From: Planctomycetota bacterium
Lineage (GTDB): Bacteria; Planctomycetota; Phycisphaerae; Phycisphaerales; SM1A02
Assembly: GCA_022566535.1 (NCBI GenBank)
Contig: JADFIR010000001.1
Coordinates: 62,001 to 126,000, forward strand
DNA: 64,000 nt
Direction of reading: 5' to 3'
Shown: positions 1 to 64,000 of the stretch, one piece after another
Layout of the letters: each line of letters begins with the position of its first letter
Position numbering within the stretch: position 1 is the first letter of the stretch
The notes under the pieces: model-generated
Told to the model about the DNA's origin: nothing
The model's database searches: none
Seen by the model: the letters and a program-made list of their open reading frames with translations, nothing else
Program-made: the position numbers and the translations under genes

Positions 1-386
1 ACCCACTGATGAATGGCTCGATCGTCGGGACCATTCTCGATCTGACCGGTGACGATGCGACCGTCAGCGCCCTTGGTGGCTCTTCAATTTACACGGCTCG
101 TATTGATTTCGTTGACGAGCGTAGCTTGATGGTGGACCCCTTCTCTGCGAACGCCGGTGCCCCGTTCTTCAGCGGGCCGGTCGGGCCGGAAGATTTCGGG
201 CTCCCCACGCCGGAGGTAGCCAGCCAGGATGTGAACACCAACATCCAGATTTTTCTGCAGTTCGAGCTTAGTCCGGGTGACTCGGCGTCGTTCATCTCGA
301 TCTTTGAGATTGTGCCCAGTCCGGGCGGTTTGGCGGTTCTGGGGCTTGCCGGGTTGGCCGGTCGCCGACGCCGGCGTCGGGCCTGA
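1..386 (+). CDS. Surface/secreted protein with C-terminal sorting tail (5' end outside window)
   Basis: The reading frame is open back to the left edge of the window, so this is the 3' part of a gene; an ATG at 9 exists but the frame continues upstream of it. The visible ~125 residues are a Gly/Ser/Asp-rich, beta-type sequence. They end in a tripartite tail: a PSPGG turn, a hydrophobic stretch (LAVLGLAGLAG) and a run of arginines (RRRRRR) at the terminus. This resembles PEP-CTERM-like sorting signals, although the Pro-Glu-Pro box itself is absent. The gene at 930 has the same kind of tail. Known for the family: such tails are processed by an exosortase-like peptidase at the membrane. Inferred: an exported envelope or matrix protein of unknown function. 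Confidence 0.6.
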   Translation, partial: PLMNGSIVGTILDLTGDDATVSALGGSSIYTARIDFVDERSLMVDPFSANAGAPFFSGPVGPEDFGLPTPEVASQDVNTNIQIFLQFELSPGDSASFISIFEIVPSPGGLAVLGLAGLAGRRRRRRA

Positions 387-387
387 G

Positions 388-619
388 CCCTACCCGGCAT
401 GGGCGGCGAGCATGAACGGCCAGTCGGCCCGTGATCCGCTGTTTCAAGCCGGTCTCTCCGTTGCCAATCAGGACGTGGCCAACGCGGGCGGATTCTGTGG
501 TCGCTGCCATGTCCCGAATGCCTGCCTCAGCGCTGCTTCGGCTGAATCGGTTGCCCGACGGCTGCGTCGATGCGTTCGATCTGGCGGTGCCGCTGGCCAA
601 CTGGACGGGCAGGCCATAG
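388..619 (+). pseudogene. Decayed fragment of a multihaem cytochrome c-type protein
   Basis: Directly after the stop of the preceding gene, one plus-strand frame encodes a recognisable piece of a multihaem cytochrome family: PYPAWAASM, then SARDPLFQAGLSVANQD, then GFCGRCHVPNA with a CxxCH haem site at about 493-507. The expected continuation (a trypto-rich GR-S turn, then PTDGSAL-like and D-F/L-x-G-V-C-x-x-CH) is broken. A related stretch, LPDGCVDAFDL, resumes in another frame at about 550-585 and stops at 619. There is no start codon with a ribosome-binding site and the rest of the protein is missing. This is a frameshifted, truncated relic. The family call is from motif memory and moderately secure. 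Confidence 0.6.
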
Positions 620-782
620 GCCGCCATCATGAGCATGCATGGGGCCCAATCGCGGTGCACAGACAGAGGGACAAGCCGTACGGCACCCAAACAGGAGCCG
701 GGCCAGCCGCGAGCCGCCGAATGCTCGGATGAGATTCAGTCGCCCCGCGGCGCTGATTATTACCGAAATTTGATCAAAATGG

Positions 783-811
783 TTGCATTGAGGTACGGCC
801 CAGATTATAGT
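783..811 (+). promoter_or_regulatory. Sigma-70-like promoter for the 930 gene
   Basis: A -35-like TTGCAT at 783-788 and a -10-like TATAGT at 806-811 are separated by 17 bp in an AT-richer patch. This would start transcription near 818 and give a leader of about 110 nt before the ATG at 930. Confidence 0.55.
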
Positions 812-929
812 GCGAGTGGATAGTCGCCCCCCGGGAGGGGCGCGTCCGGGGTTTTGTCGCTTCGCTTGGGAGAGAGGCAGCCGTAGAAACAACTGGAGAG
901 AGGGTATCCATGTACGGGAGGAAAAGGAT

Positions 930-1709
930 ATGTCCCTCTTTCGCAGGCGTGTTCGGGTGCTGGCGGTTGCTGGCGTTCTCGTTGCAGCGACCTCGATAGA
1001 GTTCCAATCCGCCTATGCCGGGACCATCCCGGCGCTGCAGATGGATCTCGAGTATGACGGCGCGACCCCTTTCCTGTGGAATCCGAATCCGTCCGGTGTT
1101 GATATCGGTAACGGATTGTTCAACTTCGTCGGCAGCTTCACCGACATTTTCGGTTACCTCACAGTTGAATGGAATCTCATCGTTAGTCCCAGCACCACCT
1201 TCGGGACAGCGCTGATCACCGGTAATTACACCGTTGAGAATCACACGGATTCCACGCATGATTTTGTGGTCGGGGTGACCTTGCCGGTCGCTCCGGCACC
1301 GGGGGCGCAGCTCATGGGAGGCGCACTGACGATCGCCCTGCAGGCCAACGGTGACGGCGGCGCCATCATGTCGATTCCGGACGACCCCGGGAACCCCAAC
1401 GGCCCCGGTTCGCCCGTATGGCAGGCGCAGATCGACGGCGTTTCCGTGCAAGACCTGTTTCAGCACCAATTCGAGCTCTCGATCACCGGTGCGGGCGGGA
1501 TTGCCACGAGCGGCAACTTTGGTACTCCGATCCCCAGCGCTCCTGCTCCCGCGGTACTCGGCTCGATCGGCATCAAGACCGCGTTCTCTCTGACGTCGCT
1601 GGACCAGGCGTCGATGACCAGCAGTTTTCAGGTTACTCCGGCTCCGGGCGGGCTGGCACTGCTGGCGATTGGTTTGCTGACTGGCCGAGGTCGGCGACGA
1701 CGCAAGTAA
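930..1709 (+). CDS. Exported protein with sorting tail
   Basis: A 259-residue protein. The ATG at 930 is chosen because GGAGG lies just upstream (about 917-921) and a typical Sec signal peptide follows: MSLFRRR, a hydrophobic core (VLAVAGVLVAATS), then an Ala-x-Ala-like site near SAYAG. The mature part is Gly/Thr/Asn-rich and looks all-beta, with no enzyme motif. The C-terminus has the tail PAPGG, hydrophobic LALLAIGLL, then GRGRRRRK, matching the tail of the gene at 1-386. Inferred: an exported surface protein sorted by an exosortase-like system. Function unknown. A promoter is visible at 783-811 and a weak terminator hairpin at 1753-1770. Confidence 0.7.
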   Translation: MSLFRRRVRVLAVAGVLVAATSIEFQSAYAGTIPALQMDLEYDGATPFLWNPNPSGVDIGNGLFNFVGSFTDIFGYLTVEWNLIVSPSTTFGTALITGNYTVENHTDSTHDFVVGVTLPVAPAPGAQLMGGALTIALQANGDGGAIMSIPDDPGNPNGPGSPVWQAQIDGVSVQDLFQHQFELSITGAGGIATSGNFGTPIPSAPAPAVLGSIGIKTAFSLTSLDQASMTSSFQVTPAPGGLALLAIGLLTGRGRRRRK

Positions 1710-1752
1710 GCCGGGCCACCACAGCGCTCACACCACACGGCCGTTGCATCGT

Positions 1753-1776
1753 CTCGATCGCCTGATCGAGGCGCTT
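1753..1776 (+). terminator. Hairpin with short T run downstream of the sorting-tail gene
   Basis: CTCGATC (1753-1759) pairs with GATCGAG (1764-1770) around a GCCT loop, followed by GCGCTTTT. It lies 44 bp after the stop of the gene ending at 1709. The T run is short, so activity is uncertain. Confidence 0.4.
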
Positions 1777-1907
1777 TTCGTTAGCCCGGGCGACTTTGCG
1801 CGGGGCCGCAGCTCGCCGACACTGCCCCGCCACACGCACAACCACCGCCACGCCAACGCAATTGCGATACGGGCGGTTCGCCCAGGTATCGCATCTGATA
1901 GTCAGAC

Positions 1908-2894
1908 CTACCAGGCCCCAAGCTCGCCGGTGATGGGCTCCACAAGATCCTTCAGCGTCAGCAGCCCGACCGGCTGGGTGCTGGACTGGTCAACGGCGAT
2001 GGCCATGGACTGGCGCTGAGAGCGCATGGTTCGCAGCGCTTCACGAACTCGCATGGTCGGCTCAAGCGTCATAGGCATAGTCATCAGTTGCCGGGTCGAT
2101 TTACTCGGCTCGACGAGGGCATCGAGCAGGGAGAGGATCCCGACCGCTTGCCCCGCGGCGTCCACGACCGGGAAACGAGTAAAGTCGCGGCGGCGCATGA
2201 GTGCGCGCCTGGTGGGGTGGTCCGCATCAAGCGGCAGCGTCACCACATTCCTCCAAGGGATCATCTCCGTGGAAACGGTGCGGTCGCGCATGGCCAAAGC
2301 GCGGTCGGCCAAGGTTGTCTGTGACTCGCTGAGCACGCCGACGCCGACGCCTTCCTTGATGAGCTGGCTGATGCGCTGCCGGGCCGTCGGTTCCAACGCA
2401 GCGTCGCTGCCAATCACTCGGCTGACGAGTGTCCCGAAGATCTGCACGATCGGCACTAAGCCGATCCAGGTGAATAACCGTCGGCAGGCGACGAGAAACC
2501 CCGACCACGCGTATGACCATCGGTCGGTATGCGTGCGGAAGAGGTCCTTCGGCAACGTCTCGCCTAGCACAAATAGGATCGGAATAAGAATTGCAGCATT
2601 GAGCACCACGCTGAGCAGAGCGTTGAATCCGAGCTGATTCAGTATCGCGGCGACGCCGAAGGTGCCCAGGTAGTTGGCGATGTTGTTGCCTAGCAGGAGC
2701 GTCGTGAGTAAGCGGTTGGGATGCTCAAGCTCGGCGTGGAGGCGCATAGCGCTGCGGTCGCGACGGCCGGCGCGGACCAGAAGTCGCACGCGGTTGAGCG
2801 TGTAAAGGCCGGTTTCCAGGCCGGAGAACAGCGCGCTGAGTATCACGCCGAGGAGGCTCAGAACACCGTAGCCGACGATGACGGCCGAGGTCAT
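1908..2894 (-). CDS. CNNM/DUF21-CBS membrane protein (short form)
   Basis: 328 residues from ATG 2894, which overlaps the stop of the upstream gene by 4 bp (ATGA), so the two are translationally coupled. The N-terminal ~185 residues form a DUF21/CNNM transmembrane domain: FSGLETGLYTLNRVR near residues 20-35, LLGNNIANY, and GETLPKDLF near 110. A CBS-domain pair follows (about 195-315), including MIPWRNVV and TRFPVVDAAG. Unlike its neighbour it stops right after the CBS pair and lacks the CorC/HlyC C-terminal domain. Known for the family: CNNM/CorC proteins are implicated in Mg2+ or cobalt export, with CBS domains sensing nucleotides. Substrate here not determinable. Confidence 0.85.
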   Translation of the reverse strand: MTSAVIVGYGVLSLLGVILSALFSGLETGLYTLNRVRLLVRAGRRDRSAMRLHAELEHPNRLLTTLLLGNNIANYLGTFGVAAILNQLGFNALLSVVLNAAILIPILFVLGETLPKDLFRTHTDRWSYAWSGFLVACRRLFTWIGLVPIVQIFGTLVSRVIGSDAALEPTARQRISQLIKEGVGVGVLSESQTTLADRALAMRDRTVSTEMIPWRNVVTLPLDADHPTRRALMRRRDFTRFPVVDAAGQAVGILSLLDALVEPSKSTRQLMTMPMTLEPTMRVREALRTMRSQRQSMAIAVDQSSTQPVGLLTLKDLVEPITGELGAW

Positions 2895-4174
2895 GTCGCC
2901 TGCGCTCCCGGCGGCTGCTCGTCGAGGAGCGTGACGATGGCGGTGACCACGCGGGCGTGATCCACCTGCTCCACCTCGAGGCGCACGTTGCCAAGCTGTA
3001 GGATATCGCCGACGTCCGGCGGGCGACCCAGATGCGCCGTGATCAGGCCGCTGAGCGTCGCCACCCGAGGTGAGATGAGCCGCTGGCCGAACGCGGCCGC
3101 CCATTCGTGTACGCTGAGGTCACCGCCGACACGCCACCGGTTTCGTCCGATCACCTGTGGCTGAGCCTGCGTCTCTTCGCCGCCCGCGCTGATATCGCCG
3201 ACAAGCTCCTCCACGACGTCTTCGATGGCGACTATCCCGGCTGTGCCACCGAACTCATCGACCACCATCGCCAGTGGTGTCTGGGTGCTTCGGAAATGGT
3301 TGAGAAGCTGGTCGAGACTCGCCATCTCCGGCACGAACCTGACCGGCTCGACCCGGTCACGGATTGATGCCGTTTGGGCCTGTCGATCAAGCAGGTAGCT
3401 CTTGACGTGGAGCAGGCCGATGATGTTATCGAGGTCGCCGTCATACACCGGCAACCTGGTCAGCCTCGTCTGCCGAACCAGTTTGAGCACATTCTCGCGC
3501 GTCCCGGTCACGGGGATCGCAGCGATGCGCACCCGCGGCGTCATCACGTGGCGCACTTTCATTCGCCCGAGATTGAGTACGTCCTGGAGGAGGCGCTGCT
3601 CCTCTGCATCGATGACTCCGGTGTGCCCTGAGAGTTCCAGCAGCGCCGCCAACTCGTCGTGATCCAAACGGGGCGGGGCTTCGGGGGGAGCGGTCAGGCG
3701 ACTGAGCGGCGTCACGACAAGTTTGTCCAGCCCCCTCCGCAGCGGGCCGATCAGCTGGTGCAACGCCAGCAGCGGAGGCGCGACCAGCGCGCCGAAAGTG
3801 GCGCGCCGCGCGTTCGCGACCAGTTTCGGCATCACTTCGCCCAGCAGGACGATCGAAACCAGGAAGAGCCCGGCCAGCGCGAATCTGCCCCACACGCCGA
3901 CCTCAGAGTTCATTACCAGCACGGAGCTGATCACAAAGTAAAGGACGTTGACGGTCATATTCCCCAAAAGGACCGTGATCAACAGCAGGCGTGGATTGGC
4001 CAGCAGTGCTTGTACCGCACGGGCGCCGAACGATTCGCGGCGCCGCAGCGCCATCCGCTCGGTTTCCGTCAGGGCGAACAGTGCCGTTTCCGAGCCGGAG
4101 AAGAAACCGCTCAGCAGCAGCAGGACGGGTAGAAGTATCAGCATCGGGATGTCGATGGCCGACCAACCGAGCAT
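2891..4174 (-). CDS. CNNM/CorC-HlyC family membrane protein (full length)
   Basis: 427 residues from ATG 4174. A GGGGA ribosome-binding site lies 4-9 nt upstream, and the protein then begins directly with a membrane segment; the longer open frame to 4336 is not needed. Domains: DUF21 membrane domain (~1-190, with GFFSGSETALFALTETE and GEVMPKLVA), a CBS pair (~205-325, with VMTPRVRIAAIP and TRLPVYDGD, then VVDEFGGTAGIVAIEDVVEE), and a C-terminal CorC/HlyC domain (~345-420). This is the standard architecture of bacterial CorC-type Mg2+ exporters, also long labelled hemolysin C-like. It is coupled to the shorter paralogue downstream, so the two may act as a heteromer. Confidence 0.88.
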   Translation of the reverse strand: MLGWSAIDIPMLILLPVLLLLSGFFSGSETALFALTETERMALRRRESFGARAVQALLANPRLLLITVLLGNMTVNVLYFVISSVLVMNSEVGVWGRFALAGLFLVSIVLLGEVMPKLVANARRATFGALVAPPLLALHQLIGPLRRGLDKLVVTPLSRLTAPPEAPPRLDHDELAALLELSGHTGVIDAEEQRLLQDVLNLGRMKVRHVMTPRVRIAAIPVTGTRENVLKLVRQTRLTRLPVYDGDLDNIIGLLHVKSYLLDRQAQTASIRDRVEPVRFVPEMASLDQLLNHFRSTQTPLAMVVDEFGGTAGIVAIEDVVEELVGDISAGGEETQAQPQVIGRNRWRVGGDLSVHEWAAAFGQRLISPRVATLSGLITAHLGRPPDVGDILQLGNVRLEVEQVDHARVVTAIVTLLDEQPPGAQAT

Positions 4175-4305
4175 GCGATCCCCTTCGGCTCCGCCGGTGC
4201 TGGGCGCAGGCAATAATGCCGTGCGAGGCTCCGGATATGGATGATAGACCAACTCGCCAAGACGCTCGCCGAAAGAAAAAGGGGGGTCGGGAGTCGTTTC
4301 GGTGC

Positions 4306-4338
4306 GAGGCGCCAAGGCACTAAGGCACCGAGGCATAG
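4306..4338. repeat. Short tandem repeat of an AAGGCAcc-type octamer
   Basis: Four imperfect repeats of roughly GAGGC/AAGGC-GCC/ACT/ACC/AT in tandem, in the short gap between two minus-strand genes. The same kind of array recurs at 57041-57070 and 61201-61235, always between genes. Confidence 0.5.
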
Positions 4339-4349
4339 GCGGGAGTGGG

Positions 4350-5084
4350 CTATTCCCGGCCGTGGGGCGATCTCAACGTTTGCACGCGAGCCTGCAACCT
4401 CAAGGCGAAGCCCGCCAGTGATTCGCCCCGCTGGTATCGCAGCGGCGGGCCGTAGCGGACGGTGATCTGACCGGGTCGAGGGATAATCGCCCCGCAGGGC
4501 AGAATGCGTCTTCCGCCCATGACGTGGATCGGGATGACCGAGCGCCGAGTGAATCGAGCCAGGGCTCCGACGCCGGCCTTGAACGGCGCCATTTCGCCCG
4601 TACGGCTCCGTGTGCCTTCCGGGTACAGCAGCAGGTTCCAGCCATTGCGAATCAGCTGCGCCGCGGTGCGGACTGATCGCAACGGTGGGCCGTGTCGATC
4701 AAATGCAAAGGCGTGGAATCCTGCGGCAACAACCAGTTGAATACACTCTCGTTTCAGCGATGGCATACTGCCGTTACCCGCCCGGCCGAACACGTCCAAA
4801 GCGGCCGCGACCGCGGTCCGCTCGCGCACCGGGCGGGGAAGGGTCCCAAGAATCGCAGCGGTGTCGGCGTGGCTCTGGTGGTTGGCGGCTAGGATCAGCG
4901 GTGGTTCGACATCCTGGAAATGGTGTAGACCCTCAGCGTGCCAACCGAAGCTTCGCGCCGCCCGCAGCGCACCGATCGACCCAAGAATGACGGACCGGGT
5001 CACGATCACCGCGGGGCTTCGAAAGCGACGCTCGATCTCGCACGCGGTGGGTGCCCGGCATTCGGTGAGGCTCGGTTTGGTCAT
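4350..5084 (-). CDS. 1-acyl-sn-glycerol-3-phosphate acyltransferase (PlsC family)
   Basis: 244 residues from ATG 5084, overlapping the stop of the aminotransferase gene upstream by 4 bp. The acyltransferase motif I, N-H-Q-S-H-A-D (HX4D: His69, Asp74), and motif III, PEGTRSR (Glu156-Arg159), are both present, with the spacing usual for PlsC-like enzymes. Motif IV-like VIPIHVMG follows. Known for the family: transfer of an acyl chain to lysophosphatidic acid or a related lipid at the inner membrane. Being coupled to a sugar/amino-sugar aminotransferase, it might acylate a specialised lipid rather than serve bulk phospholipid synthesis; that is inference. Confidence 0.82.
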   Translation of the reverse strand: MTKPSLTECRAPTACEIERRFRSPAVIVTRSVILGSIGALRAARSFGWHAEGLHHFQDVEPPLILAANHQSHADTAAILGTLPRPVRERTAVAAALDVFGRAGNGSMPSLKRECIQLVVAAGFHAFAFDRHGPPLRSVRTAAQLIRNGWNLLLYPEGTRSRTGEMAPFKAGVGALARFTRRSVIPIHVMGGRRILPCGAIIPRPGQITVRYGPPLRYQRGESLAGFALRLQARVQTLRSPHGRE

Positions 5085-6352
5085 ATTGCGGCTCGTGGCA
5101 GTTCGTCTGCGTGGCCCAGGGTCTTCTCGAATGCCAACGCGTATTGATCAAGCAGCGATCGGTCGGCCCTGGGAAAGCACGGTAGTTTTAGCAGCGACCC
5201 GTTGCCCGCTTCAGTGCGAGGCAGGGCCTGGGGATCATACATCGGCAAGGGGCGCTGCGGGCTCGGGGTCAGCCGGGCGAGCTTCGCCCAATGCCCTTCC
5301 GTAAACAACGGTTGCTGGTGCAACAGCGGGTATCGCGGTCGATCCACGTGGGCGCCTTCAGCCCGAAGCGCTCGGACCAGGTCCGCAATCGGCAGACCCG
5401 TGGCCCGTTCGTCATATCGAACGTGGAACTCGAAATAGACGCGTTGCACGTCAGGCTGGGCGCGAAACGTCTGAAGGCCCAAGGATTCCAGTTTCTCGGA
5501 AAGATAGAGGATGTTCTCGTTGCGCTGACGGTTGCGCTTGGCAAGATGGCGCAACTGGACGCGCGCGACCGCGGCGTTCATCGGCGACATGCGAAGCTTC
5601 AATCCGAAGCCGGTCGCGGCAAAGCGACGGTTCGGCGACGGTAGATCGAGCAGCCGCTCGTAATGGCCCAGCCGCAGCGCCCTCTCCCACAGCTCAGCGT
5701 CGCTCGTGACGAGCATGCCGCCTTCGCCGGCCGGACACAGCTTGTTGGTCTGCATGCTGAAGACCGCCGCGTCGCCAAGCGTTCCGATCGGCCGGCCGTG
5801 ATAGCTTGCCCCGTGTGCGTGGGAGGCATCCTCCAACACTCGAAGGTTGTGCCGGCGAGCGATGGCGAGCAACTCATCCATGCGCGACGGCATGCCGAAC
5901 AGGTGCACGACGATGATCGCCCTCGTGCGATCGGTGATCTTGTTCTCGACGTCGCCGGGATCGAGGCCGAGACATTGCTCCTCGGTTTCGGCAAAGACGG
6001 GGATGCCGCCGCAATGCAACACCGGCGTGACGGACGCCCAGTAGGTTGCGGACGGGACGATCACCTCATCGCCCGGCTCGAGACCGAAGGCGTGCAGGGC
6101 GGCGAGGATCGCGGACGTTCCGTTGCAGTGAGCCAGGGCATGGGTCACCCCGAGCCATCGCCGATAGTCCGCTTCCAGGGCCGCGACCTCTTCGTGGATC
6201 GACAATTGCCCGCAGCGCAGGACGGCCAACACCGCCGCTTCATCTTCGTCGGTGATGATCGGCCAGCGGTTGGCCTGGGCCTGGTCGAGCTCGACGGCCG
6301 GCGACCCGCCCAGGATGGCCGGCTTCTGCTGCGCTGTGGTCACGCTGGGCAT
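5081..6352 (-). CDS. DegT/DnrJ/EryC1/StrS-family PLP aminotransferase
   Basis: 423 residues from ATG 6352, with GGAG about 9 nt upstream. Fold-type I landmarks: HCNGTSAILAAL (cofactor phosphate loop, ~75-86), PSATYWAS (~100-107), EDASHAHGA with Asp175 (pyridine-nitrogen contact), and SMQTNKLCPAGEGGM with Lys204 as the Schiff-base lysine. The run GGMLVTSD after the lysine is typical of the sugar aminotransferase family. Known role: PLP-dependent amination of NDP-keto sugars, or related reactions, in envelope glycans and antibiotics. No sugar-specific dehydratase lies next to it, so the substrate is open. It ends overlapping the PlsC-like gene. Confidence 0.85.
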   Translation of the reverse strand: MPSVTTAQQKPAILGGSPAVELDQAQANRWPIITDEDEAAVLAVLRCGQLSIHEEVAALEADYRRWLGVTHALAHCNGTSAILAALHAFGLEPGDEVIVPSATYWASVTPVLHCGGIPVFAETEEQCLGLDPGDVENKITDRTRAIIVVHLFGMPSRMDELLAIARRHNLRVLEDASHAHGASYHGRPIGTLGDAAVFSMQTNKLCPAGEGGMLVTSDAELWERALRLGHYERLLDLPSPNRRFAATGFGLKLRMSPMNAAVARVQLRHLAKRNRQRNENILYLSEKLESLGLQTFRAQPDVQRVYFEFHVRYDERATGLPIADLVRALRAEGAHVDRPRYPLLHQQPLFTEGHWAKLARLTPSPQRPLPMYDPQALPRTEAGNGSLLKLPCFPRADRSLLDQYALAFEKTLGHADELPRAAI

Positions 6353-6464
6353 GGCTGGCTCCGGGGCGGGACTCTGCTGGCTGATTCGAGCTCAGATGAT
6401 AAGGACAGATGCCCTGTTCGTCGATGTGCTTCCACATGCGGCTGCGCATCGCAATTGGAGCACC

Positions 6465-6750
6465 TTAGAAGATGGCGCCGAGGATGATCCACAGCCAGGC
6501 CGGCCCCCACCCGAAGGCCAGGGCGAGGATCGGCCCCACGATCGGCCCAGCCCCGGCGATCGAAGCAAAATGGTGGGCGAACACCACCTGCGTCGGCGTC
6601 TTGACGTACTCCTTGCCGTCGGCGAACCGCTGCGACGGTGGAGGGTTGTCGTCGTTCTGACCGAAGACCTTCGCGATCCAAAATGGGTACGTCCGGCCTG
6701 CCACGAGCAGCAGAAACGCCCCCCACCGCGACGATGAGCAGAATGTTCAT
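6465..6750 (-). pseudogene. cstA: Broken N-terminal relic of carbon starvation protein CstA
   Basis: Reading leftward from ATG 6750 gives MNILLIVAVGG and then leaves the frame inside a six-G run. Dropping one G restores a continuous CstA-like N-terminus: FLLLVAGRTYPFWIAKVFG, then DGKEYVKT, then FAHHFASIAGAGPIVGPILA and FGWGPAWLWIILGAIF, the signature membrane region of the peptide/pyruvate transporter CstA. The frame then stops (TAA at 6465-6467) after roughly 95 residues, where normal CstA proteins continue for several hundred. So there are two lesions: a one-base frameshift and a loss of most of the gene. The first could be an assembly error; the truncation cannot be fixed by one base. Confidence 0.75.
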
Positions 6751-6800
6751 GACCGGCCCCGCCGAGTTTAGCCGTCGCCCGGAGCGCGACGCGGGACGTT

Positions 6801-7865
6801 CTATTCAAACAGAGAGGCACAGGGTTCGTGGCGGGCCTCCGCGCCGTCGTGGACGCTAAATGAGCTGCCCTTGCGCATCGCGGCGCTGCCGTAGGCCCCG
6901 TCCTTGCGCAGGGCGTACATGATCACGTTGAAGTTCGGCTCCCCGCGATCATTGAGCAGATCATGGCGCTTGGTGTGATCGGCGATCCACTTGAGCACCC
7001 GCAGGCACGCTTCGGTGGGGTCGTCGCCGTCGGCCATATGCTGGACGGCCTGGAACGCGCCGCAGGATTGGATGACCGCCTCGCCGCGCCCGGTGGCCCC
7101 GGCTGACCCGACCTCATTGTCCACGAACATCCCGGCCCCGATGATCGGTGAATCACCGACCCGCCCGGGAAGCTTGTAGCTCAGCCCGCTGGTCGAGGTG
7201 CACGCGCCGAGATCTCCGTTTGCGTCCACGGCCGAGCAGTGAATGGTGCCCTGGGTGAAGGGGATATGTGGCGGTGGGCCACCGCCGCCACTGTGTGCGG
7301 GTTTCGTATCCACCTGTTGCTCTTGGTTGAGCCAATCGTCATGAGGGTTGAGCTGTTGCTTCCAGCGCAGCCAGGCTTCGCGGGCCTGGTCGGTGAGCAG
7401 ATTCTGCGGCTTGAAGCCGATGGCCTTGGCAAAGGCCAGGGCGCCCTCGCCCACCAGCAGGACGTGATCGGTCCGCCGCAGCACTTCCAGGGCGACCTGG
7501 GCCGGGTTGCGGATACTTTGCAGGGCTGCCACCGCCCCGGCCTTATGAGTCCGGCCGTGCATCACCGAGGCGTCAAGCTCCACGACGCCTTGCTCGTTGG
7601 GAAGTCCACCGTAGCCGACGGACATGTCGTTGGGATCGTCTTCGACCAGCGTGATCCCCGCCACGATCGCTTCGAGCGGATCGGCGCCGCCGCGCAGCAG
7701 CTCCATCGTTCGCTTGACCGCCGGCGTCCCGTTGCGGGAGCTGATGGCCAGCGGTCGGCTTGGGCCGGGCTGCGACGCTCTGGATGATGCCGATGACATG
7801 GCCGAGAGAAACGGGACCGAGGCCGCCGAGGCGGCGAGGAACGTTCGTCGGTTCAGGGTGTCCAT
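6801..7865 (-). CDS. Exported N4-(beta-N-acetylglucosaminyl)-L-asparaginase / asparaginase 2 family
   Basis: 354 residues. A twin-arginine signal is visible (NRRTFLAASAASVPFL at residues 5-20), so it is probably exported folded by Tat. The sequence follows the N-terminal nucleophile hydrolase family: GGADPLEAIVAGI, DPNDMSVGYGGLPNEQG, DASVMHG, and the autoprocessing site GTIHCSAVD with Thr207 as the expected nucleophile. GACTSTSGLSYKLPGR and GDSPIIGAG follow. Known for the family: cleavage of the Asn-GlcNAc bond of glycoasparagine, or isoaspartyl/asparaginase activity. Inferred role: periplasmic glycoprotein or peptide breakdown. The start has a -10-like hexamer 6 nt ahead instead of a ribosome-binding site. 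Confidence 0.85.
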   Translation of the reverse strand: MDTLNRRTFLAASAASVPFLSAMSSASSRASQPGPSRPLAISSRNGTPAVKRTMELLRGGADPLEAIVAGITLVEDDPNDMSVGYGGLPNEQGVVELDASVMHGRTHKAGAVAALQSIRNPAQVALEVLRRTDHVLLVGEGALAFAKAIGFKPQNLLTDQAREAWLRWKQQLNPHDDWLNQEQQVDTKPAHSGGGGPPPHIPFTQGTIHCSAVDANGDLGACTSTSGLSYKLPGRVGDSPIIGAGMFVDNEVGSAGATGRGEAVIQSCGAFQAVQHMADGDDPTEACLRVLKWIADHTKRHDLLNDRGEPNFNVIMYALRKDGAYGSAAMRKGSSFSVHDGAEARHEPCASLFE

Positions 7866-7904
7866 GGTAATAGCGTAGTCGCTTTGGCCCCAGAGCTCCG
7901 AGTC

Positions 7905-8864
7905 TTATGCTGTATTGGTGGAGTTGGCCGTCGCACTGTGTCGGTAGCGATTGCGAAACCACAGGAGGAAAATGGCCCCCAGCGGGATGAGGACCAGGGC
8001 CTCGCCGGCGGATTCGACCAAGGCCAGCTGGTTCATGTTGGCCTCGACATCGCTCGTGAGCATGCTGAGGCGCTGTGCCGCCGCCGCAACGCAGAACTCT
8101 CGAAAGCCGAGGCGACCGAACGGGATCAGGCTGGCCGCCAGGGCCACCATCGCCAGGACGAGAACGTGCGACGCCGGCAGATGAATGTCGAGAATAGCAG
8201 CCGCGACGGCCATGCGCGCGGTGAAGGCGCCCAGATCAACCACCCGCAGTCCCAGGCCGCCCCATAGCGACCAGGAGTCGTTCACCATTTGATCGATCCC
8301 TCGTCCGTGGCGGACGATCAGCGGGTGGCTCACGACCACCCGAATCACCATGCCGCCAAGCAACAGTTGCCCGGCGACCAGCCCTGCCCAGATCCAGTCC
8401 ACCCGATCGCGCAGGAATGTCGCGACGACGCAAGACGCCACGCCCAGGACAAGGATGTACGCGATCAAGCCGAACCACGCGCCGATCTGAAGCAGGCTCA
8501 GGCCGTCCACCCGAAAGTGATACAGCACCCGCGCGATCGCCCCGAGCCGGACCGGCGCATAGTTGAGCATGTTGGCGACGACGTTGAGGCGCTGCAAATC
8601 CCAGAGTCGAATCCGCCGCAGCGGCCCAACGGTGATCCAGAAGATGGATCCGTTGAGGAACGTACTGATCAACGTGCAGCCGAGAAGGGCGGCGGTGAGC
8701 CACGGCCCGGCGCCGGCCAATCGGTCCCAATGACCTTCCCCCATGGCCTTGACGATAATCCAGACGAGCAGCCCCACGCCGACGACGAAGCCCACAAGCT
8801 GGATCACGAGCTTGCGCGGGGTCAGCAGCGACGCGGTGGTCGGCTTCGGCTCGCGGTCACTCAC
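7905..8864 (-). CDS. Flippase-like / UPF0104-type integral membrane protein
   Basis: 319 residues if translation begins at GTG 8864, preferred because GGAG lies 8 nt upstream and it overlaps the upstream stop by only 8 bp; the alternative ATG at 8930 overlaps by 74 bp and has no ribosome-binding site. About eight hydrophobic segments are visible, with PLRRIRLWDLQRLNVVANMLNYAPVRLG and IPFGRLGFREFCVAAA resembling the lysylphosphatidylglycerol-synthase transmembrane/AglD-like family. Known for the family: lipid or lipid-linked sugar transport across the membrane. Its coupling to a dolichol-phosphate-type glycosyltransferase supports a lipid-linked sugar role. Substrate unknown. Confidence 0.65.
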   Translation of the reverse strand: MSDREPKPTTASLLTPRKLVIQLVGFVVGVGLLVWIIVKAMGEGHWDRLAGAGPWLTAALLGCTLISTFLNGSIFWITVGPLRRIRLWDLQRLNVVANMLNYAPVRLGAIARVLYHFRVDGLSLLQIGAWFGLIAYILVLGVASCVVATFLRDRVDWIWAGLVAGQLLLGGMVIRVVVSHPLIVRHGRGIDQMVNDSWSLWGGLGLRVVDLGAFTARMAVAAAILDIHLPASHVLVLAMVALAASLIPFGRLGFREFCVAAAAQRLSMLTSDVEANMNQLALVESAGEALVLIPLGAIFLLWFRNRYRHSATANSTNTA

Positions 8865-9642
8865 CGCCTGGCTCCGTGTGCTGGTGTGCTCCGGGCGGGA
8901 CACGGCGAAACCGCTCGCGGGTGATGACATACAGTGCCCGCACGCCGTCGGTCCACCCGATCTTCTTGCCTTCGTCGATCCTGCGCGGATCGTAGCTGAC
9001 GGGGACTTCGGTTACCTTCGCCCCCAGGCGGGCGAGCGAGGCGACAATCTGCGGCTCGATGCCGAACCGCGGTTCGCTCAGCAGGGGGCGGACCCGTTGC
9101 ACCATGCGAACCGTCAGGAGTTTGTAGCAGCACTCCATATCGCGTAGCCGATAGCCGGTCATGCAGTTGCTCAGAGCGGTTATGGCGCGGTTGCCCCAGG
9201 CGTGCAGCTTGTGCTTGGCTCCGGCGACCGGATGGTGATCGCCCCAGCGCGAGCCGATCACGGCATCGGTCTCGCCGTCCAGCATCGGGCCCATCAAGCG
9301 GCGGTAGTCGGCAGGGTCGTATTCAAGATCAGCATCCTGGATGATGACCAAGTCATCGCCCGGCGGATTTGAGTCGAGCAGGGCATCGAACCCCGTCGCC
9401 ACGGCTGCGCCCTTGCCTCGATTCACCTCGTGGCGGTGCAGCGAAACCCGGCGGCCTTGGGCCAGTAGCTGTCGGGCAACAGACTCCGTACAGCTTCGGC
9501 CGTGGTCGTCGGAGTGGTCGTCAACCAGGACAATGGCGGCGGCCCACCCTTGCGGCAGTGGCGCAGTCACCACTCGGTCGATACACCGCTGGAGGGTGCT
9601 GACTTCGTTGTAGAACGGAATGACGACGTGGAGGGTGGGCAC
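8857..9642 (-). CDS. GT2-family glycosyltransferase, polyprenyl-phosphate sugar transferase-like
   Basis: 261 residues beginning MPTLHVVIPFYNEVSTL, the usual start of a GT-A fold family 2 enzyme. IVLVDDHSDD gives the nucleotide-binding Asp pair; NRGKGAAVATGF and IIQDADLEYDP give the DxD-like metal site. The later GSRWG, YRLRDMECCYKLL and FGIEPQI are characteristic of dolichol-phosphate mannosyltransferase/DPM1-like proteins. No membrane segment of its own is evident, but the coupled downstream gene is membrane-embedded. Inferred reaction: transfer of a hexose from NDP-sugar to polyprenyl phosphate at the cytoplasmic face. Confidence 0.82.
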   Translation of the reverse strand: MPTLHVVIPFYNEVSTLQRCIDRVVTAPLPQGWAAAIVLVDDHSDDHGRSCTESVARQLLAQGRRVSLHRHEVNRGKGAAVATGFDALLDSNPPGDDLVIIQDADLEYDPADYRRLMGPMLDGETDAVIGSRWGDHHPVAGAKHKLHAWGNRAITALSNCMTGYRLRDMECCYKLLTVRMVQRVRPLLSEPRFGIEPQIVASLARLGAKVTEVPVSYDPRRIDEGKKIGWTDGVRALYVITRERFRRVPPGAHQHTEPGGE

Positions 9643-9729
9643 CGGGCCGTGCGATCAAGTCATCGAAGTTTAGCCGCCGGGCTCGCCCCGGGCGGAAGAA
9701 GAGCGCCGGCTGCGCGCTGAACATCGGCG

Positions 9730-10740
9730 CTAGCTGGGGGTCTCCGTGGCCCGCTGGTCCCCGGCGATGGAATCGCGCATCGCGGTATCGGCGACGACGT
9801 TTTTCATGCGGTAGTAGTCCATGATGCCGAGGTGTCCCTTGCGGAACGATTCGGCCATGGCCTTGGGCACTTCGGCCTCGGCGAGGACGACCAGCGCGCG
9901 GTTCTTCTGGATCTCAGCGAGGTACTCGGCTTCCTGGGCGACCGCCATGGCCCGGCGTTTCTCCGCTTCGGCCTGGAAGCGTTTCTTGTCGGCTTCGGCC
10001 TGGTCGGCCTGGAGCTTGGCCCCGATGTTCACGCCCACGTCCACATCGGCGATGTCGATGGAGAGGATCTCGTAGGCCGTGCCGGCGTCGAGGCCCTTGG
10101 CGAGCACCGCCTTGGAGATGGCGTCGGGGTTCTCCAGAACCTCCTTGTGGCTCTGGGCTGAGCCGATCGCGGAGACGATGCCCTCGCCCACGCGAGCGAT
10201 GATCGTTTCGTCGGTGGCCCCACCGACGAGCCGCCCGATGTTGGTGCGGACCGTGACCCGGGCCTTGGCCTTGAGCTGGATGCCGTCCTTGGCCACCGCG
10301 TCGATGGTTGTCTTGCCCGCGGTCGCAGTGGGGCAATCAATCACTTTGGGCTCGACCGAGGTCTTGACCGCCTCCAGGATGTCGCGACCGGCCAGGTCAA
10401 TGGCGGTGGCCCGGTCCCACGGCAGCTCGATCTTGGCTTTGTCGGCCGCGATCATCGCCCGGACCACGTTGGTCACGCGGCCGCCGGCGAGATAGTGTGA
10501 TTCGAGAGCGTCCGAGGAAAGGTCGATCCCGGCCTTCTTGGCGCTGATGCGGTTGAAGACGATCTCCTGCGGGCGGACCTTGCGAAACCGCATCATGATC
10601 AGGTCGATCAGGCGCACCCTCGCCCCGGACAGCAATGCCTGAAACCACAAGCTGATGTACTGGCCGATGATGAACAGAAAGATCAGCAGCACGATGCCGC
10701 CGACGATCAGACCGCCGATGAGAAGTGTTTCGGAGGACAT
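9730..10740 (-). CDS. floA: Flotillin-like membrane scaffold protein FloA
   Basis: 336 residues from ATG 10740, with AAAGGG 7 nt upstream. An N-terminal hydrophobic hairpin ([24 protein letters not shown], given here as residues ~9-32) anchors it to the membrane. The body matches the FloA family: [45 protein letters not shown], then a PHB-like core and an Ala/Glu-rich stretch ([20 protein letters not shown]) that forms the coiled coil. Length matches the family. Known role: oligomeric scaffold of functional membrane microdomains. It sits directly after two NfeD genes, the conserved partner arrangement. Confidence 0.92.
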
Positions 10741-10850
10741 GGCTTACCCTTTAGTAGCGCAGATCAGGCTGATGACAACGGTACCGTGCACGCAACATAC
10801 TATCACATCATGGCGTACATGGGCGGGCCTGTGTGGACCGGTGGGCGGAT

Positions 10851-11417
10851 TCAAGGTGTTCGCGGACGGACTTTGACTTGGTTGTCGTAGACGTCCGTGA
10901 CCACGACGGGGGTGTTGGCCTCGATGATGCCCGTCTCGGCCATGCCATCGAGGCGTTGCCCGTTGATGGTGACGAAGCCCACCGGCCGCAGCGCGGTGAC
11001 GGTCACGCCCTCGGCCCCGATGAGCTGACGCAGCTGGGCGAGGCGGTCCTTCCGTTGCTCCGCTGAGGCTCGCTGGGCATCCTCTTGGGACTCAGTCAGC
11101 GGCTCGTCCTCACCGCCGAGCACCATCCGCCTGGCCAGCGGTGAATGAAGCCAGACCTTGAAGACGAACACGAGAACAATTGGGGTGCCGACGGCATACA
11201 CAACCGACGCCGCGATCCCAAAGGTCGTATCAAATCTGAAGAACGCGAAGATGGAGCCAATCGCCGCCACGCCGCACAACAGGCCCAGCAACCCGCCCGA
11301 AGGAACCAGCAGTTCCACCAGCAGCAGCGCCAGGGCGACGGCGGCCAGGATGAAACCCCATAGGAGGTATATGTCGTTGTTCGTTGTTACGGCGGCCTGG
11401 ACCAGCGTCACGGTCAT
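10851..11417 (-). CDS. Short NfeD-family membrane protein
   Basis: 188 residues starting at ATG 11417, which shares one base with the stop of the long NfeD gene (TGATG), so translation is coupled. Three or four closely spaced membrane segments occupy residues ~15-95 (LWGFILAAVALALLLVELLVP, then GGLLGLLCGVAAIG, then IVLVFVFKVWL). A soluble OB-fold NfeD domain follows at ~130-188 (GAEGVTVTALRPVGFV, INGQRLDGMAETG, VVVTDVYDNQVKV). It lacks the ClpP-like protease domain carried by its neighbour. Known for the family: NfeD proteins pair with flotillin/stomatin-type proteins and affect membrane microdomains. Confidence 0.85.
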   Translation of the reverse strand: MTVTLVQAAVTTNNDIYLLWGFILAAVALALLLVELLVPSGGLLGLLCGVAAIGSIFAFFRFDTTFGIAASVVYAVGTPIVLVFVFKVWLHSPLARRMVLGGEDEPLTESQEDAQRASAEQRKDRLAQLRQLIGAEGVTVTALRPVGFVTINGQRLDGMAETGIIEANTPVVVTDVYDNQVKVRPRTP

Positions 11418-13168
11418 CACTTTGATTCCTCGACTTCGATCACGAATCGCCCCACGGACACCACGCGCAGCGGCGTTCCCCGATCGATATAGTCGCCCAC
11501 GGACTTCACGTCCACCAGCCGGCCGTGGAACATCGCCCGCCCGGCCGGGCGCAGATCGGTGTCCGCCGTCCCCAGGTCTCCCGATTCTAGCGGTCGCCCA
11601 ACGTCGCCGATCGCCTCCAGCAGTCCGGGCTCGCCGTTGTGCCCCTCCGATTGACCGACCTGGGTCTTGAGTACGAAGCGACTCAGGATCGGGACGGTTT
11701 CCAGTTGTCTGGAAACAAGCCAGAACGCGATCCCGGCTGCGAACAGCGCCGTCAGCATCGCGGTCAATCCGGTCAACAATTCCGACTGACCGGCCGGCGT
11801 GCCCAGATCGCCTGAGACGAATGTGCCGACGAGACCCACCAGCAGGCAGACGACGCCCGCGACCCCGGCCACGCCGAACCCGGGGATCACCAAGAACTCG
11901 ACGGCGATCAAGAGCAGGCCCGCCGCGATCAACAGGACTTCCCACCATTGGGCCATCCCTGCAAGCCAAGGCGCGCCGATGAGGACCAGCAACGACACAC
12001 CCGCCGCCGCGCCGAACGCGCCGACGCCCGGCGCAGCAAGCTCGATGAGCAGGCAGACGAGGAAGATAACGATCAGGACGCCCATGACGATCGGGTCGGT
12101 GAGGAACTGCACCAGCGATTCAGACCAGGTCCGGTCGTACCGGCGAAGGGTCTTGGCGCCGAAATACGCCTTGAGCTGCTCGTCACCGGCGATGACTGCC
12201 GTGGCCAACCCGTAGTAGATGGCCTCGGCGGGCTTGAGCGTCAGCAGCCGGTCATCGGAGACGACCTGGGCGATCAGCCGCCACTTGCCCCGGTCGGTCT
12301 CGGCCAGTGGCGCCCGCGCGGGTGGAAGCTGCTGCTGGAACTCCATTTCTGCTTTGCGCTGCTGTGGATCAATCGGCACTTCGCCGGCATTGTCGTATTG
12401 CGGGATCAGCGTGTTGAACCAGGGACTCACCGGGATCGTGTCAGATCCGCTGGGTGAAGCAACCGGCGTCAGCTCCTGCGGCGGCTCCCGGCCGAACACC
12501 GTGTGGTATTCCTCGTGATCGACGAATATCTTTTCGCCGGTGTTGACGTGTTCGATGAGCCACAGCTCGACGCCGACGCCCACGAACGCCTGCACCAGGT
12601 TCTCGTCGTAGTGGTTCCGCCTGGCTGAATCGACTACCTCGGTGAGGATCGGCGATTCAATCTTGGCTCGCTCGGTGCTGGCAATTACACCAAACGGGCT
12701 GATAGGGGCTGCGTCGCCGAATGACGCGTCGGGGGCCGTCACGATCTCCCGACACGCCAGGGCGATGATCGTGCCCGCCGAGTAGGCCATGGGGTTGATC
12801 CAGGCGACGGTGTTAGCGGGTGCGTCCGTCTTGATCAGGTGGCAGATATTGAGCGTTGCCGTCAGCGCCCCTCCGGGGGTGTCGATATCCAGGACGATGG
12901 CGTCCGCTCCGTCGCGCAACGCCTCGCTGAGACGGCGCTCAAGTGAACGCAACGTGATCCGGTCGATCCCGCCCCGGATCGTCAGCACCGCGATGGTGTT
13001 GGACTGGCGGTAGGCCGGGACCGCGGTCCGGTTCGGTGGGCCGGGGGCTGTTGGCTGGGCCGCGGTCGCCCACGCCGTGTTCAGCCCCAGCCACAGCGAC
13101 CAGCCCGCAGCTGCACTCACAGCGCAGCGGGCAGGCAGCCGGTTCCATTGGCAAGGACATGATCGCAT
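11417..13168 (-). CDS. Long NfeD: membrane-bound ClpP-class serine protease
   Basis: 583 residues from ATG 13168; the open frame begins earlier at a TTG (13192), which is less likely. A signal-like region (AVSAAAGWSLWLGLNTAWA) precedes a ClpP/SppA-like domain: IAVLTIRGGIDRITLRSLERRL, ADAIVLDIDTPGG, then NPMAYSAGTIIALAC, whose Ser is the expected nucleophile, and DASFGDAAPI. Membrane segments follow from ~380 to 500 and an OB-fold NfeD domain ends the protein. Known for the family: NfeD1b-type proteases cleave stomatin/flotillin-like partners. The downstream order short NfeD then floA supports this. No strong ribosome-binding site is visible. Confidence 0.85.
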   Translation of the reverse strand: MRSCPCQWNRLPARCAVSAAAGWSLWLGLNTAWATAAQPTAPGPPNRTAVPAYRQSNTIAVLTIRGGIDRITLRSLERRLSEALRDGADAIVLDIDTPGGALTATLNICHLIKTDAPANTVAWINPMAYSAGTIIALACREIVTAPDASFGDAAPISPFGVIASTERAKIESPILTEVVDSARRNHYDENLVQAFVGVGVELWLIEHVNTGEKIFVDHEEYHTVFGREPPQELTPVASPSGSDTIPVSPWFNTLIPQYDNAGEVPIDPQQRKAEMEFQQQLPPARAPLAETDRGKWRLIAQVVSDDRLLTLKPAEAIYYGLATAVIAGDEQLKAYFGAKTLRRYDRTWSESLVQFLTDPIVMGVLIVIFLVCLLIELAAPGVGAFGAAAGVSLLVLIGAPWLAGMAQWWEVLLIAAGLLLIAVEFLVIPGFGVAGVAGVVCLLVGLVGTFVSGDLGTPAGQSELLTGLTAMLTALFAAGIAFWLVSRQLETVPILSRFVLKTQVGQSEGHNGEPGLLEAIGDVGRPLESGDLGTADTDLRPAGRAMFHGRLVDVKSVGDYIDRGTPLRVVSVGRFVIEVEESK

Positions 13169-13518
13169 TGGCAGATAAGTATAGATTTCCAATTCGGTAG
13201 ATGGCAGACGGTTCAGGCGCCAAGTCCCACAGCACGTCTTTGGCGGGCACTCGTCGTATCAGCTTCCGAGTGCCGGGGCCGGGTGCGGGATGATCGCGGC
13301 GCTGCCTTCTGCGCCCAGGCCGTGGGTGATAGGGCCGATTTGCCACGATGTCTGAGGCGGCGGCAGCAGCCCGGGCGCGGCCTGGGCACCGACCCGAGGG
13401 AAATTCTTTGCAAAAATGGCGATTCGGGTTCACCATTGCGGGCAAGACGGTGCATCATGGTTGAGGCGTCTTCCCGCTGGCCGAGACAGGTAGAAAGCTC
13501 AAAGAAGGAGGTCATGCC
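13169..13518. other. Intergenic region between divergent genes
   Basis: About 350 bp between the minus-strand NfeD gene and the plus-strand dockerin protein. Nothing coding is supported. An AT-richer patch around 13400-13430 (TTCTTTGCAAAAATGG) could hold promoter elements for the plus-strand gene, but no clear -35/-10 pair was found. Confidence 0.4.
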
Positions 13519-14655
13519 ATGATCATGAAGCCCAGACCAGACATCCGCGTTGGGCCGGTCGGTGCCGGGCTCGGCGGCAGCTTGACCGTGTTTGTCTTGA
13601 TCGGCGTCGGGCTGCTGGTGGGCGGTCCCTTGGCTTCGCTGGCGGCGGGCGGATCAGGCGGGGCAGACGGGGGGCCGCCCAACGATGACTGTATCAATGC
13701 GATCGTGGTCATGGAGGACGATCCGCCAATCGCTTTTTCCAACGTCGGGGCCACGACGGATGGCCCACCCGACTGCTCCACGAACAGGGACATCTGGTAC
13801 CGGTACCAGGCACTGAACGACAAACTGGTGACCGTGAGCCTGTGTGACAGCTCCTACGACACACACCTTTCGGTCTACGATGGTGGCGTGTGCCCTCCAA
13901 GCGTGTTGCTTGAGTGCAACGACAACTCACCCGACTGCTTCCCGCCGACTCGCTCGGAGCTGACCTTCGTGTCATCGGCGGGTGGGGAGTACCTAATCCG
14001 TGTGGGGGGCTTCGGCAGCCAGACCGGCGCCGGCACCCTGGAGATCACCGCCGTCGCTCTGCCGGGCATCAACGACGAATGCATCCAGGCCATAGAGATC
14101 CTCGACGGCGAAACCCCCTTCAACACCACGGGCTCAACCGATAGCAGTCCCGGGCTCCCTGAGGCATGTGCGGCGGAGAACGGCACGCTCAACTTCGGTT
14201 TCGACATCTGGTTCACGTATGTGGCTACCTGCAACGGCACGCTGACGGTCAACCAGTGCGATGTGGACTATGACGGTCGCATGGCCGTCTACCGCAACTA
14301 CAACTGCCCGCCGAGCGATGACGAGCTGGCCGGCTGCAACGACGACGCCTGCGGCGCCGCCTCCGGGGCGATTGTCAGCGTCGCCGTAGAGTGCGGGGAG
14401 CTGCTGACGATCCGCGTGGGAGGTTGGGACGAGGCGGGCAGTGGTGTCCTGCTGATCACGTGTGACGGCGGTCCGTGCGAAGATCCGTGCCCGTGGGATC
14501 TCGACGAAAGCGGGGGCGTGGGTATCCTCGACCTGTTGGCGCTGCTCGCTGCCTGGGGTAGTGATCCCGGCGGCCCGCCCGACTTCGACGGCGACGGGAC
14601 CGTCGGAATCCTCGACCTACTCGCGCTGCTGGCCAACTGGGGGCCGTGCCCCTGA
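13519..14655 (+). CDS. Secreted protein with two PPC-like beta domains and C-terminal dockerin
   Basis: 378 residues; GGAGG lies 7 nt before the ATG at 13519. A long N-terminal hydrophobic segment (~25-43) is a signal peptide ending near SLAAG. Two similar beta domains follow (~50-180 and ~180-315), each starting PNDDC/NDEC-x-x-AI-x-I, containing DIWYRY or DIWFTY, a D-THLSVYDG or D-RMAVY line and ending LLIRVGG-like with a Cys-rich loop. These resemble Calx/PPC-type domains. The C-terminus carries two dockerin-type calcium loops (DLDESGGVGILDLLALLAAWG and a second DFDGDGTVGILDLL copy). Known: dockerins bind cohesins. Inferred: a surface-assembled protein; partner not in window. Confidence 0.75.
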   Translation: MIMKPRPDIRVGPVGAGLGGSLTVFVLIGVGLLVGGPLASLAAGGSGGADGGPPNDDCINAIVVMEDDPPIAFSNVGATTDGPPDCSTNRDIWYRYQALNDKLVTVSLCDSSYDTHLSVYDGGVCPPSVLLECNDNSPDCFPPTRSELTFVSSAGGEYLIRVGGFGSQTGAGTLEITAVALPGINDECIQAIEILDGETPFNTTGSTDSSPGLPEACAAENGTLNFGFDIWFTYVATCNGTLTVNQCDVDYDGRMAVYRNYNCPPSDDELAGCNDDACGAASGAIVSVAVECGELLTIRVGGWDEAGSGVLLITCDGGPCEDPCPWDLDESGGVGILDLLALLAAWGSDPGGPPDFDGDGTVGILDLLALLANWGPCP

Positions 14656-14742
14656 TCGCGTCTCCTCGGTCCGCCTGAACCGCCACCCCCCACCGCCAGC
14701 CTCACACGGCCGGGGGGTCGGCCGACGGCTCAGACAAACATA

Positions 14743-14764
14743 GCCGGCCGCGCGGGCGGCCGGC
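14743..14764. terminator. Strong GC hairpin between convergent genes
   Basis: GCCGGCCGC (14743-14751) and GCGGCCGGC (14756-14764) form a perfect 9-bp stem with a GCGG loop, midway between a plus-strand gene ending at 14655 and a minus-strand gene ending at 14833. No T run follows, so it would be a bidirectional roadblock or mRNA 3' end rather than a classic intrinsic terminator. Confidence 0.45.
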
Positions 14765-14832
14765 CAGGTTCTCTGCGCTAGGATTTCATCGGCCTCGGCC
14801 GGGGCCGAGGCCCACAGCGGTCAGCGGACCAA

Positions 14833-15732
14833 TCAGTCCCACTCAACGCCGTCGGCCCCGAAGTTTATGCCATCCGTCTCGATGTTACTGATCAGGGCCA
14901 GCCAGATGTCGTAGCCGTCGCCGACCTGTTGGCTCGTGCCGGTCTGGTTATTGAACAGGTTGTCGGGCACTGATACCTGTGCGCCTGGATCGCTCAGGTC
15001 AAGATAGAAGATCCCTTCCGGGGTGAACGACTGATGGATTTCGAGGTGGTTGTCGTTGTAGGCGATGTTGCCCATCCATTGCTTGCGTCCGCCGTGGATC
15101 TCAAGGGTGATGGATTGCTCGTACAACGTCGATCCCGACGTTTGCTCGCCATCTTCCACAGCCCGGTTGCCGAGGACCGCGAACTTGGAGGTCAACGAGT
15201 CTCTCCACTCTTTCCGCTTGCGCTCGCCGGCGATCGGTGTGTGGGCGTAGGAGGTGTGGCAGACGGCTTGCAGCCTGGTCTCGAAGTCGTCGTCCCAGTA
15301 GACGTCATCGATCGGATGGTACTCGCTCCAGTTGTAGTTATCCATGACGATCACGAATCCGCTGGGCTCGGTGGGGCCGAGGCAGAGTTGCGGCGTAAAG
15401 TAGTTCTGCATGATGCACGCCGAGTACATGTTGGCGCTGGTGTTGGCCACGATGTCCTCAGGCCCCCGGCCGGGAATCTCTTGAGGCCCGGCGCCGTCGC
15501 CTAGGTCCGTGGGCAGCCGATTGATCAGCCCCGGGGTTGGGAAGGCCCCGTTGAACTCTCGGGCGAAGGTGATCCACGACGTGTGAATCTGCTTGATCTG
15601 GGCCTGATCTTTGCTTAGCTGGGCCTTTTTGCGGGCCTGGGCCAGCGCCGGCAGGAGCAGGCCGATCAGCAGCGCGATGATTGCCATCACCGTCAGCAGC
15701 TCGATCAGGGTGAAGCCACGTTTGCGGTTCAT
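14833..15732 (-). CDS. Prepilin-like protein with type IV/type II secretion leader
   Basis: 299 residues from ATG 15732 (GGAG about 9 nt upstream). The protein begins MNRKRG followed by [20 protein letters not shown], a class III prepilin leader cleaved between Gly6 and Phe7, with Glu5 of the mature form present. The ~270-residue globular part is much larger than a major pilin and resembles the planctomycete pseudopilin-like proteins. It contains [21 protein letters not shown] and [12 protein letters not shown]. The gene after it in the same orientation (16772) is a clear paralogue with matching landmarks ([20 protein letters not shown]). Inferred: surface-exposed or pseudopilus-associated protein; exact function unknown. 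Confidence 0.75.
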
Positions 15733-15854
15733 GGTGTAGCACTCCGATGTGGTGTTGGGTTGATCCATGTCTTCGTTCGGCCAACTGGCCTTAGGGGTGT
15801 CGAGGCCGCCGGCGCTGCGACGGCCCCGGGGAATGTTCATTCGACGATCTGGGC

Positions 15855-16772
15855 CTACGGCTGGTCGTACACGGGAGTTACCCAGTGACCATCATTCGAG
15901 TCCGAGAGGAAACAAACGACCAACCACGCGTCGGCCGCTGCTCTGTTGTCGTTGGGATGGGTGAACTCGGCGGCGAAGATGCAGTCCTTCTGCGGTCCAT
16001 CGGTGGTGGCGGCCTCCTCAAACGTGGTCAGTTGTGGGAAGAAGTTGCCCAGCTGCTCCATGTGGTTGTCGTTGAAGCAGACGTTGCCGACCCACTGCCT
16101 CGTGCCGCCGTGCAGCTCCAGCGTCGGCGATTCCTCGTATTCCGGCATGCCGGGATTGATGATGGTCTCGCCATCGACGCTTCCCACGCCTCGCGTGCTG
16201 AGCATCGGGTCGCCTCCGGACTGGGTGTCGCGCCACTTGATGCTCTTGCGGTCGCCGCAGAAGGCCAGGTGCGCGTAGGAGCAGTTCACCTCAGCCTCCG
16301 CGTCGTCAGAGTCCTGGGGATACTGGAGGCCCATCTTGAAGTCAGGGTCCCAGTAGGTGTCCGCGCCGGGGTTGTAGTCGCTGTAGTCGTAGTCGGTGTC
16401 TTCTGTGACGAGCAGGTTGACCTCGGTCGGGCCGATCAGGATGTCGCCGTTGAAGAAGTCCTGGGCGATCATCGACGAGTAGAGGTTCTTCGTGATATTC
16501 AGTCCGTAGTCCTCGGGCCCGGTTTCCGGCATTTGGCCCAGGAACGGGTCCTCCTTGCGGTTGATCAACCCCGGGGTGGGGAGCTTCCCCTTGTGGTCGT
16601 TGGCGAAGGCAATGAACGACTGGTGGATCTCCTTGATCTGGGCCGAGTCCTTCATCGATCTCGCGTTGCGTTGAGCCTTGGCCAGCGCCGGCAGCAGCAG
16701 GCCGACGAGCAACGCGATGATGGCAATCACCACCAACAGCTCGATCAGCGTAAAGCCCTTTGTTCGATACAT
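15855..16772 (-). CDS. Prepilin-like protein, paralogue of the downstream gene
   Basis: 305 residues from ATG 16772, with GGAG 8-9 nt upstream; the open frame to 16814 adds nothing. The leader is MYRTKG before [20 protein letters not shown], a prepilin cleavage site with the mature-form Glu5. The rest shares order and spacing of landmarks with the gene at 14833-15732: [50 protein letters not shown] and FNDNHMEQ. The two are separated by 122 bp and probably co-transcribed from the region around 16817, where a perfect inverted repeat lies. Function unknown beyond pilin-type export. Confidence 0.75.
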
Positions 16773-17327
16773 GGTCTGGTCTCCAAATAAGAAGGATGAA
16801 TAAGGACGAAACAACGCACACGTACAACGTGTGATTACGACATTGGGTGGCTTTCTTTCCTAGCGGTGCGGTGCCATCATTCGCTCCATGGTAGCTGTGG
16901 ACCAACTCAGCGACGAGACGCTTGCGAACCTCCGTAGCTGTCTGCGGTGCCGCCACGGCAACGCAAACAACCGATGATTCTTGAGGAGACCGGTTTCGCG
17001 GTGACGCCCGCAGAGGTCATCGACGCTCGGCTTCCGGGAACCTGCATGCAAGCGTGAAACGAGGACTCATCTCGGCGCCTGGGCCCGCGGCCGGCCTCTT
17101 CACGTCTAGGTTGTCGACCTGTGCGGCGGGAGAATGATGAGCCGGAGGGTTCCGGCGAATGAGGGCGGAATCTCGTGCAGGTATGATGTCGCCGCGATCG
17201 GCCCTGGCGGCCACTGGACCGCCAGCTGTAGCATAGTCCGTTTTTCGCCTCCGTCAAGTTCCAATATTTCCGCCCGTGTGAGAAAAATATGCCGCCGATC
17301 CGAGGGCGGCTGGGAGCCAGGGGCCAC
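16773..17327. other. Intergenic region between divergent genes
   Basis: About 555 bp between the minus-strand prepilin gene and the plus-strand RidA gene. It holds the inverted repeat at 16817-16833 and a small hairpin GCCGGA-GGGT-TCCGGC at 17141-17156. The open frames here have no recognisable similarity and no ribosome-binding sites; no gene is supported. Confidence 0.4.
16817..16833. promoter_or_regulatory. Perfect inverted repeat upstream of the prepilin operon
   Basis: CACACGT (16817-16823) and ACGTGTG (16827-16833) are perfect 7-bp arms around ACA, about 45 bp upstream of the prepilin start at 16772. Spacing and symmetry fit a dimeric regulator site or a leader hairpin. No promoter hexamers could be assigned with confidence. 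Confidence 0.4.
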
Positions 17328-17807
17328 ATGACCACGGTTCAGCAACGTCTCAGGGACTTGGGGGTGAGCCTGCCCGGGGCTCCGAAGCCTGTCGCGGCCT
17401 ACCTGCCCGCCGTGCTGGTCGGCGATCTGGTCTTTGTCAGCGGCCAGATCCCGTTGTGCGATGGGACGCTGCTGTGCCGCGGCCCGGTGCCGTCAAACGT
17501 CTCGGTGGCCGCCGCCCAGCAGGCCGCCCGGCAATGCCTTCTCAATGCCCTGGCCGTGCTGGACGACGCGCTGGATGGAGATCTGGAGCGTGTTCGGCGG
17601 ATCGTTCGACTGGGGGTGTATGTGGCTTGTGATCCCGGGTTCACCGATCAACCCCAAGTGGCCAACGGGGCCAGCGAGCTGCTTGTGGAGATCTTCGGAG
17701 AAGCCGGCCGGCACGCCCGAGCCGCAGTGGGATCAATCGCCCTGCCGCTGGGCGCTACCGTGGAGCTTGAGCTCGTCGCCCAGGTCCATCGACCAAGCCG
17801 CCCGTGA
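17328..17807 (+). CDS. RidA/YjgF/UK114-family protein
   Basis: 159 residues from ATG 17328, preceded by GGGAGCCAGGGG. The sequence follows the RidA family: GVSLPGAPKPVAAYLPAVL, DLVFVSGQIPL, a central helix (QQAARQCLLNALAVLDDAL), RVRRIVRLGVYVACDPGF, GASELLVEIFGEAGRHARAAVGS, and LPLGATVELELVAQV. The Arg of HARAAVGS is where the family's substrate-carboxylate Arg sits. It is about 30 residues longer than classical RidA, as in the wider YjgF clade. Known for RidA proper: hydrolysis of reactive enamine/imine intermediates of PLP enzymes. Whether this clade member does so is uncertain. Confidence 0.85.
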   Translation: MTTVQQRLRDLGVSLPGAPKPVAAYLPAVLVGDLVFVSGQIPLCDGTLLCRGPVPSNVSVAAAQQAARQCLLNALAVLDDALDGDLERVRRIVRLGVYVACDPGFTDQPQVANGASELLVEIFGEAGRHARAAVGSIALPLGATVELELVAQVHRPSRP

Positions 17808-17820
17808 CCAAGCCAGAAGG

Positions 17821-17987
17821 ATTCACCACAGCGGCCCAGAGGACACTGAGCAGAAGAAAGAGTTCTATAGGCAATGGGACAACTTGGTTCAGGGCCGGCG
17901 CACAGCGCGATCTTGCCCCATGAGTCTATTGATCCCTATCTTCCCCAATATCGATCCTCTGTGTTCTCCGTGGTGAAACTTCTCTTC
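17821..17987. repeat. Imperfect inverted repeat filling an intergenic region
   Basis: The left arm starts TTCACCACAGCGG-CCAGAGGAC at about 17822; the reverse complement of the right arm (about 17950-17976) reads TTTCACCACGGAGAACACAGAGGATCG. The arms are similar, not identical, and enclose about 100 bp with no coding signal. It lies between convergent RidA and transaldolase genes. Confidence 0.4.
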
Positions 17988-18019
17988 GCCCTCTACGAAT
18001 CTGCATTGAATCAACCGGG

Positions 18020-18691
18020 CTAGCGGCTTCCCGCCAACTGCGGCATAGCCGCGTGCGCCTTGTCCCAGTCGGCGAGGAACTTCTGGAGCCCGACGTCCGT
18101 CAGCGGATGCTTCATCACTTGCTGGATGACCTTGAACGGGGCGGTGGCGACATCGGCGCCGATGAGCGCCGCTTGTGACAAATGCATCGGATGGCGGATC
18201 GACGCCACGAGTATCTTGGTCGAGAACCCGTAGTTGTCATAGATCGTGCGGATCTGCTGCACGATCTCCATGCCCTCGAAGGCGACGTCATCCATTCGCC
18301 CGATGAACGGGCTGATGAGAAACGCGCCCGCCTTGGCGGCCATCAACGCCTGAAGCGGCTGGAAGCACAGCGTCATGTTGATCTTCGTTCCGCGATCGCT
18401 CAGCGTCTTGCAAGCCCGCAACCCTTCCTCGATGCATGGCAACTTGACGACGATGTTCGCTGCGATCTGAGTGAGCGGCTCGGCTTCGGCCACCATTGGG
18501 TCGTGCTCGGTCGAGACCACCTCGGCGCTCACGGGCCCGCTGACGATCTGGCAAATCTCTTCCAGGCGGGTATGGAAGTCCACGCCCTCCCTGGCCACCA
18601 GGCTGGGGTTGGTGGTCACGCCGTCCAGCACGCCCAGATCCGCAGCCCGCTTTATCTCATCCAGGTTCGCGGTGTCGATGTAGATATCCAT
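18020..18691 (-). CDS. Transaldolase, small TalC/fructose-6-phosphate aldolase-like type
   Basis: 223 residues from ATG 18691, the usual length of the small decameric transaldolase subfamily. Family landmarks are MDIYIDTANLDEIKRA, DGVTTNPSL, VSAEVVSTE, the Schiff-base lysine in IVVKLPC (Lys83), INMTLCFQPLQAL, SPFIGRMDD and VASIRHPMHL. Known reaction: transfer of a dihydroxyacetone unit between sugar phosphates in the non-oxidative pentose phosphate pathway, or aldol cleavage of fructose 6-phosphate; the two cannot be told apart with confidence here. Its start lacks a ribosome-binding site but has TACAAT 6 nt upstream. Confidence 0.88.
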   Translation of the reverse strand: MDIYIDTANLDEIKRAADLGVLDGVTTNPSLVAREGVDFHTRLEEICQIVSGPVSAEVVSTEHDPMVAEAEPLTQIAANIVVKLPCIEEGLRACKTLSDRGTKINMTLCFQPLQALMAAKAGAFLISPFIGRMDDVAFEGMEIVQQIRTIYDNYGFSTKILVASIRHPMHLSQAALIGADVATAPFKVIQQVMKHPLTDVGLQKFLADWDKAHAAMPQLAGSR

Positions 18692-18697
18692 GGCGAT

Positions 18698-18703
18698 ATT
18701 GTA
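18698..18703 (-). promoter_or_regulatory. -10-like TACAAT 6 nt before the transaldolase start
   Basis: On the minus strand TACAAT is followed by ATCGCC and then the ATG at 18691. A transcript from this -10 would begin at or next to the start codon, i.e. be leaderless. No convincing -35 is visible. Confidence 0.45.
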
Positions 18704-18738
18704 TCGCGCTGGGTGGTCTGGGTGGTGAATCTTCCAGG

Positions 18739-20175
18739 CTAGCTTTGCCGCATCAGAATCATGATCGCGTTGGCCAACAGGCTCACGATCATGATCAGCA
18801 GCACGATGATGAATGCCGGGCTCTCCAGTACGCTGCTGCGGCTGGATCGCTTCGGGTCGGCCGGCGGCGGGAATGCGGGCTCGCCGGTCAACGCGGGCGC
18901 GACGTCGGAAAGGTCCAGGCTGCGATGGGCGAAATGCGGGGGCCGACCTTTGGCGATCAGCTTCAGGTCCGCCAGCAGGTCCGCCTCGCTGTGATAGCGG
19001 TCCTTGGGACGCTTGGCCATCATCATCTCGATGACCTGAGCGCAGCCGGCGCTGATGTTGGGGTTGATGTGGTCAGGCGGGGTCAGTTCGGCCTTGAGAT
19101 GCTTGTGCATGACCGCCGACGGATTCTTCCCGTCGAAGGGAACTTTGCCGGTGACCATGTGGTAGAAGGTCGCCCCCAGGCCGTAGATGTCGGCGGCGGG
19201 GCCGATCTTGATCTCACCGCGGATCTGTTCAGGGCTGATGTAATAGGGCGTGCCGTAGGCCCGGCCGGCTTCAGCCTCTGCGGCGGCCCGGTCGCTCATC
19301 GCCCTGGCCAGGCCAAGGTCGGCGAGCTTCACTGCACCCTTACGGCTGATGATAATGTTCTTGGGCTTGACATCGCGGTGGATGAAGCCTTTTTCGTGGG
19401 CATGTTGCAGGGCCTTCGCCACCTGGGTGACGACCTGGATCGCCTCGGCTTCGATAATGCGCTTGCCCTTGACAATGCGGTCGTAGACGGTCTGCCCGTC
19501 CACATATTCCATCACGAAGTAGTACTGATCGCCCGCTCTGCCGACGTCGTAGGCACTGACGATGTTGGGATGGTTCTGCTGGGCCGCCGCCCGGCCTTCC
19601 TTGTAGAACCGATCGATGAAGTTCTTGTTGGCCGAGAGCTTCTTCGGCAGCACCTTGATGGCGACCAGGCGGTCCAGGCTCAACTGCCTGGCCAGGAAGA
19701 CCGTGGCCATGGCCCCGGAGCCGAGCTTCCGTTTGATCTTGTATCCGGGAATCTGCTCGGTCGATTTCTTCGCCTCAAACTCGCGTCGCAGCCGGTCGAG
19801 TTGTCGCGGCGTGAGGAACTGGCGCTCAACCAGCAGATCGGTGAGGGTGCGCGGTTCGTCGAGTTGCGCCGATTCCCGCTGGAAGGCGTGGCACAGCTCC
19901 ACCTCCTCGGCTGTGGCCAATCCGCGCTGCACGACGAGCTTGCCGAGCATCGTCTCGAACCCGCCGGTGGAGGTGCCTTGGCCGGGCGCTGCGGTGGATT
20001 CGCCGGCGGCCGGTTGATCGCGCGCACCGGTGTCGCTCGCGGCGCCGCCAGCTGCGTCCACCGCCTGTGTTGATCCTTCGTTGGAATCCGCCAGGGACAA
20101 CGGCGGTTCGTCCTGGGTGGCCGAAGGATTCAGCGGTCGCTCTGGTTCGTATGCTTCACTCACGATTGGCAACAC
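18739..20175 (-). CDS. Membrane-anchored Hanks-type Ser/Thr protein kinase
   Basis: 478 residues from a GTG at 20175 (a second GTG at 20163 is an alternative). Residues 1-75 are low-complexity; 75-140 form a helical region (MLGKLVVQRGLATAEEVELC, LLVERQFLTPRQLDRLRREF) like the FhaA/DUF-type leader seen in planctomycete kinases. The kinase domain spans ~145-400: glycine loop LGSGAMATVFLA, Lys174 (VAIKVLPKK), catalytic HRDVKPKN (Asp268), ADLGLA (Asp286; DLG for DFG), GTPYYISPEQ. A C-terminal membrane segment (~455-475) places the kinase in the cytoplasm. No PASTA or other sensor follows. Substrate unknown. Confidence 0.9.
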   Translation of the reverse strand: MLPIVSEAYEPERPLNPSATQDEPPLSLADSNEGSTQAVDAAGGAASDTGARDQPAAGESTAAPGQGTSTGGFETMLGKLVVQRGLATAEEVELCHAFQRESAQLDEPRTLTDLLVERQFLTPRQLDRLRREFEAKKSTEQIPGYKIKRKLGSGAMATVFLARQLSLDRLVAIKVLPKKLSANKNFIDRFYKEGRAAAQQNHPNIVSAYDVGRAGDQYYFVMEYVDGQTVYDRIVKGKRIIEAEAIQVVTQVAKALQHAHEKGFIHRDVKPKNIIISRKGAVKLADLGLARAMSDRAAAEAEAGRAYGTPYYISPEQIRGEIKIGPAADIYGLGATFYHMVTGKVPFDGKNPSAVMHKHLKAELTPPDHINPNISAGCAQVIEMMMAKRPKDRYHSEADLLADLKLIAKGRPPHFAHRSLDLSDVAPALTGEPAFPPPADPKRSSRSSVLESPAFIIVLLIMIVSLLANAIMILMRQS

Positions 20176-20546
20176 GAAGTGGGCCGAGCCCGGTCCGGGA
20201 ATTGAGTGAATCCAGCCACGTCGCCCCGCAGCCGGGGATCGAATGTGACCATAGTTCTATCAAGGATCGTATCGGCTTCGGTCTAACCACTGTAGAAAGC
20301 CGAACCCCCACACAACGGACCGCCCAGAGCCGTCCGGGAACAACGTCACCCCATACGTCGGATACGGACAGGCCCGCCAAACGGTTCCCGCCCGTGCGTC
20401 TCCACCGGCGACCATCTTTCCCGGCTCACGGCTGCGGCGCGAGCCGCTGGCGACCCATTGAGCCTCCGGCATGCCGGCGAACCGGGGCTGTCCGGGACCC
20501 TAAGATATGCGGTAGTTCTGCGCGATAAACAGGGAAGCAGGCAGCG
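20176..20546. other. Intergenic region between divergent genes
   Basis: About 370 bp between the kinase and the family-9 glycosyltransferase. No coding frame is supported. TAAGAT at 20502-20507 could be a -10 for the plus-strand gene, whose leader carries AGGGAAGCAGG; no matching -35 was found. Confidence 0.35.
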
Positions 20547-21677
20547 ATGGCCCAGCCGAAGCGCATCCTGATCGTTCGACCCAGCGCCCTGGGCGATGTG
20601 TGCCGGACTGTGCCGGTGCTGGCGAGTCTGCGTCGTGCGTATCCGCAGACGACCATCGACTGGCTGGTGCAGGAGGACTTTGCGGCTGCGATTCGCGCCC
20701 ATACGGCCCTAGACGAAGCGGTGCTCTTCCCACGCGCGCGATTCGCCCGGTGGTGGCGGGATCCAGCCGTGGCCTGGGAGATGCTTCACTGGTTCGCCGC
20801 GCTCGGCCGGCGCGGCTACGACCTCGTGTTCGACTGTCAGGGTCTTGGCCGTAGCGGGCTGATCACCTGGGCCACGTTCGCCAAGCACCGCATCGGCCTG
20901 CGCGCAGCACGTGAATTCGGCCGGTTGGGCTACAACGTGCGACATCCACCTTCGGCCGCAAAACACACCGTTGAACAAATGATGTGGCTGCTGACGGCCC
21001 AAGGCATCGAGTTGAGGTACGACATGAGTTTGTACGTCGCCGATACCGACCGCGCCTGGTGGACGGATCGCCGGGCGGAGCTGGGCCTGTCCGACGAGAC
21101 CTATGTCGTGCTTGCCCCGACCAGCCGCTGGCCGAGCAAGCGCTGGCCGCAACGGAGTTGGTCCGCGCTGGTCGAGCCGCTGGTGGCGCGCGGCTTCGGC
21201 CGGGCGATCCTGGTGGGGTCGCCCGCGGAGCGCGAGCAGGTGCGGGAGATCGTTTCACGTGAGCCCGAGGTTGCAGCCTCGCTCATCGATCTGGTCGGGC
21301 GCACCAGCCTCGGCCAGACCATGGCCGTCATCGCCGACGCCGCCCTGGTCATTGGCAACGATTCAGCCCCGTTGCACATGGCCGTCGGGTTTGCCCGGCC
21401 ATGCCTGGGGCTGTATGGGCCGACGGATCCGCAGGAGGTTGGGCCGTATGGCGTGGATGATGCGGTGGTTTGCATCGAGGTGAGCGCGCGGGGCGAATCC
21501 ATTGACTACAAACACCCCGGGCTTGGCAACGCGTTGATGTGTTTGATCCAGCCCGCCGATGTGCTGGCCCGCGTCGATCAGATGTTTCCCGAGCGTCAGA
21601 TTGCGCTCCCCAAGCCGGGCCTTTCTGTCCCCAGTGACCGAGGGAGTTCAGCGCTGACGGAAAGGGCCGCATCGTGA
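20547..21677 (+). CDS. Family-9 glycosyltransferase (ADP-heptose:LPS heptosyltransferase-like)
   Basis: 376 residues starting MAQPKRILIVRPSALGDVCR, the standard first strand and loop of GT9 heptosyltransferases (RxSALGD). Further landmarks: TIDWLVQEDFA, YDLVFDCQGLGRSGL, VVLAPTSRWPSKRWP (donor phosphate loop), and IGNDSAPLHMAVGFARPCLGLYGPTDP, the ADP-sugar site. Known role: addition of L-glycero-D-manno-heptose to lipopolysaccharide core at the cytoplasmic side of the inner membrane. Placement before lpxK and hldE supports a heptose-core function. Which heptose it adds cannot be read from sequence. Confidence 0.87.
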   Translation: MAQPKRILIVRPSALGDVCRTVPVLASLRRAYPQTTIDWLVQEDFAAAIRAHTALDEAVLFPRARFARWWRDPAVAWEMLHWFAALGRRGYDLVFDCQGLGRSGLITWATFAKHRIGLRAAREFGRLGYNVRHPPSAAKHTVEQMMWLLTAQGIELRYDMSLYVADTDRAWWTDRRAELGLSDETYVVLAPTSRWPSKRWPQRSWSALVEPLVARGFGRAILVGSPAEREQVREIVSREPEVAASLIDLVGRTSLGQTMAVIADAALVIGNDSAPLHMAVGFARPCLGLYGPTDPQEVGPYGVDDAVVCIEVSARGESIDYKHPGLGNALMCLIQPADVLARVDQMFPERQIALPKPGLSVPSDRGSSALTERAAS

Positions 21678-21756
21678 ATCATGCTGCTCACGCATGGCTT
21701 GCTCGTCGATTGATCTACTGCGTCATGCTTCCATTGCGCGCTGATGCCGGGAGTGG

Positions 21757-22182
21757 ATGCGGATGATCTTGGCGGTGCACATGCCGGCGGCGGTGACGAT
21801 TCCACTGGCCCTGATCGTGGCCGGTTGGATCATGTGGTACTGGCAGCGCCTCGGCCGCCGGGAAGTCCCCGACACTCGGCGGCGAATCAGACGGGCGTCG
21901 ATCATCGTGATGCTGGTGTCGCTGCCGATCCTTGTTCGCGGGCTGAGCTTCCTTGACCACGATACGGACCATTCTCAATACATCATCACCTGGCTGCTGG
22001 TCCTGTTCACACTCGGGCTCGTGGTCGTCACGGCCGGGATTGACTTGGTCAATACGCTGCGCATAGAGCGCAAAGCAGACCGCCAGCGCGTGGCCAAAGC
22101 CGTGACAGCGTTCGGCAAGGCGGCCAAGACAGCGGGGGCCACGACGCCGGATGAACGTAGCGAGAAGGGCAATCAACCGTGA
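21757..22182 (+). CDS. Small hypothetical membrane protein
   Basis: 141 residues if the ATG at 21757 is used; the ATG at 21763 has better spacing (9 nt) from GGAG and is equally likely. Three hydrophobic segments are visible (about 10-28, 48-65 and 75-98: TIPLALIVAGWIMWYW, IIVMLVSLPILVRGL, ITWLLVLFTLGLVVVTAG), then a basic, charged C-terminal tail (IERKADRQRVAKAV). No family recognised. Its stop overlaps the lpxK start (GTGA), so it is co-translated with lpxK and probably takes part in, or accompanies, LPS assembly; that is inference from position only. Confidence 0.65.
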   Translation: MRMILAVHMPAAVTIPLALIVAGWIMWYWQRLGRREVPDTRRRIRRASIIVMLVSLPILVRGLSFLDHDTDHSQYIITWLLVLFTLGLVVVTAGIDLVNTLRIERKADRQRVAKAVTAFGKAAKTAGATTPDERSEKGNQP

Positions 22183-23186
22183 CCGGTCCGCTGCCGGGGT
22201 TTGCGTCGCCGCTGACGGTGCCCGCCTCGTGGGTCTATGGCCTGACGATCGCAGCCCGCAACGCACGGTTCGATCGCGGTAACGCTGTGGCCTCGGTCGA
22301 TGTGCCGGTCATCTCGGTGGGAAATCTCACCACCGGGGGTGTGGGCAAGACGCCGATGGTGGCCTGGATCGCCGATCTGCTTGTCAATCAGGGCCGGCTT
22401 CCCGTCATCGCGATGCGCGGCTACCGCGCCCGAGCAGGCGAGAGCAGCGATGAGCAGGCGGAGTACGCACAGCGCCTGCCCGATGTGCCGGTGGTTGCCA
22501 AGGCGGACCGCCTCGCGGCCATTCGCGCGGTTCGCCTGCGATGCCCGACAATCGACTGCGTACTGCTGGACGATGGATTTCAACATCGCCGTATTCGGCG
22601 CGATCTTGATCTCGTGCTGATCGACGCCTCGCGCAACACGTTCGATGATCGGCTCCTGCCGGCCGGTCATCTGCGCGAGCCTCTCGCGAGCCTCCGGCGT
22701 GCCGATGCGGTCGTGGTGACCCGCGCCGAAGGCGTCGATTCTTCGATTGCCGGAGCGATCCAGCGGCATCATGGCCGGCCGCCGGTCGCCTGGTCGCGCC
22801 ACACTTGGACGCACTTGGCTGTTCATCATCCTGATGAGCGCCGCGAGCCGGTGGATTGGCTGCGCGGCAAGCGGCTGCTGACGATGCTGGGCGTCGGCCA
22901 TCCGCGCTCCATCATCCTGCAGCTACAGCAGGCCGGGGCTGAAGTGGCGGTCAACCTGCCCGTCCGTGACCACCAGCGGTATGGCCGGGCCAAGCTGGCC
23001 GTGGCCGAGGGCCTGTGTGAGGGGCTCGACGCGATGGTGATGACCCCCAAGGATTGGGTCAAAGCACAACTCCTGATAGACTTGAGCCGCTGGCCGGTCC
23101 CGGTGGTGATTCCGCAGCCGGCTCTTGACGTTTTCGACGGGGCTGAGGCGTTGCGACGGCTCATCCTCGACGCCGTCGCGCGGTAG
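22179..23186 (+). CDS. lpxK: Tetraacyldisaccharide 4'-kinase LpxK
   Basis: 335 residues from GTG 22179, overlapping the previous stop by 4 bp. LpxK landmarks: VPVISVGNLTTGGVGKTPM (Walker A, ~43-60), AMRGYRAR, PVVAKADRLAA, IDCVLLDDGFQHRRIRRDLD (the DDGFQH signature), LLPAGHLREPLASLRRAD and the late VMTPKDWVK line. Known reaction: ATP-dependent phosphorylation of the 4' position of lipid A disaccharide at the cytoplasmic membrane face. With hldE and the GT9 gene this shows the organism makes a lipid A-based outer membrane with a heptose core. Confidence 0.93.
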   Translation: MTGPLPGFASPLTVPASWVYGLTIAARNARFDRGNAVASVDVPVISVGNLTTGGVGKTPMVAWIADLLVNQGRLPVIAMRGYRARAGESSDEQAEYAQRLPDVPVVAKADRLAAIRAVRLRCPTIDCVLLDDGFQHRRIRRDLDLVLIDASRNTFDDRLLPAGHLREPLASLRRADAVVVTRAEGVDSSIAGAIQRHHGRPPVAWSRHTWTHLAVHHPDERREPVDWLRGKRLLTMLGVGHPRSIILQLQQAGAEVAVNLPVRDHQRYGRAKLAVAEGLCEGLDAMVMTPKDWVKAQLLIDLSRWPVPVVIPQPALDVFDGAEALRRLILDAVAR

Positions 23187-23244
23187 AGTCCCCTGTGCCG
23201 GGCCACGACCGCACCGGCCAGTGATTTCTTCTTACGGATCAGTG

Positions 23245-24762
23245 ATGCCCACGCTCCTGGAACGTCTCGCTGCGTATGAGCCCTTCACCGCGATGGTGGT
23301 GGGCGACTTCATGTTGGACCAGTATGTCTACGGAGCGGCCGAACGCCTCAGCCCAGAGGCTCCTGTCCCGATTCTTCATGCCACTCGCTTCGAGGATCAC
23401 GCAGGCGGGGCGGCCAACGTCGCGCTGTGCCTGCGAGCGCTGAAAGCGGATGTGCTGTGCTTCGGCGTTGTGGGCGCCGACCATGAGGCACAGATCTTGC
23501 GAGATGCACTGGCCGAGGCCGGCTGCGGCGTTGAAGGTCTGCTGGAAGATGCCAGCCGTCCGACCACAATCAAGCGCAGCATGATCGGTCTGGCCCAGCA
23601 CCGCCACCCGCAGAAGATGTTTCGGGTCGATCTGGAAGTCCGCGATCCGTTGGGCGAAGATCTCGCTGAGCGATTGCTTGAGCTGATTACGGCTCGCCTG
23701 GACGAGGTGGACATCGTCTGCCTGGAGGATTGCGACAAAGGCGTCTGCTGCGCGGCCTTGTGCCAACAACTCATCGAGCGATGCCGGGCCGGAAGCAAGC
23801 CGTTCGTCGTCGATCCAGCGGCGATCGCGGACTATTCGAAGTATCGCGGCGCAACCGCGATCACGCCCAACCGCTCCGAAGCTGAGTTGGCGACGGGGCT
23901 CGGCACGCCCATCGAAGCGTCGCAGATCCACAACGCCGGCCTGGCTGCGAAACTGTTGACCGATCTGGACCTGGAAGCCGTGGTGCTGACCCTCGACCGC
24001 CAGGGAGCGTTGCTGCATGAGCGAGGCCGGGATCCGGTGCTGGTGCCGACCTCGGCCCGATCGGTGTACGACGTGACCGGCGCGGGGGACATGGTCTTGG
24101 CGGCCTTGGCCGGGGCCGTCGCCAACCGGTTCAATTGGAATGATGCCGTGCGGTTCGCTAACGCCGGCGCCGGGTTGGCCGTCGAGGTCTTCGGCGCCCA
24201 GCCGATCCCCTTCGCCAATGTGCAGCGCGCGGTGCTCGCAGAAACTCGCTCGCTTGATGGGAAGGTGCGGAGCCTCCAAGAGTTGCTCGTCGAGCTGGCT
24301 GTGCACCGCCAGGCCGGTCACAAGATCGTCTTCACCAACGGGTGCTTCGACCTCATTCACGCCGGCCACGTCGCCTACCTCGCCGAGGCGAAGCAACTCG
24401 GAGATGTGCTGGTCGTCGCCGTCAACTCCGATGAGCAGGTGCGGCGGCTCAAGGGCGAAGGCCGGCCGGTGTGCAATGAGCCCCAGCGCCTCGAGGTGCT
24501 CTCGGCCTTGCAGTTTGTGGACTATGTGATCGTTTTCGGCGAGCCGACGCCGCATGAGATCCTCCGCCGCCTCAAGCCCGATCTGCTGGTCAAAGGCGGT
24601 GACTATTCACCGCAAGATGTGCTCGGCGGGGAGGTCGTCGAGCAGTACGGAGGGGCCATCAGGGTCGTGGCCCATCGGCCCGGGCTGAGCAGTTCACGAC
24701 TGATCCAGCGGTTCGCCCAGGCCGGCGCTGCTGCGGACCTCGCGATGCCTTCGCCCGACTGA
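23245..24762 (+). CDS. hldE: Bifunctional heptose-7-phosphate kinase / heptose-1-phosphate adenylyltransferase
   Basis: 505 residues from ATG 23245; the frame is open earlier but the homologous region begins here. The N-terminal ribokinase-like domain (~1-320) has VVGDFMLDQYVYG, SPEAPVPIL, HAGGAANVALCLRAL, NRSEAELATG and VYDVTGAGDMVLAALA (catalytic GAGD). The C-terminal nucleotidyltransferase (~345-490) has FTNGCFDLIHAGHVAYL (HxGH), VAVNSDEQVRRLKG, and PDLLVKGGDY. Known pathway: D-glycero-beta-D-manno-heptose 7-phosphate to the 1,7-bisphosphate, then ADP-activation for LPS core. Full-length fusion as in enterobacteria. The phosphatase GmhB and isomerase GmhA are not in the window. Confidence 0.93.
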   Translation: MPTLLERLAAYEPFTAMVVGDFMLDQYVYGAAERLSPEAPVPILHATRFEDHAGGAANVALCLRALKADVLCFGVVGADHEAQILRDALAEAGCGVEGLLEDASRPTTIKRSMIGLAQHRHPQKMFRVDLEVRDPLGEDLAERLLELITARLDEVDIVCLEDCDKGVCCAALCQQLIERCRAGSKPFVVDPAAIADYSKYRGATAITPNRSEAELATGLGTPIEASQIHNAGLAAKLLTDLDLEAVVLTLDRQGALLHERGRDPVLVPTSARSVYDVTGAGDMVLAALAGAVANRFNWNDAVRFANAGAGLAVEVFGAQPIPFANVQRAVLAETRSLDGKVRSLQELLVELAVHRQAGHKIVFTNGCFDLIHAGHVAYLAEAKQLGDVLVVAVNSDEQVRRLKGEGRPVCNEPQRLEVLSALQFVDYVIVFGEPTPHEILRRLKPDLLVKGGDYSPQDVLGGEVVEQYGGAIRVVAHRPGLSSSRLIQRFAQAGAAADLAMPSPD

Positions 24763-24773
24763 GCCCGCGCGCG

Positions 24774-25514
24774 ATGATTCACGTTGCCGTCCTGTACAGG
24801 CCGTACATTGATGCGCTGCTTGCGGGGCGCAAGACCATTGAGTGCCGCCTCACCCGTCAACCGAGGGCGCCGTATGACGTCATCGAGCCGGGCGATCGTA
24901 TTTTCTTCAAGCAGTCGGCCGGGCCGTACCGGGCCGCCGCCGTCGCCGAACACGTCATCTGTGAAGACAAGCTGACGCCCGGCCGGGTCCGTCAAATCAG
25001 GCGCGATTACAACGAGCTGATCGGCGGCGAGCCCGCCTTTTGGAACGCCAAGCGCAACAGCCGGTATTGCACGCTGATCTGGCTCAAGCATGTTCAGCCG
25101 AGCTCCACCGGGCCGGCGATCCGTCCGCTTCAGGGGCTCGCCTGGCTGACGCTCGATGATGCGCCGACCTGGACCAAGCAAGACCGCACCGATCAGTCAT
25201 TCCATGTCGTGCTGACGCCGGGAAACCTTCGCAACAACAGCATCTATGTTTCCGGGATCATCGATCGGTTCCCCAGATCGTCGATCGGCGGCGCGACCAA
25301 ACGGCAGGCGGCTGATCCGCTGACGCTGATCCTTCACGACGGACCATCCATCGAAACCGACATCGTCGGCCCGCGGACCATGCTGCGGACGCGCGCGTGG
25401 GGCTCATGGTTCAAGCGGCATGGCGCTCGTGCGGGTGATCGCGTGGTGTTTACGCCCGTGGATGAAACCACGTATTTCGTCGCGCTGGCTCGAGGCGACT
25501 CAACGCAGCATTGA
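24774..25514 (+). CDS. ASCH-domain protein with a C-terminal B3/pseudobarrel-like domain
   Basis: 246 residues, 11 bp after hldE. Residues ~1-105 form an ASCH domain: AVLYRPYIDALLAGRKTIECR and GDRIFFKQSAGPYRAAAVAEHVI. Residues ~140-246 form a second unit: FHVVLTPGNLRNNSIYVSG, PRSSIGG, then WGSWFKRHGARAGDRVVFTP, which by strand pattern and the final W-x-x-F-x-x-H-x-x-x-x-GD element resembles B3-type DNA-binding pseudobarrels. Known: ASCH domains are PUA-like and are thought to bind RNA or modified nucleotides. The second-domain assignment is inference. Function unknown. Confidence 0.65.
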   Translation: MIHVAVLYRPYIDALLAGRKTIECRLTRQPRAPYDVIEPGDRIFFKQSAGPYRAAAVAEHVICEDKLTPGRVRQIRRDYNELIGGEPAFWNAKRNSRYCTLIWLKHVQPSSTGPAIRPLQGLAWLTLDDAPTWTKQDRTDQSFHVVLTPGNLRNNSIYVSGIIDRFPRSSIGGATKRQAADPLTLILHDGPSIETDIVGPRTMLRTRAWGSWFKRHGARAGDRVVFTPVDETTYFVALARGDSTQH

Positions 25515-25540
25515 ACTGCCTTGCCGTTAGAATGCGGCCC

Positions 25541-26776
25541 ATGGAGTTTCGCGACTACGAACCCGCCACGGACCGCGAGGCCGTGCAACGCATCTGGCGA
25601 GAGACCGGCTGGCTGCGGGAAGGCAAGGAGGAGGTCATGGACCTCATCCTCGAAGCCGGTCGGGCGATCGTGGCCGAACTCAACGGCGAGGCGGAGTGTT
25701 TGGTCAACACAGTTCCGGGAACGATGCGCTATCTTGACGCTGACCTGCCGATGTCATGTGTGGCCGGCGTCACCACCAGCCGGATTGCCCGCAAGCAACG
25801 ACGCGCCAGCAGATTGACCGCACAAGCGGTGGCTGACGATGTCGCCGCAGGCGCGATTGTCTCGGTCTTGGGCATGTTCGAACAGGGCTATTATGACCGC
25901 CTCGGCTTCGGCGCCGGCGGCTACGAGTATTGGATTCGGTTTGACCCGGCCCGGCTGAAAGTTGATCTCGACCCGCGCGTCCCCCGCCGGCTGACCGTAG
26001 ACGACCGATCTGCGGTGCACGCCAACCGGCTCGACCGGCTTCGCCGCCACGGCGCGTGCAGCGTGGCCCCGTTGCAGTTCACCCATGCGGAGATGCTCAG
26101 CTCCTACAAGCAGAGCTTCGGCCTGGGTTATTTCGACGGGCCGGATGGCCGGCTTACGCACCACATTTGGTTCGCCGTCAAGGACAATGTCGAATTCGGC
26201 CCGTACACCGTGAAATGGATGGCCTGGCAGACACCGCGGCAATTTCGGGAACTACTGGCGATCATCAAGAGCCTCGCCGATCAAGTCGCCATGATCTCGG
26301 TCCGCGAGCCGGCGGGCATTCAATGGCAGGACCTGATCGACCGGCCATTTGAGTCGCAAACCTTGAGCCGAGGCGGCGAGTATGAGCAGCGTATCGAATG
26401 CAACGCGTATTGGCAGATGCGCATCTGCGATCTACCGAAGTGTCTGGACCAGACGCATCTGCCCGGTGACGATGTGCGATTCAACCTCCGGCTCACCGAT
26501 CCGATCGAGAGGTTTCTCCCTGAGAATGCTCCGTGGCGGGGAGTCGCGGGCGAGTACGTCGTTTCGCTTGGACCTTCCTCGGGCGCCCGGCGCGGGGCGG
26601 ATTCCTCCTTGGCGACCCTCGACGCATCGGTGAACGCGTTTACTCGAATGTGGCTCGGCGTTCGCCCGGCTACGGGGCTCGCCATTACCGACGACTGCTC
26701 CGCTGAGCCCCAACTGCTCGAACAACTGGACCGCGTCCTGCGCCTGCCGGACCCGAAACCGGATTGGGATTTCTGA
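25541..26776 (+). CDS. Eis-like GNAT acetyltransferase with SCP2-type C-terminal domain
   Basis: 411 residues from ATG 25541 (MEFRDYEP); an in-frame ATG at 25532 is an alternative. Neither has a ribosome-binding site, but TAGAAT lies 7 nt before 25541. The N-terminal GNAT unit includes MSCVAGVTTSRIARKQRRASRL (acetyl-CoA loop, with V-x-T-x-x-x-x-R-K/Q) and VLGMFEQGYYDRLGFGAGGYEY, typical of Eis proteins. A middle GNAT-like domain and a C-terminal sterol-carrier-like domain (~300-405) follow. Known for Eis: N-acetylation of aminoglycosides or protein lysines. The substrate here is unknown. Confidence 0.75.
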   Translation: MEFRDYEPATDREAVQRIWRETGWLREGKEEVMDLILEAGRAIVAELNGEAECLVNTVPGTMRYLDADLPMSCVAGVTTSRIARKQRRASRLTAQAVADDVAAGAIVSVLGMFEQGYYDRLGFGAGGYEYWIRFDPARLKVDLDPRVPRRLTVDDRSAVHANRLDRLRRHGACSVAPLQFTHAEMLSSYKQSFGLGYFDGPDGRLTHHIWFAVKDNVEFGPYTVKWMAWQTPRQFRELLAIIKSLADQVAMISVREPAGIQWQDLIDRPFESQTLSRGGEYEQRIECNAYWQMRICDLPKCLDQTHLPGDDVRFNLRLTDPIERFLPENAPWRGVAGEYVVSLGPSSGARRGADSSLATLDASVNAFTRMWLGVRPATGLAITDDCSAEPQLLEQLDRVLRLPDPKPDWDF

Positions 26777-26848
26777 CCGCCGACATAGTCCGCCGCTTGC
26801 GGCGGGTGGATGCGCCAATACAACTGGAACCGCCGATTCGCAGGCGCA

Positions 26849-26866
26849 CCCCCGGCAAGCCGGGGG
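26849..26866. terminator. GC hairpin between convergent genes (CCCCCGGC type)
   Basis: CCCCCGGC-AA-GCCGGGGG, a perfect 8-bp stem, followed by CTATGTGGT. It sits between the acetyltransferase stop (26776) and the pepP stop (26875). Similar hairpins with the same tail occur at 28144-28161, 63349-63366 and 63383-63401. Confidence 0.5.
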
Positions 26867-26874
26867 CTATGTGG

Positions 26875-28092
26875 TCATTGGCGCGCCATCAACTTCTCGA
26901 TCGCCGCCACCGTCTTGGGAATCTTCGCAGACAGGTTCTTCGCGCCGGTCCTGGTCACGAGGATGTCATCCTCGATGCGGATGCCGATCTTCTCCTCTGG
27001 TATGTAAATGCCCGGCTCGATGGTGACGACGGCGCCCTGGCGCAAAGGCGCATCCGGCGAGGCGTCGTGCGTCTGGAGACCGAGATGATGGCCGATCCCG
27101 TGGATGAAGAAGTCCCCGAGGCCGGCCTTGTCGATGACACGGCGTGCGGCATCGTCGATCTTGGAGAACATGACGCCCGGCCTGATGGCTTGGATCGCTG
27201 CGCGCTGAGCCTTGAGCGTGATCTCGTAGACCTCACGCTGCCGTTTGTTGAATCTGCCGCTGACCGGCACCGTGCGTGTGATATCCGCGCTGTACCCGCC
27301 GAATGATGCGCCCGAATCAACGCAGATCAAGTCACCTTTGCGAAGCGGCTGGTCGTTGGCGCAATAGTGCAGCACGGTGCTGTTGACTCCCGACCCCGCG
27401 ATGGTGGGAAACGCAGAGCCGCGCGAGCCGTGCGTTCGATACGCGTGCTCCACGATCTCCTGCACATCGAACTCGTTCATGCCTGGGCGGATCGATCGCA
27501 TCATCGCCCCGAAGCCGCCGGCCGTAATGTCGATCGCCCGCTGGATCATGGCGATCTCGTTGCGGGATTTCACCGCTCGCATCTTGGCCAGCATGTCCGT
27601 GCGGTCCTCGATCACGATGCCGCAGAGGCGCTGGGCGACCTTCGTGAAAAGAGCAAGGTCCGGCGAGATCGGCTGGTCGTATTGAGCCGGCGGATGCAGA
27701 CATGCCAACCGCTTGCTGCGAACGGCTGCGGAGTTGAGTAGGCGAGGCAACATCTCGGTACGAAAGATTGCCTGCAATCCCGTCCGTTCGCGCAGGGCCC
27801 GGCTGATCTGGAGCCGATACCCATCCCACTTCTCGCGCTCCGGGTTCAGAGGCGCAAGAAGGAGCATGCTCCGGCGGTCCTCGACGGGATTGGCCGGATC
27901 AAGCAGCAGCACCGCGCCGGGTTCATCGACGATCCCCGTGAGGTACTCAAAGTGCGCATCCGGCCGAAACGGCGTATCGCTGTCCGGATCATGCGAACCT
28001 GCGAACACCAGCGCGGCGCTGGCCTTGAGCCCCGTCAACAGCTTCGTTCGTCGGGACGCAAACTCACGCAGTGGGATATGGTCAATGAGCAT
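26875..28092 (-). CDS. pepP: Aminopeptidase P (Xaa-Pro aminopeptidase)
   Basis: 405 residues. The N-terminal half (~1-175) is the creatinase/prolidase N-domain (FVFAGSHDPDSDTPFRPDAHFEYL in part, GAVLLLDPANP). The C-terminal pita-bread domain carries the five dinuclear-metal ligands in order: Asp in CVDSGASFGGYS, Asp in ADITRTVPV, His in HGIGHHLGL, Glu in TIEPGIYIP, Glu in IRIEDDILVT. HDASPDAPLRQGAV is also typical. Known role: removal of N-terminal residues from peptides with proline at position 2, in the cytoplasm. Length and motifs match the family. It stands between genes of opposite strand and the DUF2470 gene, without obvious operon partners. Confidence 0.9.
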   Translation of the reverse strand: MLIDHIPLREFASRRTKLLTGLKASAALVFAGSHDPDSDTPFRPDAHFEYLTGIVDEPGAVLLLDPANPVEDRRSMLLLAPLNPEREKWDGYRLQISRALRERTGLQAIFRTEMLPRLLNSAAVRSKRLACLHPPAQYDQPISPDLALFTKVAQRLCGIVIEDRTDMLAKMRAVKSRNEIAMIQRAIDITAGGFGAMMRSIRPGMNEFDVQEIVEHAYRTHGSRGSAFPTIAGSGVNSTVLHYCANDQPLRKGDLICVDSGASFGGYSADITRTVPVSGRFNKRQREVYEITLKAQRAAIQAIRPGVMFSKIDDAARRVIDKAGLGDFFIHGIGHHLGLQTHDASPDAPLRQGAVVTIEPGIYIPEEKIGIRIEDDILVTRTGAKNLSAKIPKTVAAIEKLMARQ

Positions 28093-28143
28093 CGAAGTAA
28101 GTTCCGCGTGCAGTGCTTCGTGTGCCGCAGTGTAGTCAGATAG

Positions 28144-28161
28144 CCCCCGGCATGCCGGAGA
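28144..28161. repeat. Hairpin repeat abutting the DUF2470 stop codon
   Basis: CCCCCGGC-AT-GCCGGAGA followed by TTATGTGGT, a degenerate copy of the 26849 hairpin and its tail. The tail contains the TAA stop (28162-28164, minus strand) of the DUF2470 gene. Confidence 0.45.
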
Positions 28162-28827
28162 TTATGTGGTTGATGTGCCGGGCTCAGGCGGCGCAGCGGC
28201 GCTCGCCTCGCGGACCATCCGCTCAAAGACGCTGCGGACATCGTCGGCGGTCTGCATCGCCTCGGCCCCATGCAGGCGGATGACCTCAAATCGTCGACGA
28301 ACGTCGAACCCCAGCGGATCCACGCCGACCAGCGTCGGATGCTCCACGTCGGCGTTGGCGAAGTGCCGGCACAACGTGCGCAGGTCGGCGGTGTGGCGGT
28401 CGTTGATCGTTTGGCACAGCCGCGGCTCATCCTGCGCCAGCGGATTGGGGCGGACGAGAGCCACGCCGTCGATGATTGACTCCTCGTAGCGAGCCGCGTC
28501 GATTTCAAGGATTGCCCAGTGGATGTCGCGCGGCTCGCCGTGATAAATCCGCCACCGATCCATCGCAGCCGCGTCGGGCCCGTCGGGATCAAGCTCCGAC
28601 AGCGTGACCTGCAGCTCCATCGCGCCTTGAGCGTTCTGGGGGATAAACAGCACCGTGTCCACCGCTTCGAGCATGGCGTACATGACCGGCGCGACAGGCC
28701 GGCCGGCGGGGTCGATCGCGTAGCGGACCGGCCGGAAGTTCTCATCAAACCGCAGCTCCCCAGCCGTATGGCTGCGCAGAAAGCGATAGGCATCTTCGAT
28801 GACCCGGGGCTCTTCGATGCCGGCCAT
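28162..28827 (-). CDS. DUF2470 / HugZ-like split-barrel protein
   Basis: 221 residues. The N-terminal ~125 residues follow a pyridoxamine-phosphate-oxidase-like split barrel (AGELRFDENFRPVRYAID, PVMYAMLEAVDTVLFIPQ, LQVTLSELDP). The C-terminal ~75 residues look like DUF2470: INDRHTADLRTLCRHFAN, then LVGVDPLGFDVRRR and VIRLHG. Known for the combined architecture: HugZ-type proteins bind haem and some degrade it; plant and cyanobacterial relatives bind tetrapyrroles. Catalytic detail cannot be confirmed from sequence. It lies divergent from aroDE. The stop codon falls inside a hairpin repeat. Confidence 0.6.
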   Translation of the reverse strand: MAGIEEPRVIEDAYRFLRSHTAGELRFDENFRPVRYAIDPAGRPVAPVMYAMLEAVDTVLFIPQNAQGAMELQVTLSELDPDGPDAAAMDRWRIYHGEPRDIHWAILEIDAARYEESIIDGVALVRPNPLAQDEPRLCQTINDRHTADLRTLCRHFANADVEHPTLVGVDPLGFDVRRRFEVIRLHGAEAMQTADDVRSVFERMVREASAAAPPEPGTSTT

Positions 28828-28900
28828 GGTACCGGGGTCCTGTGGCGGCCTAACCGCGGGCCGGTTGCGAGCCCGGGCCAGCCCGTACTATGGGGCTGGT

Positions 28901-30508
28901 GTGACGCTTCTCGCAGCTTCCATACCGGTGCGTGGGACCGATGAGCCGGATGCGGCGCTTCGCCGGGCGACGCAGGCGGTCGAAGCCGGGGCCCGGCTGA
29001 TCGAATGGCGGATCGACGCCCTGGCTGAGGAACCCGACGCGCTCGCTGCAATAAAGGCCCTGGTCCGCCGATGTCCCGCCCCGTGCATCGTCACCTGCCG
29101 TGTGTGCGGTGAGGGTGGAGACTATGGCGGCACCGAAGACCATCGAGCAGAGATCTTCGAGGCGCTGGTCCGGGCCGATCATCCGCCGCGGTATATCGAC
29201 ATCGAGCTGGCCGCGTATCAGCGCGACACCCGCCTGCGCCGCGCGATCAGCGCGGCTCTCAAAGACGGCGAGCGGGCCCGCGATGCGCATACTTCGTTGA
29301 TCCTTTCCGTTCACGACTTCGATCGCAGGCCGGCGGACCTGTTGCAAAGGATCGAAGCGATGACCAACGAGCCGGCGTGTTCGGTGATCAAGGTCGCCTG
29401 GCAGGCTCGGTCGTTACGCGACAATCTCGAAGCGCTTGATCTGCTGGCCCAACGAGCCAAGCCGATGATCGCCTTGTGTATGGGGCGCTTCGGCTTGATG
29501 AGCCGGGTGTTGGCGCCGAAGTTCGGCGGGCTGCTGACCTTTACGACCGATCGGTCCGCAGAGATGACCGCGCCGGGTCAGCCGACGATCGATGAGTTGC
29601 AGAACGTGTATCGGTTCCAGCGCATTGGCCCCCCGACGAAGGTCTACGGGGTGATCGGGTGGCCGGTTGAGCATTCGCTCGGCCCGTCGATCCACAACGC
29701 CGGGTTCGAAGCGGTCGAACACGCTAGCGCATACCTGCCGATGGCGATTCCGCCCCAGTACGAGCATTTCAAGGCGACCGTTGGCGCGATGCTCGATCAT
29801 CAACACCTGGGTTTCCGCGGCGCGAGCGTGACCAGTCCGCATAAGGAGCACCTGCTGCGATTTGTAGCGGATCGCGGCGGCAGGATCGATGCCTTGGTCG
29901 AGCGCATCGGGGCCGCCAACACGTTGGTTGTAAGCGATGAGGGTTTCATCGAGTGCTTCAACACCGATGCGCCGGCTGCGCGGGAAGCGCTGTGTGCGGG
30001 GATGGGCATTGAGCGGTCGGCCTTGGCGGGCGTGCGGATTGCCGTGCTCGGGGCCGGCGGCGTGGCTCGGGCCGTTGTGGCGGGCCTCGTCGAGTACGGG
30101 GCAACGGTTGTCGTGTTCAACCGGTCACCGGAACGGGCCGAAGCGCTGGTCGCCAGCCATAAAGCCGCGACCGGCGGTCGCGGGAAGGTTGCCGTCGGCA
30201 AGCCGGACGCCATCGCCGGCGATCGCTTTGACGTGTTCATCAACTGCACGCCGATCGGCATGGCCGGCGGTCCGGCCGCCGATGAATCACCGCTTCCCGA
30301 CGACGTCCCCCTGGACGAGAACGTCACTGTCTTCGATACGGTGTACATGCCCCAGCGCACGCCGCTGATTCAACAGGCCCAAGCCCACGGGGCACGGGCG
30401 ATTTCGGGCTTGGACATGTATCTGCGGCAAGCGGCGATGCAGTTTGAGCGTTGGACGGGATGTCAAGCGCCGACCGAAGCGTTCGCAGCGGCACTGAAGA
30501 ATCAATAG
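28901..30508 (+). CDS. aroDE: Bifunctional 3-dehydroquinate dehydratase / shikimate dehydrogenase
   Basis: 535 residues from GTG 28901; homology starts there, although the frame is open from 28799. The N-terminal type I dehydroquinase (~1-225) shows IEWRIDALAE, YIDIELAAYQ, LILSVHDF (catalytic His) and SVIKVAWQA (Schiff-base Lys). The C-terminal shikimate dehydrogenase (~240-530) shows VYGVIGWPVEHSLGPSIHNAGF, ASVTSPHKE (catalytic Lys), NTLV, the dinucleotide loop VLGAGGVARAVVAGL, NCTPIGM and GLDMYLRQAAMQFERWTG. Known role: steps 3 and 4 of the shikimate pathway. Such fusions are known in plants and planctomycete/chlamydial lines. aroC lies 1.5 kb downstream. Confidence 0.92.
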   Translation: MTLLAASIPVRGTDEPDAALRRATQAVEAGARLIEWRIDALAEEPDALAAIKALVRRCPAPCIVTCRVCGEGGDYGGTEDHRAEIFEALVRADHPPRYIDIELAAYQRDTRLRRAISAALKDGERARDAHTSLILSVHDFDRRPADLLQRIEAMTNEPACSVIKVAWQARSLRDNLEALDLLAQRAKPMIALCMGRFGLMSRVLAPKFGGLLTFTTDRSAEMTAPGQPTIDELQNVYRFQRIGPPTKVYGVIGWPVEHSLGPSIHNAGFEAVEHASAYLPMAIPPQYEHFKATVGAMLDHQHLGFRGASVTSPHKEHLLRFVADRGGRIDALVERIGAANTLVVSDEGFIECFNTDAPAAREALCAGMGIERSALAGVRIAVLGAGGVARAVVAGLVEYGATVVVFNRSPERAEALVASHKAATGGRGKVAVGKPDAIAGDRFDVFINCTPIGMAGGPAADESPLPDDVPLDENVTVFDTVYMPQRTPLIQQAQAHGARAISGLDMYLRQAAMQFERWTGCQAPTEAFAAALKNQ

Positions 30509-30525
30509 CCGCTGAAATCTGACCG

Positions 30526-31911
30526 CTACAACACGAACCGGCTGAGATCCTCGTCCTTCATGATCTCTTGGAGGCGCTGGTGCACGAACTCAGCGGTGAT
30601 GGTGATCTCCTTCTCGCCTCGACCAGCCAGCTCCGGCGCGTCGAAGCTGATCTGCTCAAACACGCATTCGATGATGGTCATCAGTCGCCGCGCACCGATA
30701 TTCTCCATCCGGGAGTTGGCCTCGGCGGCGAGCTCGGCCATGGCGTCGATCGAGTCGGGGACAAAGACGATCTTCAGCCCTTCGGTGCCCAGCAGCGCTT
30801 CCTGTTGCTTGGTCAGCGCAGCATCGGGCTCAATGAGGATGCGCTTGAAATGCTCCTTGCCCAGCGGATCAAGCTCGACGCGGATCGGGAACCGCCCTTG
30901 CAGCTCCGGCATCAGATCGCTCACCGCAGCACTATGAAAGGCTCCAGCCGCGATGAAGAGGATCTGGTCCGTGTGCACCACGCCGTAGCGGGTGTTGACG
31001 GCTGAACCTTCGACGATCGGCAGGAGATCGCGCTGAACCCCCTGGCGGCTGACGTCGGCTGATCCGGTCTTCGCACCGCCCGGGGCGGCGATCTTGTCCA
31101 TCTCATCAAGGAAAATGATGCCGGTCTGTTCCGTGCGCTCGATCGCCTGCTCGATGATCTTCTCATTGTCGATGAGTTTGTCGGTCTCCTCTTCCAGCAG
31201 GATGGCCCGCGCGCGGGCGACCGTGACGCGCCGCCGATGTGATCGCTCGGGCAGAATGTTCTCCAACACTGAAGCGAAGCCGGGATCAATCTGGTCCGGT
31301 CCCATCATGCCGATGATGGGAATGGCCTGCTTCTCCCGAACGGTGATCTCGATCTCTCGATCCTCAAACAACCCGTCGCGCAGCTTCTCGCCCATCCGCT
31401 GACGAACATGCTCGTGCTGCTCGGCCTGGGCGGTGTCTTGCACCGGCGGGCCTCCGTCGCCGTCGGCGACGAATCGTTCGCTCGGCGTTGAGGTGGCTTC
31501 ACCTAACAGCAGCGAGACCAGGCGACGCTCCACCGCCGCTTCGGCCTGCTCGCGGACCACATCCGCCTGCTCGGCCCGAACCATGCTCACGCCCAGCTCC
31601 AGCAGATCGCGGACCATCGATTCCACGTCCCGGCCGTGGTAGCCCACCTCGGTGTACTTGCTCGCCTCGACCTTGATGAACGGGGCGTTGACGAGGGCCG
31701 AGAGCCGGCGGGCGATCTCGGTCTTCCCCACGCCGGTCGGGCCGATCATGATGATGTTCTTCGGCGCGACTTCACGGGCCAGATCGGGATCAAGCTGCCG
31801 CCGACGCCAGCGGTTGCGCACGGCGACCGCGACCGCCCGCTTGGCCTGGTCCTGACCGATGATGTGCCGATCGAGCTCGGCGACGATCTGGCGCGGCGTG
31901 AGTTCTTTCAT
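30526..31911 (-). CDS. hslU: ATP-dependent protease ATPase subunit HslU (ClpY)
   Basis: 461 residues, the usual length. LTPRQIVAELDRHIIGQDQAKRAVAVA opens the protein; Walker A is GPTGVGKT (57-64); KVEASKYTEVGYHGRDVES is the substrate-pore region (GYxG: GYHG). The I domain (~110-245) includes LVSLLLGE. Walker B is GIIFLDEMDKIA; sensor and arginine-finger regions include ELQGRFPIRVEL and NIGARRLMTIIECVFE. The C-terminus ends LSRFVL, close to the tail that docks into HslV. No hslV gene is adjacent or elsewhere in the window. Start has TACCAT 9 nt upstream and no ribosome-binding site. Confidence 0.93.
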   Translation of the reverse strand: MKELTPRQIVAELDRHIIGQDQAKRAVAVAVRNRWRRRQLDPDLAREVAPKNIIMIGPTGVGKTEIARRLSALVNAPFIKVEASKYTEVGYHGRDVESMVRDLLELGVSMVRAEQADVVREQAEAAVERRLVSLLLGEATSTPSERFVADGDGGPPVQDTAQAEQHEHVRQRMGEKLRDGLFEDREIEITVREKQAIPIIGMMGPDQIDPGFASVLENILPERSHRRRVTVARARAILLEEETDKLIDNEKIIEQAIERTEQTGIIFLDEMDKIAAPGGAKTGSADVSRQGVQRDLLPIVEGSAVNTRYGVVHTDQILFIAAGAFHSAAVSDLMPELQGRFPIRVELDPLGKEHFKRILIEPDAALTKQQEALLGTEGLKIVFVPDSIDAMAELAAEANSRMENIGARRLMTIIECVFEQISFDAPELAGRGEKEITITAEFVHQRLQEIMKDEDLSRFVL

Positions 31912-31982
31912 GGTCGAGGTATGGTAAGCGACAACGAATCAGATAGCCCGCCCCTTGCCGCGGGTCTGTAGGATGTCGTCGC

Positions 31983-33200
31983 ATGAGCCTTCTCACCTAC
32001 CAAACCGCCGGCGAATCGCACGGCCCGGCCGTGACGTGTCTGATCCACGGCCTTCCCGCGGGGTTGGTGCTGGACATCGACTTTATCAACGCCCAGCTGC
32101 GCCGTCGCCAAGGCGGTTACGGCCGCGGTCGCCGGCAGAGGATCGAATCAGATGCGGTCACGATCCTCGGCGGGGTTCGGCTGGGGCGGACCACCGGGGC
32201 GCCGCTGGTGATCCAAATTCCAAATAAAGACAACCGCCTGGACGATCTTCGGCGCACGCCGCCGGTGTATCGGCCGCGCCCGGGTCATGCGGACCTCGCC
32301 GGGGCGATGAAGTGGCTGACCACCGACTGCCGCAACACGCTGGAGCGGGCCAGCGCCCGTGAGACCGCCGGGCGCACCGCCGCCGGAGCCGTCGCCCGAT
32401 GCCTGCTGCGCGAGTTCGGCATCACATCGTTTGGCTTCGTTCGCGGACTGCTGGATGCGATCACCGATGTTCAGCCGAGCGAGGAGAATCTTGACCAACT
32501 GGTCGCCGATCGCGATTCGTCCGAGGTGTATTGTCCCGGTCCGGAGGTAAGCGAACGGATCATCGAGCACATCCGCCAGGCGAAGATCGACAAGGACACC
32601 GTCGGCGGCCTGGTTGAGGCGCACGTGTTTGGCTGCCCCATCGGCCTGGGTTCCTGCGCGCATTGGGATCAGAAGCTGGACGGTCGGTTAGCCGCGGCAG
32701 TGATGAGCATTCAGGCGTTCAAGGCCGTTGAGATCGGGCTGGGCAAGGAGTGCGCGTTGCGGCGAGGCTCGCAGGTGCACGATCCGATTGAGTATGACGA
32801 TGCGCGAAGCTCCAAGCCAAACCTGGGGTTTGTGCGTCCGACGAATAACGCCGGGGGGATCGAAGGCGGGATGACCAACGGCATGCCCATCGTGGTGCGC
32901 GGCACAATGAAGCCGATCAGCACGCTCCTGCAAGGTATGCCCAGCGTTGATCTCAATACCAAGCAAGCCCGACGAAGCACCTACGAGCGCTCGGATGTGT
33001 GCGCCTTGCCGGCGGCGAGCGTGGTCATGGAGAATGTCGTCGCATTCGAGATCGCACGAGCGTTTGTCGAGAAGTTCGCCGGCGACACGATGCACGAGCT
33101 ACGGTCAAGCTACGACGCCTATCTCGATCTCGCTCGACGATTACCGCTCGAACCGCCAATAGGCGCCGCCGAAATGGAAGCGGACCAAACCGAAGCGTGA
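31983..33200 (+). CDS. aroC: Chorismate synthase
   Basis: 405 residues. Landmarks: YQTAGESHGPAV (family signature 1), LRRRQGGYGRGRRQRIESD, GRTTGAPLVIQIPNKD, YRPRPGHADLAGAMKW, NTLERASARETAGRTAAGAVAR (signature 2) and FVRPTNNAGGIEGGMTNGMPIVV with SDVCALPAASVVMENVVAFEIA (signature 3). Known reaction: EPSP to chorismate with reduced FMN as catalytic cofactor, last common step of aromatic synthesis. Divergent from hslU; each start has a -10-like hexamer immediately upstream (TAGGAT at 31969-31974). Its last 9 codons lie inside the left copy of a 229-bp duplication. Confidence 0.95.
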   Translation: MSLLTYQTAGESHGPAVTCLIHGLPAGLVLDIDFINAQLRRRQGGYGRGRRQRIESDAVTILGGVRLGRTTGAPLVIQIPNKDNRLDDLRRTPPVYRPRPGHADLAGAMKWLTTDCRNTLERASARETAGRTAAGAVARCLLREFGITSFGFVRGLLDAITDVQPSEENLDQLVADRDSSEVYCPGPEVSERIIEHIRQAKIDKDTVGGLVEAHVFGCPIGLGSCAHWDQKLDGRLAAAVMSIQAFKAVEIGLGKECALRRGSQVHDPIEYDDARSSKPNLGFVRPTNNAGGIEGGMTNGMPIVVRGTMKPISTLLQGMPSVDLNTKQARRSTYERSDVCALPAASVVMENVVAFEIARAFVEKFAGDTMHELRSSYDAYLDLARRLPLEPPIGAAEMEADQTEA

Positions 33201-33402
33201 ATCCAATCCCTCACCCCCCGGCTCTGCCGGGAGGTTCTTCGCGATCAACGCCGCGGCGACGTTCTCGTCGCCCGAACGCCTACCCGTCCTCGATCAGTTC
33301 GTGTTCGGGTTGCTCGGCGGGTTCGGTGCGCTCGAAGGTGAAGGTCTTGCCTTGGTAGTCGACTTTGATGGTGTCGCCGGTGGTGAAGTCCTCGGCGAGG
33401 AT
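33174..33402. repeat. Left copy of a 229-bp direct duplication (aroC end + terminator + clpB end)
   Basis: Positions 33174-33402 match 34121-34349 without gaps and with 9 mismatches by hand count. This copy carries the functional end of aroC (33174-33200), a hairpin CCCCCGGC-TCT-GCCGGGAGG (33215-33232), and a non-functional copy of the last ~40 codons of clpB (33280-33402, minus strand). It ends 9 bp before the hepT stop codon. Confidence 0.85.
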
Positions 33403-33411
33403 CAATGGTCG

Positions 33412-33750
33412 TTACTTGCCGATGATCCGTTCCAGTTGCTGAATGAGTGGTGGGAGGTCCAAGTCCACGACGTCCCAGAGCACGTTGAGGTCAACGAGAT
33501 CATAGGCGTGGATCAATCGGTTCCTCATGTGGATAATTTCCTGCCACGGGATTCCGGGGTGCGCGGATCGCATCTCGTTTGAAACACGGCTGGCGGCTTC
33601 GCCCACCACTTCGACCAGCCGGGTCAGGGACAGGTTCAATTGGCGATCGGAGTCAAGGTCGGCCCGCGTGCGGCCTGCGCCCATGTCCACCGCCTCACGG
33701 GAATGCTCCAGCATCTGGCGAAGGCTGACCCTGTCGTCATGCCGCGACAT
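33412..33750 (-). CDS. hepT: HepT-like toxin (DUF86 RNase) of an MNT/HepT module
   Basis: 112 residues, all-helical, overlapping the upstream antitoxin gene by 14 bp. The active-site motif RX4HXY is intact as RNRLIHAY (Arg76, His81, Tyr83). LTRLVEVVGEAASRVSNEMRSAHPGIPWQEIIHMRN is the typical HepT approach to that motif (given here by region, ~43-77). Known for the family: HEPN ribonuclease toxin neutralised when the MNT partner AMPylates the motif Tyr. Context: the pair is an insertion between aroC and clpB, inside a direct duplication. Confidence 0.87.
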   Translation of the reverse strand: MSRHDDRVSLRQMLEHSREAVDMGAGRTRADLDSDRQLNLSLTRLVEVVGEAASRVSNEMRSAHPGIPWQEIIHMRNRLIHAYDLVDLNVLWDVVDLDLPPLIQQLERIIGK

Positions 33751-34039
33751 AGATGTCCTTCGCTTCGGCCAGGACTTCGTCGCGGAAGTATTTGCTGAGC
33801 GATTGTGGGGTGTGAAGGTCGACTTTGTGCCCGAGTATTTCAGACAGCCTGTCCTGGATACGGAAGAACGCGAGGCCTAGCCGCGTGCCCGGCTCGAACT
33901 CCACGAGCAAATCGACATCACTATCCGGCGTGAAGTCACCGTGTAGGGCCGACCCGAACAATGCCAACCGGCGAATGTCGTGCCTCACGCAGAACTCTGC
34001 GATCTGCGGCCGGGGAAGATTGCCAACATCGAAGCTCAT
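33737..34039 (-). CDS. mntA: MNT-type minimal nucleotidyltransferase antitoxin
   Basis: 100 residues from ATG 34039, the size usual for MNT antitoxins; the ATG at 34051 is an alternative but TATGAT at 34047-34052 would overlap it and is well placed as a -10 for 34039. The nucleotidyltransferase core is intact: LALFGSALHGDF (Gly29-Ser30), SDVDLLVEF (Asp41, Asp43), and the third acidic residue in GHKVDLHTP. Known for the family: transfers AMP to the HepT tyrosine, blocking its RNase. Overlaps hepT by 14 bp. Confidence 0.87.
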   Translation of the reverse strand: MSFDVGNLPRPQIAEFCVRHDIRRLALFGSALHGDFTPDSDVDLLVEFEPGTRLGLAFFRIQDRLSEILGHKVDLHTPQSLSKYFRDEVLAEAKDIYVAA

Positions 34040-34046
34040 CGCCGAG

Positions 34047-34052
34047 ATCATA
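34047..34052 (-). promoter_or_regulatory. -10-like TATGAT 7 nt before the mntA start
   Basis: On the minus strand TATGAT is followed by CTCGGCG and the ATG at 34039, with no ribosome-binding site. This fits a leaderless transcript for the toxin-antitoxin pair. Confidence 0.45.
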
Positions 34053-34095
34053 CGACCCGTCCAGTCGGCGGGCGAGACGCCTGCCCAGCGAGCCG

Positions 34096-34111
34096 TCCCG
34101 ACGCGTCGGGA
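34096..34111. repeat. 16-bp perfect palindrome beside the duplication boundary
   Basis: TCCCGACGCGTCGGGA reads the same on both strands. It matches the inner stem of the dispersed 51-bp hairpin (TCCCGAC-NN-GTCGGGA), and lies 10 bp from the right duplication copy and 57 bp upstream of the mntA start. Confidence 0.55.
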
Positions 34112-34120
34112 TCCCCGCCG

Positions 34121-34349
34121 ATGGAAGCGGACCAAACCGAAGCGTGAATCCAATCCCTTAGCCCCCGGCTCTGCCGGGGGGTTCGTCGCGATCAACGCCG
34201 CGGCGACGCTCTCGTCGCCCCAACGCCTACCCGTCCTCGATCAGTTCGTGTTCGGGTTGCTCGGCGGGTTCGCTGCGCTCGAAGGTGAAGGTCTTGCCTT
34301 TGTAGTCGACTTTGATGGTGTCGCCGGGGGTGAAGTCCTCGGCGAGGAT
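34121..34349. repeat. Right copy of the 229-bp direct duplication
   Basis: This copy carries a stranded copy of the last aroC codons with its stop (34121-34147), the hairpin CCCCCGGC-TCT-GCCGGGGG with a fully paired stem (34162-34180), and the functional last ~40 codons of clpB (34227-34349). It is collinear with 33174-33402. Confidence 0.85.
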
Positions 34350-36869
34350 GCGGGTGGCGATGGGGTTTTCCAGGCGATGCTGGATGACACGCTTCAACGG
34401 GCGAGCCCCGAACTGCGGGTCGTAGCCTTCATCCGCCAGTGCCTTGCGGGCGGCGGTGGTGAGCTGCAGTGACAGGTCGCGATCGGCAAGTCGCCGGCAC
34501 AGATGCTCCACCTGGATCTCGACGATCTGCGCAAGATCGTCTCTCGTCAGTTGGTGGAAGATGATCGTTTCGTCGATGCGGTTCAGCAGCTCCGGCCGAA
34601 GGGTCTTCTTGAGCATCTCGCGGACGTGGGCTTCGATTTCGACATCGATCGCCCCTGATGCGGCCAACTCCATGATCGCCGCCGAGCCGATGTTGGAGGT
34701 CATAGCGATGATGGTGTTGCGGAAATCGACGGTTCGGCCGTGGCCATCGGTCAGCCGGCCGTCGTCGAGCACCTGCAACAGCACGTTGCTCACATCGGGG
34801 TGGGCTTTTTCCATCTCATCGAAGAGCACTACGCAGTAGGGCCGACGCCGCACCGCTTCAGTCAGCCGGCCGCCCTCCTCGTAACCGACATACCCCGGCG
34901 GCGCGCCGATCAGCCGGGCGACCGCGTGCTGCTCCATGAACTCGCTCATGTCGATGCGGACCATGGCGTCGGCGGTATCGAAGAGGAACTCCGCCAGAGC
35001 CTTGCACAGCTCGGTCTTGCCTACGCCCGTGGGCCCGAGGAAGAGGAACGACCCGATGGGGCGCGTTGCTTCGCCCAAGCCGGCCCGATTGCGGCGCACC
35101 GCATCGCAGACCGCGCCGACCGCGTCATCCTGGCCGACGAGCCGCTTGCGAATCTCATCCTCCATCTGCAGGAGCTTTTGCCGTTCGCCTTCGACCAGCT
35201 TGTCCATGGGAATGCCCGTCCATTTGGCGACAACCTCCGCAATCTGCTCCGAATCGACCTCCTCTCTCACGAGCGACTTTCCCTCGGCTTGCCGCTTCGC
35301 GAGCTGTACCTCGGCCGCCTTGAGGCGCTGATCCAGATCGCGCAGCTCGCCGTACTGGATGCGTGCGGCGGCTTCGAGATCACCGCGGCGCTGGGCTTGC
35401 TCCAATTCGGTCTGCTTCTGGTCGATCTCGCCTTTGACCGATTTGATCTTGTCCAGCTCGGCCTTCTCGATCTCCCACTGTGCGCTGAGCCGGCCGCTGT
35501 GCTCATTGAGCCCTGAGAGTTCCTGCTCCAGCGCTTCGAGGCGCTTCTTCGACTCGGGGTCGGACTCGAGTTTCAACGCTTCGCGCTCGATCTCCAGCTG
35601 CATGATCCTGCGGCGAAGCTCATCCAGCTCTGCGGGCATCGAGTCGTTCTCGATGCGCAGCCGCGAGGCGGCCTCGTCCAGCAGATCGATCGCCTTATCC
35701 GGCAGGAAGCGGTCGGCAATGTAACGATGGCTCAGCTTCGCGGCACTGACCAACGCGCCGTCTTGAATCCGCACGCCGTGGTGGGCTTCGTAGCGACCCT
35801 TGAGGCCGCGCAGGATCGCGATGGTCTCCTCGACGGTGGGCTCGCCGACGTAGATCGGCTGAAAGCGCCGCTCGAAGGCCGCGTCGGTTTCGATGTGCTT
35901 GCGATACTCATCCAGCGTGGTGGCCCCGATGCAGCGCAGCTCGCCACGGGCCAGAGCCGGCTTGAGCATGTTGCCCGCCGACACCGCGCCTTCCGCGGCG
36001 CCGGCCCCGATGATCGCGTGCAGCTCGTCGATAAAGAGGATGATCTTGCCTTCGGCCGCGGTGACTTCTCTCAGAACCGCTTTGAGGCGCTCCTCGAACT
36101 CGCCGCGGAACTTGGTCCCGGCAAGGAGTGAGCCGACATCCAAAGCAATCAGCCGGGACTCGCGCATCGAGCTCGGGCAGTCGCGATTGACAATCCGCAG
36201 GGCCAATCCCTCGGCGATGGCGGTCTTGCCCACACCCGGCTCGCCGATCAACACGGGATTGTTCTTTGTGCGCCGCCCGAGCACCTGCATGCAACGGCGG
36301 ATTTCCTCATCTCGCCCGATGACCGGATCAAGTTTGCCCTGCTGGGCCTTCTCCACCAGGTCGATGCCGTACTTCTTCAAGGCCTCGAAGGTTGATTCAG
36401 CGCCCGGATCGGTGATGTGCTCCACTCCCGAAGCCTGCCGCAAGTCCGTGATGGCGTCCAGCAGCCGCTTGCGGTCGAGCCCGTTGACCGTCAGCACTTC
36501 CTTGGCGTTGGATTTGATCTCAGCCAACGCCAGCAACAGGTGCTCGGTGGAGATGTAGGAGTCGTGAAGGTTCTTCGCCTCCTTCTCGGCTTCGGCGAGC
36601 ACCTGCGCGGTGCTTGAGCTGGCCTGCGGCGCAACGCCTTCGCCGGTGACGGTGGGCAGACGAGTGAGCTCAGCCGAAGCGACCGCAGCGATGCGCTCGG
36701 CCTGCATGCCCGCTTTGGCGATGATCGAATGCGCGAGGCTGTTTCGATCCTCCAGCAGGGCCGCGAGGATGTGTAACGGCGTCAGCTCGGCGTGGCTCTT
36801 GGTGATCGCCAGCGATTGGGCCGCGGCGAGGGTCTCCTGGGCAAGCGTTGTGAAGCGATCCATTCGCAT
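34227..36869 (-). CDS. clpB: ATP-dependent disaggregase ClpB
   Basis: 880 residues, full length. The Clp N domain (~1-150) starts [19 protein letters not shown]-1 has [15 protein letters not shown] and [15 protein letters not shown]. The long middle coiled coil (~405-530) is present, separating ClpB from ClpA/C. AAA-2 has [51 protein letters not shown] and [14 protein letters not shown]. The IGF/IGL loop for ClpP is absent, as expected. Known role: with DnaK, solubilises aggregated protein after heat stress. GGAG precedes ATG 36869. No CIRCE element was found in the 214-bp upstream gap. Its 3' end lies in the duplicated segment but is unbroken. Confidence 0.95.
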
Positions 36870-37092
36870 ACCGTGTCGTCTCCCGAAGGCAGCCTCTCGC
36901 CAACCAAGAGTCGTCTCGCAAAGGCAATGCCCAGTGGAGTCTCTGCGACCGCAGCGCCGGGGCGCTTCGGGCTGTCACTCTGGCAGGTCCCCGCCCGTGC
37001 AAGCGACACGAAATGCTCTTACCCGCCCGATTTCGGATGTTGATCGACCGCGTCAAGCCTCCGGGCCGGTTAGGGTGGAATAATTGGGTATC

Positions 37093-37953
37093 GTGCACCG
37101 ACCACCCCACCTAGGACGTCCAACGCTGCGCCGCCAGCTCCGGGCGGCGGCAATACTGATCCTGGTTCTCGCCGCGATCGTGGGCATCGCCTACAGCGTC
37201 TATTACTTCACCGTCGGTCGGCCGCTGCTGGCAGGCCGCCACCACCACGCCTTCGGCATCGTCGACCTCGCCGGCAAGCCCGTCACGCTCGAACACTCAT
37301 TCGTGCTGACCAATCGCACCAGCCGCACAATCAAGATCCAGAACATCAAGACATCATGCGGCTGCACTGTTGCTTCCCATAGCACAGACATCCTTGAGCC
37401 CGGCCGCAGCGCCCGGATCACCGCGAAGCTGACGTTGAGCAATGACGGCCGAAAGAAGGCCCGCATCTATCTGGATTGCGGCGACCGTGGCGTAGAGGTG
37501 CTTCATCTTGAAGCGGTTGCAAGACGGCTGCAACGACTCCTCGCGCTGCGTGAGACTGTCATTCTGGAGCCCGGCCGTCCGATTGAGCGATCCATCGTCT
37601 ACCTCGACTACGACAGCAACGACCAGCCCCCGTCTCCGCGAATCACCGCGCCGCCCGGCATCCGGGCCGAGTTCACACAATGGACCCAAGTCAAGCGGCG
37701 CCAGCGGACCAAGGCCCTGCCCGCACGTTGGCGCGGAACAGTGCAAATCGAGCAGCTCGCCCCAACCTTGCCTGACGATGCGGCGCTGATCATCCGCGTC
37801 GGCCCCGATCAGGAGCTCACCATCCCCGTCGAGCCGGCGTCATCGCCCGGCGCGCACCCAACGGGATCGCGCCCCGCCGGCGCCGCTGCGCGCGCAGCAC
37901 CTCGGAGCACCCGTACCCCGACGGACGGATCTTTGATTCTGAACTGTTCTTGA
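37093..37953 (+). CDS. DUF1573-family membrane-anchored protein
   Basis: 286 residues from GTG 37093; a TTG at 37084 in the same frame is an alternative start. AATAAT at 37079-37084 lies 8 nt before the GTG. An N-terminal membrane anchor (AAILILVLAAIVGIAYSVYYF, ~20-40) is followed by an Ig-like DUF1573 domain: HSFVLTNRTSRTIKIQNIKTSCGCT (given by region, ~66-91) and SARITAKLTLSNDGRKKARIYL. The SCGCT pair is the family hallmark. The C-terminus after ~250 is a Pro/Ala/Arg-rich tail, low complexity. Known: DUF1573 proteins are abundant in planctomycetes and Bacteroidetes, function not established. Probably periplasmic. Confidence 0.75.
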   Translation: MHRPPHLGRPTLRRQLRAAAILILVLAAIVGIAYSVYYFTVGRPLLAGRHHHAFGIVDLAGKPVTLEHSFVLTNRTSRTIKIQNIKTSCGCTVASHSTDILEPGRSARITAKLTLSNDGRKKARIYLDCGDRGVEVLHLEAVARRLQRLLALRETVILEPGRPIERSIVYLDYDSNDQPPSPRITAPPGIRAEFTQWTQVKRRQRTKALPARWRGTVQIEQLAPTLPDDAALIIRVGPDQELTIPVEPASSPGAHPTGSRPAGAAARAAPRSTRTPTDGSLILNCS

Positions 37954-38279
37954 GGGTTGGGTCACCTATGCGCGCGCAGAGAGGACCCAACGGCAGCCGC
38001 GGCGCGCGCCGGCCGGGCGAAATGGCGCGCACAAAAGCGCATCCGATACCTTCCGGGTGCTTATCTCGCGCTAACTCAGCGCTTCCGGAGCTTATCGCGG
38101 GCTGAAGTCGGCGCAATCGCGCGCCCCAGCGCGTCCTCAACCCACCCCGCGCGCACGGATGTGGCGACTCGCCGTGGCCAGGTGAGGGGTGGATCGAGCG
38201 AGCCGGGCTGTCCCATGCGCTTCGCGTCGCGCCGTCGGGCCTCCGCTATACTCGATCGCACTCTGTCTTGGAAGCAGCT
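37954..38279. other. Intergenic region, GCGCGC-rich, with a -10 near its right end
   Basis: About 325 bp with many GCGC runs and no supported gene. TATACT at 38247-38252 is a good -10 for the methyltransferase; a matching -35 is not evident. The composition changes from very GC-rich here to clearly lower GC in the genes to the right. Confidence 0.4.
38247..38252 (+). promoter_or_regulatory. -10-like TATACT for the methyltransferase gene
   Basis: TATACT lies 27 nt before the ATG at 38280, leaving a short leader that contains GGAAG at an appropriate distance. No clear -35 at 17 bp upstream. Confidence 0.45.
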
Positions 38280-39887
38280 ATGGAGAAGAACACCCTCTAT
38301 TACGGCGACAATCTCGACATCCTTCGCCGGTATATCAGCGATGATTCGGTCGATCTGGTCTACCTCGATCCTCCGTTCAAGTCCGAGGCGACCTACAACG
38401 TGCTGTTTGAGGAACGCAACGGGACGCAGGCTGCCGCCCAAATTAAGGCCTTTGAGGACACCTGGCGCTGGGACCGCGCGGCGGCGGCCGCCTTCCAGGA
38501 GACCCTGCAATACGGCGGCAAGGTCGCTCACGCGATGGTCGCGTTCAAGACATTCCTCGGCGCAAGCGACATGCTGGCGTACCTTTCGATGATGGCACCG
38601 CGGCTCGTGGAGCTGCGCCGAGTCCTCAAACTCACCGGGTCCATCTACCTGCATTGCGATCCCACCGCCAGCCACTATCTCAAGATGCTGATGGACGCCA
38701 TCTTCGGGCCAGACAGTTTTCGCAACGAAATCATCTGGAAGCGAACAAGCGGGCACAGCGATGCCTCTCGGTACGGAAGCGTCCACGATACGATCCTGTT
38801 CTATGTGCGCTCGGGTCAGGCGACCTGGCATCAGCTGTATCAACCATACGAGCAGGCGTACATCGAGCAGTACTACCGCTATAGGGACCCTGACGGGCGT
38901 CGGTTCATGTCGGGTGATCTGGGTACATCCGGGCTGCAGGGGGGCGGTTATGAGTACGAGTGGAAGGGCATCAAGCGCGTATGGCGCTGCCCGAAGGAAA
39001 CAATGCGCCAATATGACGCCGACGGACGGATCTTCTACACTCGCACGGGATTCCCGAGACTGAAGCGGTACTTGGACGAAGGGAAGGGTCTTCCAATGCA
39101 GGATGTGTGGGCGAACATCGAAGCTCTCCGGTCATGGCACAAGGAACGGCTTGGGTTTCCCACGCAGAAACCGGAAGGCCTGCTTGAGCGCATAATCGAG
39201 TCGAGCAGCCGTGATGGTGAGATTGTCCTGGACCCCTTCTGCGGTTGTGGCACGGCCGTTGCTGTGGCCCAGAAGCTGAATCGACGGTGGATAGGTATTG
39301 ACATCACCTACCTCGCAATCAACTTGATCAAGCATCGGCTGGGCAACGCATTCGGCGATCAGGCGCAGTACGAGGTTGTCGGAGAGCCAGTTTCGTTGCC
39401 GGATGCGCGCCGACTAGCTGAAGAGGATCCGTACCAGTTCCAATGGTGGGCGTTGGGACTTGTTGGTGCTCGCCCGGTCGAGGGTAAGAAGGGAGCAGAC
39501 AAGGGAATCGACGGCCGGCTTTACTTCCACGATGAAGGGATCAAGGGCAAGACCAAGCAAGTGATCTTCTCCGTAAAGGCTGGCAGGACGGGCGTGAGCC
39601 ACCTGCGCGATCTGCGCGGCGTCATCGAGCGCGAGGATGCCGCGGTTGGTGTGCTCATCACGATGCAGGAGCCGACCAAAGCCATGCGGACAGAAGCGGC
39701 CGAGGGAGGTTTCTATCAGTCACCCCCAGGCACCAAGCATCCGCGCCTCCAGATTCTGACTGTAGCCGAGCTGCTGGAAGGCAAGCAGGTGGACATGCCC
39801 CCGTGGCACGACCTCCGCACCTTCAAGAAAGCGCCGAAGGCTCGACGGAGTGGGACCGAGAGTCCAGAACTGCCATTCGGCGGGTGA
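38280..39887 (+). CDS. Beta-class DNA methyltransferase fused to an Mrr-like restriction domain
   Basis: 535 residues from ATG 38280 (GGAAG upstream; the frame opens at a TTG, 38268). Motif IV DPPF (30-33) precedes motif I DPFCGCGT (~318-325), the order of beta-class N4-cytosine/N6-adenine methyltransferases such as type III Mod proteins. Between them lies a target-recognition region with IWKRTSGHSDASRYG. After ~385 a second domain follows: KGADKGIDGRLYF (Asp411), KQVIFSVKAG (Lys433) and LRDLRGVIEREDAAVGVLIT, matching an Mrr-like PD-(D/E)XK endonuclease in which Ser stands where Glu/Gln is usual. Predicted single-chain restriction-modification enzyme. Cleavage activity is unproven. Confidence 0.78.
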   Translation: MEKNTLYYGDNLDILRRYISDDSVDLVYLDPPFKSEATYNVLFEERNGTQAAAQIKAFEDTWRWDRAAAAAFQETLQYGGKVAHAMVAFKTFLGASDMLAYLSMMAPRLVELRRVLKLTGSIYLHCDPTASHYLKMLMDAIFGPDSFRNEIIWKRTSGHSDASRYGSVHDTILFYVRSGQATWHQLYQPYEQAYIEQYYRYRDPDGRRFMSGDLGTSGLQGGGYEYEWKGIKRVWRCPKETMRQYDADGRIFYTRTGFPRLKRYLDEGKGLPMQDVWANIEALRSWHKERLGFPTQKPEGLLERIIESSSRDGEIVLDPFCGCGTAVAVAQKLNRRWIGIDITYLAINLIKHRLGNAFGDQAQYEVVGEPVSLPDARRLAEEDPYQFQWWALGLVGARPVEGKKGADKGIDGRLYFHDEGIKGKTKQVIFSVKAGRTGVSHLRDLRGVIEREDAAVGVLITMQEPTKAMRTEAAEGGFYQSPPGTKHPRLQILTVAELLEGKQVDMPPWHDLRTFKKAPKARRSGTESPELPFGG

Positions 39888-40001
39888 GATCGCCGAGAAG
39901 CAGTGCGCTGCATCAGTGCTTCGCACCGTGCATGTGGGTTCGCGTGGCCAGGGAGCTGGAACTGGAAGTCCGTTGAGTCGATAATACTGAAGGCCACTGC
40001 G

Positions 40002-40438
40002 ATGCTTACCCAAGCCGAAGCCGACGCTCTGATCGGGATGCCGAAGCGCTTCGCGGATCGAGCGCCAATTGACTTTCCAGGTCCCGGAGAGAAAGTCTCC
40101 TTCGATATCATCTCAACAGATATGCGTGTCAGATTCCTGACCGATGTGAACCGTGGACGCATCCGACTAACGCAATGCACTTACCAGGAGCGCTACAGGT
40201 CTGTAGAAATCCTCTTGCGATTGGACCTCGATGGCCCACCGCACGAAAACCCAGATGGAAACATACTACCTTGTCCCCACCTCCACGTGTACCGTGAGGG
40301 TTACGGCGATAGATGGGGGCACAGACATTAGCAGAGGACCACTTTCGAGACACAACCGATCTCGTAACGAGTTTCGAGGATTTCTTGGCGTATTGCAAAA
40401 TTTCGGATGTACCTGAGATTCATCGGAGCCTCCACTGA
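40002..40438 (+). pseudogene. DUF6978-like gene interrupted by a one-base frameshift
   Basis: The ATG at 40002 starts MLTQAEADALIGMPKRFADR, then SFDIISTDMRVRFLTDVNRG, TYQERYRS, RLDLDGPPHENPDGN and PHLHVYREGYGDRW, which matches the DUF6978 family from memory. At the GGGGG run (40315-40319) the frame runs into a stop at 40329-40331. In the frame reached by a one-base indel it continues WAQTLAEDHF-type sequence through FEDFLAYCKI to TGA 40436-40438, overlapping the next gene's ATG. The family C-terminus also ends in an F-x-x-YCNI-like line. So one G was lost or missed in sequencing. Function unknown. Confidence 0.6.
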
Positions 40439-41205
40439 TGCAGCCGAGCCGTTGCCAAGAGCTCGTTGAGGCATACATTGAGTGGCTTCGCTCGAGGATT
40501 TCCGTCGCAGAGATTCGCGGCGTATGCGAGATCACTACACCTTTCCTTGATCGCCACAATGACTATCTACAGATCTACGTGAAGCGATCAAACGGCAATC
40601 TGGTGCTTACTGACGATGGGTATACGATCAGGGACCTTGCGCTCTCTGGCTGCGATGTAAGCTCGCCTTGGCGAAAGCAACTGCTCACGACTATTCTCAA
40701 TGGCTTCGGAGTCCGGCTAAACGACGACGAGCTCAGAGTCGAAGCACGCACCGACACGTTTCCACAGAAGAAGCATGCGCTGTTGCAGGCGATGCTCGCC
40801 GTAAACGATATGTTCATGACGGCTACCGAGCATGTTGTCAGTCTTTTCTTTGAGGATGTCGAGCAATTCTTGGTGGACCATGGCGTCCGTTACACACCGA
40901 GGGTGCAGTTTTCGGGCAAGAGCGGCTTCGTACACAATTTTGATTTCGTAATCCCAGCGTCGCAGGTCAAGCCGGAGCGTATCCTTCGCGCGATCAATCG
41001 CCCGGAACGGACAAATGTGACGGCGCTGCTGTTCGCTTGGAATGATACTAAAGAGATCCGCTCACCAAATTCGATGGCCTATGCAATGTTGAACGATTCA
41101 GAGAAACCGCTAAGTTCCGACGTGATCGTGGCGTTGCGGCAATATGGGATCATCGGAGTTACATGGAGTGGTCGGGAGGAATTCGCAAGCGAGTTGGCCG
41201 CGTAG
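40438..41205 (+). CDS. DUF1828/DUF1829-family protein
   Basis: 255 residues from ATG 40438, which shares a base with the TGA of the preceding reading frame (TGATG). Residues ~25-125 fit DUF1828: ITTPFLDRHNDYLQIYVKRS, LVLTDDGYTIRDLALSG and a hydrophobic helix before FGVRLNDDELRVEA. Residues ~155-245 fit DUF1829: VQFSGKSGFVHNFDFVIP and TALLFAWNDTKEIR. Base composition is visibly less GC-rich than the flanking genes, suggesting acquisition. Function unproven; these proteins are found in mobile or accessory contexts. It probably forms an operon with the DUF6978-like gene and the methyltransferase-Mrr gene. Confidence 0.7.
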   Translation: MQPSRCQELVEAYIEWLRSRISVAEIRGVCEITTPFLDRHNDYLQIYVKRSNGNLVLTDDGYTIRDLALSGCDVSSPWRKQLLTTILNGFGVRLNDDELRVEARTDTFPQKKHALLQAMLAVNDMFMTATEHVVSLFFEDVEQFLVDHGVRYTPRVQFSGKSGFVHNFDFVIPASQVKPERILRAINRPERTNVTALLFAWNDTKEIRSPNSMAYAMLNDSEKPLSSDVIVALRQYGIIGVTWSGREEFASELAA

Positions 41206-41289
41206 GTCGGCAGGCTGGTCGCAGCCGGCGCGATGACCGCGAGCGGGGGTCGCGGGGTTACAGGTTGCGGCGAGGGTTGGGGTTCCCGC

Positions 41290-42795
41290 TTAGCCCCAGT
41301 TGGCCAGGAGTGTGAGCAGGTCGAGGATGCCGACTGTGGTGTCGTTGTCGAGGTCGGCGGGGCACTCTTGGGGCGGATCAGGACAGGGGCCCCAGGCGGC
41401 AAGCAACGCGAGCAGATCGAGTATGCCGACCACACCGTCACCGTCGAGGTCGCCGGGGATCGGGCCGACGCGCAGCTTCACCGTCTGGGCGTCTTGAATG
41501 ACATGCCAGATTAGCGGCGGGGGCAACTCGGGCAGATCGAACTCAAACGCTCCGAGTCCGCCATCCGCGGTGGCGATTTGAAAGGTATCGCCGACTTGGG
41601 GGACGAAGCCGTCGATCAGATCGATGCGCGGGTCGAAACCGTCGGCCATGCCGGTTACTGACATGGCCGCGGTCTGGTAATCCCCGCTTGCGGCAAGCTC
41701 GATGATTGTTTGCGGCGGATCGTCGAGCGATAGCCAATCACCGCGGAACAGATCGCCGTTGACGAGAGCCTTTCCGCCGTCAGAGAGGGTCCACCGCCCG
41801 GCGCTGAGAAAGCCGAGATAGAGGTCGCCGTTGACGGTCCAGGTGGAATCGCTTCCGGAGATGATGACCTCACCGATCCCGCCGAACTCGCCGAAAGGAT
41901 CGAGCAGGGGGAACGTACCGACGGTGGCAAAGATCTGGTTGGTGACCGCCGCGCCGTTCTCGATGGTGAGCGTTCCGAAGCCGAGCAGGCCGACATCCAG
42001 GGTGCCGAGGATCGTCCAGGTCGAGCCGGGTCCGCTCACGATGACGTTGCCGAATGACGATTCCTGTTGGGCGATGATGGCGTCATCGCTGATGACCTGA
42101 GCGCCGTCGCTGATGGTGAGCAAGCCGAATCCGCCGTTACCGACGTCGAGTGTTCCGGCGCAATCCCAGATCGTTGACTCGCCGGTGACGAGTGCGTCGC
42201 CGAAGGACCCGGCGCCGGCGGCAATGGAGGCGACACCGTTGGCGGCCGTCGCGCCGTCACTGATCTCCAGCAACGCGGCGCCCTGATTGCCGACTCGAAG
42301 CTGCCAGTCGTTGAGCAGTTGAGTTGTTGGCCCCGTGATGGTGAGTGTGCCGAAGGCGCCCGGGGCGAGGCCGATGTCGGTGAACTGCCCATGCAGCGTG
42401 CCGCCGATGATCTGCAAGCCGGCCGTGTCTACTTCAGTCTCGCCAATGACGATCGAGGACGTGTTGTTCAGAGGGTTCAGCAGTGTGTAGGTCGTGACAT
42501 CAACGTCGAACGTCACCATCCCGCTGCGGATAAGCACGCGATCGGTGATCTGATTGCTTGGGAACGACACCACGTAGAGGCCGGCGGGGTCAAAGACCGC
42601 GGTATCTTCTTCGCCGGGAATTCCCAGTTTGTCGCCATCGAGCCAGTGAATGGGATCGTTGAAATCGCCGCTGAGACTACCGAAGCGTTCGCCGATCCAA
42701 AATCGGTCGAGGCCTTGCCCGGATGCGATCGGCGCGACCAGGGTCATCGGGACTGCGGCAAGGCAAGCAAGGGTGATGATGCGTTGCGTTGTCAT
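41290..42795 (-). CDS. Secreted beta-helix/repeat protein with C-terminal dockerin
   Basis: 501 residues from ATG 42795, whose first bases overlap the stop of the upstream gene (ATGA-type). A signal peptide (ITLACLAAVPMTLVAPIASG) is followed by roughly 20-residue repeats of the form G-x-L-x-V-G-x-x-G-x-G-x-L-x-I-x-x-G (e.g. AGTLDVGNGGFGLLTISDGA and LGTLDVGLLGFGTLTIENGA), as in autotransporter-associated beta-helices. The C-terminus has two dockerin-type loops (GDLDGDGVVGILDLLALLAAWG and a DLDNDTTVGILDLLTLL copy). Inferred: surface-attached passenger protein anchored through dockerin-cohesin contact. Function unknown. Confidence 0.72.
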   Translation of the reverse strand: MTTQRIITLACLAAVPMTLVAPIASGQGLDRFWIGERFGSLSGDFNDPIHWLDGDKLGIPGEEDTAVFDPAGLYVVSFPSNQITDRVLIRSGMVTFDVDVTTYTLLNPLNNTSSIVIGETEVDTAGLQIIGGTLHGQFTDIGLAPGAFGTLTITGPTTQLLNDWQLRVGNQGAALLEISDGATAANGVASIAAGAGSFGDALVTGESTIWDCAGTLDVGNGGFGLLTISDGAQVISDDAIIAQQESSFGNVIVSGPGSTWTILGTLDVGLLGFGTLTIENGAAVTNQIFATVGTFPLLDPFGEFGGIGEVIISGSDSTWTVNGDLYLGFLSAGRWTLSDGGKALVNGDLFRGDWLSLDDPPQTIIELAASGDYQTAAMSVTGMADGFDPRIDLIDGFVPQVGDTFQIATADGGLGAFEFDLPELPPPLIWHVIQDAQTVKLRVGPIPGDLDGDGVVGILDLLALLAAWGPCPDPPQECPADLDNDTTVGILDLLTLLANWG

Positions 42796-44003
42796 GGTTG
42801 GTCCCCCTCCGGGCTTGTCAGGATGAGATCAAACGATGCGCGGTGGTCCACTGCGAGCCCAAGCCGCGGACGAGTGGTTGTCAGCCGAGGCCGGTCCCAT
42901 GTTGCCGCAAGCGGGTTCGGTGGTGTCTCGGCAAGTGTGTCGCGGCCGAGGATGCCGTCCGTGGTCAGGATGTGATGGCTTAGGGGCACGCCGTCGTAGC
43001 CGGCGGAGATGAAGTAGCCGTCTTCGCCGAAGGGTGTGCCGCGATGCCACAGGCCGTCCACCCCGCCGGTCTGCTTGAGAATCTGTTGGTCGGCGGCGAA
43101 GACCTCGGTGTTGGGCAACAACCGCACATGGCCGTCGTAGAACAGTGTCACCGGCGTCGAGTCAATGCCGTGGTTGAAGTAGTACGGCTCACAGCCTTGC
43201 CAGAACGGGTTGCACTCGGCGGGTGGATTCTGCACCCAATGGTGCTCGATCATGTGCGTTTTGAGATCCGGGTACTGGGCCTGGAAGAGGCCGGGCGACT
43301 CGAAGCCGTAGTCAAGAGACCAGGGGTCCTGCCAACCGCCAGCTGCGTTCGAGCGCATCACGTCCGGATGGAACATCGCAGCCGGCGAAAGGACATAGCT
43401 GATCCAGATCGGTGGGTTGCCTTCAATCGGTGGGTGGGCTTCAGGGTTGAATTCGCACGGTTCCTCAAAGAGCGGTGCGGCAAGATCCAACGGCACGGTG
43501 TCATTGGGCGCATAGAACGTCTCCTCGTACACTCGGCCGTTCACATAGTCATGGAACGCTCTGACGTTGGGGAAGCGGAAGTTGCCGAAGCCCGCGAGGC
43601 CGCCGTCGAAGTTGATGGGCTCGACCGCCCAATGGTGGCCCGCAAACGTCATCACGTAGCGCCACATGTTACCCTCGCATCCCCAACCCCAGAGAATGTG
43701 AGGATGGCACCCCTCATCAAAGAGCGAAGAGCAGCCGCCGTGGGCCTGGTTGTAGCCACTGACGGAGCCGAAGGCGCCCAGATCATCGACGACCCAGGTG
43801 ACCTGCCGGCCGTTCCAATCGGCGGCGTAGAGCACGTGGGCGACATCCAGCGTCACCAGGTTGGCCATCGAACCCTGGACGCCGGCGTCGCCGCGGGCCT
43901 TGCCGATCGCAGGCAGCGCCACCGCCAGCAGCAGCGCGACGATCAGTACAACGACGAGTAGCTCCAGAATCGTGAATCCGGCTGAGATGCGGGCACGTTT
44001 CAT
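42792..44003 (-). CDS. Large prepilin-like protein, duplicated copy B
   Basis: 403 residues from ATG 44003, chosen because GGAG lies 9 nt upstream; an ATG at 44024 overlapping the upstream stop is an alternative. Leader MKRARISAG, then FTILELLVVVLIVALLLAVALP, a prepilin signal. The body is nearly the same as the upstream gene, especially the last ~170 residues: GGWQDPWS, YGFESPGLFQAQYPDLKTHM, FYDGHVRLLPNTEVF, QILKQTGGVDGLWHRGTPFG, HHILTTDGILGRDTLAETPP. Both end SEGDQP. Known only as prepilin-type export; Cys-rich loops suggest a surface role. It is co-translated with the beta-helix gene downstream. Confidence 0.75.
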   Translation of the reverse strand: MKRARISAGFTILELLVVVLIVALLLAVALPAIGKARGDAGVQGSMANLVTLDVAHVLYAADWNGRQVTWVVDDLGAFGSVSGYNQAHGGCSSLFDEGCHPHILWGWGCEGNMWRYVMTFAGHHWAVEPINFDGGLAGFGNFRFPNVRAFHDYVNGRVYEETFYAPNDTVPLDLAAPLFEEPCEFNPEAHPPIEGNPPIWISYVLSPAAMFHPDVMRSNAAGGWQDPWSLDYGFESPGLFQAQYPDLKTHMIEHHWVQNPPAECNPFWQGCEPYYFNHGIDSTPVTLFYDGHVRLLPNTEVFAADQQILKQTGGVDGLWHRGTPFGEDGYFISAGYDGVPLSHHILTTDGILGRDTLAETPPNPLAATWDRPRLTTTRPRLGLAVDHRASFDLILTSPEGDQP

Positions 44004-44020
44004 GATGTGCGTCTCCTTCT

Positions 44021-45244
44021 TCATGGTTGATCCCCCTCAGACGTGGTCACCATGAGATTGAATGATATGTCCGGATGCAGCGCCGACCGCAATTCATCTT
44101 CGCCGGTGGGGCGAATGCGGTTCCAGGATGCGGCGAGCGGGTTCGGCGGTGTCTCGGCGAGGGTGTCGCGGCCGAGGATGCCGTCCGTAGTCAGGATGTG
44201 GTGGCTCAGCGGGACGCCGTCGTAGCCGGCGGAGATGTAGTAGCCGTCCTCGCCGAAGGGTGTTCCGCGATGCCACAGGCCGTCCACGCCGCCGGTCTGC
44301 TTGAGGATCTGCTGATCGGCGGCGAAGACCTCGGTGTTGGGAAGCAGGCGTACATGGCCATCGTAGAACAGCGTCACCGGCGTCGAATCAATCCCGTGGT
44401 TGAAGTAGTACGGCTCGCAGTCGCCATAGGGCTGAAACGGCAAATCGATGTTGGGATTGCACTCCGCGGGCGGACCCTGCACCCAATGGTGCTCGATCAT
44501 GTGCGTCTTGAGATCGGGGTATTGAGCCTGGAAAAGACCGGGGGACTCGAAACCGTGGTCGATGCTCCAGGGATCCTGCCAACCACCTTCTGCATTCGCG
44601 CGCATGACATCCGGATGGAAAAAGGCAGCCGGCGAAAGGTCATAGCTCGACCAGCCTGGATTGCACCGGAAGCCACCGTCGTACTCGCAGGGAGTGTTCA
44701 GACAGTTTTCCAGAGTGGCTAACACGACTGAGTCGTTCGGCGGGTAGAAGGTTGCTTCCTGATACCGGCCGTTGACGTACTCGTGCAACGGCTTGGCGTT
44801 GGTGATGCGGAAGTTGCCAAAGCCCGCAATGGTGTCACCGTTGGGTCCGCCGGGAAAGTTGATGGGCTCGACCGCCCACCATCCGTTGCTGCTGTGCATC
44901 CAGTACCCATGCAAGTAACCGTCGCAGCCCCAGCCGGCGAGGATCGGTGGGTGGCACCCGAAGCAACAGCAGCCGCCGTGGGCATCGTTGTAATCGCCCA
45001 CGTTGTCGCCGAAAGCTGCAAGGTCATCACGAGCAAAGGTGACCTGCCGGCCGTTCCAATCGGCGGCGTAAAGCACATGGGCGACATCCAGCGTCACCAG
45101 GTTGGCCATCGATCCCTGGACGCCGGCGTCGCCGCGAGCTTTGCCGATCACGGGCAGCGCCACGGCCAGCAACAGCGCGACGATCAGCACAACGACGAGC
45201 ATTTCCAACATGGTGAAGCCGGCCCAGCAGCGTGCATGTCTCAT
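44021..45244 (-). CDS. Large prepilin-like protein, duplicated copy A
   Basis: 407 residues from ATG 45244 with AAGGA 8 nt upstream. Leader MRHARCWAG, then FTMLEMLVVVLIVALLLAVALP. A Cys-rich stretch (GGCCCFGCHPPILAGWGCDG, ~81-100) distinguishes it from copy B. The remaining sequence is largely shared with copy B, indicating tandem duplication. Its stop sequence (CAACCATGA) provides both its own stop and an ATG, the same junction found between copy B and the beta-helix gene. A TATATA patch at about 45312-45318 may be part of its promoter. Function unknown beyond prepilin-type export. Confidence 0.75.
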   Translation of the reverse strand: MRHARCWAGFTMLEMLVVVLIVALLLAVALPVIGKARGDAGVQGSMANLVTLDVAHVLYAADWNGRQVTFARDDLAAFGDNVGDYNDAHGGCCCFGCHPPILAGWGCDGYLHGYWMHSSNGWWAVEPINFPGGPNGDTIAGFGNFRITNAKPLHEYVNGRYQEATFYPPNDSVVLATLENCLNTPCEYDGGFRCNPGWSSYDLSPAAFFHPDVMRANAEGGWQDPWSIDHGFESPGLFQAQYPDLKTHMIEHHWVQGPPAECNPNIDLPFQPYGDCEPYYFNHGIDSTPVTLFYDGHVRLLPNTEVFAADQQILKQTGGVDGLWHRGTPFGEDGYYISAGYDGVPLSHHILTTDGILGRDTLAETPPNPLAASWNRIRPTGEDELRSALHPDISFNLMVTTSEGDQP

Positions 45245-45396
45245 GGTCTGAATCCTTATTGTGTAGCCGCCAAGGGGCGTCGAGCGAGGCGAACGGGGGC
45301 CTCCTACCCCTATATATGCCGCCCAACCGGGAATCTTGCGCGACTTTGCAAGTTTTTTTGCACCCGGCGGGGCCGCAGGGTTACAGGATGTGGTGA

Positions 45397-45553
45397 GGGT
45401 GGATTCGAGGCCAGCTTTGTCCTGACGAGGATGCGCGGCCTGGCGGCCGCGGCTAAACGGGCCGTCGCCGTGGTGTGTTGAGGGGTGGATGCGAGGCGGG
45501 CTTGTGCGGGCGGCGAGGCGCGGCCTGGCGGCCACGGCTAAACGGGCCGTCGC
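45397..45553. repeat. Tandem 85-bp repeat overlapping the end of tatD
   Basis: A 36-bp core at 45433-45468 is repeated at 45518-45553 with one mismatch, and flanking sequence aligns with small indels at an offset of about 85 bp. The right core contains the last tatD codons and its stop; the left core is a stranded copy. Confidence 0.6.
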
Positions 45554-46329
45554 GGGGTGAGGCCGAAGAAGCGGTCGGCGTTGGCGTCGAGTTGATGCTC
45601 GAAGTCGGGCAGATCAACACCGCGCAGGTTGGCCAGGAAGCGCGCGATGTGGACGACGTGTTTGGGCTCGTTTGGCCGGACGTTGCGCACCGGCTCTGGA
45701 CTCAGGAACGGCGAATCGGTCTCGACCATGATGCGGTCGGCGGGAACGAGCTTTGCCGCCTCGGCGACCTCTTTCGCGTTGGTGAAGGTCACCACGCCGG
45801 TGAAGCTGATGGAGGCGCCGAAATCGAGCACCTTGCGAGCATCATCGGGCGAGCCGGTGAAGCAATGGAACACGTAGCGGGCGGGCTCGAGCGGCGCGGC
45901 GCCGAACACGGCGAGCAGATCGTCGACCGCGTCGCGGCAGTGAACGATGATGGGTTTGTCGAGGCCGTCAGCGGCACACGATTCGATGAACGCGAGTTGG
46001 TCTTGTAGCAGTGAATCCTGGGTCGATCGCGGTGGATCGTCGTAATGGTTGTCAAGGCCGAGCTCGCCCCAGGCGACGCACCTGGGATGCTGGGCGACTT
46101 TCTTGATGATGGCCCATTCGCGCGGCTCGTCGGCTGAGAGCGGATGTTGCCCGGCGGAGCACCAGACGTTGTCGTAGCGACTGGCGAGGTCCTGAGCCTG
46201 GAGGCAATCGGCGGGCGTGGTGCCGACGGTGATCGCTCCGTGCACGCCGGCGAGCTGGGCGTCGGCAAGCACCTGATCGACGCGGCCGGCGAATTGGGCG
46301 AAGGTGAGATGGCAATGGGTGTCGATCAT
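45538..46329 (-). CDS. tatD: TatD-family metal-dependent deoxyribonuclease/hydrolase
   Basis: 263 residues from ATG 46329 (MIDTHCHL), where family homology begins; ATGs at 46344 and 46365 are in frame. Metal ligands: DTHCHL at the start, GELGLDNHY (Glu), IIVHCRDA (His), YVFHCFTGSPDDA (His) and VETDSPFLSP (Asp). The rest follows the TIM-barrel family: ARRVWCSAGQHPLSA-like line, QDQLAFIESCAADG. Known for the family: 3'-5' exonuclease or D-aminoacyl hydrolase activity; cellular role varies. Length as usual. The downstream tandem repeat duplicates its tail. Confidence 0.9.
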   Translation of the reverse strand: MIDTHCHLTFAQFAGRVDQVLADAQLAGVHGAITVGTTPADCLQAQDLASRYDNVWCSAGQHPLSADEPREWAIIKKVAQHPRCVAWGELGLDNHYDDPPRSTQDSLLQDQLAFIESCAADGLDKPIIVHCRDAVDDLLAVFGAAPLEPARYVFHCFTGSPDDARKVLDFGASISFTGVVTFTNAKEVAEAAKLVPADRIMVETDSPFLSPEPVRNVRPNEPKHVVHIARFLANLRGVDLPDFEHQLDANADRFFGLTPRRPV

Positions 46330-46433
46330 GTCGGCTGCCAGCATGTAGCAAGCGGCGCGAAGCATAGCAGGGCCGCGACAAGCGGCGCCCGGCGGTCCGG
46401 CGGCGATCGAGTCGGGGTGAGCGAGAGGAGCCG

Positions 46434-46484
46434 GACCCGGGTCTTCCTCGTCCCGACAGGTCGGGACTCGTCAGACCCGGCTTC
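46434..46484. repeat. Dispersed 51-bp hairpin repeat, copy 1 (minus orientation)
   Basis: In reverse complement it differs from copy 2 (57072-57122) by one base. Inner stem GTCCCGAC/GTCGGGAC with a CT loop; outer stem CCGGGTCT/AGACCCGG fully paired. A further partial copy (CGTCAGACCCGGCTTCG) follows at about 46498-46514. It lies between tatD and the permease gene. Confidence 0.75.
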
Positions 46485-46572
46485 GTCGCAGCGGACTCGT
46501 CAGACCCGGCTTCGGGGGGGACGGGGGGATAGTGCAGGTTCGGGTAGGATTGCCGCGCGGCGGTGCGAGGTC

Positions 46573-48696
46573 ATGCCCATTCTGCACAAATCCAAACGGA
46601 TGAAGAAAGAGCTTTCGCTGTTTGGCGTCTACGCGATCGCGACGGGGACGACGCTGAGCGCCGGGTTCTTTCTGCTGCCGGGTCTGGCGGCGGCGCAAGC
46701 GGGTCCCGCGGTGGTGCTGAGTTACATGATTGCGGCGGCGCTGCTGGTGCCGGCGATGCTGAGCATTGTCGAATTGGCGACGGCCATGCCGCGGGCCGGC
46801 GGGGTGTATTACTTCCTCGATCGCAGCCTCGGCCCGTTGGCCGGGACCATCGGGGGGTTCGGCACGTGGCTGGCGCTGGTGCTCAAAGCGGCGTTCGCGC
46901 TGGTCGGTCTCGGTGCGTATGTCGCGCTGATCATTGGACAGCATGCGGAGCAGGCCAAGTGGTTGTATACGACGATCGCTGTGGCATTGGCGATCGGTTT
47001 CGGGTTCCTCAACCTGCTGGGGGCGAAGAAGGTCGGCAGCTTCCAGATGGTGCTGGTCGTGGGACTCCTGGCGATCCTCGCCTGGTTCATCGCGCGGGGG
47101 TCGATGGAGGTGCGGGTCGAGCGGTTCCGTGGTTTCTTCGATAAGGGGTTCACCTCCATTGTCTCGACGGCCGGGCTGGTGTTCATCAGTTACGTGGGGG
47201 TGACGAACATCGCCAGTGTGGCCGAGGAGGTGAAGAACCCGCAGCGGAACCTGCCGTTGGGAATCTTCCTGGCGTTGGGCACGGCGGTGTTGGTGTATGC
47301 GTTGGGTATCGGCGTGATGGTGGGCGTCATTGGGTGGGAGAAGCTCGCCGAGACGTTCACTCCGGTGGAGATGACGGCCGCGGCATTCGGGATCAAGTGG
47401 GGTGTTGTTCTCGTTTCGGTGGCGGCGCTGTTGGCGTTCTCGTCGGTCGCCAATGCCTGCATCCTCAGCGCATCGCGGTATCCCCTGGCGATGAGCCGCG
47501 ACCATCTCGTGCCCGGTTTTTTCCACTCGCTCGGCAAGCACGGCGCACCCAAGTATTCCATCTACATCACCGTGGCGGCGATTCTTGTGTTCCTGGTTCT
47601 GCTGGATCCGACCCGGATCGCCAAGCTGGCCAGCGCATTTCAGTTGCAGATTTTCGGCCTGGTTTGCCTGGCGGTGATCGTGATGCGCGAGAGTCACATC
47701 GAGTCGTATGATCCGGGCTTCAAGTCTCCGTTTTATCCATGGATGCAGATTGCCGGCATCGCCGCGCCGATCTGGATCATCGTGGAGATGGGCTGGCTGC
47801 CGATCCTCTTTACGTCGAGTCTGATCGCGGTCGGCGTCGGTTGGTATTACGCGTATGCCCGGCCGAGGGTGGAGCGGCACGGCGCGATCTTCCACGTCTT
47901 TGAGCGGCTGGGCCGCCGCCGATTCGCCGGCCTTGATCGCGAGCTGCGAAGCATCCTTAAGGAGAAAGGGCTGCGCGCGGAGGATCCGTTCGAGGAGGTG
48001 ATCGCTCGCGCCCATGCGATCGATGCCCAGCGCGGCGAGACGTTCGAGCAGATTGTCACCCGGGCGTCTGCGATGCTGGCCGAGCGGTTGCCCTATACGT
48101 CCGAGACGTTGATTAAAGGCTTTCTTGAGGGCACACGAATAGGCGCTACGCCGGTGACCTCCGGCGTTGCCTTGCCGCACCTGCGACTCTCCGGCGCCGG
48201 TGCTCCGCACATGGTGCTGGCGCGATGCTCCGAGGGGATTACGATTTCGGCCGGGGATGTCTTTGGTGAGCTGCATCGGGCTGATCGGACCTACGCGATC
48301 TTCTTTCTCGTCAGCCCGGAGAATGATCCGGGTCAGCACCTGCGTCTTCTGGCGGAGCTTGCCGGGCGGGTTGAGCAGGAGGGCTTCATGGCGCAGTGGC
48401 GTGCGGCTCCCGACGAGCACATGCTCAAGGAGATTCTGCTGCGCGACGACCGATTTGTCACGCTGCTGGTGGCGGCCGGTTCAAAGAGCGAGGCGCTGAT
48501 CGGCCGAGCGATTCGAGAGATCGAAATCCCGGAGGGTTGTCTGGTGGCGATTATCCGCCGCAAGGGCGCGACCCTCGTGCCCAGGGGAGAGACGGTCGTG
48601 TGCGAAGGCGACTGGCTGACGGTGATCGGCAGCACCGCGGGCGTTGGCCGGCTCCGCGAGCTGTATGGACCCGACGGTCCGGCCGGGGAGACGTAG
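46573..48696 (+). CDS. APC-family amino-acid permease fused to EIIA and TrkA-C domains
   Basis: 707 residues from ATG 46573, with GAGG close upstream. Residues ~15-440 form an APC-superfamily transporter with about 12 membrane segments (LSLFGVYAIATGTTLSAGFFLLPG, PRAGGVYYFLDRSLGPLAG, VFISYVGVTNIASVAEEVKNP, SRYPLAMSRDHLVP, all given by region). A cytoplasmic PTS EIIA type-2-like domain (~490-610) follows, with SGVALPHLR supplying the phospho-acceptor His position. A TrkA-C/RCK-C domain (~630-705: IREIEIPEGCLVAIIRRKGA, GETVVCEGDWLTVIG) ends the protein. Inferred: transporter under nitrogen-PTS-like or ligand control. Substrate unknown. Confidence 0.82.
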   Translation: MPILHKSKRMKKELSLFGVYAIATGTTLSAGFFLLPGLAAAQAGPAVVLSYMIAAALLVPAMLSIVELATAMPRAGGVYYFLDRSLGPLAGTIGGFGTWLALVLKAAFALVGLGAYVALIIGQHAEQAKWLYTTIAVALAIGFGFLNLLGAKKVGSFQMVLVVGLLAILAWFIARGSMEVRVERFRGFFDKGFTSIVSTAGLVFISYVGVTNIASVAEEVKNPQRNLPLGIFLALGTAVLVYALGIGVMVGVIGWEKLAETFTPVEMTAAAFGIKWGVVLVSVAALLAFSSVANACILSASRYPLAMSRDHLVPGFFHSLGKHGAPKYSIYITVAAILVFLVLLDPTRIAKLASAFQLQIFGLVCLAVIVMRESHIESYDPGFKSPFYPWMQIAGIAAPIWIIVEMGWLPILFTSSLIAVGVGWYYAYARPRVERHGAIFHVFERLGRRRFAGLDRELRSILKEKGLRAEDPFEEVIARAHAIDAQRGETFEQIVTRASAMLAERLPYTSETLIKGFLEGTRIGATPVTSGVALPHLRLSGAGAPHMVLARCSEGITISAGDVFGELHRADRTYAIFFLVSPENDPGQHLRLLAELAGRVEQEGFMAQWRAAPDEHMLKEILLRDDRFVTLLVAAGSKSEALIGRAIREIEIPEGCLVAIIRRKGATLVPRGETVVCEGDWLTVIGSTAGVGRLRELYGPDGPAGET

Positions 48697-49041
48697 GCGC
48701 CGGCGGCGTCGAAGCCCGGGCATTGCGTGGTGGTAATCTCAAGCAGGGCGGTGAGGTTGAGCCGATGGAGCCTGTGTTGCTCACCCGCGGCGTCGTCCGC
48801 GCCATGCGAGGCCGTCAAGCAGCGCCTCATCAATCGTCGGATCGAACGGGATCGCTCGGTGAACTTCAAAGGGGCGTCTTGCAGCGCACAGCGCACCGAA
48901 GAGGCGGCCGGGCCATGGCACGCACGGATTCAGCCGGGCATCACTGGTCGTCGAGTTGCGGTCGTTGTACCAGCTGCCCGTCGGGTGACAGCCTGGTCAG
49001 GTGCGATCTGAACGGCCCATTCTCTGGAGGGGGATCGTGTG
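48697..49041. other. Intergenic region before the respiratory operon
   Basis: About 345 bp without a supported gene. Short frames on both strands lack known motifs and ribosome-binding sites. The promoter of the operon begins at 49042. Confidence 0.4.
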
Positions 49042-49070
49042 TTGACTCGCGCCAGGGCCGAAACTACCAT
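49042..49070 (+). promoter_or_regulatory. Sigma-70-like promoter of the act-cox operon
   Basis: TTGACT (49042-49047), 17-bp spacer, TACCAT (49065-49070). Predicted start near 49077, leaving a ~26-nt leader with AAAGG 6 nt before the ATG at 49103. The best-formed promoter in the window. Confidence 0.6.
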
Positions 49071-49102
49071 CCATCGCTGGACTTTGTGAAAAAAGGCACA
49101 GC

Positions 49103-49776
49103 ATGATGGGCCGGTATCACTACGTGTTCCCCAGATGGAGCAACGCCCTGATACCCGCGCTGTGTGTGATGGGCACGGTGGTGCCGCTCTATTTCGCCCT
49201 GGTTGTGGCGTACGGCTTCAGCCCGCTGACCACCGACGTCGGCTACCAACCGGTTCAACCGGTGCCGTTCAGCCACAAGATCCACGCCGGCGAGCTGGGC
49301 ATCGACTGCCGGTACTGCCACAACACCGTGGAGTACGCGGCGAAGGCGGCGGTTCCGCCCACGCAGACTTGCTTCAACTGCCATACACAGATTCATAAGG
49401 AAAGCGACGTCCTCGATCCGCTGTGGGCCAGTTACGAGACGGGCCAGCCCGTCGAGTGGATCCGGGTGCATGATCTGCCTGACTTCGTGTACTTCAACCA
49501 CGCAGCCCACGTCACCCGCGGCGTGAGTTGCGTCGAGTGCCACGGGCGCATCGACAGGATGGAGGTCGTGTATCAGCACGAGCGACTGAGCATGGGCTGG
49601 TGCCTGTCGTGCCACCGTCATCCCGATACGCATCTGCGCGATCCGAAGCTGGTCACTGATCTGGGCTGGAGCTTCGACAAGCAGCCGGATGCGCTGGCAG
49701 AATTCGGTTCCCAGAGCGAATACCACGACTTCTGGCGTGCCCACAACCGCCTCAATCCCTCGCAGGACTGCTCGAC

Positions 49777-49789
<13 letters not shown>
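49103..49789 (+). CDS. actA: Alternative complex III pentahaem cytochrome ActA
   Basis: 228 residues. One N-terminal membrane anchor (~15-38, ALIPALCVMGTVVPLYFALVV) is followed by a periplasmic domain with exactly five CxxCH motifs: CRYCH, CFNCH, CVECH, CLSCH and CSTCH, the last at the extreme C-terminus. Spaced His residues (FSHKIHAG, FNHAAHVT) serve as distal ligands. This is the ActA pattern. Known role: pentahaem electron carrier of the quinol-oxidising complex, passing electrons toward ActE or cytochrome oxidase. First gene of the operon; it overlaps actB by 13 bp. Confidence 0.93.
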
Positions 49790-52982
<3,193 letters not shown>

Positions 52983-52986
<4 letters not shown>

Positions 52987-54404
52987 CCACGCTCGTGATC
53001 GACAACACGTTCGATGACCCGACGCGACGAGCGCCGCTGGTGTTGGGCCATGACCGCTTTGGGACGGTGACGGAGAAGATCTGTAGCATCAGCGAGGCGC
53101 GGCGGCCGCCCCGGGCGTGGTACATCGCATTCGCGATTTCGCTGGCGTTCGCCAGCATCCTCGGCGTGATGATCCTGTACCTCTTCGCCACCGGGGTCGG
53201 GGTGTGGGGCAACCAGAACCCGGTGATGTGGGGCTTCCCCATCATCAACTTCGTGTTCTGGATCGGGATCGGCCACGCGGGCACGCTGATCTCCGCCATC
53301 CTTTTTCTATTCCGCCAGAAGTGGCGTACCGCGATCAATCGGTTCGCGGAGGCGATGACGATCTTCGCCGTGATCTGTGCCGGTACGTTCCCGGGCATCC
53401 ACCTTGGGCGGGTCTGGGTGTCCTATTGGATCTTCCCGATTCCCAACCAGATGGAGATGTGGCCGCAGTTCCGCAGCCCGCTGCTGTGGGACGTGTTCGC
53501 GGTGGGGACCTATTTCACGGTGTCGCTTCTCTTTTGGTACGTGGGGATGCTGCCGGACCTGGCCACGCTGCGCGACCGGGCCAGGACAAAGGTCCGCGCG
53601 ATGGCCTACGGCATCTTCGCGCTGGGCTGGCGCGGCAGCGTCCGCCATTGGCATCGCTATGAACGGGCGTACCTGATTCTGGCGGCGCTGGCCACACCGC
53701 TGGTGCTATCGGTCCACTCCGTGGTGTCGTTCGACTTCGCGGTCGCACAAGTGCCCGGCTGGCATACGACGATCTTCCCGCCGTACTTCGTAGCCGGGGC
53801 AATCTTCAGCGGCTTCGCCATGGTCATGACGCTCGCCATTCCGGCTCGTCAGCTCTGGGGCCTGCGCGACTTTATCACCATGCGGCACCTGGAGAACATG
53901 AACAAGATCATCCTGGTGACCGGGTCGATGGTCGGCTACGCCTACCTCATGGAGTTCTTCACGGCTTGGTACAGCGGATCGATCTATGAATGGTTCGCGT
54001 TCGCCAACCGGGCGTTCGGCCCGTATGCCTGGGCCTACTGGATCATGGTCTCCTGCAACGTGGTCATCCCGCAGATCTTCTGGTTCCAATGGGCTCGGAG
54101 AAAGATCGCGGTGATGTTCATCGTGTGCCTGCTGGTCAACCTGGGCATGTGGTTTGAGCGGTTCGTGATCATCGTGACCTCGCTGGCCCAGGACTACCTG
54201 CCCAGCAGTTGGGGCTACTTCACGCCCACGTGGGTGGACTTGCTGACCTTGGCGGGGAGCTTCGGCCTGTTCATGACGCTATTCCTGCTGTTTTGCCGGT
54301 ACTTGCCGATGATCGCGATGGCGGAGGTGAAGCACGTTATGCCCCAGGCGAATCCGCATGGTCACGCAGGGCAAGAGCCGGGCGAATCGGAGGCCGGCCG
54401 ATGA
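52983..54404 (+). CDS. actC: Alternative complex III quinol-binding membrane subunit ActC
   Basis: 473 residues starting in the 4-bp overlap with actB. About ten membrane segments of NrfD/PsrC type, with the family lines [69 protein letters not shown] and [12 protein letters not shown] (regions, not full runs). Conserved His and Asp residues in these lines form the predicted quinol site. Known role: menaquinol/ubiquinol oxidation in the membrane together with ActF. Ends in a 4-bp overlap with actD. Confidence 0.92.
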
Positions 54405-55048
54405 ACGATCCCACGACGACCGCCGCCCCGACAGACCGCCCCAGCGCGGCCCAGTCGGCGACCCCACGCGAGCCCGGGGAAGTCATCGGCAAGCTGTACG
54501 GCCTGCTGGCTGAGTTCGAGACGCCGGCGGCGATCATGGTCGCGGCCCATCGCGTTCGTGAAGCGGGCTACAAGTGGTGGGATTGCCACACCCCGTTTCC
54601 GGTACACGGGCTGGACAAGGCGATGGGCATTCGACCGACGATCCTGCCCTGGCTGGTGATGGGAGCGGGTCTTACCGGGGCGGTGACGGGGGTCGTGTTG
54701 CAGTGGTACACCAACGCGACGAACCTCGATGCCTGGCTCATCGTGCCGATCACCGGGTACGACTTCCTGGTGAGCGGTAAGCCGATGTGGAGTTTGCCGG
54801 CCAATATCCCCGTCATCTTTGAGTTGACGGTCCTGTTCGCTGCGATCGGCTGCGTGACCATGATGCTGTTGCTGAGCAAGCTGCCGTGGCTTTATCACCC
54901 GTGTCTGAAGAATGAGCGGTTCCTTCGGGCGTCGGACGACCGGTTCTTTATCGTGATTGAGGCGCGTGATCCGCTGTTCTACCGCCGCAAGAGCCAAGAG
55001 TTTCTCAAGTCGCTGGGGGCGACCGCCGTCGAGGCGCTGGAGGCCTGA
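54401..55048 (+). CDS. actD: Alternative complex III subunit ActD
   Basis: 215 residues from ATG 54401 (ATGA overlap with actC). A short hydrophilic, Thr/Ala/Pro-rich head precedes [39 protein letters not shown] (region ~30-70), the ActD hallmark, then two membrane segments ([40 protein letters not shown]) and the [12 protein letters not shown] line. Known role: membrane subunit of the complex, structural. It is separated from actE by 3 bp. Confidence 0.9.
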
Positions 55049-55051
55049 TCG

Positions 55052-55747
55052 ATGCCGAAGATTCTGATCTACGGCACAATTGTGGTGATTTTCCTGGCGA
55101 TGATTCCGCCGGCGGTGATCGCGTGGGCGCGGGCGGTCAACTCCTCGCAGCCGCGGATCCATCTGATTCAGGACATGGACAACCAGCCGAAGTTTCGGGC
55201 ACAGCACGCGAATGCGCTGTTCGCCGACGGGCGGGCGATGCGGCCGCCGATCACTGGAACAGTGGCCCGCGGGCGACTAAACGAGGATGATCATTATTAT
55301 CGCGGCATTAGTAACGGGCAATGGGCCGCGACCTTCCCGCCGCAGGTGCCCCTCACCATGGACCTGCTGCAGCGCGGCCGGGAGCGTTTCAACATCTACT
55401 GCCAGCCGTGCCACGGTCTGGCTGGGTACGGTGACGGCATGGTCAACAAGCGGGCCATGGTGCTGATGAATCTCGGTGTCAACGGGACAACGTGGGTACA
55501 GCCCAAGAGCGTTCACGAACAGCAGATCCGCGAGCAGCCCGTCGGCCAATACTTCAATACGATCACCAACGGGGTTCGGAACATGCCCGCGTACGGCCCG
55601 CAGATCCCGGTCGCGGACCGCTGGGCGATCGTGGCTTATGTCCGGGCGCTGCAACGCAGCCAAAACGCTCGACCTGATGATGCGCCCCCGCAGCAGCGAG
55701 TGCAGCTTCAATCGGTCAGCGCTCAAATGAGGAATGATCGGCCGTGA
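55052..55747 (+). CDS. actE: Alternative complex III monohaem cytochrome ActE
   Basis: 231 residues. An N-terminal hydrophobic anchor (~5-25) precedes a class I cytochrome c domain: GRERFNIYCQPCHGLAG with one CxxCH, and NMPAYGPQIP, whose Met is the likely second haem ligand. QVPLTMDLLQRGRERFNIYC is the usual approach. Known role: docks on ActA and hands electrons to the oxidase; in some species it is a lipoprotein, which is not clear here. The stop overlaps the actF GTG start. Confidence 0.9.
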   Translation: MPKILIYGTIVVIFLAMIPPAVIAWARAVNSSQPRIHLIQDMDNQPKFRAQHANALFADGRAMRPPITGTVARGRLNEDDHYYRGISNGQWAATFPPQVPLTMDLLQRGRERFNIYCQPCHGLAGYGDGMVNKRAMVLMNLGVNGTTWVQPKSVHEQQIREQPVGQYFNTITNGVRNMPAYGPQIPVADRWAIVAYVRALQRSQNARPDDAPPQQRVQLQSVSAQMRNDRP

Positions 55748-57030
55748 CACCCGCCGACATCACCAACGAGAACCGCTATCTGGGCGAGCTGGTCCCGAAG
55801 ATCTGCCGCTATGCGGGCTTGGGTGGATTGGCGTTGCTGGCGGCCAGCGTGGTGCTCGGCTGGGCCGGCGAAGCGGGCCTGGAGCGATTCCTTCGGTCGT
55901 ACCTGGTGGCGTTCTTCTTCGTGCTGAGCCTGTCGCTGGGCGGGCTGTTCTTCGTGCTGCTTCAGCATTTGACCCGGGCCGGGTGGAGCGTGGTGGTCCG
56001 CCGTATCGCCGAGGGACTGGCCGACAATCTCAAATGGCTATGGATTCCGTTCATCCCGATCCTGGTGGCGGTGTGGACCGGCCACCTCTACGACTGGGCC
56101 GATCCCAGCAGCCTATCCGAGGCCGAGTGGGCGCTCTTCCAGCACAAGGAGCCATTCCTCACCCCCTGGTTCTGGACGATTCGAGCAGCGGTCTATTTCG
56201 GGGTCTGGGCGTGGCTGGCGAGGTTCTTCGTGAACCGATCGGTGCAGCAGGACGCGACCGGCGACCCGCAGACGACGGCGCGCATGCAGTCGGTCGCCGC
56301 CCCCGGCATGATCCTTTATGCCCTGACGCAGAGCTTCGCCGCGGTGGACTGGATCATGACGCTGGAGTTCGCGTGGTACAGCACGATGTTCGGCGTGTAC
56401 TTCTTCGCGGCTTCCACCTGCGGGGCCTTTGCGGCCATGATCATCATCTTCTATCTCTTGCAGCGGTCCGGGCGACTGACGAATGTCATCACGACCGAGC
56501 ATTATCACGACCTGGGCAAGCTGCTGTTCGCCTTCGGCGTCGTGTTCTGGGCGTACATCGCCTACAGCCAGTACATGCTGATCTGGTATGCCAACATTCA
56601 GGAAGAAACGATCTGGTTCGTCATCCGCCAACTCGGTGGGTGGAAGAGCATGAGTATCTTTCTGATCCTCGGGCATTTCGCCGGCCCATTCCTTATCCTG
56701 ATCTCGAGGTATCCCAAGCGATGGAAGGGCGTGCTGGCGATTGGGGCCGCGTGGATGCTTGGGGTGCATTTCATCGACCTCTATTGGCTGGTCATGCCGG
56801 CAATCCCGGCCGATCTCATTCATTCGGTGACGACGTATTCACAACTGGTGACGGAATTCAAGGCGTATGGAGCGGAGTATGACCTGCACTGGCGTGTGTT
56901 CGACGTGATGTGCCTGCTGGGGATGCTCGGCGTGTTTGTGGCGATGGCGGCCTGGAGCATGCGCAATCGATCGCTCGTTCCTGAAAAGGACCCGCGGCTT
57001 GCTGAGTCGCTGGCGTTCGAGAATTATTGA
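55744..57030 (+). CDS. actF: Alternative complex III membrane subunit ActF
   Basis: 428 residues from GTG 55744 in a GTGA overlap. About ten membrane segments with the ActC/ActF-type lines FFFVLSLSLGGLFFVLLQHLTRAGWSVVVRR, KEPFLTPWFWTIRAAVYF, TLEFAWYSTMFGVYFFAASTCG and YFEYTHKF-like absent (that line belongs to coxC). LLFAFGVVFWAYIAYSQYMLIWYANIQEE is also characteristic (regions only). Known role: proton-translocating or quinol-site partner of ActC. After its stop comes a 152-bp gap filled with three kinds of repeat, so the second half of the operon may be transcribed or translated independently. Confidence 0.9.
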   Translation: MTPADITNENRYLGELVPKICRYAGLGGLALLAASVVLGWAGEAGLERFLRSYLVAFFFVLSLSLGGLFFVLLQHLTRAGWSVVVRRIAEGLADNLKWLWIPFIPILVAVWTGHLYDWADPSSLSEAEWALFQHKEPFLTPWFWTIRAAVYFGVWAWLARFFVNRSVQQDATGDPQTTARMQSVAAPGMILYALTQSFAAVDWIMTLEFAWYSTMFGVYFFAASTCGAFAAMIIIFYLLQRSGRLTNVITTEHYHDLGKLLFAFGVVFWAYIAYSQYMLIWYANIQEETIWFVIRQLGGWKSMSIFLILGHFAGPFLILISRYPKRWKGVLAIGAAWMLGVHFIDLYWLVMPAIPADLIHSVTTYSQLVTEFKAYGAEYDLHWRVFDVMCLLGMLGVFVAMAAWSMRNRSLVPEKDPRLAESLAFENY

Positions 57031-57040
57031 GGAGCAAGAC

Positions 57041-57070
57041 ATCAAGGCATCAAGGCACCAAGGCAACGAG
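57041..57070. repeat. Tandem AAGGCAyC octamer array
   Basis: ATCAAGGC-ATCAAGGC-ACCAAGGC-AACGAG: three and a half copies of an 8-bp unit directly after the actF stop. Same class as 4306-4338 and 61201-61235. Confidence 0.55.
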
Positions 57071-57071
57071 C

Positions 57072-57122
57072 GAAGCCGGGCCTGACGAGTCCCGACCTGT
57101 CGGGACGAGGAAGACCCGGGTC
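57072..57122. repeat. Dispersed 51-bp hairpin repeat, copy 2
   Basis: GAAGCCGGGCCT ... AGACCCGGGTC with inner stem GTCCCGAC/GTCGGGAC. The outer stem CCGGGCCT/AGACCCGG has one mismatch, unlike copies 1 and 3. Lies between actF and the small membrane gene. Confidence 0.75.
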
Positions 57123-57133
57123 ATAAAGGCATC

Positions 57134-57181
57134 TAACCCCTAACCCCTAACTCCTAGCCCCTAACTCCTAACCCCTACTCC
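57134..57181. repeat. Tandem heptamer array TAACCCC-type
   Basis: Nearly seven tandem copies of a 7-bp unit: TAACCCC, TAACCCC, TAACTCC, TAGCCCC, TAACTCC, TAACCCC, then TACTCC. It ends one base before the ATG at 57183 and so replaces a normal ribosome-binding region. Confidence 0.8.
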
Positions 57182-57182
57182 A

Positions 57183-57551
57183 ATGACTGACCTCTACGAA
57201 CACAACCCGGAAGATCACGAGGACCCCGTTTCCGGGGCGACGTGGTTCGTGGGGTTTCTCGGTGCGGTGTTGCTGGTGGTGACGCTGCTGGGCGTGACGG
57301 CGCTCTACTACAATGTGAAAGCGGAAAAGGTCCAGGCGGTCGTGATCGCGCCGGACCAGGCGGAGATCAAGGAGCTTCGCCGGCAACAGGGGGCGCTACT
57401 CACCGGTCCGACCCGGTGGGTCGAACGTGACGACCAAGGCGAAACCGTCGACGCATTGGTCATTCCGATCGAACGGGCGATGGAGCTGATCGTGCAGGAG
57501 GCGAACGCCGAGAACCTGCCACGGGTCCAAGCTGGAGGTGGAACACCATGA
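57183..57551 (+). CDS. Small single-pass membrane protein in the act-cox operon
   Basis: 122 residues. One membrane segment (~20-42, FVGFLGAVLLVVTLLGVTALYY) after an acidic head (DLYEHNPEDHEDPVS); the remainder is a charged domain (KAEKVQAVVIAPDQAEIKEL, VIPIERAMELIVQEA) likely periplasmic. No family recognised with confidence; proteins of this kind occur in ACIII-oxidase operons. No ribosome-binding site: its leader is the heptamer array. The stop overlaps the sco start by 4 bp, which argues that it is a real, translated gene with an assembly role in the oxidase. Confidence 0.75.
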   Translation: MTDLYEHNPEDHEDPVSGATWFVGFLGAVLLVVTLLGVTALYYNVKAEKVQAVVIAPDQAEIKELRRQQGALLTGPTRWVERDDQGETVDALVIPIERAMELIVQEANAENLPRVQAGGGTP

Positions 57552-58408
57552 CTGAGCGAAGATCAGTATGCGGCCTTGCCTCGGCCGGCGCACTGCTGAG
57601 CGTGTTGGTCTGGGCGTACAGCGGTCAAAGTGCGGTCGCGCAATCGACCGTGAGCGATCCGCCCGAGGGCGTCGGCATTGACGAGCGGCTCAACGAGCGG
57701 CTCCCGTTGGATCTTCAGTTCACCGACGACTCCGGCCGGGCGGTCACGCTGGGCGAATATTTCGACCGGGACGTGCCCGTCATCCTCACGCCGGTGTTCT
57801 ACCGCTGCCGGATGCTCTGCACGGCCACGCTGACCGGGCTGGCCGAGGCGTTAGATGAGATCGAATGGTCGGCCGGTGAGGACTTCCAGATCGTCACGTT
57901 CACCATCGACCCCGACGAAGCGCATCAGCTTGCCCAAGTGAAGAAGCGTAATTACCTGACGTTGTACGACCGGCCGACGGCAGCGGATGGCTGGCATTTC
58001 CTCACCGGCGAGCAGGCGAGCATTACAGCACTGACGGACGCGATCGGATTCCGCTACCGGTATGTCGAGCGGACCGGTCAGTTTGCCCATGCTGCCAGCA
58101 TCATCGTCTGCACTGCGGACGGGCGCGTGGCGCGCTACATCAATACCGTGATGCCCCGGTCCAAGACGCTGCGCAAGGCGATTGTCGAGGCGTCGGCTGG
58201 AACGATCGGCTCGCCGTGGGATCGGATTCTCTTGTGGTGCTCCAGCTACGACCCCAGCGCCGGCAAGTACGTCGTCGCGGCCCGGAAAGTCATGGCGATC
58301 GGCGGCGGATTGATGGTGCTTGTGATGCTTGGCGGGGTGGGGGTGCTGTGGCGCCGCGAACTCAGGACCAAACGAGATAAAGAAATGATCAGCGGACTTC
58401 AACCGTGA
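57548..58408 (+). CDS. SCO1/SenC-family copper chaperone
   Basis: 286 residues. A signal peptide (LASAGALLSVLVWAYSG) is followed by a thioredoxin-like SCO domain: VPVILTPVFYRCRMLCTATL with the CxxxC copper motif (Cys87, Cys91), then IVTFTIDPDEAHQLA, and the third ligand His in TGQFAHAASIIV. A C-terminal membrane segment (~255-272) is an addition not present in minimal SCO proteins. Known role: delivers copper to, or reduces, the CuA site of oxidase subunit II, encoded directly downstream (GTGA overlap). Confidence 0.88.
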   Translation: MTERRSVCGLASAGALLSVLVWAYSGQSAVAQSTVSDPPEGVGIDERLNERLPLDLQFTDDSGRAVTLGEYFDRDVPVILTPVFYRCRMLCTATLTGLAEALDEIEWSAGEDFQIVTFTIDPDEAHQLAQVKKRNYLTLYDRPTAADGWHFLTGEQASITALTDAIGFRYRYVERTGQFAHAASIIVCTADGRVARYINTVMPRSKTLRKAIVEASAGTIGSPWDRILLWCSSYDPSAGKYVVAARKVMAIGGGLMVLVMLGGVGVLWRRELRTKRDKEMISGLQP

Positions 58409-59499
58409 TTGTGTACGCGACCATCCTCGCATTGCTCGGAACTCCGAGCCCCGTAAAGACGCCCGGCAGCTACTTTGGCATGCCGGAGCAGGCCTCTACG
58501 ATCGCGGCCGGCGTTGACTGGATGTACGACTTCATCACCTGGCTGTGCATCTTCTTCTTCGTGGTGATCGTCGGGGCGATGGTCATATTCATGATCAAGT
58601 ATCGCCGAAGAGCACATGTTGCGGACACCGGCGGCCCGACGCACAACACGCCGCTGGAGATCACGTGGACGGTGATTCCACTGATCCTGGTCATTGCGAT
58701 CTTCTACATCGGTCTCAAGGGATACGTGCACATCACGACCCCGCCCGCCAACTCATACGAGATCGAAGTCACCGGGCAGCGGTGGTTCTGGACGTTCCGC
58801 TATCCCAACGGGGCCACCGAGACGAACATTCTGCACGTCCCCGTCCATCGTCCGGTGAAGCTCACCATGGGATCCGACGACGTGATCCACGCTATGTTTA
58901 TCCCGGCTTTCCGCGTGAAGCAGGACGTGGTCCCCGGCCGGCGAACGCAGCTTTGGTTCGAGGCAACCCGCGTAGGTGAGTTCGACTTGAAATGCGCCGA
59001 GTATTGCGGCACCCAGCATTCGCAGATGATCGGCAAGGTGATCGTGTATGACGAAGACGAGTTTGAGGTAGTCATCGAGGAGCTGGCCCGGTGGATCGAC
59101 GATGTCCCCGATGAGAAGCTGCACCTGGCCGGGGCGCTCATGTACAACCAGTGCTCTTCCTGCCACACGCTCGACGGCTCGGATTTGATCGGCCCATCGT
59201 TCAAAGAGACGCACGAGTTGTTCAAGGCCGCGGGCACACGCCAGCTCGCCGACGGCGCCACCGTCGCGGTGGATGACGATTACCTGCAACAATCAATTCT
59301 GAAACCTCTCGACCAGATCGCTAAGGGGTATCCCAGCTCGATGCCGCCGGGTATTGGCACGCAACTGGGAGCCCGCAAATTGCAGGCGTTGGTTCAGTTC
59401 ATCATCCGTCTCGATGAAGTGGCTCCCGACGGCAACCTCATCGAGGTGAACCGGCAAGACATCGTTGTGGAAGAAGCGGAAGCCGAAGAGGCGGAATGA
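58405..59499 (+). CDS. coxB: Cytochrome c oxidase subunit II with fused cytochrome c domain
   Basis: 364 residues from GTG 58405. Two membrane segments (~35-60, ~80-100; [20 protein letters not shown]) anchor a CuA cupredoxin domain: [37 protein letters not shown] and the CuA motif [14 protein letters not shown]-terminal class I cytochrome c follows with CSSCH (~265) and a Met in SSMPPGIG. This makes it a caa3-type subunit II that accepts electrons through its own haem. Ends with an acidic tail (EEAEAEEAE). One base separates it from coxA. Confidence 0.93.
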
Positions 59500-59500
59500 A

Positions 59501-61201
59501 ATGACCACGATCGACGTCACCAAACCGATGCAACCGGAGGCCGGCCGCCCCGCCCAAGGGACCAACTACCTCAACCACACCACCGGCATCATGTCGTGGC
59601 TGCTGACCATGGACCACAAGCGGATCGGCGTCATGTACCTGGTGTCGATCCTCACGTCGTTTTTCCTGGCCGGCATCTTCGGCCTGCTGGTGCGCACCGA
59701 GCTGATCGCGCCGGGCCGGACGATCATGGATGCGGACGCGTACAACATCATGTTCACCCTGCACGGGGCGATCATGGTGTTCCTGGTGATCATCCCCAGC
59801 GTTCCTGCGTCGCTGGGTAACTTCGTGCTGCCGATCATGCTCGGGGCCAAGGACGTGGCGTTCCCCCGGCTGAACCTGTTCAGCTATTACCTGTGGGTGA
59901 CGGGTGCGATCTTCGCCGTGGCTGCGATCATCTTCGGCGGGGTGGACACCGGCTGGACGCTCTACGTGCCCTACAGCACGACCGGAACGGAGATGAACGG
60001 GATCATATTCCTGTCCATGGCCGTCTTCGTGCTCGGCTTCAGCTCGATCTTCACCGGGCTTAACTTCATCGTCACCATTCACCGCCTCCGCCCGCCGGGG
60101 ATGACCTGGTTCAAGATGCCGCTGTTCCTGTGGGCGATCTACGCCACCGGCATTATCCAGGTGATGGCCACCCCGGTCATCGGCATCACTGTGCTGCTGC
60201 TGATTGTGGAGCGTGCGTTCGGGATCGGCATCTTCGACGCGTCACTCGGCGGCGATCCGGTCCTCTTCCAGCACTTCTTCTGGTTCTACTCCCATCCGGC
60301 GGTGTACATCATGATCCTGCCGGGTATGGGGATCATCAGCGAGCTGATCTCGGTGCACAGCCACAAGCACATCTTCGGCTACCGATTCATCGCGTTCAGC
60401 TCGGTGGCGATCGCCCTGTTCGGCTTCATCGTCTGGGGGCACCACATGTTTGTCTCCAGCCAGAGTCCGCTGATGAACGTGCTGTTCTCGGCGATCACCT
60501 TCAGCGTGTCGATTCCCTCGGCGGTGAAGATCTTCAACTGGCTGGCGACGCTGTACAAGGGATCGATCAGCCTCAACACGCCGATGCTCTACGCGCTCTC
60601 GTTCATCTTCCTGTTCACCATTGGCGGGCTGACGGGACTGCACCTGGGCACCCTGGCCACGGATATCCACCTGCACGATACGTACTTCGTCGTGGCTCAC
60701 TTCCATTACGTCATGATGGGCGGCGCCATCATTGCGCTGATCGGCGGCATCCATCATTGGTGGCCGAAGATCACCGGGCGAATGTACTCGGAGTTCTGGG
60801 GACGGATCGCCTGCGGATTGGTCTTTGTGGGGTTCAACATCGCGTTCTTCACCCAGTTCGTCATGGGCGCCAAAGGCATGCCCCGGCGGTATTGGGACTA
60901 CACCGACCAGTACAGGATCTACCACGTAGTCTCGACGGTCGGCTCATACATCATGGCCATTGGGTTCTTCATCACGGCGGCCTACCTGATCCACTCGCTG
61001 TTTCGGGGTCGCAAAGCGCCGGCGAACCCCTGGGGCGGCCGCAGCCTCGAATGGCAATGCTCCTCGCCGCCGCCGGCTGAGAACTTCCCCGAGCCGCCGC
61101 ACGTCGGCGATTGCTACGACTACAGTGTTCTGGAATGGGACGAGCAGGAACAAGGCTATCACTGGCGACGCGACATCCCCCATCCCGTCGGCGAGGCATA
61201 G
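59501..61201 (+). CDS. coxA: Cytochrome c oxidase subunit I, A2-type haem-copper oxidase
   Basis: 566 residues from ATG 59501; GAGGCGGAATGAA upstream provides the ribosome-binding site. Twelve membrane segments. Haem and CuB ligands: [21 protein letters not shown] (His-Tyr cross-link pair), WGHHMF, and [17 protein letters not shown]. Where A1-type enzymes have Glu in SHPEVY, this one has Ala, preceded by the YS pair; that is the A2-type D-channel seen in Rhodothermus-like caa3 oxidases. Known role: reduces O2 to water and pumps protons. Followed by coxC. Confidence 0.95.
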
Positions 61202-61235
61202 GAAGGCAACGAGGCAACCAGGCAACGAGGCATCG
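61201..61235. repeat. Tandem AGGCAAC octamer array
   Basis: GGAAGGCAACGAGGCAACCAGGCAACGAGGCATCGAG: four units of a roughly 9-bp repeat in the 48-bp gap between coxA and coxC. No ribosome-binding site other than AGG within the array. Confidence 0.55.
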
Positions 61236-61249
61236 AGAACAAGATATCC

Positions 61250-62155
61250 GTGTCACACGCACCCGCACACGCCCATGAGCATCCGGACTTTCTCCGGCAT
61301 CACTTCAACACGCCCAAGCAACAGTTTGAGGCGGGGAAGCTGGGCATGTGGCTGTTCCTGGCCACCGAAGTCCTGCTGTTCGGGGGACTCTTCGTCGGCT
61401 ACTCCGTCTGGCGGGGGAACCACCCGGAGATGTTCAAAGCGGGCAGTGTCTTCCTCAATACGAAGCTGGGGGCTCTCAACACAGCGGTGTTGATCCTCAG
61501 CAGCATCACCATGGCCGCGGCGGTCACCATGGCCCAACGCAACAAGCGCGGTCCGTTGATCCTTCTTCTTTCGCTGACCATCGCCGGCGCCGTCACGTTT
61601 CTCGTCGTCAAATACTTCGAGTACACGCACAAGTTTCACTTGGGCATCTACCCGGGGCTGAAGTTCTACGAAAAGCCGGCCGGGGATTCGCATACGTTGT
61701 CGGGAAGTCTGGTGAATGATGCGGGCGGTGTTGATCTTGTGCTCGTCGAAGGCACGGAACCGTTGGTGCAGGAGGTCGCCTTTGCGGACACTCCGGAGGC
61801 AGAGCCGACCACCGTGGCCCCCGCGGCGATCGGTCCGGCCGGGCTTGCCCAAGACGCGCTGGAGCCAGGCGATCGCCCGGCAGACGATGACCATGCGGAG
61901 CATCTCACGCATCCCCTGCAGGATCCGCATCGACCCGCCAACGTCCACATGTTCTTCAACATCTACTACTTGATGACCGGCCTGCACGGGGTTCACGTCG
62001 CCGCCGGCATCGGTGTGCTCACCTGGCTGCTCATTGGTGCAGCGAAGGGGCGCTTTGGCAGCGCATACTTCACGCCGGTGGACCTCGGCGGGCTGTACTG
62101 GCACGTGGTCGATTTGATATGGATTTTCCTGTTCCCGTTGTTTTACCTGATATAG
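61250..62155 (+). CDS. coxC: Cytochrome c oxidase subunit III with an enlarged loop
   Basis: 301 residues from GTG 61250. Subunit III features: FEAGKLGMWLFLATEVLLFGGLFVGY, ALNTAVLILSSITMAAAV, FNIYYLMTGLHGVHVAAGIGVL and GLYWHVVDLIWIFLFPLFYL (regions). Between segments 3 and 4 (~130-225) there is an unusual ~95-residue soluble insertion, rich in Ala, Glu, Asp, Pro and His (TPEAEPTTVAPAAIGPAG, DDDHAEHLTHP), not part of normal subunit III. Known role: stabilises subunit I and the proton uptake path. The role of the insertion is unknown. Confidence 0.9.
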   Translation: MSHAPAHAHEHPDFLRHHFNTPKQQFEAGKLGMWLFLATEVLLFGGLFVGYSVWRGNHPEMFKAGSVFLNTKLGALNTAVLILSSITMAAAVTMAQRNKRGPLILLLSLTIAGAVTFLVVKYFEYTHKFHLGIYPGLKFYEKPAGDSHTLSGSLVNDAGGVDLVLVEGTEPLVQEVAFADTPEAEPTTVAPAAIGPAGLAQDALEPGDRPADDDHAEHLTHPLQDPHRPANVHMFFNIYYLMTGLHGVHVAAGIGVLTWLLIGAAKGRFGSAYFTPVDLGGLYWHVVDLIWIFLFPLFYLI

Positions 62156-62200
62156 GAACGCATGAGGCATTAGCAATTCGGCAGTAGAGATAAGGCATGA

Positions 62201-62251
62201 GAAGCCGGACCTGACGAGTCCCGATTCGTCGGGACGAGGAAGGTCCGGGTC
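62201..62251. repeat. Dispersed 51-bp hairpin repeat, copy 3
   Basis: GAAGCCGGACCT ... AGGTCCGGGTC with inner stem TCCCGA/TCGGGA. The outer stem CCGGACCT/AGGTCCGG is fully paired, although two pairs differ from copy 1: both sides changed. Lies in the 125-bp gap between coxC and coxD. Confidence 0.75.
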
Positions 62252-62280
62252 AACCGCCCCCAACTCAATGATTCTCCAGC

Positions 62281-62664
62281 ATGACTGATACGACTCCATC
62301 ACCGCAAGAAACGACCGAGCATCACAGCGTCGGGCACATCGTCCCGGTGCGGATCCTCGCCGCGACGGGCATTGCGCTGCTGATTCTGACGATTCTCACC
62401 GTATGGGTCGCGGGGTTCGACCTGGGCAACCTGAATATCTGGGCCGCCCTGGCCATCGCGGCATTCAAAGGATCGCTGGTAGTGCTCTTCTTCATGCACC
62501 TGCGGTACGATCGGCCGTTCAACGGTGTCGTATTCGTAACTTCTTTGGCCCTCGTCGCCTTGTTCATCAGCTTCGCGTTGACGGACACCAAGGAATACGC
62601 GCCGGACATCCTGCCGGGCGACGCGACGGAAGTCCAGAAGCAACTGGCTGAAGTCCAGCCGTGA
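62281..62664 (+). CDS. coxD: Cytochrome c oxidase subunit IV-like (prokaryotic) membrane protein
   Basis: 127 residues. A polar head with HHSVGHIVPVRIL, then three membrane segments (~28-48 LAATGIALLILTILTVWVAG, ~53-75 LNIWAALAIAAFKGSLVVLFFMHL, ~83-102 VVFVTSLALVALFISFAL). The IAAFKGSLVVLFFMHLRYD line is the signature of caa3/bb3-type subunit IV. Ends with a soluble acidic tail. Known role: small structural subunit near subunit I. Its stop overlaps the next start (TGATG). Confidence 0.85.
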   Translation: MTDTTPSPQETTEHHSVGHIVPVRILAATGIALLILTILTVWVAGFDLGNLNIWAALAIAAFKGSLVVLFFMHLRYDRPFNGVVFVTSLALVALFISFALTDTKEYAPDILPGDATEVQKQLAEVQP

Positions 62665-63281
62665 TGTCCCCCACGGTGGGATCGGCGTCAAAGTCCTCAC
62701 CGTTTGCCGATCACCGGGCCCGGCTCGCCGCAGGGACGCTGGGGATGACGCTGTTCCTCGTCTCGCTTGGCGTGCTCTTTGGCGCCGTCCTGGTCGGATA
62801 CCTGATGATTCGATTGCAGCCGACCGCTGAGCCGGCGCCGGAGATTCCCGCCCTGCCGGCCGGCCTCTGGCTGAGCACGGTTCTGATGTTGATCAGTAGC
62901 GTGACGGTGCAGTGGGCGCTGGGCGCCGCGCGACGAGATCGTCATCGGCAGCTTCGTGTGGGGATGGCGGCGACCACACTGCTCGGCCTCGCCTTCCTGG
63001 GCACGCAAACCGTATGTTGGATTCAGTGGTCCGGTCCGCTGACCGCGTCCCTGGACGAGGCGCAGAAGGCGTTCGTCTTGACGGGCTTCTATGTGCTGAC
63101 CGGCGTGCACGCGCTGCACGTGATCGGCGGCCTGGTTCCGCTGGCCGTGGTGACAATCCGGTCCTTCCGCAACCGGTATTCGAGCGCCGACCACGCAGCT
63201 GTGCGCTACTGCACGATGTATTGGCACTTCCTCGACGGCGTGTGGATCGTCCTGTTCGCCACGCTGATGCTGGGAACCTGA
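62664..63281 (+). CDS. Second haem-copper oxidase subunit III-like protein
   Basis: 205 residues from ATG 62664; a GTG at 62661 adjoining it is an alternative. Five membrane segments (~22-45, 65-85, 95-113, 140-162, 178-203) with LGMTLFLVSLGVLFGAVLVGYLMI, GFYVLTGVHALHVIGGLVPL and CTMYWHFLDGVWIVLFATLML (regions), matching subunit III/CyoC-like proteins. It differs strongly from coxC, lacks its loop insertion, and completes the operon. Having two subunit III-like genes in one caa3 operon is known in planctomycetes and Rhodothermota. Followed by three hairpins. Confidence 0.85.
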   Translation: MSPTVGSASKSSPFADHRARLAAGTLGMTLFLVSLGVLFGAVLVGYLMIRLQPTAEPAPEIPALPAGLWLSTVLMLISSVTVQWALGAARRDRHRQLRVGMAATTLLGLAFLGTQTVCWIQWSGPLTASLDEAQKAFVLTGFYVLTGVHALHVIGGLVPLAVVTIRSFRNRYSSADHAAVRYCTMYWHFLDGVWIVLFATLMLGT

Positions 63282-63289
63282 ACACTGAG

Positions 63290-63413
63290 CCCCGGGCTTG
63301 CCCGGGGTGATCTTGCGTCCCCTCAGCTACATGTATACGCGAGCCGACCCCCGGCAAGCCGGGGGCTCTGTACCATAGCCGACCCCCCGGCAAGCCGGGG
63401 GCTATCTGTACCA
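63290..63413. terminator. Cluster of three GC hairpins ending the respiratory operon
   Basis: CCCCGGGC-TT-GCCCGGGG (63290-63307), then two near-identical tandem units of about 35 bp (63342-63375 and 63377-63413), each AGCCGACCCCC-GGC-AA-GCCGGGGG plus CT(A)T-CTGTACCA. They lie between convergent genes and probably block transcription from both sides. The second unit has an extra C in the stem. Confidence 0.55.
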
Positions 63414-63415
63414 GA

Positions 63416-64000
63416 TCACTGTGCCGGCACATCCTGCGGCCACATTGCGTGCCAGGCGAACCAGAGCGCGTAGATGACTTGGAGCGCGGCGTCGCTGCCT
63501 TCACTGGTCACCACCACCGTCTTGGGATCATCGCGGTAGTGAAAGTGCAGAGTGCTGTTGCCGAGGGTGGTTGTCCATATTCCGTCTGCGTTTGCGCGCT
63601 CGGCGACTTCCGCCACGGTGTAGACCTGCCGCACGCCGTCGGCTTCGACGGCCAGCACCCGATCCTTCGAGGCGGGGCCGTCGACCGGCGGCGGCGGATC
63701 GACCGGGAACATCAGCTTGCTGGATCGGAGGTAATCGTTGTACCGCGACCGCGTCTCCTGGTACCGCTTGAACCTCGTTACGTCCAGGTCGAGCACGGTG
63801 GTTTGGGGATGGCGGCTCAGCCAGTCCGCCCACGAAACCAATGACGCATGCAGGACCCGCAGGCGACGATCGGACTCAGCAGCCGGGCCGGCAATCGCCT
63901 TGCACAACAGTTGACTCCAGAGGCTTTCGCCTTGGGCCTTGGGCCTGCGGTCGTACATCAGCAGGTTCGAGTTGTACAAAAGTCCACTGACGCCGAACTG
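63416..64000 (-). CDS. DUF3179-family protein (5' end outside window)
   Basis: The last ~195 codons are in the window and the frame stays open to the right edge, so the N-terminus is missing. QFGVSGLLYNSNLLMYDRR opens the visible part, followed by GESLWSQLLCKAI, DLDVTRFKRYQETRSRYNDYLR, LMFPVDPPPP, KDRVLAVEADGVRQVY and a closing AFWFAWHAMWP-like line (YALWFAWHAMWPQD). These are DUF3179 landmarks. Known: a widespread secreted or periplasmic family of unknown biochemical function. Its stop lies 3 bp from the hairpin cluster. Confidence 0.75.
   Translation of the reverse strand, partial: QFGVSGLLYNSNLLMYDRRPKAQGESLWSQLLCKAIAGPAAESDRRLRVLHASLVSWADWLSRHPQTTVLDLDVTRFKRYQETRSRYNDYLRSSKLMFPVDPPPPVDGPASKDRVLAVEADGVRQVYTVAEVAERANADGIWTTTLGNSTLHFHYRDDPKTVVVTSEGSDAALQVIYALWFAWHAMWPQDVPAQ

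Follow-up and report, generated by a model that had tools for sequence, protein, structure and literature searches.

−10-like hexamers close to start codons point to leaderless messages in a Phycisphaerae planctomycete

The TACAAT at positions 18698–18703 raises the question of what a hexamer resembling a promoter −10 element does only 6 nt away from the start codon of a gene, in this case one for a transaldolase. The sequence-only reading had listed seven such starts in the window, by which we mean the whole 64,000-nt stretch of planctomycete DNA that was analysed, and had interpreted them as the starts of leaderless transcripts. The seven, together with an eighth candidate that was absent from that reading, are given here by coordinates and strand of the hexamer:

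18698–18703, minus strand: TACAAT, −10-like, 6 nt before the transaldolase ATG (18691); gene 18020–18691, Pfam TAL_FSA
7872–7877, minus strand: TACGCT, −10-like, 6 nt before the asparaginase-family ATG; gene 6801–7865, Pfam Asparaginase_2
34047–34052, minus strand: TATGAT, −10-like, 7 nt before the ATG of the mntA nucleotidyltransferase; gene 33737–34039
25528–25533, plus strand: TAGAAT, −10-like, 7 nt before the ATG of a GNAT acetyltransferase (Eis-like); gene 25541–26776
31969–31974, plus strand: TAGGAT, −10-like, 8 nt before the aroC (chorismate synthase) ATG; gene 31983–33200
31921–31926, minus strand: TACCAT, −10-like, 9 nt before the hslU ATG; gene 30526–31911, Pfam AAA_2 (the name hslU is that of the sequence-only reading)
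28886–28891, plus strand: TACTAT, −10-like, 9 nt before the aroDE GTG; gene 28901–30508, start backed by orthologue alignment
13178–13183, minus strand: TATACT, the eighth candidate, 9 nt before an NfeD-family ATG (13168); gene 11417–13168

A direct check of the window sequence found all seven hexamers and their spacings to be exact. No GGAG-type site precedes any of the seven starts, and the AGGA upstream of aroC falls within its own TAGGAT. The spacing had been described as fixed, which is too strict a term for the observed range of 6–9 nt. The proposal that all seven are first genes of their transcription units stands for aroC, hslU and aroDE, which have a divergent upstream neighbour; the four others trail co-directional genes, with gaps of 26 nt for the Eis-like gene, 39 nt for the asparaginase-family gene, 47 nt for transaldolase and 187 nt for mntA. 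The gene 47 nt upstream of transaldolase encodes a Ser/Thr protein kinase on the same strand (region 18020–20163, minus strand). As judged by Pfam, mntA belongs to an MNT nucleotidyltransferase/HEPN pair at 33412–34039 (minus strand; HepT-like partner at 33412–33750), in which the first gene carries the leaderless-type start. Our start-finder took 28928 over the aroDE GTG at 28901, and it also did not pick the mntA ORF. For the NfeD-family gene it chose GTG 13120 over the candidate ATG 13168; the N-terminus read from ATG 13168 appears signal-peptide-like by eye, and the gene may start there and be an additional leaderless candidate.

Beyond the window, we examined a sample of its genome (labelled G000) made up of the window and 35 stretches, 0.70 Mb in all or about 21% of the 3.36-Mb genome (86 contigs). 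Genes were called by a purpose-written finder relying on coding potential and start-codon type, with neither Shine-Dalgarno nor −10 motif used, which yielded 507 genes; the position of TANNNT is that of its first T relative to the start codon. Plotted in this way, TANNNT indeed forms a sharp peak at −15 to −12, as the sequence-only reading had predicted for a genome-wide plot. Among 322 first-type starts there are 7, 6, 8 and 10 matches at −15, −14, −13 and −12, respectively, and 1 each at −11 and −10. Divergent starts have the hexamer at −15 to −12 in 20/140 cases against a control-window mean of 4.8, co-directional starts with a gap of at least 100 nt in 11/182 (control mean 3.3), intermediate-gap starts in 6/74 (1.65) and close starts with a gap of at most 30 nt in 3/88 (1.0), giving 40/484 starts overall. 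Even the 64-kb window alone, with starts taken by coding potential only, has 5/50, whereas its controls average 1.18 (binomial P = 0.006). Of the 40 hexamers in the sample, the most frequent is TACACT (6/40). By chance, about 8 of the 31 first-gene matches would be expected, and the chance ones are indistinguishable singly. With chance subtracted, a leaderless mode would be used in G000 by about 7% of genes with room upstream and by about 11% of divergent genes.

Chance is rejected as the source of the peak, since the matches lie far above both the control windows and in-frame internal ATG codons, which have TANNNT in 30 of 5832 cases in four genomes pooled. An artefact of in-frame TAA or TAG stop codons is rejected as well, because the out-of-frame positions −14 and −13 are equally rich, the in-frame positions −9 and −6 have zero matches, and 21 of the 40 hexamers begin with TAC.

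Four of the seven listed genes, namely aroC, transaldolase, hslU and aroDE, were compared with orthologues, and the hexamer is conserved in all four. Matches were found in 59, 40, 61 and 39 genomes, respectively, and the best-matching 30 loci were cut for each gene. For aroC, TANNNT is present at −14 to −12 in 29 of these 30 loci, and the exception has CGGAGG. A wider aroC set comprised 131 loci (the best 30, 80 named loci, 20 order or class genomes and G096), from which 37 named loci were dropped by hand after the listing had been viewed, as lying outside the class or being partial; the hexamer was present in 2 of them. Most of the best-matching named records carry a Phycisphaerales or Phycisphaerae label, so the window most likely belongs to this class, and the records retained include some labelled Planctomycetaceae, Planctomycetia, Singulisphaera or uncultured bacterium. 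In the 90 distinct upstream regions among the remaining 94 loci, the hexamer is found at −15 to −12 in 68, at neighbouring positions in 8 and is missing from 14. Not counting sites inside the hexamer, a Shine-Dalgarno sequence occurs in 9 of these 14 regions and in 0 of the 68. Transaldolase shows the cleanest alternation: the hexamer is present in 18 of 27 distinct upstream regions and a Shine-Dalgarno sequence in all other 9, while 1 of the 30 loci has no readable start. In hslU, 24 of 29 distinct regions have the hexamer, 2 more have it at neighbouring positions and 1 of the remaining 3 has a Shine-Dalgarno sequence; the corresponding numbers for aroDE are 20 of 30 upstream regions, 3 more and 1 of the remaining 7. 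The spacer letters differ between orthologues while the hexamer stays, its commonest form being TACCAT (25/130). Over 161 orthologous loci, not deduplicated, Shine-Dalgarno sequences accompany 2/123 loci with the motif, 0/9 near misses and 18/29 loci without it. We also observed that eight genomes of the same order (G041, G044, G045, G048, G049, G053, G056 and G057) have only a distant aroC, with 36–41% identity to that of the window, so that the order has two alternating kinds of chorismate synthase.

The explanation that we consider very probable, judging from these sequence patterns, is that the hexamers are −10 promoters whose position makes transcription begin on the start codon, giving leaderless messages. 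RNA polymerase usually starts about 6–9 nt downstream of a −10 box. The hexamers would be sigma-70-type −10 elements (T−12, A−11, T−7 and often A−8), presumably bound by sigma and located 6–9 nt and in fewer cases 5 or 10 nt ahead of the start codon; with a −10 box this close we infer a leaderless transcript. The 5′ end of the message would then lie on or within a few nucleotides of the start codon, and on such a message, free of a Shine-Dalgarno sequence, ribosomes would presumably recognise the 5′-terminal AUG or GUG directly. The remaining genes are presumably leadered, with or without a Shine-Dalgarno sequence. Across relatives, aroC, hslU, aroDE and transaldolase would have kept the mode, some orthologues having a Shine-Dalgarno sequence instead, most clearly those of transaldolase. 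Some observations count against this reading or its strictest form. Loss of the motif is not always paired with gain of a Shine-Dalgarno sequence, the gain being seen in just the 1/7, 1/3 and 9/14 regions given above for aroDE, hslU and aroC. Furthermore, in 26 of the 123 motif loci, and in 10 of 20 motif-bearing transaldolase loci in relatives, a co-directional gene ends at most 60 nt upstream, and read-through from it is likely to yield leadered transcripts as well. A simple comparison of the losses with operon context showed no clear split among the orthologous loci.

A variant of the same explanation would have transcription start 1–8 nt upstream of the start codon, at least at spacings of 8–10 nt, so that the messages carry a very short leader. 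Spacers of 8–9 nt are indeed common in hslU, with 8 matches at −15 and 5 at −14, and the matches in G096, a genome of the same class, lie at −17 to −15 (2, 3 and 4 of 97). On the other hand, −12, corresponding to a 6-nt spacer, is the commonest position in aroC (35 matches) and in transaldolase (14), and by the usual geometry +1 then coincides with the start codon. The nucleotide just preceding the start codon gave no mark of a transcription start in the orthologous regions, being pyrimidine-rich with and without the motif. We regard a short leader as rather unlikely.

Alternatively, the hexamer could act at the RNA level, as an AU-rich site for ribosomal protein S1 or an unstructured patch that favours translation from ordinary leaders, with no promoter involved. 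This would fit the observation that the hexamer replaces the Shine-Dalgarno sequence at almost the same distance, its presence in some loci where a co-directional gene ends shortly upstream, and a proposal that S1 binding may underlie an A/T bias at −20 to −10, made in the portion of Nakagawa et al. (2017; PMC5397173) available to us. Base specificity points the other way. When all 64 patterns of the form XYNNNZ were ranked at −15 to −12, TANNNT came first with 37/396 starts against 9.8 expected, and the next-ranked patterns (AGNNNG, AANNNG, GANNNG and GANNNA) are purine-rich and Shine-Dalgarno-like. ATNNNT, AANNNT and TTNNNT have no peak at these positions in the 396 starts, which makes the signal specific for T1, A2 and T6; AANNNA is mildly enriched, which speaks somewhat for a translation signal, yet at 23/396 against 12.4 it stays inside the control maximum of 25.

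Gene context separates the two readings further. In the G000 sample, only 3/40 TANNNT starts have a Shine-Dalgarno sequence compared with 148/444 other starts. By distance to a co-directional upstream gene, TANNNT is present in 7/108 starts at gaps above 200 nt, then in 4/73, 2/35, 4/40 (31–60 nt) and 3/28 (11–30 nt), but in 0/16 at gaps of 0–10 nt and 0/44 at overlaps. Thus 40/424 starts with room upstream have the motif as against 0/60 overlapping or abutting ones, even though the latter need translation signals too; their share of Shine-Dalgarno sequences is in fact the highest, 50% at 0–10-nt gaps and 59% at overlaps versus 26% for divergent starts and 21–37% in the gapped classes. The split suggests that the motif needs upstream room and does not require a divergent neighbour, and a dependence on divergent position is rejected by its occurrence at co-directional gaps of 11–60 nt. 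The rule is less strict in three relatives, where 4/63 overlapping or abutting genes have the hexamer (4/123 with G000 included), which either contradicts it in its strict form, in favour of a translation signal, or reflects errors of the gene finder; pooled over G000 and the three relatives, TANNNT precedes 35/278 divergent genes versus 4/123 overlapping or abutting ones.

Lastly, genes that are never translated bear on the matter. Twelve tRNA or tmRNA genes were found, and nine in G000 were inspected. TANNNT lies 13–25 nt upstream of 6 of these 9, by a count made without a shuffled control; all six are tRNA genes, and two tRNA genes and the tmRNA gene are without it. A hexamer before untranslated tRNA genes favours a promoter over a translation signal, and with this, the base specificity and the 0/60 we hold a role at the RNA level to be improbable. 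As to other promoter features, hexamer position 5 is an A in 69% of the 129 orthologous regions that were aligned. T1, A2, T6 and A at position 5 are the bases read by sigma-70; bases 1, 2 and 6 are also given in PMC12340547. A point against the promoter reading is that no −35 consensus was visible in the 129 regions, so that most of the signal would reside in three fixed bases; TTGACA-like sequences (at most 2 mismatches) at a spacing of 16–17 nt occur in 7 of the 40 G000 genes and in 9 of the 129 orthologous regions. As for chance hexamers combined with a favourable choice of starts in the sequence-only reading, the unbiased finder did miss two of the seven listed starts and some hexamers among first genes are expected by chance, but the height of the peak over its controls and the conservation in all four genes compared make this hardly credible.

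In summary, the observation is real and the leaderless interpretation well supported, by the −15 to −12 peak, the avoidance of Shine-Dalgarno sequences, the absence from overlapping and abutting G000 genes, the conservation among orthologues of four genes and the hexamers before tRNA genes.

The arrangement of hslU and aroC deserves separate mention. In the window their start codons (31911 and 31983) are back to back with 71 nt between them, and a divergent hslU-aroC pair is present in 11 of the 30 best-matching aroC loci, three of which represent one genus; across all of them, 38 to 713 nt separate the start codons. In these 11 pairs, the aroC hexamer is at −15 to −12 in all 11, and the hslU hexamer is at −15 to −12 in 8 and at −17 to −10 in 10; in the one remaining pair (G022), the hslU hexamer would have its usual distance if the start were an in-frame ATG lying 9 nt farther upstream. 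Two relatives have just 38 and 41 nt between the two start codons, with one −10-like hexamer per gene. Promoters producing a leader would at these distances fall largely inside the neighbouring gene.

How far the pattern extends was assessed in samples of 200 kb from each of several relatives. A peak of TANNNT was found in a genome of the same family (6/76 versus a control of 0.6), in one of the same order (9/98 versus 1.9, with 6 matches each at −12 and −11) and in G096 from the same class (6/97 versus 1.6, mostly at −17 to −15). Two further genomes of the class, G102 and G062, showed no significant peak in their 200 kb, where the gene finder performed unevenly, and the same was true of three genomes from outside the class but within the phylum, G128, G150 and G129 (coding fractions in these three samples of 0.57, 0.88 and 0.90). 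For aroC outside the class, the hexamer is present at 6 of 20 starts, these being the best 20 of 54 genomes. The preferred distance between hexamer and start codon seems to depend on the lineage, at −12/−11 in G046, −17 to −15 in G096 and −15 to −12 in G000, on small counts (L217–L236). We tentatively put forward, as a possibility that we would not yet bet on, that Phycisphaerae have inherited a class-wide set of leaderless genes on −10-only promoters, and that the hslU and aroC boxes, where the start codons are 38–41 nt apart, are never occupied together, so that expression of the two genes would be obligatorily coupled.

This kind of system is known from elsewhere; what appears new is the clade in which it occurs and its conservation gene by gene. 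The closest likeness is to Deinococcus-Thermus, for which the part of the account available to us describes a TANNNT "−10-motif" adjoining ORFs that was shown to act as a −10 region, with bases 1, 2 and 6 fixed, mostly 6–7 bp before the ORF and conserved between species (PMC12340547). According to the same portion, a properly placed −10 motif suffices in Deinococcus without a −35 element, and a GGAG-type sequence is the other motif upstream of ORFs. TACACT is the commonest form both there and in the G000 sample, whereas TACCAT prevails among the orthologues here. The Deinococcus-Thermus motif concerns nearly one-third of genes and was tested experimentally (PMC12340547), while here it is about 7–11% of the relevant genes, in another phylum and from sequence alone. 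Mycobacterium tuberculosis is similar in being GC-rich and in having leaderless and Shine-Dalgarno genes side by side; its transcription starts were mapped, and the sections available to us give 505 leaderless, 551 Shine-Dalgarno and 676 other-UTR genes with a primary start (PMC3898074), as compared with genomic data in our case. Toxin-antitoxin modules are overrepresented among its leaderless genes, according to those sections (PMC3898074), and one MNT/HEPN module is among the starts listed here.

Surveys across bacteria have come near to the present observation. Zheng et al. (2011; PMC3160421) found "TA-like" signals lying about 12 bp upstream of the start in 207 of the 953 bacterial genomes surveyed, with nearly the same definition as our TANNNT; Planctomycetes are missing from the leaderless groups and the main text in the parts of that paper at hand. 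In the sections of Nakagawa et al. (2017; PMC5397173) accessible to us, one Planctomycetes genome among 260 is positive on a component read as leaderless mRNA and/or S1, and the discussion counts Planctomycetes among the phyla tending to show it. The leaderless idea is thus not wholly new for the phylum; that study left leaderless and S1 signals unseparated and named no genes or orthologues in these sections, unlike the gene-by-gene comparison made here. A 2024 survey of anti-Shine-Dalgarno sequences lists Phycisphaerae and, in the portion covered, reports no leaderless genes there. Our literature search, which included the available parts of PMC5397173 and PMC10783764 and covered few subscription papers, found no specific report of leaderless genes in Planctomycetes, Planctomycetota or Phycisphaerae, and no paper with planctomycete transcription starts as its subject by title.

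If this reading is correct, the range of leaderless expression, with Actinobacteria and Deinococcus-Thermus as its best-known cases, would extend to a deep class of planctomycetes, whose relatives considered here are mostly metagenome-assembled genomes. The position of the hexamer would provide a rule for correcting gene starts in Phycisphaerae, and the 38–41-nt hslU-aroC intergenic regions a compact test case. The alternation between leaderless and Shine-Dalgarno starts, recorded here gene by gene for transaldolase and aroC, would make the evolution of translation initiation directly testable in this class.

Follow-up and report, generated by a model that had tools for sequence, protein, structure and literature searches.

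The three 51-nt hairpins of the analysed stretch of DNA (64,000 nt; here called the window) belong to a dispersed family of imperfect palindromes that are very likely REP elements. Judged from sequence and structure modelling, these elements would be non-autonomous and spread in trans by a RAYT transposase (HUH, single-tyrosine, TnpA-REP type) acting on single-stranded DNA. The window genome is labelled G000 below, while sister and related genomes are labelled G001, G002, G006, G015, G033 and G089. All three copies were found where a preliminary description had placed them (Table 1). The 8-bp outer stem assigned to them there is perfect in copies 46434 and 62201, whereas in copy 57072 one pair is broken, a C.A mismatch (GGGCC against GACCC). 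Two double-sided changes in the outer stem between copies 46434 and 62201 (CCGGGTCT/AGACCCGG versus CCGGACCT/AGGTCCGG) were also recovered as described.

Table 1. Hairpin copies in the window and the features surrounding them.
Feature	Position	Strand	Remarks
Hairpin (REP) copy 1	46434..46484	-	GTC subtype; between divergent TatD-like and amino-acid permease-like gene starts
Partial duplicate of the 5' half, adjoining copy 1	46492..46512	-	
actF-like gene, upstream of copy 2	55744..57030	+	ORF; name from the preliminary description
Short AAGGCATC-type repeat tract harbouring copy 2	57036..57071	+	likewise at many GTC-subtype copies
Hairpin (REP) copy 2	57072..57122	+	GTC subtype, one C.A stem mismatch; 42 nt past actF stop, 61 nt ahead of next gene
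coxC-like gene, upstream of copy 3	61250..62155	+	
Hairpin (REP) copy 3	62201..62251	+	ACC subtype; between coxC stop (62155) and coxD start (62281)
coxD-like gene, downstream of copy 3	62281..62664	+	

As RNA, the three copies fold with -27.6, -32.7 and -32.7 kcal/mol (z -2.7, -4.4 and -4.8). In their internal loop, one C-G pair (G-C in some copies) separates two tandem G.A/A.G mismatches, with the layout ...CU-GA-C-GA-G[stem]C-GA-G-GA-AG... in RNA letters. This core (CTGACGAG...CGAGGAA) is similar to that of a degenerate hammerhead ribozyme, and a catalytic or protein-binding RNA of this kind was weighed, as the letters hold CUGANGA and a G-C-closed second stem. A hammerhead, however, has three stems around CUGANGA...GAAA; here the third stem is missing, the second stem is followed by GAG instead of GAAA, and relatives show free variation of the core between TGA and GAA. 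Searches of Rfam at gathering and permissive thresholds returned nothing relevant to the hairpin, neither a hammerhead nor any other family, and the ribozyme reading is exceedingly improbable. Directly 3' of copy 2 and ahead of the next gene lies a telomere-like CTAACCCC/CTAACTCC repeat tract (57133-57175), whose length differs among sister species.

The preliminary description held that the hairpins are not a product of chance, and indeed a 75-bp query identified a dispersed family at 29 places in the 3.36-Mb genome. The covariance-model search that it had proposed, using a model built from 30 copies, located 37 distinct places in G000 at E < 1e-5 and found the family in sister genomes too. 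The G000 copy counts, which derive from sequence searches, comprise about 29 full-length copies and shorter variants. Three same-genus sister genomes carry at least 33-38 copies each, and the family is present in 26 of the 151 genomes searched with the covariance model, per-genome counts being lower bounds because no more than 39 candidates were scored in each. Two outer-stem subtypes, GTC/GAC and ACC/GGT, occur in combination with the inner tips CGA/TCG, GCC/GGC and shorter ones. Stem cells are paired in 97.5% of cases over 30 copies, versus 19-49% for slid partners, and in 97.7% over 86 copies. Inverted, BIME-like pairs occur as well (for example, C46:10988+/11060-). The family thus has the multi-copy, scattered, mainly extragenic and imperfectly palindromic character by which REP elements are recognised. 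At several loci, one half of the element was seen to be tandemly duplicated beside full copies (L010:2583-2610, L012:2473-2501, L075:2776-2840, L115:3512-3634 and next to copy 1 in the window), which points to slippage at the hairpin or to one-sided events there.

A RAYT/IS200-like transposase had been named as a possible partner, and this hint was borne out in relatives, where RAYT genes have copies of this hairpin on either side. In G015, a 173-aa RAYT ORF (L082:3345-3866) is located between the inverted hairpin pairs 3208+/3277- and 3853+/3923-, with an ABC-transporter gene and an EPSP-synthase-like gene as neighbours; beside this RAYT, the one whose neighbourhood was inspected, no tnpB partner was found. 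Homologues with 45-55% identity to the G015 protein exist in G001 (three genes), G006, G033 and G089. All of these genes, including that of G015, have model hits on both sides at distances of up to about 200 bp, mostly as inverted pairs, and the arrangement spans the sister species G001 and four related genera. H98, H100, W133 and Y154 are invariant in 30 RAYT sequences, which provides the HUH motif and the single catalytic tyrosine of this transposase type. Pfam Y1_Tnp was matched by 17 of the 30 members and NCBIfam REP_Tyr_transpos by 20 at E < 0.01; the G015 protein matched both models weakly and reached 22.4 bits against the curated REP_Tyr_transpos model, under the cut-off of 80. The first solved structure matched by the RAYT profile is 4er8, the E. 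coli TnpA-REP in complex with a REP hairpin, and the same entry is the top Foldseek match (E 6.7e-5) of an AlphaFold model with a pLDDT of 87.8. Further sequence features are a YI..H Y motif, a [TMN]H[VLA]H HuH motif and an N-terminal LPGDxRG[FW]RSR...HSSGDY...PPP block.

A close RAYT gene is absent from the G000 assembly. A decayed one is present on C46 as a 21-residue stretch of 67% identity (L016:2393-2455, minus strand) that adjoins an inverted REP pair, and the same place in G001 is occupied by an intact, REP-bracketed RAYT gene. The simplest reading of these sequences would be that an ancestor had a RAYT gene most of which has since been lost from the G000 lineage. The eight Pfam Y1_Tnp genes of G000 were ruled out as partners, as the element was not found within 1.5 kb on either side of any of them. 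The closest gene of the RAYT clade kept in G000 (C24:184736) is more distant and is flanked by a different palindrome. It forms part of a second REPtron (C24:184677-185373; L108), in which the GAAGCCCACGGGCTCGAGCCCGTGGGCTTC palindrome, with a foot at both ends and a handful of copies elsewhere, is found on both sides of the gene. Copy pairs spaced by ~4 kb in three related genomes were also considered as a transposon and rejected, since the one interval examined holds ordinary groEL-dnaJ-like genes. Another inverted REP pair of G000 (C46:47687-47842) corresponds to a 685-bp stretch of G001 that contains no model hit (L151:875-1560).

A scan of named genomes yielded 80 RAYT loci, nearly all labelled Planctomycetota, a few of them being genomes already included in the earlier searches. 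With a strict descriptor, TGA facing GAA within a stem six or more pairs long, 80 hairpins were found within 300 bp of a RAYT gene (1.61 per kb) versus three farther off (0.02 per kb), an 80-fold enrichment; controls with random trinucleotide pairs gave a median of 0. The hairpins follow a common plan, in which the foot A[AC]GCC is followed by a stem of freely variable sequence, TGA, a tip, GAA and the matching stem. Though absent from the search descriptor, the foot is found in 68 of 71 RAYT-flanking hairpins. These comprise 22 stem sequences, which vary by lineage, and in most of them the first base of the tip pairs with the last. Ahead of the inner stem, most copies read CTGA, with GTGA, ATGA and TTGA also occurring. 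The conserved unpaired 5' GT[AG]G tetranucleotide by which REPs are also recognised is absent, and the unpaired foot is instead A[AC]G before CC. Hairpins fitting the strict descriptor occur at 28 of the 80 RAYT loci; at the remaining 52 none was found, and some of these bear other palindromes such as GAAGCCCACGGGCTCGAGCCCGTGGGCTTC.

Comparison of sister species revealed limited movement and internal exchange. The site of the copy at C69:4558, which sits within a AAGGCATC repeat tract, is empty in three sister species. The 22 other sites examined, which were picked for comparison because they hold copies, are all occupied in G001 as well, and recent movement therefore appears to be rare. An ordinary MITE, or the terminal inverted repeat of an IS moved as double-stranded DNA, would equally be short, palindromic and dispersed and would leave an empty site. 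No clear target duplication was seen there, however, a judgement which the repeat tract hampers; moreover, the linked transposase is of the HUH/Y1 type, which works on single-stranded DNA, and the hairpins flank it on both sides as inverted pairs, so that a double-stranded route is very unlikely. The dispersed family and the RAYT bracketing bear out the earlier suggestion that a palindromic element has been copied. Short tracts of AAGGCATC-like 8-bp repeats surround many GTC-subtype REPs, as at 57036-57071 and 57123-57132 in the window and at L009 2530-2640. Such repeats also occur without REPs, and tract length varies between species; a target preference is possible.

Between species, the inner arms differ together with the loop, as one block, at eight of the 19 comparable sites, among them those of all three window copies, while the flanks retain about 95% identity and the outer-stem subtype is unchanged throughout. 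Block exchange of the inner stem fits gene conversion between copies of the same subtype, not stepwise compensatory mutation. The covarying outer-stem difference between copies 1 and 3, which had been taken to indicate either selection on the fold or copying, is a difference between two subfamilies.

Gene calling with a self-trained codon model gave a coding density of 0.89 and placed 33 of the 37 G000 copies between genes (binomial P about 3e-28). Copies between co-directional genes are oriented 11 to 7 in G000 and 15 to 13 in G001, that is, without bias, and neither terminator-like sites nor T-tracts were found on hairpin copies. The alternative that the hairpin is a cis-acting RNA of the respiratory operon, setting mRNA 3' ends or shielding upstream segments with its fold under RNA selection, draws on the stable RNA folds, on the two copies that lie between co-directional operon genes and are retained there in sister species, and on reports that E. 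coli REPs affect mRNA stability and termination (PMC6006769). It is nevertheless unlikely, given that most copies are located elsewhere in random orientation to genes, that signs of termination are lacking, that in two of the four species the copy at 57072 has a mismatched stem (C.A in G000 and another mismatch in G002), that no Rfam family was matched and that the inner arms were swapped as blocks. Fold selection, understood as base-by-base compensation within an RNA, is thus not upheld. Since the copies are extragenic, unoriented and block-exchanged in their inner stem, their covariation would rather reflect copying and recognition by the transposase. Nothing sets the two copies of the act-cox operon apart from the remaining ones, and they are most likely passengers; by analogy with E. 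coli REPs, they may incidentally affect the ends or the stability of mRNA. Four REP copies were seen in frame inside conserved genes: L013:2507-2557 (class II D/K/N aminoacyl-tRNA synthetase), L026:2577-2625 (MetRS-type synthetase), L074:3046-3100 (2-oxoacid dehydrogenase E2 linker) and L075:2742-2840 (aconitase). They add peptides such as QAGPDES... or EAGPELREGPGRSEGPGRS, and those of L013 and L026 are kept in G001, with the tip swapped in one.

A close known counterpart of the REP/RAYT arrangement proposed here is the E. coli REP/BIME system with TnpA-REP (RAYT group 2; PDB 4er8), in which the REP requires its tag and unpaired mid-stem bases (PMC8266576). Both systems share an unpaired 5' tag, conserved mid-stem mismatches, intergenic dispersal, inverted pairs, a REP-bracketed RAYT and the same transposase fold. 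They differ in the foot (GTAG in E. coli, A[AC]G before CC in the planctomycete family), in the mismatch (AA/GC versus TGA/GAA, a tandem G.A), in the protein motifs (DHLH...YIHYNP versus YI..H and the N-terminal LPGDxRG[FW]RSR...HSSGDY...PPP block) and in the planctomycete copy number of only about 30-40. Published REP tags are GT[AG]G or CGTC (PMC3733652). The repeats bearing them are likewise short tagged palindromes in dimers, with subfamilies of differing stems and loops; the planctomycete 5' tag, however, is neither GTAG nor CGTC, and whereas CGTC repeats are said to be without transposases, this family has one (PMC3733652). REPINs also share inverted REP pairs as the likely mobile unit, while most planctomycete copies are single and pairs are a minority (PMC3116915).

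The nearest described relative is class 3 of TnpA-Y1, a small class from Planctomycetes and Acidobacteria with atypical hairpins and the foot CnGA (PMC6006769). Shared features are the phylum, a similar protein length (about 178 aa), W[A] and REPtron-like, non-GTAG flanking hairpins. The published class 3 Y motif, YV[VI][AENY]EQ, is not found in the planctomycete alignment, which reads YI..H; the HuH motif is NHVH in class 3 and [TMN]H[VLA]H here, and where CTGA occurs in the planctomycete hairpin, it stands at the inner-stem base (PMC6006769). On these comparisons, foot and RAYT motifs look distinct from the published classes and the pairing of transposase and hairpin looks undescribed; no paper describing the combined foot, loop and RAYT was found in the open-access literature. 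It is somewhat probable that the family represents an unclassified, Planctomycetota-wide type of REPtron, in which RAYTs of one clade, distinguished by their N-terminal block and Y motif, are paired with REPs that have an A[AC]GCC foot and a TGA/GAA loop; the REP stem would co-diversify with the transposase, and the tips would be gene-converted.

In the proposed mechanism, the GA-rich strand would be the one recognised by RAYT, the foot would act as guide and recognition tag, analogous to the GTAG of E. coli REPs, and the tandem G.A loop of TGA/GAA may serve as a structural landmark in the way of the E. coli stem mismatches. Inner tips would be exchanged between copies by gene conversion. The cognate RAYT of G000 may have been lost or may be missing from the assembly, in which case the family is probably fixed in this genome. 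With these findings, a non-GTAG type from Planctomycetota would join the REP/RAYT systems, and its 22 natural stem versions, which are linked to sequenced transposases, provide data on how a single-stranded DNA transposase reads foot, stem and mismatch. As covariation among dispersed hairpins can arise by copying and block exchange, it is by itself no sign of RNA function.
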